From positions 1-30,841 of IMG/VR virus record IMGVR_UViG_3300010392_000981: 30,841 bases of DNA. One strand, written 5' to 3'. The DNA is from a virus. Below the pieces are notes generated by a model that was not told where the DNA came from, made no database searches, and saw only the letters and a program-made list of their open reading frames with translations. Made by a program: the position numbers and the translations under genes. This document shows positions 1-30,841 of the stretch, one piece after another. Numbering within the stretch: the first letter of the stretch is position 1; each line of letters opens with the position of its first letter.

Positions 1-224
1 TAAGTACACGTGCACGGAAACTTATACCGTACACGTTTGAATGCAAGAATCAGGAAATCTTCAAAACCTTGTATTCAATATATAACCAAGCAAAAAGTAA
101 TGCTGTCAAGGCTATTGAGCCTGTGGTCGTACTGAAGATGAACAGGAAGCGTCCTATGGTATTACTTGATGCGCAACATTTTTTGGAGTTAATATGTCGG
201 ACAAACAAAAACAAGAACAAATAG
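1..224 (+). CDS. PD-(D/E)XK family nuclease, C-terminal fragment (Holliday-junction-resolvase-like)
   Basis: An open frame runs from base 3 to a TAG at 222-224 with no internal stop; the start lies outside the window. The 73 visible residues contain FECKNQE, in which E (39-41) and K (45-47) fit the second half of a PD-(D/E)XK catalytic motif. It is followed by a helix (SIYNQAKSNA) and a strand-rich end (PVVVLKMNRKRPMVLLD). That pattern is typical of small phage resolvase-like or recombination nucleases, whose role would be cutting branched or recombining DNA. The first acidic catalytic residue would lie upstream and cannot be seen. The frame overlaps the next gene by 31 bases, a normal arrangement in this operon. 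The family is inferred from the ECK core and its surroundings. Confidence 0.6.
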   Translation, partial: STRARKLIPYTFECKNQEIFKTLYSIYNQAKSNAVKAIEPVVVLKMNRKRPMVLLDAQHFLELICRTNKNKNK

Positions 225-484
225 ACGACGTACCAGTAAGAGTCGGAAAGGTTACATTGGAGATTGGGGATGCAGCAGATAATCCTGCATTCTGTGACCT
301 CCGTATCCGCTCCCATCCAGAATCATCTGATTATGCACGTGCCATTGCAATTGGTCTGGCTGAAATCTTTCGTATTGAGCCTGAGCTTATCTCTGAATTT
401 TATGTAAACTACATGAGAGAGCAAGGGTATTTGTCAGAAGAGGACACACCAGATTGGGCTAAAGACATCAAGGGTAGTGCGTAA
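194..484 (+). CDS. hypothetical protein, 96 aa, acidic
   Basis: ATG start preceded by GGAG five bases upstream; the TAA stop overlaps the ATG of the metallophosphoesterase (TAATG), so the two are probably translationally coupled. The 96-residue product has a polar N-terminus, a short beta segment (VRVGKVTLEIG) and a helical middle (DYARAIAIGLAEIFRI), and ends in an acidic tail. No signal peptide, membrane segment or catalytic motif is visible. I do not recognise the family. Its place between a nuclease and a phosphoesterase suggests a DNA-metabolism accessory role, but that is only context. Confidence 0.7.
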   Translation: MSDKQKQEQIDDVPVRVGKVTLEIGDAADNPAFCDLRIRSHPESSDYARAIAIGLAEIFRIEPELISEFYVNYMREQGYLSEEDTPDWAKDIKGSA

Positions 485-1257
485 TGAGCACACACCTAGT
501 TATACCTGACAGCCATGCCAAGCCCGGTGTATCCAATGAGCGGTATACTTGGCTTGGTAAGCTGGTGCTGGATCGTAGGCCAGATGTTATTGTCAACATT
601 GGAGATTGGGCGGATATGCCGAGCCTCTCATCTTATGATCGTGGTAGACGATCCTTTGAGGGGCGCCGTTATGCGAATGATATTAAGGCTGCCAATGATG
701 CCTTGAATAAATTTGAGAACCCTATCCATTCCTATAATATTCAGCAAGCACGTAACCATAAGGCCCAATACAAACCTCGTAAAATATCCTTACAGGGTAA
801 TCATGAGGAGCGCATTGATCGTGCTACACAACTAAGTCCAGAGCTTGATGGCACAATCTCATGGCGCTCCATCAGGTTCAAAGAGCATGGTTGGAGTGTA
901 CACGACTTCCTACATCCTGTGATGGTAGACGGTGTGATGTACTCACACTATTTTACATCTGGTATCAAAGGGTTAGCCATCGGTGGTGAGCACCCAGCAG
1001 CCTCCCTGCTGAAGAAACAATTTGTATCCTGCACTGTAGGACACAGTCACATTGCTGATTTTGCCATGCGTACTCGTGCAGATGGTCAGCGTATCATGGG
1101 TCTTGTGTGTGGGTGCTATTTCGAGCATTGGGAAGATTACGCAGGAGAGGCTAACAATCTGTGGTGGAGGGGTGTAGTTATCTGCCACAACGTAAAGGAT
1201 GGTTGTTACGACCCTGAGTTTATATCCATAGATGAAGTAAAGCGGCGCTATGCATGA
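484..1257 (+). CDS. metallophosphoesterase (calcineurin-like), 257 aa
   Basis: The product carries the full metallophosphoesterase signature in order: D9-x-H11 (PDSH), GD at 40-41 in NIGDWAD, GNHE at 105-108 and GHSH at 186-189, with a further H155 in YSHYF. These residues normally bind two metal ions and hydrolyse phosphomonoesters or diesters. Enzymes of this size occur in SIO1- and VpV262-type marine phages, where the substrate is not established; nucleotide, RNA-end or DNA-end processing are all possible. The start ATG overlaps the previous stop and follows an AAGGG about 8 bases upstream. All metal ligands are present, so it should be active. The TGA end overlaps a tiny membrane ORF that begins at 1250. 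Confidence 0.9.
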   Translation: MSTHLVIPDSHAKPGVSNERYTWLGKLVLDRRPDVIVNIGDWADMPSLSSYDRGRRSFEGRRYANDIKAANDALNKFENPIHSYNIQQARNHKAQYKPRKISLQGNHEERIDRATQLSPELDGTISWRSIRFKEHGWSVHDFLHPVMVDGVMYSHYFTSGIKGLAIGGEHPAASLLKKQFVSCTVGHSHIADFAMRTRADGQRIMGLVCGCYFEHWEDYAGEANNLWWRGVVICHNVKDGCYDPEFISIDEVKRRYA

Positions 1258-1315
1258 GGATGTATATGTATTGATCTTCTTTATAGCGACTATAATTTTA
1301 GTTTTAGGAGCATAA
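1250..1315 (+). CDS. putative 21-aa micro-membrane protein
   Basis: This short ORF starts with an ATG overlapping the last 8 bases of the metallophosphoesterase gene and ends with a TAA one base before the next small ORF. The 21-residue product has a short acidic head (MHED) and then an almost wholly hydrophobic stretch (VYVLIFFIATIILVLGA), enough for a single membrane span. The ribosome binding site is poor, so expression would depend on coupling to the upstream gene. It is too short for statistical gene calling. Supporting points are the membrane composition, the tight packing and an adjacent second micro-ORF of the same type. Confidence 0.4.
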   Translation: MHEDVYVLIFFIATIILVLGA

Positions 1316-1316
1316 T

Positions 1317-1406
1317 ATGATATGGGCAGTAAGTATTATTGTAGTATTAGCCTTTATGACGGCGTATTACTTTTATGATGATGATGACATGACAGGTGGA
1401 ACATGA
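1317..1406 (+). CDS. putative 29-aa single-span membrane protein
   Basis: ATG at 1317 is preceded by a good Shine-Dalgarno (TTAGGAG, about 6 bases upstream). The TGA stop overlaps the ATG of the next gene (ATGA). The 29 residues begin with a hydrophobic span (IWAVSIIVVLAFMTAYYF) and end in a cluster of four aspartates followed by MTGGT. This is a plausible N-in or N-out micro-protein. Function is unknown; phage proteins of this kind can act on host membrane enzymes or superinfection, but nothing here decides that. Confidence 0.5.
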   Translation: MIWAVSIIVVLAFMTAYYFYDDDDMTGGT

Positions 1407-1594
1407 AAAATTATGCATCTCCATATGAAGTGGTGGATAGGTTTAGTGTTTACGGTGATCTAGATGGCATGACAGTCGGTGAATTTATAAGCCATTTAAG
1501 TAAACACTCAAATGATGCTAAAATTATGGCAAACACCGATGTGGCTAAACACGAAGAGTTTGACTATATTACTATTTTGGAGAAAACTTCCTAA
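1403..1594 (+). CDS. hypothetical protein, 63 aa
   Basis: ATG start with GGTGGA just upstream; it overlaps the preceding micro-ORF by four bases, and its TAA overlaps the next ATG (TAATG). The 63-residue product is soluble, with a helical middle (VGEFISHLSKHSND) and a beta-like end (EEFDYITILEK). No known motif is recognised. It lies directly before the deoxyribosyltransferase-like gene and is probably co-translated with it. Confidence 0.65.
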   Translation: MKNYASPYEVVDRFSVYGDLDGMTVGEFISHLSKHSNDAKIMANTDVAKHEEFDYITILEKTS

Positions 1595-2070
1595 TGAAAA
1601 AATATGTATATTTAGGTGGTCCTATAGCGGGACATACAAGTGAAAGTGCGAAATGGTGGCGAGAAGATTTGCAGAACCACTTCAAGAATACCAACATTAG
1701 GATGATTAGCCCTCTGCGGTGTGAGCCTGAGATTGGAGAGGGTGAAGTATATGATGAGGAAGGCATTGCTGCTAAGGACTGTATCTGTTTTGGTTCGGAT
1801 AAGGCTATTTATTCAAAGAACATGCTGGATGTAAAATCATGTGATCTTATGATTGCCTGTATGTTTGCTGAGCAAATCAAGAGTATCAGTCTTGGTACAA
1901 TGATTGAGATTGGTTGGGCCAGTGCCCTTGGTAAACCAATAATTCTTATCACAGACGATGACAGGTTGAAGAAACATCCTGTGGTAAAGGAAAGTGTCAA
2001 CTGGATTGTACCTACTCTTGAAGATGCACAGTTGATTGTGTACGGGTTGTTCAATGACTACGTCGAATAA
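1594..2070 (+). CDS. nucleoside 2-deoxyribosyltransferase-like protein, 158 aa
   Basis: The Rossmann-like N-terminus MKKYVYLGGPIAGHT is the usual phosphate/sugar-binding start of the nucleoside 2-deoxyribosyltransferase family. Later come VKSCDLMIACMF (the strand with Asp) and SLGTMIEIGWASALGKPIILI, matching the GT..E.G.A...GKP block that carries the catalytic Glu (E of MIEIGWA). Family members cleave or exchange the N-glycosidic bond of deoxynucleosides or deoxynucleotides. The length fits the family (about 140-170 aa). The neighbours are a dNTP diphosphohydrolase-like gene and a ribonucleotide reductase, so a dNTP-pool function is likely. The same fold is also used by nucleotide-signal and NAD-related enzymes, so the exact substrate is open. 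Confidence 0.75.
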   Translation: MKKYVYLGGPIAGHTSESAKWWREDLQNHFKNTNIRMISPLRCEPEIGEGEVYDEEGIAAKDCICFGSDKAIYSKNMLDVKSCDLMIACMFAEQIKSISLGTMIEIGWASALGKPIILITDDDRLKKHPVVKESVNWIVPTLEDAQLIVYGLFNDYVE

Positions 2071-2491
2071 ACCTAGTAATCCAAAGGATGCTATGGGCAT
2101 TGGTAAGGGTCCAATGTCAACGGTATCAGCCCCAGTATTGGCAGAGCTTGGTCTTGCCATGATGGAAGGAGCCAGAAAATATGGACGCCATAACTATAGG
2201 TGTGTAGGTGTTCGTGCCTCTGTGTATTACGATGCCGCACTGCGACACCTTACACGGTGGTATGAGGGGGAGGACATTGACCCAGACAGTGGCCTTTCTC
2301 ATGTGATCAAAGCAATGGCCTGTATGGCTGTTGTTCGTGATAGTATGATCGTAGGTAATTGGGTTGATGACAGACCACCAGTGGCTGTTGATAACTCCTT
2401 CTGGCAGGGCGTTGATAATCACGCTAAAGAGATGATTCAACGATACCCTGAACAAGCACATACATATACACAACAGGAGAATCCCTTGTGA
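2054..2491 (+). CDS. dATP/dGTP diphosphohydrolase-like protein (DUF5664 / MazZ-like), 145 aa
   Basis: I start at the ATG at 2054, 17 bases inside the previous gene; an upstream in-frame TTG at 2036 has no better ribosome site. The N-terminal NPKDAMGIGKGPMSTVSAPVLAELG, then EGARKYGRHNYR, then YYDAALRHLTRWYEGEDIDPDSG and HVIKAMACMAVVRDS match the all-helical family annotated as dATP/dGTP diphosphohydrolase N-terminal (DUF5664). MazZ of 2-aminoadenine phages is a related activity that turns dGTP or dATP into the monophosphate. Conserved acidic residues E, ED and D in those helices would bind metal. The family is common in phages without base Z, so this alone does not prove a modified genome. Confidence 0.72.
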   Translation: MTTSNKPSNPKDAMGIGKGPMSTVSAPVLAELGLAMMEGARKYGRHNYRCVGVRASVYYDAALRHLTRWYEGEDIDPDSGLSHVIKAMACMAVVRDSMIVGNWVDDRPPVAVDNSFWQGVDNHAKEMIQRYPEQAHTYTQQENPL

Positions 2492-2715
2492 TGAATAAGG
2501 AGGAATATATAGTAACAAGGATTAATAAGTTAATTATGCAGCACATGGAGGATAAGTTTCCAGATGCAACCTGTCAGGAAGCTAATAAGGCATTATTCAA
2601 GTTACTAGAAGAGGTCAGGGAAACAATAATTTATCCAATGGCAGGAAAGTATGGGGCATTCTCTTGGCCTAAACCAATTGCCACCCGCAAACAGAAGGAA
2701 GCTTGTGATGGATGA
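2488..2715 (+). CDS. small helical protein, 75 aa, paralogue of the next gene
   Basis: Two adjacent starts are possible, GTG at 2488 and ATG at 2491. AGGAG at 2475-2479 is 8 bases from the GTG and 11 from the ATG, so the GTG is slightly favoured. The start overlaps the TGA of the previous gene. The core IMQHMEDKFPDATCQEANKA, then LFKLLEEVRE..IYPMAGK, aligns clearly with the next gene (IMQYLDENYPDAT..., ELMTEVKGMVMYKVAG). It has an extra C-terminal tail of about 17 residues. It is probably a two- or three-helix protein. Function unknown. Confidence 0.65.
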   Translation: MMNKEEYIVTRINKLIMQHMEDKFPDATCQEANKALFKLLEEVRETIIYPMAGKYGAFSWPKPIATRKQKEACDG

Positions 2716-2860
2716 AACAGCAGATAAAATTCTAGAGGAAATCATGCAATATCTGGATGAAAATTATCCAGATGCAACTCCTACAGAACGCCTGAGAGCA
2801 ACGTATGAGTTGATGACAGAAGTTAAAGGTATGGTTATGTATAAGGTAGCAGGGCTGTAA
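2708..2860 (+). CDS. small helical protein, 50 aa, paralogue of the previous gene
   Basis: The ATG at 2708 has AAGGAAG about 8 bases upstream and overlaps the preceding stop by 8 bases. A longer frame opening at 2651 lies wholly inside the previous gene and is not needed. The product repeats the PDAT-centred helical core of its neighbour but stops right after the VAG motif, without the extra tail. This looks like an old tandem duplication that has diverged strongly. It ends 13 bases before the ribonucleotide reductase. Function unknown. Confidence 0.6.
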   Translation: MDETADKILEEIMQYLDENYPDATPTERLRATYELMTEVKGMVMYKVAGL

Positions 2861-2873
2861 AGGAATAATAATT

Positions 2874-4544
2874 TTGTGGCAAAGTAATGAGAATCCTGTC
2901 TTCCGTAGTAAGTTTGCAGAAGACATTTTTAAGCAGAAGTACGCGCATGAAGGTGCGGAGACTTGGGATGAGTTGTGCTCTACCCTTGTAGATGATGTTT
3001 GTGGCAGGTATGTTTCAAAAGACGTGGCACTTGCCATCAAGAATATTATGAAGACAATGAAATTTATTCCGGGAGGACGGTACCTTTACTATGCCGGAAG
3101 AACAAAGAAATTCTTCAATAATTGCTACCTACTCTCTTCGTTGGAGGATAGTAGAGAAGATTGGGGGAACCTATCTCGTAAGGTTGAGTTGTGCCTCGCG
3201 ACCGGGGGCGGTATCGGAGTGGACTATTCCAAGTACCGTGCAGAAGGAAGTGTTATTAAAGGCACTGGTGGTGTAGCTTCAGGCCCACTGTCAAAGATGG
3301 AGATGACCAATGGAATGGGCAGACATATTATGCAGGGAGGCACTCGTCGTAGTGCTCTTTATGCTAGTCTTGACTGTGATCATCCTGACGTAGACAAGTT
3401 TTTGGTAATGAAGGACTGGCACAATATGCCAGTACCCAGTACAGACAAGACTATATGGGACCTGAAGCAAGCTGACTTCAACTACAACGCTCCAATGGAC
3501 ATAACCAACATAAGTGTTAATTACAACACTAAATGGTTAATGAACTACTGGAAGACAGGAGATTATGGATATGTCTTCAGAAAGAATGTGGAGCAGGCAA
3601 TTCGTACAGGGGAACCGGGATTTTCTTTCAACTTCTTCGACAAGGAAAATGAAAAGCTCCGCAACGCCTGCACAGAGGTTACTTCCGAGGACGATAGCGA
3701 CGTTTGTAATCTCGGTAGTATCAATATGTCTCGTATTGATGACATTGCTGATTTCAATGACGTTGTCACTTTTGCTACCATTTTCCTGCTTTGTGGCACA
3801 CTGGTTTCCGAATTGCCTTATGACAAGGTTTACGACGTACGTGCAAAAAATAGGAGACTGGGCCTCGGACTCATGGGCGTACACGAATGGCTTCTTAAAC
3901 GGGGTTATAAATATGAGGTAACAGATGAACTACGGAGGTGGTTAAGTGTATATGAACACGTATCTGACGCTGTCGCAAAAAGTACAGCAGATAAAATGGA
4001 TATTAGCAGACCGGTGGCTGTTAGGGCGATTGCCCCCACGGGTACAATTGGTATCCTTGCAGGAACAACTACAGGAATTGAACCAATATTTGCAGTTGCT
4101 TATAAACGACGTTACATGTCAGACGGAAAAAAATGGAAGTACCAATACGTCATCGACTCCACAGCAAATGAGCTTATTCTCAACCAAGGGGTAGACCCTG
4201 AAGCTATTGAGAGTGCCATTGATCTGGCGGAGGATTTTGAACGACGTATTGATTTTCAGGTAGGAGTACAAGAGTATGTTGATATGGGAATCAGCTCTAC
4301 AATTAACCTACCTGCGTATAAGGAGAACAAGGACTATGTTGACAGGTTTGCTAGGTACTTGGCTGATAATGCTCACAGGCTGCGAGGCTTCACGTGTTAT
4401 CCAGATGGCAGCCGTGGTGGACAGCCTCTTGTAAGTGTGCCTTACAATGATGCCCTTGATAAGCTCGGGGAAGTATTTGAAGAGAATGTCATGACCCATG
4501 ATATTTGTGAAATTGGTGGTAAAGGAGGTGTTTGTGGTGTCTGA
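2874..4544 (+). CDS. nrdJ: adenosylcobalamin-dependent (class II) ribonucleotide reductase, 556 aa
   Basis: The protein reduces ribonucleotides to deoxyribonucleotides for phage DNA synthesis. Visible catalytic features: C84 in NNCYLL and C278 in CNLGSIN (the redox pair that reduces the 2-prime position), N264-C266-E268 in NACTE (radical Cys and flanking Asn/Glu), the ATGGGIGVDYS and GTGGVASGP blocks, QGGTRR, and the APTGTIG substrate loop near 387-393. The C-terminal pair C545 and C554 is suited to re-reduction by thioredoxin. There is no ATP-cone, no NrdB partner and no glycyl-radical activase nearby, which with the sequence style points to class II. The start appears to be TTG at 2874, with AGGA at 2861-2864 nine bases upstream; no ATG is available. 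Confidence 0.9.
   Translation: MWQSNENPVFRSKFAEDIFKQKYAHEGAETWDELCSTLVDDVCGRYVSKDVALAIKNIMKTMKFIPGGRYLYYAGRTKKFFNNCYLLSSLEDSREDWGNLSRKVELCLATGGGIGVDYSKYRAEGSVIKGTGGVASGPLSKMEMTNGMGRHIMQGGTRRSALYASLDCDHPDVDKFLVMKDWHNMPVPSTDKTIWDLKQADFNYNAPMDITNISVNYNTKWLMNYWKTGDYGYVFRKNVEQAIRTGEPGFSFNFFDKENEKLRNACTEVTSEDDSDVCNLGSINMSRIDDIADFNDVVTFATIFLLCGTLVSELPYDKVYDVRAKNRRLGLGLMGVHEWLLKRGYKYEVTDELRRWLSVYEHVSDAVAKSTADKMDISRPVAVRAIAPTGTIGILAGTTTGIEPIFAVAYKRRYMSDGKKWKYQYVIDSTANELILNQGVDPEAIESAIDLAEDFERRIDFQVGVQEYVDMGISSTINLPAYKENKDYVDRFARYLADNAHRLRGFTCYPDGSRGGQPLVSVPYNDALDKLGEVFEENVMTHDICEIGGKGGVCGV
4521..4530 (+). promoter_or_regulatory. strong ribosome binding site inside the end of the reductase gene
   Basis: AAAGGAGGTG is a near-perfect anti-16S match. 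It encodes the GGKGGV part of the reductase tail and sits 6 bases before the GTG at 4537, which decides the start of the next gene. Confidence 0.7.
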
Positions 4545-4773
4545 CATTACATTGCTTGAATTCAAATTGCTTGTTACACAAGAAGGTCATATAGTCAAGG
4601 AGACATCTCTACCTCCTGATGTAGACGACGCCATAAAAAAAATCTCCGCACTTAATGACGGAGATTGGTTGGTGGGGTTCATCCCAATTTACAGGTATGT
4701 GTATGACCACCTGAAAGAACTGGACAGAAAAACTTTAAGTATGGAGGACGAGCATGAAGGTCTACATCTATAA
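4537..4773 (+). CDS. hypothetical protein, 78 aa, GTG start
   Basis: I choose GTG at 4537 because the Shine-Dalgarno AAAGGAGGTG at 4521-4530 is correctly spaced for it; a frame opening at the ATG at 4498 would lie further inside the reductase with no such site. It overlaps the reductase end by 8 bases. The product begins SDITLLEFKLLV, has a helical part (DVDDAIKKISALNDGDW) and a YRYVYDHLKEL helix, and is acidic. No family is recognised. The strong initiation signal suggests it is made in higher amount than its neighbours. Confidence 0.65.
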   Translation: MSDITLLEFKLLVTQEGHIVKETSLPPDVDDAIKKISALNDGDWLVGFIPIYRYVYDHLKELDRKTLSMEDEHEGLHL

Positions 4774-5191
4774 GAACGGGTTGTGTGATCCTGCAAAGAA
4801 GATTGGTACTGCTATTCAGCTACCAACTTCAAAGGATGTAGATGAATTTGTGCGTTTCTTTGTGGCGTCCATAGACCCTAAACACTACAAGAATTGGCGC
4901 ATTTTCGTTACCAACGACACGACAGACTTTGCTGCAGTTGACCACTACGTTCTTATGGACGATAATTATGGTCTGGATATTCAGAACAAGGATATTACGG
5001 AGTTACCTGTTGTCGCCATTGCTCTTGAAGTAAATGTAGAATTCGCCAAAAAGGAGAGAATTAAAAGCGAGCGTAAGGCCAAAACTGATAAATTTGTAGA
5101 GCAGCTTAAAGGTGATCAGAGTATGCAGGAGAAGTTGAAGAATGATACAGCCAAAGCAGAAAGAGACGCAAAGAAAAACAGATTTGATTGA
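4754..5191 (+). CDS. hypothetical protein, 145 aa, charged coiled C-terminus
   Basis: ATG at 4754 is preceded by GGAGGACGAGC, a strong ribosome site. It overlaps the previous gene by 20 bases. The first about 95 residues look like a small alpha/beta domain (KVYIYKNGL, WRIFVTNDT, ELPVVAIALEV). The last about 50 are almost all charged (KKERIKSERKAKTDKF..., KLKNDTAKAERDAKKNRFD) and probably form a helix or coiled coil. I do not recognise the family. It is the last firm gene of the plus-strand operon before the convergent terminator. Confidence 0.7.
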   Translation: MKVYIYKNGLCDPAKKIGTAIQLPTSKDVDEFVRFFVASIDPKHYKNWRIFVTNDTTDFAAVDHYVLMDDNYGLDIQNKDITELPVVAIALEVNVEFAKKERIKSERKAKTDKFVEQLKGDQSMQEKLKNDTAKAERDAKKNRFD

Positions 5192-5411
5192 TTACATTGT
5201 TGTTTATGATTGTGTTGGGAAGCTCATAGAAAAAATGTGGGACCCTACAACAGAAATCATAGAAGAGTTAGTGGAGGCTTATGGTAACAGGTTAGAATAT
5301 AAAATACAAAGACTAAACTTAAAGGGAGCCATTCGGCTCCCTTTTTTATTTCCAAAACGCTGCTACACCACAATTAGACGTGCTAGCTGCAAACTGTGCT
5401 TCAAGTGTTAA
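5184..5411 (+). CDS. doubtful 75-aa ORF running through the terminator
   Basis: A frame can begin at TTG 5184, overlapping the previous gene by 8 bases, and runs to a stop at 5409-5411. The first about 45 residues look protein-like (DYIVVYDCVGKLIEKMWDPTTEIIEELVEAYGN without breaks). The frame then passes through the terminator hairpin and into the opposite gene, where the translation becomes Cys/Arg-rich and shadow-like. No good ribosome site is visible. It may be a real gene with a read-through tail, a decayed gene, or chance; without it, 5192-5320 is a 129-base gap. Confidence 0.25.
   Translation: MIDYIVVYDCVGKLIEKMWDPTTEIIEELVEAYGNRLEYKIQRLNLKGAIRLPFLFPKRCYTTIRRASCKLCFKC
5321..5350 (+). 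terminator. Rho-independent terminator between convergent operons
   Basis: AAAGGGAGCC (5321-5330) and GGCTCCCTTT (5335-5344) form a perfect 10-bp stem with an ATTC loop, followed on the plus strand by a T-rich run to 5350. The minus-strand direction also has T residues after the stem (from the AAA at 5321), so it may stop late transcripts too, less efficiently. It lies exactly between the end of the plus-strand operon and the last minus-strand gene. Confidence 0.85.
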
Positions 5412-5999
5412 GGGTGCAGCGTTGGCACTCATTAGGTCAGAGGCCGATGTAAAAGATGTTGTGGTCTGAATGACCTCTTTAGCTTCATCTTCAGTGGCAC
5501 CTACCCACGTCACGGAATTTGTACTGACCTGCCCAGCCACGGCTATGACAAGGCCGTTTTTTTGTACATTTAAATCCAGAGATATTGTTGCAGAATTAGA
5601 ATCTCCAGAAGTGGCTCTTGCAGTATTACTACTAAGATCATGGACTGACCATAGTCTTATTCCGCATACACTCATGGTCCCGTCAAATGTGATAGTTACA
5701 TCGGGTGTTGTGTCTGTAACAACTGCTTGTACCAGAAACGCCACTGGGTCTGTGGTGACGTTTAATTTCTGACTAACTACAGTAGTGCCTGAAACACCGC
5801 CTATAGTGGAGGATGCAACATCAAAAAATGAGCCACTGGTTGCGTAACCGCCTACTACGGCCAGATAAGGTGTTGTTGTAGCATTAGAGGTCACATTTGA
5901 AAAAGTGTAACTACTTAGGTTAGAGCCAGATACCCTGCTCTCCCCATAATTATATGTAGGGTTGGAGAATGGCGGTACTGCTATAATAGGGAAACTCAT
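5346..5999 (-). CDS. beta-rich virion protein, 217 aa, end of late operon
   Basis: The last gene of the late operon; its stop touches the T-run of the terminator, and its ATG overlaps the TAA of the tail fibre gene. The product is rich in Ser, Thr, Val and Gly, with regularly spaced beta strands (TTPYLAVVGGYA, PVAFLVQAVVTD, PDVTITFDGTMSV, GLVIAVAGQV) and few charged residues, as in an immunoglobulin-like or jelly-roll sandwich. Such genes next to tail fibres often encode fibre tips or host-recognition accessory proteins. No catalytic motif is seen. The role is inferred from place and composition. Confidence 0.6.
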   Translation of the reverse strand: MSFPIIAVPPFSNPTYNYGESRVSGSNLSSYTFSNVTSNATTTPYLAVVGGYATSGSFFDVASSTIGGVSGTTVVSQKLNVTTDPVAFLVQAVVTDTTPDVTITFDGTMSVCGIRLWSVHDLSSNTARATSGDSNSATISLDLNVQKNGLVIAVAGQVSTNSVTWVGATEDEAKEVIQTTTSFTSASDLMSANAAPLTLEAQFAASTSNCGVAAFWK

Positions 6000-6865
6000 T
6001 ACTGTAATGCCACCACATGAAGATGTGAAAACGATCCTACCTTAGTTATAAACAGCAAGAAGTCATCCCCGTTAGTAGTAGTTAAGGCGTCTCCTGTTAC
6101 AGTAGTAAATCCAGACGTAGTTACTGCACCAGCACTACCATTGTTGGTTACTTGAATAACTATGGAGCCACTTCCGCTTGAGGGCGGTGCTAACGTATGT
6201 GCTCCTCCATTAACATATTCGTACACATTTCTGGTGGCGAAGGCTGGGGTAAGTGTGCCACTAGCCACAGTACCAGCATCATTAGGAGTTACATCATACC
6301 CTACTTCAAGGGTGTCTGTTTCATCCGCCTTAAGTATGTCTGCATTAAACACTTCTACATCTGTACCGGGCACCAGAGACAGAGCAGTGCGAGCATCACT
6401 GGCTGAGGTAGAGCCTGTGCCGCCATCAGTGATTGGGACAGGTAATGAGGTATCCAATGTAGGGTTGGAAAAGACCATCCATTTGTCAGCAGCCAAATCC
6501 GTGGAGAATGTACCAGAAGTGTGGGCTTCTATACAGATATACACCGTGTCCGTTTCATACACAATATCACGTAGAGCGTATACTGTTGAAGTAGCCCAAT
6601 CCCCTCTTGGGTTGAGATTACCAAACAAGGATGTTATGTTAACACTATTCAAGAGCAGGGCGGCTGCTTCTAGTTGGGCAATATTAATGATACGGTTATT
6701 ACCAGCATCCACGTTACCTGTTAACGTGTTATTAGCCCCTGACGTTCCGTTCAGCCCTAGTAACACATCAAATGCGTCACGAATAGCCTGAAAGTTGCTG
6801 TTAAGAGTGGCAGTATCATAACGACCACCTGAATTGAACGTAGTAATTGAAGGTCTGTCTGCCAT
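5999..6865 (-). CDS. tail fibre protein with chitin-binding-like module, 288 aa
   Basis: The N-terminus ADRPSITTFNSGGRYDTATLN with NFQAIRDAFD is a typical virion-attachment start in marine podovirus fibres. Residues about 87-132 (RGDWATSTVYALRDIVY, then YICIEAHTSGTF, then WMVFS) match the small carbohydrate-binding type 5/12 module layout. The block GGTGSTSASDARTAL at 148-162 is the repeat seen in many phage fibres just before the distal domain. The C-terminal 110 residues are beta-rich and poor in charge. It would bind host surface sugar. Start ATG at 6865, four bases after the stop of the 1650-aa protein. Confidence 0.75.
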   Translation of the reverse strand: MADRPSITTFNSGGRYDTATLNSNFQAIRDAFDVLLGLNGTSGANNTLTGNVDAGNNRIINIAQLEAAALLLNSVNITSLFGNLNPRGDWATSTVYALRDIVYETDTVYICIEAHTSGTFSTDLAADKWMVFSNPTLDTSLPVPITDGGTGSTSASDARTALSLVPGTDVEVFNADILKADETDTLEVGYDVTPNDAGTVASGTLTPAFATRNVYEYVNGGAHTLAPPSSGSGSIVIQVTNNGSAGAVTTSGFTTVTGDALTTTNGDDFLLFITKVGSFSHLHVVALQ

Positions 6866-6868
6866 TTC

Positions 6869-9800
6869 TTACTCCACGGTTATAGTTTTACCGAATTGAT
6901 GATTGATCAATGCTTTGGTAAACATTTCTGTAGTGGATCGCAGGTAATCTGCGGCCACTGTACCCTTAAGGTTTTCTTTTGCAAGCAACGCTTTAAGTCC
7001 CTGTATCTCCAACAAAGTCTCTCTTACGATAGCGGTTTTCTCTGTAGGATTGGGTGCTTCTAGGAAACGTCTTACCTGTTCTCTGCGATACTCATTAACA
7101 GCTTCCTTATAGGCATTGTCCAGCTTCTCAATAGTGAACCGCTCTACAAGCTTACCCGGTGTTATGCCAAGCAGGTACTGTTGTAACCTACCCTTGGTAA
7201 CAGGAACGCCAGTGCTGCGTCCTGTACTGGTATCGAACATGTTGTACTGGGTGTCGTCCAAGGCACGGAAGTTGGGATCATGGTCCTGACGGTTAAACAG
7301 TCCAGTTCCACCATAGGCTTCACCATTGTTGTTCTCAATGAAGCGAGCAAGAGAACCAGCGTATGATACTGCCTGACCAAGTTCAGTCAGGTTCTTGATA
7401 ACGGATTGCTTGACGTTACGACCATCAAGCATGTTATTCCAAGCTTCTTCATAGCTATCTACAGTAGCTGTACGAGCCATCAGCTCAATCCAGCTAATAG
7501 GATTAAGTACGCCACGAGTGGTGGCAGCGTCCATAAGGTCAGCCAGTACACCAAATGACACCACATAATCAGCCACACTCTGTGACATTTCTGTGCTGTC
7601 TGTTACAAACCTACCCAGTGCAACGCGGTTGACCAGATCGATTTCTCCATCTGACAATGCGCTTAATGCGCCCCTCTTCAGGAAACGGGTATAAAACTCT
7701 TTGTTCATGCCCCAGCTCTCTGCTTCTTCCGGGGTCATGTCAGAGATGTATTCAGCAAACAGCTCTGCGTTATTGGATGCCATATTCTGGAACAAAAACC
7801 TCTGAGTAGGCTCTTTACCACTCAGTTTGTAATTGATTAGGTCAACACCTTCAAACACATCTGCCATAAGGGGGATCGCAGTAGGGCCCCAGAAGCCAAA
7901 CATGGCTGCTGCAGCACCAAGCTTCTGTCTTCCTGTAAGCTGAGAAGTCTCGAAGATGTTAAGGAACTTGGGGAATACCTGTTTGAACTGCAGCAATACT
8001 GAGCCATGCCCAGACAACAGCTCAAGCTGTCCTGCCTTGGTCATGTTAAGTGCTGTGATCTTGGCACGGTCTGTTACGATACGGATGAATTCATCATCAT
8101 CGATCTTGCCTTTGAACGGGCCGTTACCATTTATGTTCTTAAGAAGACCTTTCTCAGCTTGTTCAATAGCTTCACGTCTAGCAGACAGAAATGCCAGTGC
8201 ACGGTTGGTACGTTCACCTGCGCGGAACGGCAACTCCGAAATCTTTCTGGCACTTCTGCCGACTACACGTAGAGCCTCCCCGGCAGTGCTTGCATGGCCC
8301 GGAATACTACCGGACCTAACAGTACGCATCAAGTCTGTGGTACCTACATCAGCGACGTACCCACTACGGTGCAGAACAGCCAGTAGACGTTCTGCCTCAC
8401 CATCAAACTTGGATACAACCTTCTTACCGGAGAACTCTCGTGCCTGATTGGCCAGTGATCTGGTGCCGACCATCATCAAGTCTTTGAATGCTCCGGGGAA
8501 ATGTTGTGGTCTGGCGCCTGCTGTTGCCAGTGCCTGCGAGGACTGCACGAAGAACTGCGCCATGTTGAAGAACATCAACTTGGGTACAGAACCTACACCA
8601 CGCAAAGCATTGTTCATATCGGGACCGCCGAAGCGCATTGCTCTAGGCAGACGCTCAAGCACCTTATTCAAACCACGAACTGCTGCACTGTCACTTTCAG
8701 ACATTGCAACACCCATACGATCATAGAAGTTGTCTACAACCTTCTCTGCTTCCGTGGTCTGGGTGATTACCCTGCGCATGTTACGCTGTACAATAGCAGC
8801 CTGCTGTGCAAGTTTACGCCGGTTCTTTGCACCTTTGGCTACAGAGGTGTTGGTGACAATTGCATCCTTGTCATACCACGGTTTGTCAGGACGTAACACA
8901 TCCTTGTAATGCTTCTTGAATTCTGCTACAGCCCAAGAACGCCACTCACCAAGCCCAGCTCTGCGGGACACTGTGTGGAAGTATTCTGCAATAGCTTGGT
9001 CAGCAGGTAGTGTTGCAGCCTCTTCGCCAGTACCATCCGTCAGCCTTTTAGCAGCACGAGAGCCTACATGAGGTTTACGCAGATTGGCACTGCCCAACAG
9101 GTCCATAACCACACTTATCTGCTTTGCTTCAACGCCCTGACTGGCAAGTTGGTCACGTAGAGCCTCAAATGGCTCATCATCCATTACATCGATCAGGTTT
9201 GTCTGGTTCTTGAAGATACCTACCTGCCCTGTTTCACCTGCTTGGTTCCAAGAGTTGAACACAACAACCTTGTCAGGATGTCTAGCCTGAAGTTCTTTCG
9301 CAGCCGTGATAGCATTAGACCGGTTTCCCGTCGCCACTACACGCTTTGCTGTACCTGCTTTGGTATCCAAAATTGTTACATGGAATGACGCGTCCTTGTA
9401 ATGTATAGGAATGTAACCAGTGTGTGCTTCAATTACTGAGTTTAGTTCCTTAAGCGCAGACTGATCAATAACCTCTCGTTGACGAGGTGTACCATCACTG
9501 CGAGGCAGAAACTCAATCTCTACCTTACCCTTTTCAAGTTTGTTAGCAGGACGTTTAACCACCTGCACAGGCTGCCCTTTGTATGATCCGTAGCGAGGCA
9601 GTACCTTGGCATCCTTACCTTTACCAATAGTAACTCCTTCTGTCCTCATACGAGACACAAGGGACTTGTCATAAAGCATATGCCCATAGTCAAGGAGTTT
9701 ACGTACATTGTAGTAGGACTGTATTTCTGTAGGGCTAAGGTCGAACCTACCCATTAGAGTGTGGGCATCATATACAATGCCCTCTTCTCCACCCGCGTTC

Positions 9801-11821
9801 AGAGCAGAGAATAATCTCTCTTTGCCTTTTATGTTACCGGGCAATGCAGACTTGTATGCTTCATTAAGTACCAATGCAAACTTGGCTGTACGGTTGTCAG
9901 CATCAAACAGCTCCTTCCAAACAGGGGAGAAAGGAAGCTGATCAGGTTCTGTCAGCCTCATCCACCTTTTCAGTGCTGCTGTAGGCTTACCAATGAGGGA
10001 CACTCCCGGTGTTGTCGCAGTGACATCACGGAAGTTATAGGTACCATCTTTCAGGTACGTAGTAACCATATCATCTACAGGAGTGTCTGCATATTTGGTC
10101 TCACCCATAAGGCGATAACCTACGGCCTCACCAACCAGTACACGGTCAGCAAGCTCATTACCTGTAGTCAGGCTAGTCTCTGCTTTGATCTTACCTTTAA
10201 GGTCCTTGATGCTTTCCTTATGGGTAGCAATCTGTTCCTGTATTTTCTGCTTGGTTTCAGGTTTCTTGGACCGAGCGTACCGCTTCTCAAGAGCTTTAAT
10301 CTTGTTGTCTGCTGTAGAGATGTCTCGCTGAAATTGAATGCCTTTGGCAGAAATCTTGCGGGTGCGTGAAGGGTCGATGCCTAGTTTCTGAAATGCATCT
10401 TTCTCGGCCATCATCAGGAAGTCTAGTTGATCTTCCTTATACCCTGTTAGCTTGGCAATACTCTGCTTAACAACATCCGCTCTGGCCTCATCACTCTTGG
10501 TTGCAATGCCCTTGGCAATCTTGTTCATAAGAACACGATGCTCTCGGAAATCTGCAATCAGTGATGCACGAGCTACTTCAGAACCTATGGTCTTTGGGGT
10601 TACAAGAGGGTTGTTGATGGCGTCAATATCTGCTTGCTGCATATATTTAACGCCATTCTTTTCACCAAATTTGGTGGAGGCTTCCTTGATACCGCCTTTC
10701 AGACCTTTGCCTGCTTTCCATGCAACCTTGGCAACCTTGACCAGTGCTTCACCGGCCAGTTCGCCACCAACCCGTGTCACAAACTCGTTAGCTACGTTGG
10801 CGTTATCACCAATGAATTTGTTCTGTGCAACCTGAATACCTGTGCCTACAACGCCCACAGTAGCAGCACGAGCAGCAACAGCACCAAGTTTACCGACAAG
10901 AGTAGTACGCTTGGCAAATAACACGGACGCCAGTGGCGGAAAGAACGAGGCTCCGAGTAGAATAGCAGCATCGATACCCACTTCCTTAAGGACATAGGCA
11001 GTAAACCTCATCTTCCAGTCACTGCCGTATTTATGCTCCATGGTGTCCTTGAATTTCTGGCTTATCCAGACACCATCTGCATCGTCAGTGAATTCTTCTG
11101 TCAGCTCATCCCATGCTTCACCAAGGTCTACGTCAACATCTTCTGTACCTTCAAAACTTTCTGGATTAATGTATTCTATAAAGTCTTTCAGGCTGTGAAC
11201 ATCTTCCCAAGTGAAGTCACCATTGTCCCCAAGGTTCTTTGCAAGTTCACGTACTGTGTCGTTAGGCTCCTCAATGATCTGGTCCATAGTGACATCCTCA
11301 CGGTCCGCAATCATACGGGCTTGGATGTCTTCATTCTCTTCATTCTTGAGTACCTGATCAATAGCAAAAGCACTACGTGCCCGTATATGTGCAGGGAGAC
11401 TGCGCATACCCTTCTTGACAAAAGCCTTACCGGGTGTACCCTGTTCCTCTGCCTTGGCCAGTTGAGTACGTGCGTTTGCAACACGATCAGCAGGAGGTAC
11501 GCTATCGTCAGTCATAGCACCAACAGCTAAGTCATACTGTTCGTTACGAGTTTCTACTGTGTTCTGATGTGCAAGGCCATCCAATGTGGCAGGAACATCT
11601 TCAACATTCTCACCCGTCAATGCCTCGGCCACATACCTTCCTGTATGAGTATTAACTGGAAGTTTAGGCGCCTCAACAGAAGCATGTACTTCGGGACGTT
11701 CTACTGGTTCCAGACCAAACCTTATGGCAGGGGCAGCAGGCTGCACTCTCCCAAAATTCATGGGGCGCGTGATAGCTTGTTGTTGGGGTTGTTGGTCCTT
11801 GTCTTTAGGCTGTTCAGCCAT
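6869..11821 (-). CDS. giant internal virion / DNA-ejection protein, 1650 aa
   Basis: The largest gene in the window. The N-terminal 60 residues are Gln/Pro-rich and probably disordered. Residues about 283-330 form a strongly hydrophobic block (AAILLGASFFPPLASVLF, then Ala/Val-rich), and a second hydrophobic block lies near 1300 (AAAAMFGFWGPTAIPL). A charged coiled coil sits near 495-550 (KIKALEKRYARSKK and on). MFFNMAQFFVQSSQALATAGA near 1085 resembles the conserved part of large podovirus core proteins (PLxRFG-like). Position after two smaller internal proteins matches T7 gp14-gp15-gp16, the ejected core that forms a conduit across the envelope. I see no lytic transglycosylase motif like that of T7 gp16. 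Start TAATG-coupled to the previous gene. Confidence 0.75.
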   Translation of the reverse strand: MAEQPKDKDQQPQQQAITRPMNFGRVQPAAPAIRFGLEPVERPEVHASVEAPKLPVNTHTGRYVAEALTGENVEDVPATLDGLAHQNTVETRNEQYDLAVGAMTDDSVPPADRVANARTQLAKAEEQGTPGKAFVKKGMRSLPAHIRARSAFAIDQVLKNEENEDIQARMIADREDVTMDQIIEEPNDTVRELAKNLGDNGDFTWEDVHSLKDFIEYINPESFEGTEDVDVDLGEAWDELTEEFTDDADGVWISQKFKDTMEHKYGSDWKMRFTAYVLKEVGIDAAILLGASFFPPLASVLFAKRTTLVGKLGAVAARAATVGVVGTGIQVAQNKFIGDNANVANEFVTRVGGELAGEALVKVAKVAWKAGKGLKGGIKEASTKFGEKNGVKYMQQADIDAINNPLVTPKTIGSEVARASLIADFREHRVLMNKIAKGIATKSDEARADVVKQSIAKLTGYKEDQLDFLMMAEKDAFQKLGIDPSRTRKISAKGIQFQRDISTADNKIKALEKRYARSKKPETKQKIQEQIATHKESIKDLKGKIKAETSLTTGNELADRVLVGEAVGYRLMGETKYADTPVDDMVTTYLKDGTYNFRDVTATTPGVSLIGKPTAALKRWMRLTEPDQLPFSPVWKELFDADNRTAKFALVLNEAYKSALPGNIKGKERLFSALNAGGEEGIVYDAHTLMGRFDLSPTEIQSYYNVRKLLDYGHMLYDKSLVSRMRTEGVTIGKGKDAKVLPRYGSYKGQPVQVVKRPANKLEKGKVEIEFLPRSDGTPRQREVIDQSALKELNSVIEAHTGYIPIHYKDASFHVTILDTKAGTAKRVVATGNRSNAITAAKELQARHPDKVVVFNSWNQAGETGQVGIFKNQTNLIDVMDDEPFEALRDQLASQGVEAKQISVVMDLLGSANLRKPHVGSRAAKRLTDGTGEEAATLPADQAIAEYFHTVSRRAGLGEWRSWAVAEFKKHYKDVLRPDKPWYDKDAIVTNTSVAKGAKNRRKLAQQAAIVQRNMRRVITQTTEAEKVVDNFYDRMGVAMSESDSAAVRGLNKVLERLPRAMRFGGPDMNNALRGVGSVPKLMFFNMAQFFVQSSQALATAGARPQHFPGAFKDLMMVGTRSLANQAREFSGKKVVSKFDGEAERLLAVLHRSGYVADVGTTDLMRTVRSGSIPGHASTAGEALRVVGRSARKISELPFRAGERTNRALAFLSARREAIEQAEKGLLKNINGNGPFKGKIDDDEFIRIVTDRAKITALNMTKAGQLELLSGHGSVLLQFKQVFPKFLNIFETSQLTGRQKLGAAAAMFGFWGPTAIPLMADVFEGVDLINYKLSGKEPTQRFLFQNMASNNAELFAEYISDMTPEEAESWGMNKEFYTRFLKRGALSALSDGEIDLVNRVALGRFVTDSTEMSQSVADYVVSFGVLADLMDAATTRGVLNPISWIELMARTATVDSYEEAWNNMLDGRNVKQSVIKNLTELGQAVSYAGSLARFIENNNGEAYGGTGLFNRQDHDPNFRALDDTQYNMFDTSTGRSTGVPVTKGRLQQYLLGITPGKLVERFTIEKLDNAYKEAVNEYRREQVRRFLEAPNPTEKTAIVRETLLEIQGLKALLAKENLKGTVAADYLRSTTEMFTKALINHQFGKTITVE

Positions 11822-13344
11822 TAACGGCGCTTCCTTGTACCTTCATTCTGGTTGCTAAAAGCATCCATGAACCCATCAAATGCACTTCGCTCTTCTTCAG
11901 ATGTCTGAGTTATATAAGCACTATATTGCTTCTCTACCTGCTTCTTGAATCGCTCATAGTTTGCCAGTGCCTCTGGATCACCCGACAGGGATTGCCTGAT
12001 GTTTGCATCATTATTAGATAGCTCATCATACACCGTCTCGATACTTGCAGGACTCATCTTAAGGCCGTCTGCCATTACGTTCAGAAGATCGATAGTTGTG
12101 TTAGGGTTATCAGGAGTAGCTGCATTAGCAGCACTGGCTGCAGAAACAGAGGATGCAACAGTGGTCTTACCATCTGCCCATCTCTTGATAACGTCGAACA
12201 ACTGATTGTTCAGATTACCAAACCTGTCAGAGAATTCCCCTTGAGTGGCCATAGCACCTTGGAGAATAGTCTGCACATGTACGACTGCCTGTAATGCCTG
12301 TACATTATCTGCCATTTCACGAATAGCAGGCGGCAGTCCCATCTGGTTATCCAGAGTAATGATACTACTTCTTAGTGCAAGTTCATTTTTGTGTAGCTCT
12401 AGTTCTGTTAAAGACAGGTTTGCACCTTTGGTGTAGAAATCCGTAATACTTTCCACCTGCGCGTCAAGAACCTCTTCCAGACCTTGGCGATTGATACCGA
12501 GAGCAGAGAATACACCCTGCCTTTGAAGGTCATCCACAACATCATTAATAAAGGTGCGGGGAAGTTCCTGTAGCTCACGGAAGGTAAGACCGCCTGCACG
12601 TGCTTCAGCAATAGCACGGAAGTTGCTGTTATCGAATGTATTTAAGGATTTTAGGATGGCGTTCTGCAGTTCTAGTTGAGCATCGCCACGAGCTTTTTGC
12701 TTCTGTGCTGTGCTAAGAGATTGAGCCACACCGACTTTGTACCGATCTACAATGTCGTCTATATCAGATGGCAGTCTGGACAGTTGTGCAATAATAGGCT
12801 GAATGGTTGCACCATCCAAAAAGTTTGTGCCGTTAGCATCATCATGCTTCTGCAGGAGCTGTACAACCTTATCAGACCGTTGGGCAAAGTTGTTGTAGTT
12901 TACATCAATCTCAGCAACCTGATCCAGAGTACGTCTTTCCACCTCATTAAAAGAGCTTCCTGTAAAATTGCCAGCAGCGTCTGTGGGGTTGCCTTCTGCA
13001 TCTACCTGTGTGGGACCACCATTAAACAGGGACTGCATGATTTGTCCGCCCTTTGAGGCACCGTGTTTGGCTATAAGAGTAGACAACATGCGTTGCCGTG
13101 CAATACGGAACTGCACTGGGTTGGAAGTTGCAGAGGTTTTTATGAGGCTTTCACTGGCTTTGGCAATATCTTTGCCGAGCTCTTTGTCTCTAAGACCCGG
13201 AAGTAGCTGGTCTGCCAAGGCACCAATACCACCCACGATACTGGCAGACTTGCTATATGTATTGCCGCCTGTACGAGGCACAAAGGCACTTCTGGAGGAG
13301 GCTTGCCCCTGCAACTGTTGTTCTGTGTCGAATGCTTCTGCCAC
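11821..13344 (-). CDS. internal virion protein, 507 aa (T7 gp15-like position)
   Basis: The product is mainly helical and soluble, with a low-complexity N-terminus (TEQQLQGQASSRSAF), long amphipathic helices and a polar, basic tail (NQNEGTRKRR). Position between a gp14-like membrane protein and the giant internal protein fits the second ejection protein of T7-like phages. It starts on the TAA of the preceding gene and ends on the ATG of the next, so the three are translated as a coupled set. No enzyme motif is visible; assignment rests on order, size and composition. Confidence 0.6.
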   Translation of the reverse strand: MAEAFDTEQQLQGQASSRSAFVPRTGGNTYSKSASIVGGIGALADQLLPGLRDKELGKDIAKASESLIKTSATSNPVQFRIARQRMLSTLIAKHGASKGGQIMQSLFNGGPTQVDAEGNPTDAAGNFTGSSFNEVERRTLDQVAEIDVNYNNFAQRSDKVVQLLQKHDDANGTNFLDGATIQPIIAQLSRLPSDIDDIVDRYKVGVAQSLSTAQKQKARGDAQLELQNAILKSLNTFDNSNFRAIAEARAGGLTFRELQELPRTFINDVVDDLQRQGVFSALGINRQGLEEVLDAQVESITDFYTKGANLSLTELELHKNELALRSSIITLDNQMGLPPAIREMADNVQALQAVVHVQTILQGAMATQGEFSDRFGNLNNQLFDVIKRWADGKTTVASSVSAASAANAATPDNPNTTIDLLNVMADGLKMSPASIETVYDELSNNDANIRQSLSGDPEALANYERFKKQVEKQYSAYITQTSEEERSAFDGFMDAFSNQNEGTRKRR

Positions 13345-13853
13345 TACGCTGTCCCTTCCTCGGCTGGTTCGTCGCTGTCAAATACACCCAAGTCATCAAG
13401 ACCTGTTGCTACTGAACCAAGACCCTCAAAAACACCAGAGAATAGATCATCGTCTGCCTTGGAAGTAGCCTTGTTGAAGTTTAGATCAATCTGTGCTCGT
13501 GTAACATCGTCAGACTGTCTTCCAAGACGATTGATGAGGTCTACAAAGTTGGTCTCACGTTCCTCATTGGACTTAACTGCAGTAGAGGCGCCTGTAAAAC
13601 CACTGGAGAAAATAACATTGTTAGTGGCTGCAGAGTTGGTAAGGGAGGCTCGTTTCTGCCTTGCTACTCGTCTAAGTCGTGCCGTTTCCTTGGCATTCTC
13701 TGCCTCTCTTTGCTGAGCTTCAATCTGCAGGCGTCTGTTGTCGATATCTTGTTGCTTTTTTGCATCTTTCTTGGCGTCACTGGCGCCTTTAATAGCCACA
13801 AATATCTTGGCTACTGCAGAGACTACTTGGAATATTGCTATAAATGAAGTCAT
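13344..13853 (-). CDS. internal virion protein with N-terminal membrane helix, 169 aa (T7 gp14-like)
   Basis: The N-terminus SFIAIFQVVSAVAKIFVAIKG is a likely membrane-inserting helix. It is followed by a long, highly charged coiled coil (ASDAKKDAKKQQDIDNRRLQ and on to about residue 70), a Ser/Thr/Asn-rich middle and an acidic tail. This is the usual plan of the small gp14-type ejection protein, thought to open the outer membrane. It overlaps the preceding ORF by four bases and the next by one. Confidence 0.65.
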   Translation of the reverse strand: MTSFIAIFQVVSAVAKIFVAIKGASDAKKDAKKQQDIDNRRLQIEAQQREAENAKETARLRRVARQKRASLTNSAATNNVIFSSGFTGASTAVKSNEERETNFVDLINRLGRQSDDVTRAQIDLNFNKATSKADDDLFSGVFEGLGSVATGLDDLGVFDSDEPAEEGTA

Positions 13854-14254
13854 GCTGCACTCCTATGGAAAGGATGGTATACATATATATCCTTTCCGTA
13901 TACAGGAGGGTAGTCAGCCTTTTCCACATTACCATACGTCAGCATTTTTGCCAGACCCTTATTATTTGTGTGGTAATAGATTTCGTCAAAACCGAAATGA
14001 TCCAATACCTGCACACAGTTGTGGTTAGCATGGTGCCTAATAAATTTAACGAGGCTGGGAGTAGCTCTTTGTATATCGAAAGTAAACATAACTCCGTGGG
14101 GTAGAACAAGGTAGCCAATTTCTGCTACCTTAACTCCCCACTCTTCAATATCAAAAGCGTACACGATACCGTTCTCTTCTGGAACGTCAGAGTAATGTGG
14201 CTTAGGGTCCTGTGCCGCTATTACGTAGTTCCGCCCGTGAATTGCTGTGTCCAT
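13850..14254 (-). CDS. hypothetical protein, 134 aa, possibly GNAT-like
   Basis: The product has strands (NGIVYAFDI, IGYLVLP, GVMFTFDIQ) followed by helices (PSLVKFIRHHANHN, NNKGLAKMLTYG). The ending NNKGLAKMLTYGN resembles the last helix of small acetyltransferases. The acetyl-CoA loop (Q/RxxGxG/A) is not obvious, so activity is doubtful. It lies between tail-tube protein B and the internal virion proteins, where T7 has gp13, a small protein needed for core assembly. It overlaps the tail gene by 34 bases. Confidence 0.5.
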   Translation of the reverse strand: MDTAIHGRNYVIAAQDPKPHYSDVPEENGIVYAFDIEEWGVKVAEIGYLVLPHGVMFTFDIQRATPSLVKFIRHHANHNCVQVLDHFGFDEIYYHTNNKGLAKMLTYGNVEKADYPPVYGKDIYVYHPFHRSAA

Positions 14255-16422
14255 CCTACTAACCTAAAATCTTTACCTTGCGTGTTTTGTAGCTTCAATT
14301 GCATCGTATGTCCACGCCCTCTTACACGATGCTTATATTTCTTGTGGGTTTCTCCATCATCCCCAGAATCTATTAGACCATAATTCCATCGTAGGGGCAC
14401 ATATATTTCCTGCTGAGATGAGAACTTAGGGTGCCCGGAAGTGTCTGACCAATTCCAAGCAGTAGACAGGAGGCAGCTTCCGGGATTGGAATCCATATTA
14501 TCTTCGTCCAGAATACCTGTCTCAACCTTCTTGAACACAAAGAACAGATACATTATGTTCTTGTTAACCTGAATATTACCAAAGGTCTGCAGACCCGACA
14601 GAATTATTGCGTCGTAGTACACAGCATTATTCGTGTCACTATCCCAATCACGAAGAACACTGGTATTGAATGTTCCAAATCCCCGATTGATTGTTGTGTT
14701 ACCACCTGAGTTACTTCTCGACATAGCCAAGAACAGAATTACATCTTTACTACTGGCATTAGCAGCAGTGACTACAGGATCACCATCCACAGTCACAGCA
14801 TCCGTGTCAATAACAACAGGGTCGTTGTTAGGTGGCACATCTTTACATACAAAAGGAGCGGCTATATATGGTTTGCCCTCAAGACCTGTATCTGCAAAGT
14901 CATAAATAAAGAAGGCCCCGCGCACTCTTCGATTAAGGTTGGTGGGGTCCTGTTGATTATCTATGACATCATCACGGAACCGGGTATCCACAATCAAACA
15001 GGAAGTATAATACCCCGGCTGTTTATATGTATTATGTGCCCTCTCAAAGTCAGTCTTGGAAGCGTTATGGAAGAAATAGATACGCTGCTCACTCTCGTTA
15101 TACACGGCCAGAGCAGCATCTTTTACGTCTCGTGGAATACTGTCGTAGTAGCTCTGTATACGCTCTTCACTGATGGAAGTAAAAGCGGCTCGTCCCGTGT
15201 CCGTGCTTGCAGTAGAGGTATTGATTTCAGATTTCCAGATATTGGTGTATCCAAAGATAACCAGCTCGTCCCGAACCTTGGCCATACTTTTGTTGCTGCC
15301 TACACCATCAGCCAATATGGAATTGACCGAGAAGTCTGTAGCCTCAAAGATACCGCTGGGACCTGTGACCTGCCAGATGTTTAGTGTTGTACCAATAAAC
15401 AGGCTATTAGCCACCGCAACATGCTGCATGATCAGTCCAGAACCCTGAATGCTGATCACGCCCCCATCATTCTTGACTAGATCAGGGTCGTCTTCGAAGA
15501 AAGGATCGGCACGTTGCAGGAACAGCTCTGTATCGCTGTCCTTTACGATAACAACACTAAACAATTCATCATTAGGGTTCTTTGGGTCCCCAGATAACCA
15601 TACTCTACCAGCAAAAAAAGCTACTGTTGTAGGGTAAGTGTCTGTTGACACAGGTACTGCATTCTTGTCATACAGCTTTACAAGATTGGAGGTATATGAT
15701 GTTGCATTGGCCCACGCTGTGACACCAGTAGGGGCTTTACCATCCTTCTGGAACCAATACCGTTGCTCATCTGCACCAGAACCGGGTTTATTGTCGGCAG
15801 AGGAGGTGTGAGCTTCCTTACACTCATACCATGCATCACCAACTTTTCTAACGGTATTTTCTGCAATAGCCCCGCTGTCCCGAACTGTTACATCGAAGTA
15901 TTCAAGTTCAAGAGATGTGTTATCAGAACCTACTTTGAGGTATCCCGGCTGGGAATGTCTACCAGCAAAATAGAGTTTGTCACCAGACTGAGCGAATGAC
16001 ATGGTGTAGAACTTCTGATTATCATGTGTACGATTTCTGGTCAGTACCTGCAGAGGTGCCCCACCCTCTTTAAGACCAGCATTCGTTACTTCATAAATGT
16101 GAAATTCGTTGTTGATATCTACAACAATACGATCAACTACAGCGCCATTAGGGGCATTAAGCTCTACTCTGTATGGGGTAGGGGATTCCTGCTTCAATTC
16201 ATCCCCACGAGAAGAAGTTCTTAGTTCATGCATGAAATTACCGCTGCTATTTGCACCGATAAAGTCAATGGCCCTACGAGGGCGTACTTCTCCGTTATTC
16301 AGAAGCTCAATATTGGTTGTACCGAGCATCATCTCGGAGGGTAGCACGTTAAGTGCAGACGCCTCCGTGTTGATACCATCGGTAAAACCAGATATATTAA
16401 GCTGTAGCTTCCGTTGAGGCAT
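14221..16422 (-). CDS. tail tubular protein B / nozzle, 733 aa (T7 gp12-like)
   Basis: The N-terminus LQLNISGFTDGINTEASALNVLPSEM, with NIELLNNGEVRPRRAIDF, is characteristic of podovirus tail-tube B proteins. The rest is beta-rich with many short strands and loops (YFAGRHSQPG, FFAGRVWLSGDPKNPN, SLFIGTTLNIWQVTG), as expected for a beta-propeller nozzle. The length is close to T7 gp12 (about 790 aa). It closes the tail and releases DNA on adsorption. The gene overlaps its neighbours by 26 and 34 bases. Confidence 0.8.
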   Translation of the reverse strand: MPQRKLQLNISGFTDGINTEASALNVLPSEMMLGTTNIELLNNGEVRPRRAIDFIGANSSGNFMHELRTSSRGDELKQESPTPYRVELNAPNGAVVDRIVVDINNEFHIYEVTNAGLKEGGAPLQVLTRNRTHDNQKFYTMSFAQSGDKLYFAGRHSQPGYLKVGSDNTSLELEYFDVTVRDSGAIAENTVRKVGDAWYECKEAHTSSADNKPGSGADEQRYWFQKDGKAPTGVTAWANATSYTSNLVKLYDKNAVPVSTDTYPTTVAFFAGRVWLSGDPKNPNDELFSVVIVKDSDTELFLQRADPFFEDDPDLVKNDGGVISIQGSGLIMQHVAVANSLFIGTTLNIWQVTGPSGIFEATDFSVNSILADGVGSNKSMAKVRDELVIFGYTNIWKSEINTSTASTDTGRAAFTSISEERIQSYYDSIPRDVKDAALAVYNESEQRIYFFHNASKTDFERAHNTYKQPGYYTSCLIVDTRFRDDVIDNQQDPTNLNRRVRGAFFIYDFADTGLEGKPYIAAPFVCKDVPPNNDPVVIDTDAVTVDGDPVVTAANASSKDVILFLAMSRSNSGGNTTINRGFGTFNTSVLRDWDSDTNNAVYYDAIILSGLQTFGNIQVNKNIMYLFFVFKKVETGILDEDNMDSNPGSCLLSTAWNWSDTSGHPKFSSQQEIYVPLRWNYGLIDSGDDGETHKKYKHRVRGRGHTMQLKLQNTQGKDFRLVGWTQQFTGGTT

Positions 16423-16648
16423 CTACGTTTTTCTTCCTGCCACGAGGTTTCTGCGCAGTTTCAATATTCTTTTCAGCCATCTCTTGGAGATAGTCATATA
16501 GTTTTTTCTCTGCCATCAGGCGCCCTGTAAACTTACCGGGAAGTTTACGCCCTCGGGCATTCTCAATACGAAACAGTTGGTCATCTGCGTCGTGTACTAC
16601 CTGCCACCCTGAAGAATTCGGGAGGCTATTCAAATCCACTTGTTGCAT
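16397..16648 (-). CDS. hypothetical protein, 83 aa, between tail tube genes
   Basis: ATG start; it overlaps the tail-tube B start by 26 bases and begins 8 bases after the tail-tube A stop. The product is soluble and charged: a beta segment (GWQVVHDADDQLFRIENARG) followed by a helix (RLMAEKKLYDYLQEMAEKN) and a basic to polar tail (KPRGRKKNVD). It is possibly a small tail assembly or completion factor by position. No family recognised. Confidence 0.6.
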   Translation of the reverse strand: MQQVDLNSLPNSSGWQVVHDADDQLFRIENARGRKLPGKFTGRLMAEKKLYDYLQEMAEKNIETAQKPRGRKKNVDASTEATA

Positions 16649-16656
16649 TTGTTGTC

Positions 16657-17397
16657 CTATTCTGCAAGTTTGGGAACATAACTCATCTTATACCAAGAGC
16701 GCCGTGGTACAATGTACTTACGGACATCATTTGGTTTTTCTACCAATCTGGAGTTCCTGCTAAATCTGGAAATCTCCTTTTTGGCTTCTCTGATCTTCTC
16801 CTTGCCATCCGGGTTCTGTTGTAGTTCCGCCATAGCCATGCCAATGCAGTATTCCACAAATGCCGGGTACATGGTACTGGGAAGATCGAACACTTCTGCA
16901 TCCGCCGTCAACGGGGACGTAGGTAGTGCATAAGTGATGCAACGAGTGTCACTGCCAACAAGCTGTGTCACATTGTATGCATCGAAAGTCAAAGTCTCAT
17001 CATCATCTGAGGTGAACCAGATCGGGTCACGATCATTATACACCTTGATACCATCTACAAGCTCTACATTACTTTCATCAGTGTCTCGATTGATGGTGTA
17101 ATACAGGAACGTATCAGGATCAAGATAATGAATAAGGTTGTCATTGTAGTATACGTTATATGGATCAAGTGCATATACACCTGAATTAACTGCCAGTTGG
17201 TTTGCTGTAGCAGTAGTTGCCAACTGATCATATCGTTTGAAATGACGCCACCGCTTCTTCACTGCAATAAGCTCGAAAGAACGGTTGGCAATAGCCACAC
17301 ACATATCTGCTTCAGCAGTATCTCCTACGCCATTGACATCCTCTGCATCAATAGCAGCAAGCATACGTTTAACAATAACTAGGAGAGAATGTTTCAT
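16657..17397 (-). CDS. tail tubular protein A / adaptor, 246 aa (T7 gp11-like)
   Basis: The N-terminal helices (LLVIVKRMLAAIDAEDVNG, CVAIANRSFELIAVKKRWRHFKRY) and the following beta region (VYALDPYNVYYND, TFLYYTINRD, DPIWFTSDDDETLTFD) match the gp11-type connector-binding tail protein. It would join the portal to the nozzle. Length is slightly above T7 gp11 (196 aa). It starts on the stop of the upstream gene (TAATG). Its neighbour, the gp12-like gene, supports the call. Confidence 0.75.
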   Translation of the reverse strand: MKHSLLVIVKRMLAAIDAEDVNGVGDTAEADMCVAIANRSFELIAVKKRWRHFKRYDQLATTATANQLAVNSGVYALDPYNVYYNDNLIHYLDPDTFLYYTINRDTDESNVELVDGIKVYNDRDPIWFTSDDDETLTFDAYNVTQLVGSDTRCITYALPTSPLTADAEVFDLPSTMYPAFVEYCIGMAMAELQQNPDGKEKIREAKKEISRFSRNSRLVEKPNDVRKYIVPRRSWYKMSYVPKLAE

Positions 17398-17861
17398 TAG
17401 CTCAGAGTCAACTCTACAGTAAATGTTGCTTCTACCACGTTAGTACCACCACCATCAGTGATGATTTCTAGTGCCTGACCAGCAGTAAGGGTATTGGCAG
17501 CAGTGGGAGTAGCACTGTCTACTTCACCCGCAGTAGCACCATTGGCAATAGTCAGACCACCATCTGTTACTGCTGTACCTGCAATCTCCGTTGTAATAGC
17601 ACTATCCGCTCCGGGATCACCATACACAACAGAATACAGCTTGGTAAAAGTACACGCAAGTGGTGCCACTACCCAAACACTGTCAGCAGTACCGACATCA
17701 GCCATACCAACAGTCAAATAGATTTTGTTTAAATCTTTCAGGACTGTCCAAACACCTGATGCAGCTCCATCACATACATACACAGCATTTTCCAGTGCTG
17801 TGGATACATCTTTAGGCTCATGAATCTCCGGGTCTGTAATAGACTGATGTTCTGTTGCCAT
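17397..17861 (-). CDS. beta-rich structural protein, 154 aa (head decoration or fibre-like)
   Basis: After a polar start (ATEHQSITDPEIHEPKDVSTA) the product turns into strand-rich, Ala/Thr/Gly-rich sequence with few charges (VWVVAPLACTFTKLYSVVYG, TEIAGTAVTDGGLTIANG). The composition is typical of head-decoration or head-fibre domains. It sits between tail-tube A and a 77-aa helical protein. No motif allows a firm assignment. Confidence 0.55.
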   Translation of the reverse strand: MATEHQSITDPEIHEPKDVSTALENAVYVCDGAASGVWTVLKDLNKIYLTVGMADVGTADSVWVVAPLACTFTKLYSVVYGDPGADSAITTEIAGTAVTDGGLTIANGATAGEVDSATPTAANTLTAGQALEIITDGGGTNVVEATFTVELTLS

Positions 17862-17863
17862 TG

Positions 17864-18097
17864 TTAATTGGCCTCGTTAAGCTTTGTCATAATGTCAGCA
17901 ACGTCTGTCTTGATCAATGCAAGCTGTGCAGCAAGGCTGGCAAAGTTGTCATTAATAGTACCAACATTAGTAGTGTCGATCACAGTGCTGTCTGCAGCAG
18001 CCAGAGTGGCGCCTGCGGAACCACCCGAACTGTCAGTAATAGCGGTCTGTGTCTGAGTGAACACACTACCAACTCGTTCAAATTTATTCATTCCCAT
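17864..18097 (-). CDS. small structural-like protein, 77 aa
   Basis: I choose the ATG at 18097 because AAAGGA lies 8 bases before it; the frame itself continues further upstream into the previous gene, but without a better site, and an ATG six bases later (18091) is also possible. The product has a polar, Ser/Thr/Ala-rich first half (TQTQTAITDSSGGSAGATLA) and a helical end (NDNFASLAAQLALIKTDVADIMTKLNEAN broken by no stop), probably coiled coil. It overlaps the preceding gene by 14 bases. Such short trimerising segments occur in virion fibres. Function unknown. Confidence 0.6.
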   Translation of the reverse strand: MGMNKFERVGSVFTQTQTAITDSSGGSAGATLAAADSTVIDTTNVGTINDNFASLAAQLALIKTDVADIMTKLNEAN

Positions 18098-18746
18098 CGG
18101 GATTATCCTTTCTATACCCATACCAAGGCTTGTTATTGTCGTAGTACAAAAGGCCAGACTGCTCAGGTACAATGACATTGATGCCTGCGCCAACAGCCTT
18201 ACCTGTCCAGTAGTTCATGCAGGAGTGCCCACGAACAAAACACTCTCCACCAATCTCATCCATCCTTTGCCAGAAGATATCAGGCAAGGCTGGGAATACA
18301 AAGTCAGTGCCATACAAGTATATCTCGTCATAATCACCGCACATCAGGGCGTATACAAATGCGTATGCAGTAGTGCAGTCTGGACGAGGTTCATTCTTGA
18401 CGAATTCTTTTACATCATTAAGAGGATATTCTACAAAATTATCGTACAAATCAGGGTATGCCGTTGATGTAAAAATAGGCTTGTTGGTCTTGTACAGATT
18501 TTCAAGCCAAGGGAAATTGTGCTCAACCGCATCATCCATCATCCATATTGTATCATATAGGTCAGGATGTAGTAGTGTAGCTGCAAGATTGCAGGCCCAC
18601 ACATGGTCATGAGGCTTACTTCCGTTGTTATGCATAACCCTAGACATAAAGGTAGTCTTGGACTCGCCCATAGCGACAAGCCCAAGACTTTTACCTTTTG
18701 GCATAGTTTCATCAAACCCATAACGGATTTTACTATGCTCAGACAT
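18084..18746 (-). CDS. Rossmann-like DUF115/sialyltransferase-like protein, 220 aa
   Basis: Unlike its structural neighbours this looks like an enzyme. It has LGLVAMGES at 21-29 (glycine loop after a strand), DTIWMMDD at 65-72, NKPIFTST at 88-94, TTAYAFVYALMCGDYDEIYLYGTDF at 125-149, and the end block CFVRGHSCM followed by GINVIVPEQSGLL. This order resembles DUF115 / GT29-like nucleotide-sugar proteins, where the G-D-F strand and the GH helix line the active site. It could modify a virion or host glycan, or be a degenerate fold used structurally. Its lower GC than the adjacent capsid genes and its catalytic look set it apart. Specific activity is unknown. Confidence 0.5.
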   Translation of the reverse strand: MSEHSKIRYGFDETMPKGKSLGLVAMGESKTTFMSRVMHNNGSKPHDHVWACNLAATLLHPDLYDTIWMMDDAVEHNFPWLENLYKTNKPIFTSTAYPDLYDNFVEYPLNDVKEFVKNEPRPDCTTAYAFVYALMCGDYDEIYLYGTDFVFPALPDIFWQRMDEIGGECFVRGHSCMNYWTGKAVGAGINVIVPEQSGLLYYDNNKPWYGYRKDNPDGNE

Positions 18747-19267
18747 TACCGGCCTTCTGCCTCGTAAGAGATGCGAAGTGCGAACGTCCCAACACCGGTA
18801 GTACCGTCTCGGTCAGCAGTGACCGAAATGACATCGCCCTTGTTAAAGCGCGAAGTGTCACTGTTGAGAATTTCTGCAGACCCACCTGCGGCAACGGCAG
18901 TGTCGGTGTCGGTAGCTTTAGCAGCTTCCGTGCCCGAGCCGAGACCGAAATAGGCCAACACATCATCAGAGTTCGTCTTGTTGATGAACGAAAGCTCCCA
19001 ACCAACCGCACTGTCAATTGCAACAGCACCGTTAGCATAATAGAGGCTTTCAATTCTACCATTGTCCTCAGCAAGGATTTCCCAGATGAAGTCAGCAGAC
19101 GAATCAGATACGTCTTTCACATAGGTCACAACACCGTCACGCATCTGATTAGTCAGGTGCGGGATGTCATCCCATGTGATGGAGGACGGGAACTGGGTCG
19201 AGTCGATATACTTTTCCCCAGCGCCTGCGCCAGCAGCGGAACCGGCGGGAGTACGTGCTTGTGTCAT
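18746..19267 (-). CDS. accessory head protein, 173 aa
   Basis: The gene follows the major capsid gene by 12 bases and has a GGAGAGAGA ribosome site. The product has a Gly/Ala-rich start (TPAGSAAGAGAGEKY), an alpha/beta middle (DVSDSSADFIWEILAEDN) and a strand-rich end (KGDVISVTADRDG..GTFALRISYEAEGR). The position and the C-ending codon style shared with the capsid gene suggest an abundant virion component such as a decoration or head-completion protein. No family is recognised. Confidence 0.6.
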   Translation of the reverse strand: MTQARTPAGSAAGAGAGEKYIDSTQFPSSITWDDIPHLTNQMRDGVVTYVKDVSDSSADFIWEILAEDNGRIESLYYANGAVAIDSAVGWELSFINKTNSDDVLAYFGLGSGTEAAKATDTDTAVAAGGSAEILNSDTSRFNKGDVISVTADRDGTTGVGTFALRISYEAEGR

Positions 19268-19279
19268 GTATCTCTCTCC

Positions 19280-20212
19280 TTATTCCGACAGAACCACGAC
19301 CATCGACTCTGGACGATAGAGTTTGATGCCGTAGCGCGAAGTTACGTGATATACATCCGAACGGGTGTTATTGTCATACCAACTGTTCAGATCGGGCATT
19401 GCTCGCATTGCACCGATGAATGCTTCGAAGCCAACTGCCATATTGGCGTAAGCGTCCGTAGCCGTCACGGAACCAGAGTTTACACCCGTTGCCGTGATCG
19501 TTTCGGTGATGCCGTTGTCGAGCAGCAGAGACTCCATGAGATTGAAGCCTGCGAAGCGACCAACAAACGTACGACCATGCATACCTTCTTTAACGAAAGC
19601 ATTGGAGCCGTACACGTCCTGCTGGATTACGGAGCTGACCTGCTGCAACTCATAAGTCACAGTCGGATCAACAAACATAATACGCTCGCCACCCGGAACC
19701 TTGGCTTTATCCATAGCCAACTTGGCCTTCTGAATGTCCTTCAGAGTGATGACCTCGTTGGAACCCGTTGCGCCATAACGGTGGTCAACGTTATTGATCG
19801 TGTTCGGGTTGGATGCCGTCTGACTAGACTGCAGGTTCGCGATGTCGGACTCTTTCTGCTCAAGCAGAGCACGAGAGAGCTTGCCCACGAAGTTACTTTC
19901 AGCCTGACTTACATAGAACGAGTCATGCTTGAACTTCTCGGGGATTTTAAACCCACTCTGATAATACTTATCGATTGTCAGAGTGAAGTTACCTGTGGTC
20001 GGATCGTCCAGTGTTACCTGAGCGCCTTCCGAATAGTTCCGTACCGTCATCTCAGACAGTGTCGGGATATTCAAGGTGTCGCCATCAGGAAAATCAGTGA
20101 TCCACCGTACGTGACGGTCGAGCATAAGTTCTTCCTGCAGCACATCCTTGACTTCCTGAGACCACAGTTGAGTGCGGATTAAGGAACTATTATTTTGGGT
20201 GTCTAACGCCAT
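19280..20212 (-). CDS. major capsid protein (HK97 fold, T7-like), 310 aa
   Basis: Directly after scaffold, with a good ribosome site (GAAAGG) before the ATG. Features: an N-arm (NNSSLIRTQLWSQEVKDVLQEE), the E-loop strand region (GDTLNIPTLSEMTVRNYSEG, then TIDKYYQSGFKIPEKFKHD), a spine helix (FVGKLSRALLEQKESDIANLQ), the P-domain sheet with GGERIMFVDPTVTYELQQ, and a C-terminal domain with GFEAFIGAMRAMP and RYGIKLYRPESMVVV. The last block is the common ending of podovirus capsid proteins. Sequence is more GC-rich than most neighbours. Confidence 0.88.
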   Translation of the reverse strand: MALDTQNNSSLIRTQLWSQEVKDVLQEELMLDRHVRWITDFPDGDTLNIPTLSEMTVRNYSEGAQVTLDDPTTGNFTLTIDKYYQSGFKIPEKFKHDSFYVSQAESNFVGKLSRALLEQKESDIANLQSSQTASNPNTINNVDHRYGATGSNEVITLKDIQKAKLAMDKAKVPGGERIMFVDPTVTYELQQVSSVIQQDVYGSNAFVKEGMHGRTFVGRFAGFNLMESLLLDNGITETITATGVNSGSVTATDAYANMAVGFEAFIGAMRAMPDLNSWYDNNTRSDVYHVTSRYGIKLYRPESMVVVLSE

Positions 20213-20225
20213 TTAATAGACCTTT

Positions 20226-20981
20226 CTAGGTTGCGTAAAAGTCCAACCCAGCCTGCTCATATGCAACAGCCGCTGCTTCCATTTGCTTGCGGAATTCAGG
20301 GGTGTTGTATTCTTGCGGTTTCTCACGACGCAGTTTGCAACAATCACTCCATTTTAAGGAGTGCGGTGCTGGGCCACTACGGCTCTGAGAAGATGGTTCG
20401 CCAGTTCCCGATCCGGGTGCTGTTGGCTCACCTGCTGGTTTTGGTACTTTTGATGTGATGAAATCAAAAACGTCATCAGGGCTGGTGGCTGCCATTTCGT
20501 CTACAATCTTAACCATGTCTTCTCTGCGTCCAGTGACTTTGTTGATTGCAGCAAGTGCAGCATTACGTGTACCATAATGCTCTGACAACTTCTCCAAAGC
20601 TTTTGCAGAGTTAGCAGCGAACATTTTATCTCGCTCCTTCTGTTCAAGCTTCGTTTCAACGAGTTTCGTTACATCCTCATCTGTAATGGTGGGCATCGAA
20701 GGGCCACTTTCCTTTGCTTGGGGTTGTGGTGCCGAAGCCGGTTCACCGGGAGTTTCTGCACGAATTTCTAATAGCACTTCATCCATCTTTGTTTGAAGCG
20801 CATTACGCTCGTTACGTTCAGCATCCAACTTTTCAGTAAGTTCGCGGAGGTGCCTGTCAGCATGAAAATACGCCTTCGCAAGTTCACTCTCTGTTGAATA
20901 CTTTTTACCATCACCTACTAGGGTTGCGAGGTAATCGGTAGGTTCGTCATTCTCTAGTTCCTTTGTCAGGGACTGTGGCAT
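20226..20981 (-). CDS. capsid assembly scaffolding protein, 251 aa
   Basis: Between portal and capsid, the standard place. The product is highly charged and helical: coiled coil at about 45-75 (HLRELTEKLDAERNERNALQ), a Pro/Ala/Gln linker, a second helical region (VTKLVETKLEQKERDKMFAAN), a Gly/Pro/Ser-rich linker, and a basic to mixed C-terminus (KWSDCCKLRREKPQEYNTPEF). The C-terminal capsid-binding helix-turn-helix is typical of T7-like scaffolds. It would direct procapsid assembly and be removed before packaging. Confidence 0.8.
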   Translation of the reverse strand: MPQSLTKELENDEPTDYLATLVGDGKKYSTESELAKAYFHADRHLRELTEKLDAERNERNALQTKMDEVLLEIRAETPGEPASAPQPQAKESGPSMPTITDEDVTKLVETKLEQKERDKMFAANSAKALEKLSEHYGTRNAALAAINKVTGRREDMVKIVDEMAATSPDDVFDFITSKVPKPAGEPTAPGSGTGEPSSQSRSGPAPHSLKWSDCCKLRREKPQEYNTPEFRKQMEAAAVAYEQAGLDFYAT

Positions 20982-21222
20982 TTCTTATTTGTCCTAAGAG
21001 TTGGTTTAGTTCTTCAGCTAACTTAGCTTTCCCATCTCGGAAAGCTCGTTCTTCTCCATAGCCCTCAGTAAAAATATTATCCCTAAAGTGATAATCGAAG
21101 AGCCACACGAGAAATTCTGTATAAAGGCTGTTATCCTTTATTGTTCTGAGGAGTTGCGCCTGTATCTTCGGGTCCCGGCTGAACTTCCGTACCAGTGCCG
21201 GACACGTCACCCGTTCTGACAT
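20947..21222 (-). CDS. Bbp19-like small phage protein, 91 aa, overlapping portal and scaffold
   Basis: The start at 21222 has a clear ribosome site (CAGGAGAAGCAG then ATG) lying inside the portal gene. The frame overlaps the portal by 92 bases and the scaffold start by 35 bases. The product has PKIQAQLLRTIKDN, FLVWLFDYHFRDNIF and ERAFRDGKAKLAEELNQLLGQI, the last resembling the small phage Bbp19-type domain (FxxGxR helix) found between portal and capsid genes. Function of that family is unknown. An upstream extension to 21282 has no ribosome site and is rejected. Confidence 0.6.
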   Translation of the reverse strand: MSERVTCPALVRKFSRDPKIQAQLLRTIKDNSLYTEFLVWLFDYHFRDNIFTEGYGEERAFRDGKAKLAEELNQLLGQIRNATVPDKGTRE

Positions 21223-22951
21223 CTGCTTCTCCTGTTTGTTCCTGAAGCTGAGCAGCTTCTGATTGTGCAATTGCTTGGGCATGTACGTCTTCTTTTACGC
21301 CTGCGTATTCTTCAAATAGCTCCATACCATCGAAGTCAAGGTAGGTATTATACATCTCAGCAAGCTTGGTGCCTTTTACATGGTATCTGATTTTGGGGTC
21401 TTGGAAGGGGCCTTGCATAAACTGGGTCATCTCCGTTACAAGACGCTGCTTACGCTGCCAATGTCTGGAGCCAATAGCTACGAAGCTACCTCTGGCATTA
21501 ACATCTTCCTGACTTAGCTGCTTCAGTTCTGCCTCGCCTGTTACATCATCAAACAGCTCTACATAATCATTACCATCGTAATTGATGAGCATAAGCTCAA
21601 AGGCTTCTTTAAGCATGCTTTCAAGCATACGCTCGAAGTTACGGGCCTTGTCAACAAAGAAGGCTGTACCACCCTCATCCAGCTTATCCACTTCAAAGGC
21701 AGTCTTTTCGCCGGGAGTACGAATACCACGTTTCTGTGGTACTGCTCCCGCAAAGTCTTCCATCATCTTATGGTACTGAGCAATCTGCGTATCTGCGTTC
21801 AGGGCAGTGGTGTCAGGGCGCAGCATCTCTACTTTCTCGTCTACACCTGCATAGTACACTGCTCCGGGAGACCAGCCCTCTTCAGGCTCCACTACACCAT
21901 CCCCTGTAATTACGATAACAGGCTGTGCAATTATGTCAAAGACATCCGCCTTGAGATTTTCGAGGTGGTCGATCCGATACTGCATTCCAATGAGATTGTC
22001 AAGGGGTCCTTGCGCCCAGAGATTATCTTGTCGAATTCTCCATCCTGCATGATGTAATCCATCCATCCCTTTAGGAGCTGCGATAGGTTCGTTTCTGATG
22101 ACATGGACCTTGTCAACAACGTAGACGATACGGTGCCGCTGGGCTTCTCCTGTGTCAGGATTATATATATCTCCGCGATAGATCAGTACCTCCACCATGT
22201 CCTGCATGTAATAGTCATCCATAGAACCGAAACCGTCCATCTGAATGCCACGCTCTTTCAGGGTCTTCACCCAGTCATCAACAACACCTGTGCGCCTGCT
22301 GTGTACAGCCTTGTCAATGGCTGCTTGATTAAACCCGGCCAAGGGGAATTCCTCAGGCCACATAGCCAGATCAGCCACATGAACAAACTCGCGCTGTATC
22401 TTTGGTGCCTTTCGGAATGACCGGGCACGTGGGTTCATGACAATGTCAAGAGGTGAAATTCTGCAGAATTCCGGCCCACGATAAACTATGACCCCATTCT
22501 CATCTTTTTCAGTAACATAATCAACCTGTGCAAAGCAGTTACCGTACTGCACATAGTCGTTGAGTAGCTCACGGCCCACAGTGTCCCGGAACTTGCGCTG
22601 CTCAAGCTTTACTCTTAGCCATTTCTCTACTTTTTCAGCACGTAGTTTATCTTGTGCAGTGTCACCACTGAACTTAAAAAATTCAGGGCTGCTTAGAGAA
22701 GCACTGTAATATTCACTCTGCAGAGCATCAGAAATGGATGTCAGCTTGGGCTGATGTGTTCTGTTTTTGTGGGGAAGAATACTTGCAGTGGTACCATCAA
22801 TATCAAGCCCAAATACGTATCCCCGTGCCTCTTCCCCAACAGACAAAGCTTTTGACCGATCATCATTATATCGGCGCCACATGTCGTCAATGCGCACAGC
22901 AACTTCATCAATGTCTTGAGCTGTAAGGACAACACCACTAGGGTTGCTCAT
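21131..22951 (-). CDS. portal (head-tail connector) protein, 606 aa
   Basis: Follows the large terminase with a 4-base overlap (ATGA). It has the podovirus portal layout: N-terminal helical part (IDDMWRRYNDDRSKALS), a stem and wing region (QLEQRKF..RELLNDYVQYGN), PLDIVMNPRARSFRKAPKI, the LRPDTTALNADTQIAQYHKMMEDF helix, GIRTPGEKTAFEVDKL (usual before the crown helices), and an acidic, Gln-rich C-terminus. Twelve copies form the channel through which DNA is packaged and released. Confidence 0.85.
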   Translation of the reverse strand: MSNPSGVVLTAQDIDEVAVRIDDMWRRYNDDRSKALSVGEEARGYVFGLDIDGTTASILPHKNRTHQPKLTSISDALQSEYYSASLSSPEFFKFSGDTAQDKLRAEKVEKWLRVKLEQRKFRDTVGRELLNDYVQYGNCFAQVDYVTEKDENGVIVYRGPEFCRISPLDIVMNPRARSFRKAPKIQREFVHVADLAMWPEEFPLAGFNQAAIDKAVHSRRTGVVDDWVKTLKERGIQMDGFGSMDDYYMQDMVEVLIYRGDIYNPDTGEAQRHRIVYVVDKVHVIRNEPIAAPKGMDGLHHAGWRIRQDNLWAQGPLDNLIGMQYRIDHLENLKADVFDIIAQPVIVITGDGVVEPEEGWSPGAVYYAGVDEKVEMLRPDTTALNADTQIAQYHKMMEDFAGAVPQKRGIRTPGEKTAFEVDKLDEGGTAFFVDKARNFERMLESMLKEAFELMLINYDGNDYVELFDDVTGEAELKQLSQEDVNARGSFVAIGSRHWQRKQRLVTEMTQFMQGPFQDPKIRYHVKGTKLAEMYNTYLDFDGMELFEEYAGVKEDVHAQAIAQSEAAQLQEQTGEADVRTGDVSGTGTEVQPGPEDTGATPQNNKG

Positions 22952-24540
22952 GCTGCCAAGCCTCCAAACTTAGGATGGAATTTGACCACTTTCCTGCTGG
23001 TGCGGCGATTCCGGTTACTTTTAGGTATTTCCATAAGGTCACAACACATTGCCCACGCATCCTTGGTATCGTCATGTTCAGGGTTGACTGATACAAGTTC
23101 ATCCTCTAGGATTTGGCAATTGCCCCCTCGGTAGTGATACACTGCAGAAGACTGGTATAATGGCTCCAGAATTGCATTGATACGGGCTGACTTGCTTTCT
23201 CTGTTGGGCGGAACATAATGGTCAATGGGTATTCTTATGCCAGACCGATACAAGTTATCTGCAAGGTCCGTTGCGACCAGTTTAAACCCTGACACCACTT
23301 CTATGCGTAATTTCTTGAAGTGGTATTTTGTATGTAAATCTTTGACTTCGGTGAGAATACGGGAAATCTTGTCTGTTCTGAAGCGAGATATTTCGATAAT
23401 GTATCTATTCCCTTGGGTGTCAACGCCCCCAACGATGGCCACAGTGTAGTCCTTGTCTTCAGCAGTACCAGTTGCCATATCGAGGGCACAGTAGAGCTGG
23501 ATTGGTGTGAAATCAATGTGCCAGACCCCGTGTATGTATTGAAGGTCACTACGCTTATAATACCTAAACAGGTCCCTTGATATTGGAGCCGTGGATTTAT
23601 CATTGGGGTCATTGTAGTATTGAGCATAGAACTGCGTGATTTGACCCGCTGCTTCGTACACTGCCCTCTTTCTGGCAAGGATACGGGCGTTGAAACCGAA
23701 ATATTTTCCGTCTTTTCGCTGTTGTCTCGGCCAGAGAAATTCACCATCCTGCTCAACATCTGCGATGTTGACTGTAAACATTGCCTCAGGTTCGTGTGTA
23801 AGTTCACCATCTTCGTCCTCGATAGGTACTTCAGCTTCCATATCAATCATCATCTGATATGCATCTTGTGGGTGGTATCTTGTACCAACCACCAGCATGG
23901 ACGAGTCTGCAGACATAATAGAAGCTGCCTGAGCTGCCCATGCGTTCACGGCTTTGCGGCCTTGTTCGGTGTTGTTTTCCGGGACAACGATATCATCAAG
24001 AATAAGACGTTTGCAGTGCTTGCCAGTGATGGTCTTTTCAAGGCCGCAAGTCATCACCGTCGAGTCCACCACCCCTTCGCTAACTCGATGTGGGTGGTCT
24101 ACCACTATATAAGTCTTATTCCATGCTGTTCGTTTACCCTCCTCGATTTCCACGAGGCCCGGAAAATACCGAAACGCTATTTTTGAAGTTAGAATTTCCT
24201 TAATGAACCTGAGCTGTTCCTCAGCCTTTTCTGCTGTAGCGGAACCATAAATAATAGTTGTTGCAGGGTCTCTTACAATTTCCCATGCAGCATAAAAAGC
24301 TGCTTTACGGGATTTGCCGTGATCACGGGGCCAGAGCAGTAGCTTGTTCTCATCGTCATGTCTGGTGATCCAACTGCACAAGTCTATATGACAATGTCCA
24401 AGCAACTGATATGGCGCCATAAGACGAATGAACGCCTCAAGATTGTTAACAGCCAACTGCCGCACTTCTCTTTGGGCTGAATTCAACCCTTTTTTATCGT
24501 AAAGATCGTCTGCATTTACAAAACTAGCCAAGTTAACCAA
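22948..24540 (-). CDS. terL: terminase large subunit (packaging ATPase/nuclease), about 530 aa
   Basis: The ATPase has a Walker A-like WPRDHGKS at about 70-77 and Walker B LILDD at about 179-183. The RNase H-like nuclease domain shows Asp in ALDMATG, IEVVSG and DDTKDAWA. It drives DNA into the prohead and cuts concatemers. The start is uncertain: the open frame continues 28 codons upstream to a TTG at 24624, but that part lies inside the preceding gene, which has a different base composition, and translates as an Arg/Ala-rich shadow. I therefore place the start at TTG 24540, five bases after the upstream TGA. No convincing ribosome site is present, so the start may rely on coupling or may have been altered when the upstream gene was acquired. 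Confidence 0.85.
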   Translation of the reverse strand: MVNLASFVNADDLYDKKGLNSAQREVRQLAVNNLEAFIRLMAPYQLLGHCHIDLCSWITRHDDENKLLLWPRDHGKSRKAAFYAAWEIVRDPATTIIYGSATAEKAEEQLRFIKEILTSKIAFRYFPGLVEIEEGKRTAWNKTYIVVDHPHRVSEGVVDSTVMTCGLEKTITGKHCKRLILDDIVVPENNTEQGRKAVNAWAAQAASIMSADSSMLVVGTRYHPQDAYQMMIDMEAEVPIEDEDGELTHEPEAMFTVNIADVEQDGEFLWPRQQRKDGKYFGFNARILARKRAVYEAAGQITQFYAQYYNDPNDKSTAPISRDLFRYYKRSDLQYIHGVWHIDFTPIQLYCALDMATGTAEDKDYTVAIVGGVDTQGNRYIIEISRFRTDKISRILTEVKDLHTKYHFKKLRIEVVSGFKLVATDLADNLYRSGIRIPIDHYVPPNRESKSARINAILEPLYQSSAVYHYRGGNCQILEDELVSVNPEHDDTKDAWAMCCDLMEIPKSNRNRRTSRKVVKFHPKFGGLAA

Positions 24541-24544
24541 CCCA

Positions 24545-26761
24545 TCATGCGTCGTTTTGGTATACGCCGCACTTCGACGTAACGCTGGTTGAAATAGCCG
24601 TGCCCTCAAGATCGAACGGTACAACCTGCCTGCCTATCGCTACCCGGTCATCCCATCCTGTCGATGCAGTGTGGTAATCCCCCCCGCCAGAAGCGCCGGT
24701 CTGGTCATCAACATATACGGTCGTCACAGTGTCTTCCCCATTCACGCCGGGGAAGACAGGATCGGCTCCTGCAACAGAACCGTAGACTGAAATGTTTCCG
24801 TGAAATCCGACGCCACCGATGGCGATTTCGTCGTTCCCGTTTCGCGTTGAAACCGTCGGTGTGTTGAGACGGCCCTTGAAGTTCCAGTCTGTCCATGCAC
24901 AGCCGATCATGGAGATCAATTCGTTGGTGGTCGGTCCGGTGTATGGTGAAGCAGTAGCCGACCAGTCATAAAACATGTTCGCTCTGCCACCACCACCGCC
25001 CGTGGGTCCGGCCGTCTGAACGTGATGCAGGCAAACGTTTCGACACTCAAGTGTGCCTGCATCTGCGCTGGCTATATTCGCAAGGGGCTGTGTGCCCACC
25101 GTCTCCAGAAGGACGTTCAAAATTCCCAGGTCTTCGCCATCCGCAGTCTCTGTACCCATCGCGAAACCGTCAATGGCAATATTGGCGCTCATGGACATAA
25201 ACGTGGAACACGTAACCAGTGAATTCTTGAATGATGGCGTTGTATCGGTCGAGTTTCGAAGCATCGACACGCGAGACTCTGACTGCCCGTCCGCCCCGTG
25301 AACGTTGTACCCTTGAAGGATGCAGTTAGAGAACGTGCCGCCCCGGATCAAAGCCCATTGGTTATTCCCTGTTGACCGCTGCATGAACTGCATGTTCGTT
25401 GCAGCACCGCCGGTCTTGTACGCCTTGCGGAACTGGTAGAACATCAGCGTGGAGCCGTTCGAGCCATTGCCGGTCGTGTCCACATTATCAAGCCAGATCA
25501 TGTCGTCGTCGGTGTTCGTCATCCAGACAATCGCGCCGTCGAATCCAGTTTGATCGAAGGACAGGTCACCTGTTCCATCTTCGGAAGATGTAGCCTTGAA
25601 CCGGAACTTACCGCCGGTTTGGGTAGGAAGAATATCCGGTTGCTTGAATACGACTGTCGCCGATTCTTCCGGTTCTATCGTACACCAGACATCGCCGGTC
25701 GATCCTGTGCCGCCGCCTGTGCCTTCGGTAAACGCCATTCCCGTAGACGCTGCACAGACAACGAAACAGTTACCCGCATCGCCATGACTTGTTGCTGCTT
25801 TGAGCGCAGCAATAGCAGCGCCGCAGTTACCGTATGCTTTTGCAGCAACCCCGACCACATCCGCCCTTGTAGTAGATGGCTCAGGCGCACCGCCAGCATT
25901 CCCCTCATCGACATAGGCATAATACCGGTCGAGGCTGGATGTCTTGTCCAGATAGACTACGAAATCATCAAACCCATCCGTACCATCGCTTGTTCGGACT
26001 GCAAGCGCATTGCCAATGATCGGATAGCCTGTCGCTCGGACAGTAACCAAACCATTCACCAGCCCGGAGGTAACGATTGTCCCTTTGTAACACACAACTG
26101 AATGCTGGTCGTCGGACCCGTAAGAGGAAACCGACATCGACGTAACATCTACAGAATATGTATTCGCGCTGGAGTCCGTTGCCGTGAAATTACAAACCTG
26201 AATCTCTTTACCGTTCCGGGCGAAGTAATGCGTTACCGAAATCTCGACATCGAAGTTACCTGTCACGACTTCACGTGGGACCGTGATAAACTCCATCGTT
26301 GGCTTAATCAGCGCGTAGGTCCGGGTCGAGTTGTTCGTGATCGGAATGTCAGTAAAGACTTCCGCTGCCTCACCACCGCCAGAAGTATCAGTCGCCCAGC
26401 CGCTGATCGATGTAATCTTTACCGTGTCGCCAACGAAAACGCTTTCGTCCAGCCAAAACACGACGACGGTGTTAGTGCTGTCGTCTGTCTCAGTGAACAT
26501 CGCCGTCGCAATCACCGTGCGAACATTCGTGCCAAGCGTCTTGGATGTGTCATAACCCGGAGCCGTGACTTCCAAGGTCAGTTTTGGTGTGCCGTTCGGC
26601 GTCAGGCTGTAGGTTGCCGATTGCTCCCAATTCGGAAGCGTCATCGTCAGCTTGGAATCTGCCACTTCCGCCGTATACCCGGAGGGCAAAGTTGTCACAG
26701 CAGTGGCACTATTTGCCACTCTAGACAGAAGACCAAAACCAAGACCCGCCCCAGATAACAT
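24545..26761 (-). CDS. large beta-rich spike / receptor-binding candidate, 738 aa, atypical composition
   Basis: The N-terminus (LSGAGLGFGLLSRVANSATAV) is followed by beta-sandwich sequence with three or so immunoglobulin-like units (to about residue 260). A Gly/Ala/Cys-containing middle follows, and then a region with short regularly spaced strands (WALIRGGTFSNCILQGYNV, KNSLVTCSTFMSMSANIAIDGF, ECRNVCLHHVQ) like a right-handed beta-helix. Hand counts of 60-base lines give about 45-62% G+C here, against 40% or so in several neighbouring lines, suggesting transfer. It lies between packaging genes rather than with the tail fibre. A spike or depolymerase is likely by architecture; no catalytic residues can be named. 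Confidence 0.55.
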   Translation of the reverse strand: MLSGAGLGFGLLSRVANSATAVTTLPSGYTAEVADSKLTMTLPNWEQSATYSLTPNGTPKLTLEVTAPGYDTSKTLGTNVRTVIATAMFTETDDSTNTVVVFWLDESVFVGDTVKITSISGWATDTSGGGEAAEVFTDIPITNNSTRTYALIKPTMEFITVPREVVTGNFDVEISVTHYFARNGKEIQVCNFTATDSSANTYSVDVTSMSVSSYGSDDQHSVVCYKGTIVTSGLVNGLVTVRATGYPIIGNALAVRTSDGTDGFDDFVVYLDKTSSLDRYYAYVDEGNAGGAPEPSTTRADVVGVAAKAYGNCGAAIAALKAATSHGDAGNCFVVCAASTGMAFTEGTGGGTGSTGDVWCTIEPEESATVVFKQPDILPTQTGGKFRFKATSSEDGTGDLSFDQTGFDGAIVWMTNTDDDMIWLDNVDTTGNGSNGSTLMFYQFRKAYKTGGAATNMQFMQRSTGNNQWALIRGGTFSNCILQGYNVHGADGQSESRVSMLRNSTDTTPSFKNSLVTCSTFMSMSANIAIDGFAMGTETADGEDLGILNVLLETVGTQPLANIASADAGTLECRNVCLHHVQTAGPTGGGGGRANMFYDWSATASPYTGPTTNELISMIGCAWTDWNFKGRLNTPTVSTRNGNDEIAIGGVGFHGNISVYGSVAGADPVFPGVNGEDTVTTVYVDDQTGASGGGDYHTASTGWDDRVAIGRQVVPFDLEGTAISTSVTSKCGVYQNDA

Positions 26762-26762
26762 A

Positions 26763-27077
26763 TTAGGACCTGTCTATAGCCGCAAGCTTGATAGAAGCAC
26801 CTTGGCCGTAAGAAATACCAAAATACTCTGCAGTAGCAGCCTCCAAAGGAATATCTCCTGCAGCAGCAGTTGGATCAGTACCAAAATCCACCCAACAATT
26901 TCCTGTAGACCAGATACGAACAAATGTGGTCTTTGCATTCAACACAGAGCTTGGTACAGAGGAGCTTGTAAAATCAATGCTATGGGAAGCAATTGCAGGC
27001 TCTTCACCAGCAGGCATCACGTTACCGTCTGCATCCCTAGCCTGACGTGCATATTCTCTAATATATAGATCAGTCAT
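26763..27077 (-). CDS. small beta-rich phage protein, 104 aa
   Basis: ATG at 27077 overlaps the stop of the basic protein (TAATG). After YIREYARQARDADGN the product holds SIDFTSSSVPSSVLNAKTTF, VRIWSTGNCWVDFG and ATAEYFGISYGQG, a pattern that recurs in small phage proteins of unknown function: one compact beta domain. It is possibly a decoration protein or a small virion part. It ends one base before the spike gene start. Confidence 0.6.
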   Translation of the reverse strand: MTDLYIREYARQARDADGNVMPAGEEPAIASHSIDFTSSSVPSSVLNAKTTFVRIWSTGNCWVDFGTDPTAAAGDIPLEAATAEYFGISYGQGASIKLAAIDRS

Positions 27078-27532
27078 TATCTGTTCTCACGCTTCTTGGC
27101 ATCTTTTGTAGTACGAGAAGTCTGATAACTCTTTTTCTTCTTTTTGGGCTTGGACACACTTACAGTTTTGTTGTTTACCTTACCTTTAGGTTCAGTCATT
27201 CGCCGCTTGGCAGGAGTAGCCTTCATTACACCGACTTCAGTAGCATTTACACGCTTCTTTGGGCGTGGGTTGGTTGTGGGTTTAGCTGCTACCTTGCTTT
27301 TAGCTTTTACACCGGCCCTAGGGTTTTTTGCACCCGGATTTTTTGATTTTGGGTTGCCTCTGCCACCCACCTTCCTAGTGTTTTTTACAGGATTACTAGG
27401 TTTGCTAACTGCAGGTTTATCTGGAAGATTTCCACGGGGGGTTTTGGGTCCAGATGGTTTAGCCTTAAGCTTACCGTCTTTGGACTCTCGTTTCTTTTTT
27501 GTAGCGTTACCACGGGGGTTTTTAGTTGCCAT
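27077..27532 (-). CDS. extremely basic, disordered protein, 151 aa (histone-H1-like composition)
   Basis: By my count about 49 of 151 residues are Lys or Arg and only about 7 are Asp or Glu. Pro, Gly and Asn fill most of the rest, with short repeats NPRG, TPRG, KNPGAKNPR and a KKKKK run, and almost no large hydrophobic residues. This is the composition of histone H1 tails and of DNA-condensing or nucleic-acid-coating proteins. It sits between small terminase and the spike, inside the packaging cluster, so it could help condense or hand over DNA, or travel in the capsid. There is no fold to recognise; function is inferred from composition. Confidence 0.65.
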   Translation of the reverse strand: MATKNPRGNATKKKRESKDGKLKAKPSGPKTPRGNLPDKPAVSKPSNPVKNTRKVGGRGNPKSKNPGAKNPRAGVKAKSKVAAKPTTNPRPKKRVNATEVGVMKATPAKRRMTEPKGKVNNKTVSVSKPKKKKKSYQTSRTTKDAKKRENR

Positions 27533-27977
27533 CGTTATTACTCACTAGTCTGACTCGTTCGATATCATCTGCGACTTCTTCTTCAACACCTGCGTGAATA
27601 CGGGCCTGCCTCTCAATTTCAGCATTGGTTGGCTTACCGGGTTTCCTACAGGCGTATCTACCTTCTGCAACCCATCGGGCCGCAGCGGTCCCGTTATCTT
27701 TCTTGGATTGCTTTATGATGTGTTTTACTGCCTGCGAACGTAGCTTGATTTCAACTTCTTCAAGCCATGCAGGAAGACAAACATCACGAAACCAAGGCCA
27801 ATACTGCTTCAGTTTCTTCCATTCATCCCACGAGCCAATAAGAGTAATTGCAGCATCGTATTCCGTGGGGTCAGCGATGTCTACAAATACTTTACGCCAT
27901 TCATCCAGATCGTACTCCCCTTCGGGGTCAAACTGGATGAATAGCTTACGGGTCTTTGGAACGCCTCTTGTGGTCAC
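27522..27977 (-). CDS. terS: terminase small subunit, 151 aa
   Basis: The product contains DLDEWRKVFVDIADPTEYDAAI, WDEWKKLKQYWPWFRDV, PAWLEEVEIKLRSQAVKHI and AAARWVAEGRYACRKPGKPTNAEI, the order typical of podovirus small terminases (central oligomer helices, then a basic AARWLAE-type end). It would recognise the packaging site and recruit the large subunit. I start at GTG 27977, whose GTGA overlaps the stop of a 43-aa ORF; a longer frame to 28013 translates as a Cys-rich shadow of that ORF. Confidence 0.7.
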   Translation of the reverse strand: MTTRGVPKTRKLFIQFDPEGEYDLDEWRKVFVDIADPTEYDAAITLIGSWDEWKKLKQYWPWFRDVCLPAWLEEVEIKLRSQAVKHIIKQSKKDNGTAAARWVAEGRYACRKPGKPTNAEIERQARIHAGVEEEVADDIERVRLVSNNDGN

Positions 27978-28105
27978 AGCACCCAAGCCAAAATAAGTAC
28001 AACAACTACACAAGCAGCACTTAGGGTGATGCCCCGTGCAATGTCATCTTCGACATTAAGGGTGTCTGCCACCCATTCAACTGCCTCGTTTACGGTTTCT
28101 CGCAT
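27974..28105 (-). CDS. small single-span membrane protein, 43 aa
   Basis: The ATG at 28105 follows GAGG with 7 bases spacing, and the TGA overlaps the GTG of the small terminase (GTGA). The N-terminal half is acidic and helical (RETVNEAVEWVADTLNVEDD). The C-terminal half is a membrane span (ITLSAACVVVVLILAWVL) running to the last residue. It fits exactly between the HNH-like gene (29-base overlap) and small terminase. Could be a minor holin-type or host-interaction protein; unknown. Confidence 0.6.
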   Translation of the reverse strand: MRETVNEAVEWVADTLNVEDDIARGITLSAACVVVVLILAWVL

Positions 28106-28355
28106 GTTGATTCCTCGCTCTGTTCTTGGATTTGGCTAACACTCGTGTGTTGCCTTTTGAATTGTTTTTTGGGTTGAAGTCCTTATGGTCGATATCCTTA
28201 CCATCCCCCTTCTTTACCCTACCGGACTTGAGAGCAGCAGCTCGGGCTTTGTTACGTGCAGCCCTGCGCTTCTTCTGTTCCGGCTGAGAATTGTACTTCC
28301 TCTGATATTTGGAACGTGCAGAGGCTGTACTTTTTAGTTGCCCTTTGACCGGCAT
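28077..28355 (-). CDS. small basic HNH-like protein, 92 aa
   Basis: The start ATG at 28355 overlaps the previous TAA; a GTG four codons upstream falls on the ribosome site (AAAGGTGG) and is less likely. The basic N-terminus (KYQRKYNSQPEQKKRRAARNKARAAALKSG) is followed by GDGKDIDHKDFNPKNNSKGNTRV and a basic Asn/Arg-rich end. DH, the Asn pairs and the NTRV motif match the beta-beta-alpha core of small phage HNH proteins, which often sit beside terminase and aid packaging cuts. The final metal-binding His is not certain, so it may be a non-cutting DNA binder. Confidence 0.55.
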   Translation of the reverse strand: MPVKGQLKSTASARSKYQRKYNSQPEQKKRRAARNKARAAALKSGRVKKGDGKDIDHKDFNPKNNSKGNTRVLAKSKNRARNQHARNRKRGS

Positions 28356-28780
28356 TAGTGTTGCCACCTTTGTGCTGTTTCTGGCTCCAAGTCCTGTACA
28401 CGTTCTTTCATTTCACGGAGACGTGGCCAGATAGTATTTTGATGGTACTCGAGTTTATCTATCCTCTCGTCCTGATTTTCATGCTCAGCTAATACTTGCT
28501 GACGAAGGTTATTAATTTCTAGCTCAAGCCTATTACTTTTAGCAAACTCTACCCGCATGTCAGACAGGAGTTCACGAACTTTTGAAAGTTCTGTTGAGAC
28601 TCCCCTGCTAACCTCTTTAATAGTCTGTTCGTTGCTTTTTACATTACGTTCAATCTCATCTATACGCGCACCATTAATTGCGTTGTTAGCATAAAGTGTA
28701 ACGCCCCCTACAATGCCTGCTGCCAACAATACTTCGATGATACGAGGTAATGAAAAGCCTCCGTCTATTCCGTTAGCCAT
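28355..28780 (-). CDS. membrane-anchored coiled-coil protein, 141 aa (inner-membrane spanin candidate)
   Basis: One membrane span near residues 12-34 (RIIEVLLAAGIVGGVTLYA) is followed by about 100 charged residues in heptad-like pattern (IERNVKSNEQTIKEVSRGVSTE.., ELEINNLRQQVLAEHENQD.., LREMKERVQDLEPE). An N-terminal anchor with a periplasmic coiled coil is the plan of Rz-type i-spanins, and the gene follows holin and endolysin. The upstream lipoprotein could be the outer-membrane partner. Alternatively it is a second lysis regulator. Overlaps the holin gene by 8 bases. Confidence 0.5.
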   Translation of the reverse strand: MANGIDGGFSLPRIIEVLLAAGIVGGVTLYANNAINGARIDEIERNVKSNEQTIKEVSRGVSTELSKVRELLSDMRVEFAKSNRLELEINNLRQQVLAEHENQDERIDKLEYHQNTIWPRLREMKERVQDLEPETAQRWQH

Positions 28781-29213
28781 CTTTTTTATTCTTCATCCAG
28801 TCTTTCATCTTGGTACCAACACCCGGAGCCACCTTCTCAACAGTACGGGCTACAACATAGCCACTGACACCTGCTGTAAGAAGTCCCCATGCTCCTGCAG
28901 GGAAGGGAAGAACAACCACGTTCAACCCAAAAGATACAAGGTATGGTACAAGAATGAAGTTATTCCAAAGCATGACGATAAACGTCATCATGAGGATTGG
29001 ACGCCAGTTACGCTGCAGCCACCCCCCTTTTGTTTCTGCAAGAACGATTTCAATACCGCCTTTAATCTCGGTCATCCAACGTTCATGCGCCATCGCACTG
29101 ATGGCTTGTTTTATCTCATTAGCCTTGTCCTTGTCCTCAACAAGCTGATCGACGGTATTGAAGATACCGTCAAGAAGCTTTGGAACAATGACTGAAGCTA
29201 TAGCCCCTAACAT
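28773..29213 (-). CDS. holin (three-TM, gene-transfer-release type), 146 aa
   Basis: The order is an amphipathic N-terminal helix (GAIASVIVPKLLDGIFNTV), a charged helix (DKDKANEIKQAISAMAHERW), then the block ETKGGWLQRNWRPILMMTF with a first membrane pair (IVMLWNNFILVPYLVSFGL), a second segment (PFPAGAWGLLTAGVSGYVVAR) and TVEKVAP, ending in a Lys-rich tail. The WRP and GYVVARTVEK blocks are hallmarks of the Holin_3TM family. It opens the inner membrane for the endolysin, whose gene is immediately upstream with no gap. Confidence 0.75.
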   Translation of the reverse strand: MLGAIASVIVPKLLDGIFNTVDQLVEDKDKANEIKQAISAMAHERWMTEIKGGIEIVLAETKGGWLQRNWRPILMMTFIVMLWNNFILVPYLVSFGLNVVVLPFPAGAWGLLTAGVSGYVVARTVEKVAPGVGTKMKDWMKNKKDG

Positions 29214-29639
29214 TTAACCCCACCAACGAGCCTTGCCTTGTCTGGTGTCCATATGAACAAATGTCTGGTAGATACCAATACCGGTAAACCCTACTTTCTC
29301 TGCCATAATGGCAAGTTCAGGGCCAGACAGATGTTCTGGAATACGAACATCAAAGGCTTTTGATTGTCTATGTTCAGTGCCAAGATGGAAGGAGTTCTTG
29401 GCGCCACCGACATGTCTGTTATGACCTTCACATCTACAGGCTGAGTGAATTACAAGAGGAACGTCATATCCGGCATCTCCAGACACATGGTCCCTGAGTG
29501 CCTGCAACATCTGGATGGATGGCGCATCCACGTTACAGAGGGGTTCGTATCCATGGGAGCAGTAGATAGGCATTTTACCATCCTGACACCCTCTACACTC
29601 AAACTCCTCAGAGTCGAAGTTCTTTGATACTTTAGGCAT
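29214..29639 (-). CDS. endolysin, peptidase M15-type, 141 aa
   Basis: Zinc ligands of M15 peptidases are visible: H85 in SFH, D97 in KAFDV and H129 in VHMD, with D131 next to it. Upstream are SACRCEGHNRHVGG (the usual S..R...N..VGG block). This family cleaves peptide cross-links in peptidoglycan. There is no signal peptide, so it would need the holin. The N-terminal part has four Cys (15, 18, 28, 35), which could hold a small zinc site. It starts 8 bases inside the lipoprotein gene and abuts the holin. Confidence 0.85.
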   Translation of the reverse strand: MPKVSKNFDSEEFECRGCQDGKMPIYCSHGYEPLCNVDAPSIQMLQALRDHVSGDAGYDVPLVIHSACRCEGHNRHVGGAKNSFHLGTEHRQSKAFDVRIPEHLSGPELAIMAEKVGFTGIGIYQTFVHMDTRQGKARWWG

Positions 29640-30018
29640 TCAAACCTTCCGGGTCCATATACTGACGGGAGCCAAGTACACAGTGCTCACCAAAAGCAAC
29701 ATCTACAATAATCCAAGTGCCGAAAGCGGACACATACTGCTGGAATGTCCAGACTTCCTTTACATCCCAGTGTTCAGGGATACCATACGCCCTATACACA
29801 CTGGTGTGGTCTTCGCCTTCAATCAGTTTTACAGCCCCTACGTATTGATATCCATTCTCAACGACGTAGTAGGTATAAACATGTTCCCGATTCGGTTTCT
29901 CTTCAGTACACACAACTTCCTGCGCAGGAGGTGTAGGTGTCAGTGTAGTAGTATTACAAGCGGAAACTGACAGGGCCAATCCAAGTGCCACCGCTATTGC
30001 TTTGATGTTTGAGAGCAT
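29632..30018 (-). CDS. lipoprotein, 128 aa, first gene of late operon
   Basis: Signal peptide with Lys at 6, hydrophobic core (AIAVALGLALSV) and lipobox VSAC with C21, so the mature protein would be a lipid-anchored envelope protein. The mature part starts with a Thr/Pro linker (NTTTLTPTPPAQEV) and then a 90-residue folded region (YTYYVVENGYQYVGAVKLI, WTFQQYVSAFGTWIIVDVAFG). It is first after the leftward promoter, with AAGGA 6 bases before ATG. In lysis cassettes such a gene can be an outer-membrane spanin; the large folded part is also compatible with superinfection exclusion. Confidence 0.7.
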   Translation of the reverse strand: MLSNIKAIAVALGLALSVSACNTTTLTPTPPAQEVVCTEEKPNREHVYTYYVVENGYQYVGAVKLIEGEDHTSVYRAYGIPEHWDVKEVWTFQQYVSAFGTWIIVDVAFGEHCVLGSRQYMDPEGLNA

Positions 30019-30051
30019 GTGATTTCCTTATCAAATTTCCACTATACTACT

Positions 30052-30080
30052 ATTATACACCTTGGTGAGCGTTTTGTCAA
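30052..30080 (-). promoter_or_regulatory. sigma70-type promoter for the late operon (leftward)
   Basis: On the minus strand TTGACA (30080-30075) and TATAAT (30057-30052) are both perfect, separated by 17 bases, with a run of seven A just upstream of the -35 (UP-element-like). Transcription would begin near 30045, about 27 bases before the lipoprotein ATG. Confidence 0.9.
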
Positions 30081-30094
30081 GTCTTTTTTTCACT

Positions 30095-30252
30095 TTTTTA
30101 AAAAAAATTATTTTATATGCTATTTCATTAAAAACAGGTGTGCAAAAAACATGTCTACAGGTCATTTCTACCTTGGTTTTTCTCTTATCTTAGGCTTCAG
30201 AACCCCTTAAATTACCTTTTAAAATCAAGGTTTTATAAAAAAGTTTCAGAAA
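30095..30252. other. AT-rich spacer between divergent promoters
   Basis: 158 bases, mostly A/T, with A-runs and T-runs at both ends and no gene. It could serve as UP elements, as a DNA-unwinding site, or as a binding region for a regulator controlling both arms. Function cannot be read from sequence alone. Confidence 0.5.
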
Positions 30253-30266
30253 AGTGAAAAAAAGAC

Positions 30267-30295
30267 TTGACAAAATCGTCTCAGAGGTGTATAAT
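30267..30295 (+). promoter_or_regulatory. sigma70-type promoter (rightward)
   Basis: TTGACA at 30267-30272 and TATAAT at 30290-30295, both perfect, with a 17-base spacer and the same upstream A7 tract as the leftward copy. It fires away from the late operon into the long leader and the gene starting at 30818. Confidence 0.9.
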
Positions 30296-30456
30296 ATCCA
30301 TAGTGGTCGAACGAAGTGAGACTACCTCTTTCTACCCCCTCATACTCCCCCATAATGGGAACCCCTATATCCACTAAGATGCATATAGGTAAATTGTATT
30401 CCCATAAGTAATAATGGGCACCGTATTGCCGTATGGCCAACCACATTAGATGTACC

Positions 30457-30480
30457 ACCCCCTTCATGGGGGTATTTTTA
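30457..30480 (+). terminator. possible weak terminator / attenuator
   Basis: ACCCCC (30457-30462), loop TTCAT, GGGGGT (30468-30473), then ATTTTTA. Only six base pairs, but GC-rich and followed by five T, within the leader of the rightward transcript. Confidence 0.35.
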
Positions 30481-30647
30481 TGCCTACAAGACCCCATTTC
30501 CCATAATTTATTGTAGAAATTCTTTAGGTACTTTGTTATACTTTATGGTAGGGGACCCCTAACCCCCTATATACCCCTTTCTGAATAGTGACCCATACCC
30601 CTAATAGGTAGTGATGAGGCATTACTAGCCCATATTAATACTCATAT

Positions 30648-30680
30648 TAGGTATAATACCTAGTTAAGTAGGCATAATAC
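30648..30680. repeat. tandem operator-like repeat TAGGYATAATAC
   Basis: TAGGTATAATAC at 30648-30659 and TAGGCATAATAC at 30669-30680 are 21 bases apart, two helical turns. The first copy extends to the perfect odd palindrome TAGGTAT-A-ATACCTA (30648-30662). Spacing and symmetry suit a protein-binding site; each copy also contains a -10-like element. Confidence 0.5.
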
Positions 30681-30817
30681 ATATGGTTAGTAATTAGGCC
30701 CTTGTCTCACTACCTGTATTGTCAACACAACATACCTGTAACCAGCACAGACACTGGTCATTACAGAAACACAGGAAACACCAGCACAAGGTCCATTACC
30801 TGACAGATGGAAAGAGA

Positions 30818-30841
30818 ATGATATCTCGCCAATTGGTTGCA
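30818..30841 (+). CDS. start of a rightward gene (truncated by window end)
   Basis: ATG at 30818 is preceded by GGAAAGAG, a fair ribosome site, and opens a frame (MISRQLVA) that runs out of the window. It follows the rightward promoter and long leader, so it could be the first gene of the early operon. Only eight codons are visible, so the product cannot be named. Confidence 0.4.

Follow-up and report, generated by a model that had tools for sequence, protein, structure and literature searches.

The window, by which we mean the whole stretch of 30,841 bases analysed here, is a linear record and a fragment of a marine Zobellviridae/cobavirus-like podophage. It encodes a terminase, portal, capsid, tail appendage, holin and endolysin, with a metallophosphoesterase and an RNR at the opposite end. 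The terminase, portal and capsid are homologous to those of the family, and portal, capsid and tail had PHROG matches. Like the Cobavirinae (ICBM1, ICBM2, CRP-5, P12053L, SIO1; Zobellviridae), the window phage and its relatives have two converging arms, a class II RNR in the replication arm and no RNAP, the early arm being seen in relatives only; the Cobavirinae are DTR phages, and direct terminal repeats are predicted for the window phage. The window differs from the Cobavirinae in its terminase, which is only 42–44% identical (> 90% coverage) to those of Roseobacter, Lentibacter and Celeribacter phages, in the mirror symmetry of its promoters and in its RNR (2874–4544), which is nearest to that of CRP-3 (67%), an HMO-2011-type phage. 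The RNR arm is therefore mosaic, while the structural genes are Zobellviridae-like; an RNR query of IMG/VR found nothing. The structural arm also encodes a 151-aa protein which is very rich in lysine and arginine and has no family match (27077–27532, minus strand). The features at the right end of the window are as follows.

29632–30018, minus strand: gene heading the leftward arm; its 128-aa product has a lipoprotein-like start and no family match
30051–30103: left arm of an inverted repeat, 53 nt, 85% complementary
30052–30080, minus strand: S promoter, TTGACA-AAACGCTCACCAAGGTG-TATAAT, facing left towards the lysis/structural arm (first ATG at 30018)
30081–30090, minus strand: A7GAC resembling a UP element, upstream of S and fitting AAAAAARNR
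30244–30296: right arm of the same repeat (53 nt, 85% complementary)
30257–30266, plus strand: A7GAC resembling a UP element, upstream of T and fitting AAAAAARNR
30267–30295, plus strand: T promoter, TTGACA-AAATCGTCTCAGAGGTG-TATAAT, facing right towards the predicted genome terminus
30302–30480, plus strand: predicted short noncoding RNA from T, about 175–180 nt, its start placed from the −10 and its end from the terminator
30457–30480, plus strand: intrinsic-terminator-like hairpin ACCCCCTTCATGGGGGT with a T-rich tail, −12.6 kcal/mol
30505–30531, plus strand: predicted terminus motif AATTTATTGTAGAAATTCTTTAGGTAC, conserved in all five close relatives, matrix rank 1/61,658
30553–30576, plus strand: C-rich block (...ACCCCTAACCCCC...), a short way into the predicted terminal repeat

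The initial annotation described two perfect, divergent TTGACA-N17-TATAAT promoters within an inverted repeat, and this was confirmed: the window contains exactly two such sites, compared with a mean of 0.01 in its dinucleotide shuffles, none of which (0/100) contained two. Both are host-type, with consensus −35 and −10 hexamers, a 17-nt spacer and a proximal UP subsite. The arms of the repeat are separated by 140 nt and, in inverted orientation, are identical at 45 of 53 positions, or 33 of 41 when the hexamers are excluded (P about 4e−10, at a chance match of 0.33 per column). The identity reported through the −35 is present, and the run is a little longer than the 23 bases originally given, at 26 bases (AAAAGTGAAAAAAAGACTTGACAAAA). 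Directly before the −35 of both promoters lies AAAAAAAGAC; AAAAAARNRNTTGACA occurs twice in the window and in none of 100 shuffles. ATAGTGG is also common to both promoters, 3′ of each −10 and offset by 2 bases. In E. coli, the proximal subsite of UP elements has the consensus AAAAAARNR and is bound by alpha-CTD. A7GA fits this consensus, so the upstream flank can be read in an ordinary way, as a site which host RNA polymerase would contact through its alpha subunit.

We searched 1.34 Mb for divergent pairs of promoters (score ≥ 22/24, ≤ 250 bp apart), using Markov shuffles as a control. Pairs were found 5′ of the structural arm in nine relatives: the five close relatives from IMG/VR (L005, L006, L011, L014 and L017), the cobaviruses ICBM2 and CRP-5, and two further contigs (L222 and L228). 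ICBM2 has one additional pair elsewhere in its genome. No pairs were found in the shuffles of the searched sequence, indicating that the divergent pair is real and has been kept in part of the family. The gap from −35 to −35 is 186 bp in the window vs 26–183 bp in the relatives. The rightward promoter matches at 12/12 positions in the five close relatives and at 11–12/12 in ICBM2, CRP-5, L222 and L228, and the S promoter is perfect or near-perfect at the equivalent place throughout the family. In Siovirus (P12053L, SIO1), PQ867845 and MW202697 a perfect leftward promoter stands alone. At ≥ 10/12, T was not detected in Siovirus (P12053L, SIO1), PQ867845 or MEP401, nor ahead of the RIO-1 terminus, and it is therefore not universal.

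Unlike the recurring divergent pair, the mirror symmetry is special to the window phage. Here the two promoters agree at 18/20 upstream positions and 11/17 spacer positions, vs 5–10/20 and 2–5/17 (where comparable) in the nine relatives. Conservation beyond the hexamers had been ascribed either to a recent duplication-inversion or to a shared factor reading the flanks, and related phages lacking symmetry outside the hexamers had been named as an observation that would refute the proposal; all nine relatives are of this kind, and a shared phage factor is not supported. A phage-encoded regulator that reads the mirrored flanks and co-controls both promoters would explain the 26-bp identity through the −35 and the identity ahead of the −10 in the window phage, but the relatives keep the same pair without mirrored flanks and A7GA matches the host UP-element consensus, which makes such a regulator very improbable, and a palindrome for a phage factor was rejected as a candidate. 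A local duplication-inversion accounts for the shared flanks, so that no phage factor is needed. It also fits the spacers: the left (S) spacer of the window matches the right-hand (T-class) spacers of relatives at 9, 10, 8, 4 and 8 of 17 positions and their left-hand (S-class) spacers at 4, 4, 4 and 6 of 17, and so is nearer to the T class. We suggest that an inverted copy of T took the place of S in the lineage of the window phage, which would have placed UP elements in both arms; gene conversion or convergence may be other origins of the identity.

The 246-bp unit, with its 53-bp terminal inverted repeats, outward promoters and gene-free interior, could also be taken for a small MITE-like mobile element. 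By inspection, however, it has no target-site duplication, there is no second copy within the window and relatives have divergent promoters without an inverted repeat; we consider this origin hardly credible and rejected it. A DNA similarity search of the phage collection with the window end gave no match.

The S promoter lies about 27 nt upstream of the ATG at 30018 (minus strand), the start of the first gene of the lysis/structural arm, which has an RBS-like AAGGA just 5′ of it, and S probably drives this arm. In the five close relatives the first gene of the structural arm is instead Hsp20/alpha-crystallin-like (L005:1044–1445, L006:5238–5630, L011:617–1015, L014:6075–6476 and L017:1272–1694; PF00011, E 6.5e−16 in L005), and the 128-aa lipoprotein-like gene of the window stands in its place. 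The structural-transcript leaders of these relatives (L011, L017, L005, L014 and L006) contain hairpins such as GCTTGTAGTGCGAAAGGCTGCAAG, in which the stem is kept and the sequence differs. In cobaviruses the structural strand has a further perfect sigma70 promoter, immediately 3′ of the major capsid gene (L210:28619, L208:28106, L209:30175 and L212:37512, all minus strand).

To the right of the promoter pair there are no genes within the window. The ends of related genomes offer a guide to this region. The DTRs of ICBM1 and ICBM2, mapped by PacBio reads, are 159–173 bp long, and the 5′ end of the cobavirus DTR is conserved and G+C-rich (PMC6775973); terminal repeats are also annotated in the VpV262 and RIO-1 records. 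In all four genomes an AGAAAT-like core lies 11–13 nt ahead of the first base of the repeat. A matrix of 13 columns, built only from these four mapped ends, ranked the window site (30512) 1st of 61,658, and the corresponding sites 1st of 43,114 in L006, 1st of 43,108 in L014, 5th in L017, 8th in L011 and only 111th in L005. The C-rich block of the window resembles ACCCCCTAACCCCCC of ICBM1. As the motif matches mapped ends and is followed by this block, we predict that the DTR starts at ~ 30532 (± 2) and that the genome ends at ~ 30531. In IMG/VR, the motif combined with CCTCT was specific to the same five relatives, and a search for further relatives by Hsp20 alignment and this pattern returned only these five contigs; the short motif AATTYATTRYAGAAATT was too loose on its own, with 120+ matches, mostly unrelated. 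A matrix built from the window clade only and applied to the isolates was not decisive: with some column sets an intergenic site ranked 1st in ICP2 and MW202697 and 2nd in CRP-5, but ICBM2 failed. The reverse test, from the mapped ends, was clean. A likeness of the motif to Cas12a repeats overlapped by only 12 nt and was judged to be chance. Terminus-like motifs in the divergent intergenic regions of ICP2 (L215:26483–26514) and MW202697 (L214:35653–35684), where no annotated ends were found, are candidate genome ends. The position of the AGAAAT-like core before the cut thus offers a sequence rule for Zobellviridae ends, which fits the four mapped genomes and predicts unmapped ones.

T points at the predicted right terminal repeat, about 230 nt from its start, and across the phages the distance from T to a mapped or predicted terminus is 68–361 nt. 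The anatomy of this region is well supported and T very probably faces the genome terminus; the function of T we infer from its position. The promoter pair would mark the place where the two ends of a terminally redundant, T7-like Zobellviridae genome meet, with T, built for host RNA polymerase (sigma70), at the right end of the linear genome. Its transcript would stop at the terminator-like hairpin, which lies ~ 180 nt downstream of the promoter, giving an RNA of ~ 175 nt whose 3′ end is ~ 50 nt before the predicted terminus.

A reading along the lines of the initial annotation would have the twins serve as the principal promoters of the phage, T for the early arm and S for the late arm, and would leave timing to an additional factor. 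For the leftward arm this holds up, given the position of S; for the rightward arm it is not supported, as the terminator-like hairpin and the predicted terminus intervene. Both promoters have a perfect consensus and are correctly oriented for both arms in a concatemer, and contigs do continue through the junction. However, in incoming linear DNA T and the early genes would be at opposite ends, so that T could not reach them, the terminator ~ 50 nt ahead of the junction would end most T transcripts even in concatemers, and the window contig stops before any early gene on its right side. Relatives moreover hold separate near-consensus (11/12) promoters inside the early arm (L006 at 2835 and 394; L014 at 2026). 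T is therefore best seen as terminus-directed, and we consider a role as the early-arm promoter to be distinctly improbable.

The absence of a visible phage RNA polymerase, from which the question of timing had been raised, is true of the window but carries little weight alone, since this linear record of 30.8 kb is a fragment. The replication arm that the window lacks is present on a contig from a relative (G001; capsid 81%), with primase, helicase, DNA polymerase and exonuclease. There was no match to PF00940 in the window, this contig, the L006 and L014 records, CRP-5, P12053L or ICBM2, with T7 as a positive control, and cobaviruses are stated to lack RNAP (PMC6775973, PMC6918029). The replication arm of G001 also encodes a 481-aa peptidase (phrog_4191, L085:3390–4835), and the contig starts with a (AGTAAGCA)n run which looks like an assembly artefact. 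The late timing of the structural arm may come from where S lies, close to a terminus of the linear genome: if the DNA enters left end first, an order which we infer, the end that carries S would enter last and S would be delayed. This suggests a way in which late genes could be delayed with host promoters only.

If T is terminus-directed, either the RNA or the act of transcription could matter. T could make a dedicated stable noncoding RNA with a regulatory or packaging role, similar to the phi29 pRNA in size and place. A promoter, 175–300 nt and a terminator before the terminus are found in the window, ICBM2 and L222 (terminators computed) and in CRP-5, L228 and VpV262 (by inspection), and the RNAs of ICBM2 and L222, and those of CRP-5 and L228, can be aligned over their whole length. 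No ORF of > 10 codons was seen by eye in the predicted RNA of the window. The T transcripts also tend to open with a hairpin (combined P = 7e−4); however, the S transcripts share this trend (P = 3e−5), so it is not specific to T and suggests stable transcripts in general. Between groups there is no sequence conservation, the window RNA had no Rfam match (none to the pRNA family up to E = 5) and its fold is not significant (z −1.37). In the five close relatives T is only 68–151 nt from the terminus. No terminator was found before it in L005, L011 and L017 and none that was convincing in L006 and L014, so a short RNA of defined extent is not a conserved feature. We therefore think a dedicated RNA unlikely, and the 68–75 nt without a terminator in L005, L011 and L017 favour the arrival of transcription over a specific conserved RNA. 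Most likely, T would serve replication or packaging by letting transcription, or a short RNA, reach the genome end or the concatemer junction. On balance we lean towards an account which combines a terminus-directed T, an S promoter for the structural arm, late timing set by position and an origin of the symmetry in an inverted copy.

Known systems resemble this arrangement in part. The Cobavirinae also have a strong sigma70-type promoter facing the structural arm at the right end, and ICBM2 and CRP-5 share the terminus-facing promoter with a terminator before the DTR. The order of promoter, ~ 200–300 nt, terminator and DTR is found in these two and in VpV262, where a rightward 11/12 promoter is followed by ~ 200 nt, a terminator and the mapped DTR start; VpV262 differs in its 18-nt spacer, in a tRNA-like sequence upstream and in that no divergent consensus partner was found there. 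The likeness to phi29 pRNA is in size and place only, a short RNA of ~ 175 nt (predicted in the window) beside a genome end, and the window RNA differs in lacking an Rfam match or conserved structure and in coming from another type of phage. Like T in relation to the predicted terminus, phiOR of T7 (39229) is near the right end of a DTR genome and fires rightward towards it. In T7, the complex of polymerase and gp3.5 pauses on reaching the concatemer junction, where its encounter with gp18/gp19 starts maturation (PMC3276506). However, phiOR is a promoter for a single-subunit phage RNAP, whereas T has the host sigma70 consensus in a phage in which no RNAP was found and is paired with a divergent structural promoter, and any shared function is by analogy. 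We regard a phiOR-like role of T as possible, if somewhat doubtful. A little more tentatively still, we propose that Zobellviridae without RNAP aim a dedicated host-sigma70 promoter at the genome end, where host transcription or a short RNA would help concatemer resolution or the start of packaging. As far as we found, a host-driven counterpart of phiOR has not been described in the literature. Attention thus moves away from the mirrored pair itself and towards the genome terminus and the conserved host promoter aimed there, and whether transcription aids packaging in phages without RNAP is testable in cultured cobaviruses.

It should also be noted that the junction of PQ867845 (L213, bases 1–450) has, by eye, a near-perfect inverted repeat of ~ 100 bp around a noncoding region, which may be an assembly fold-back.
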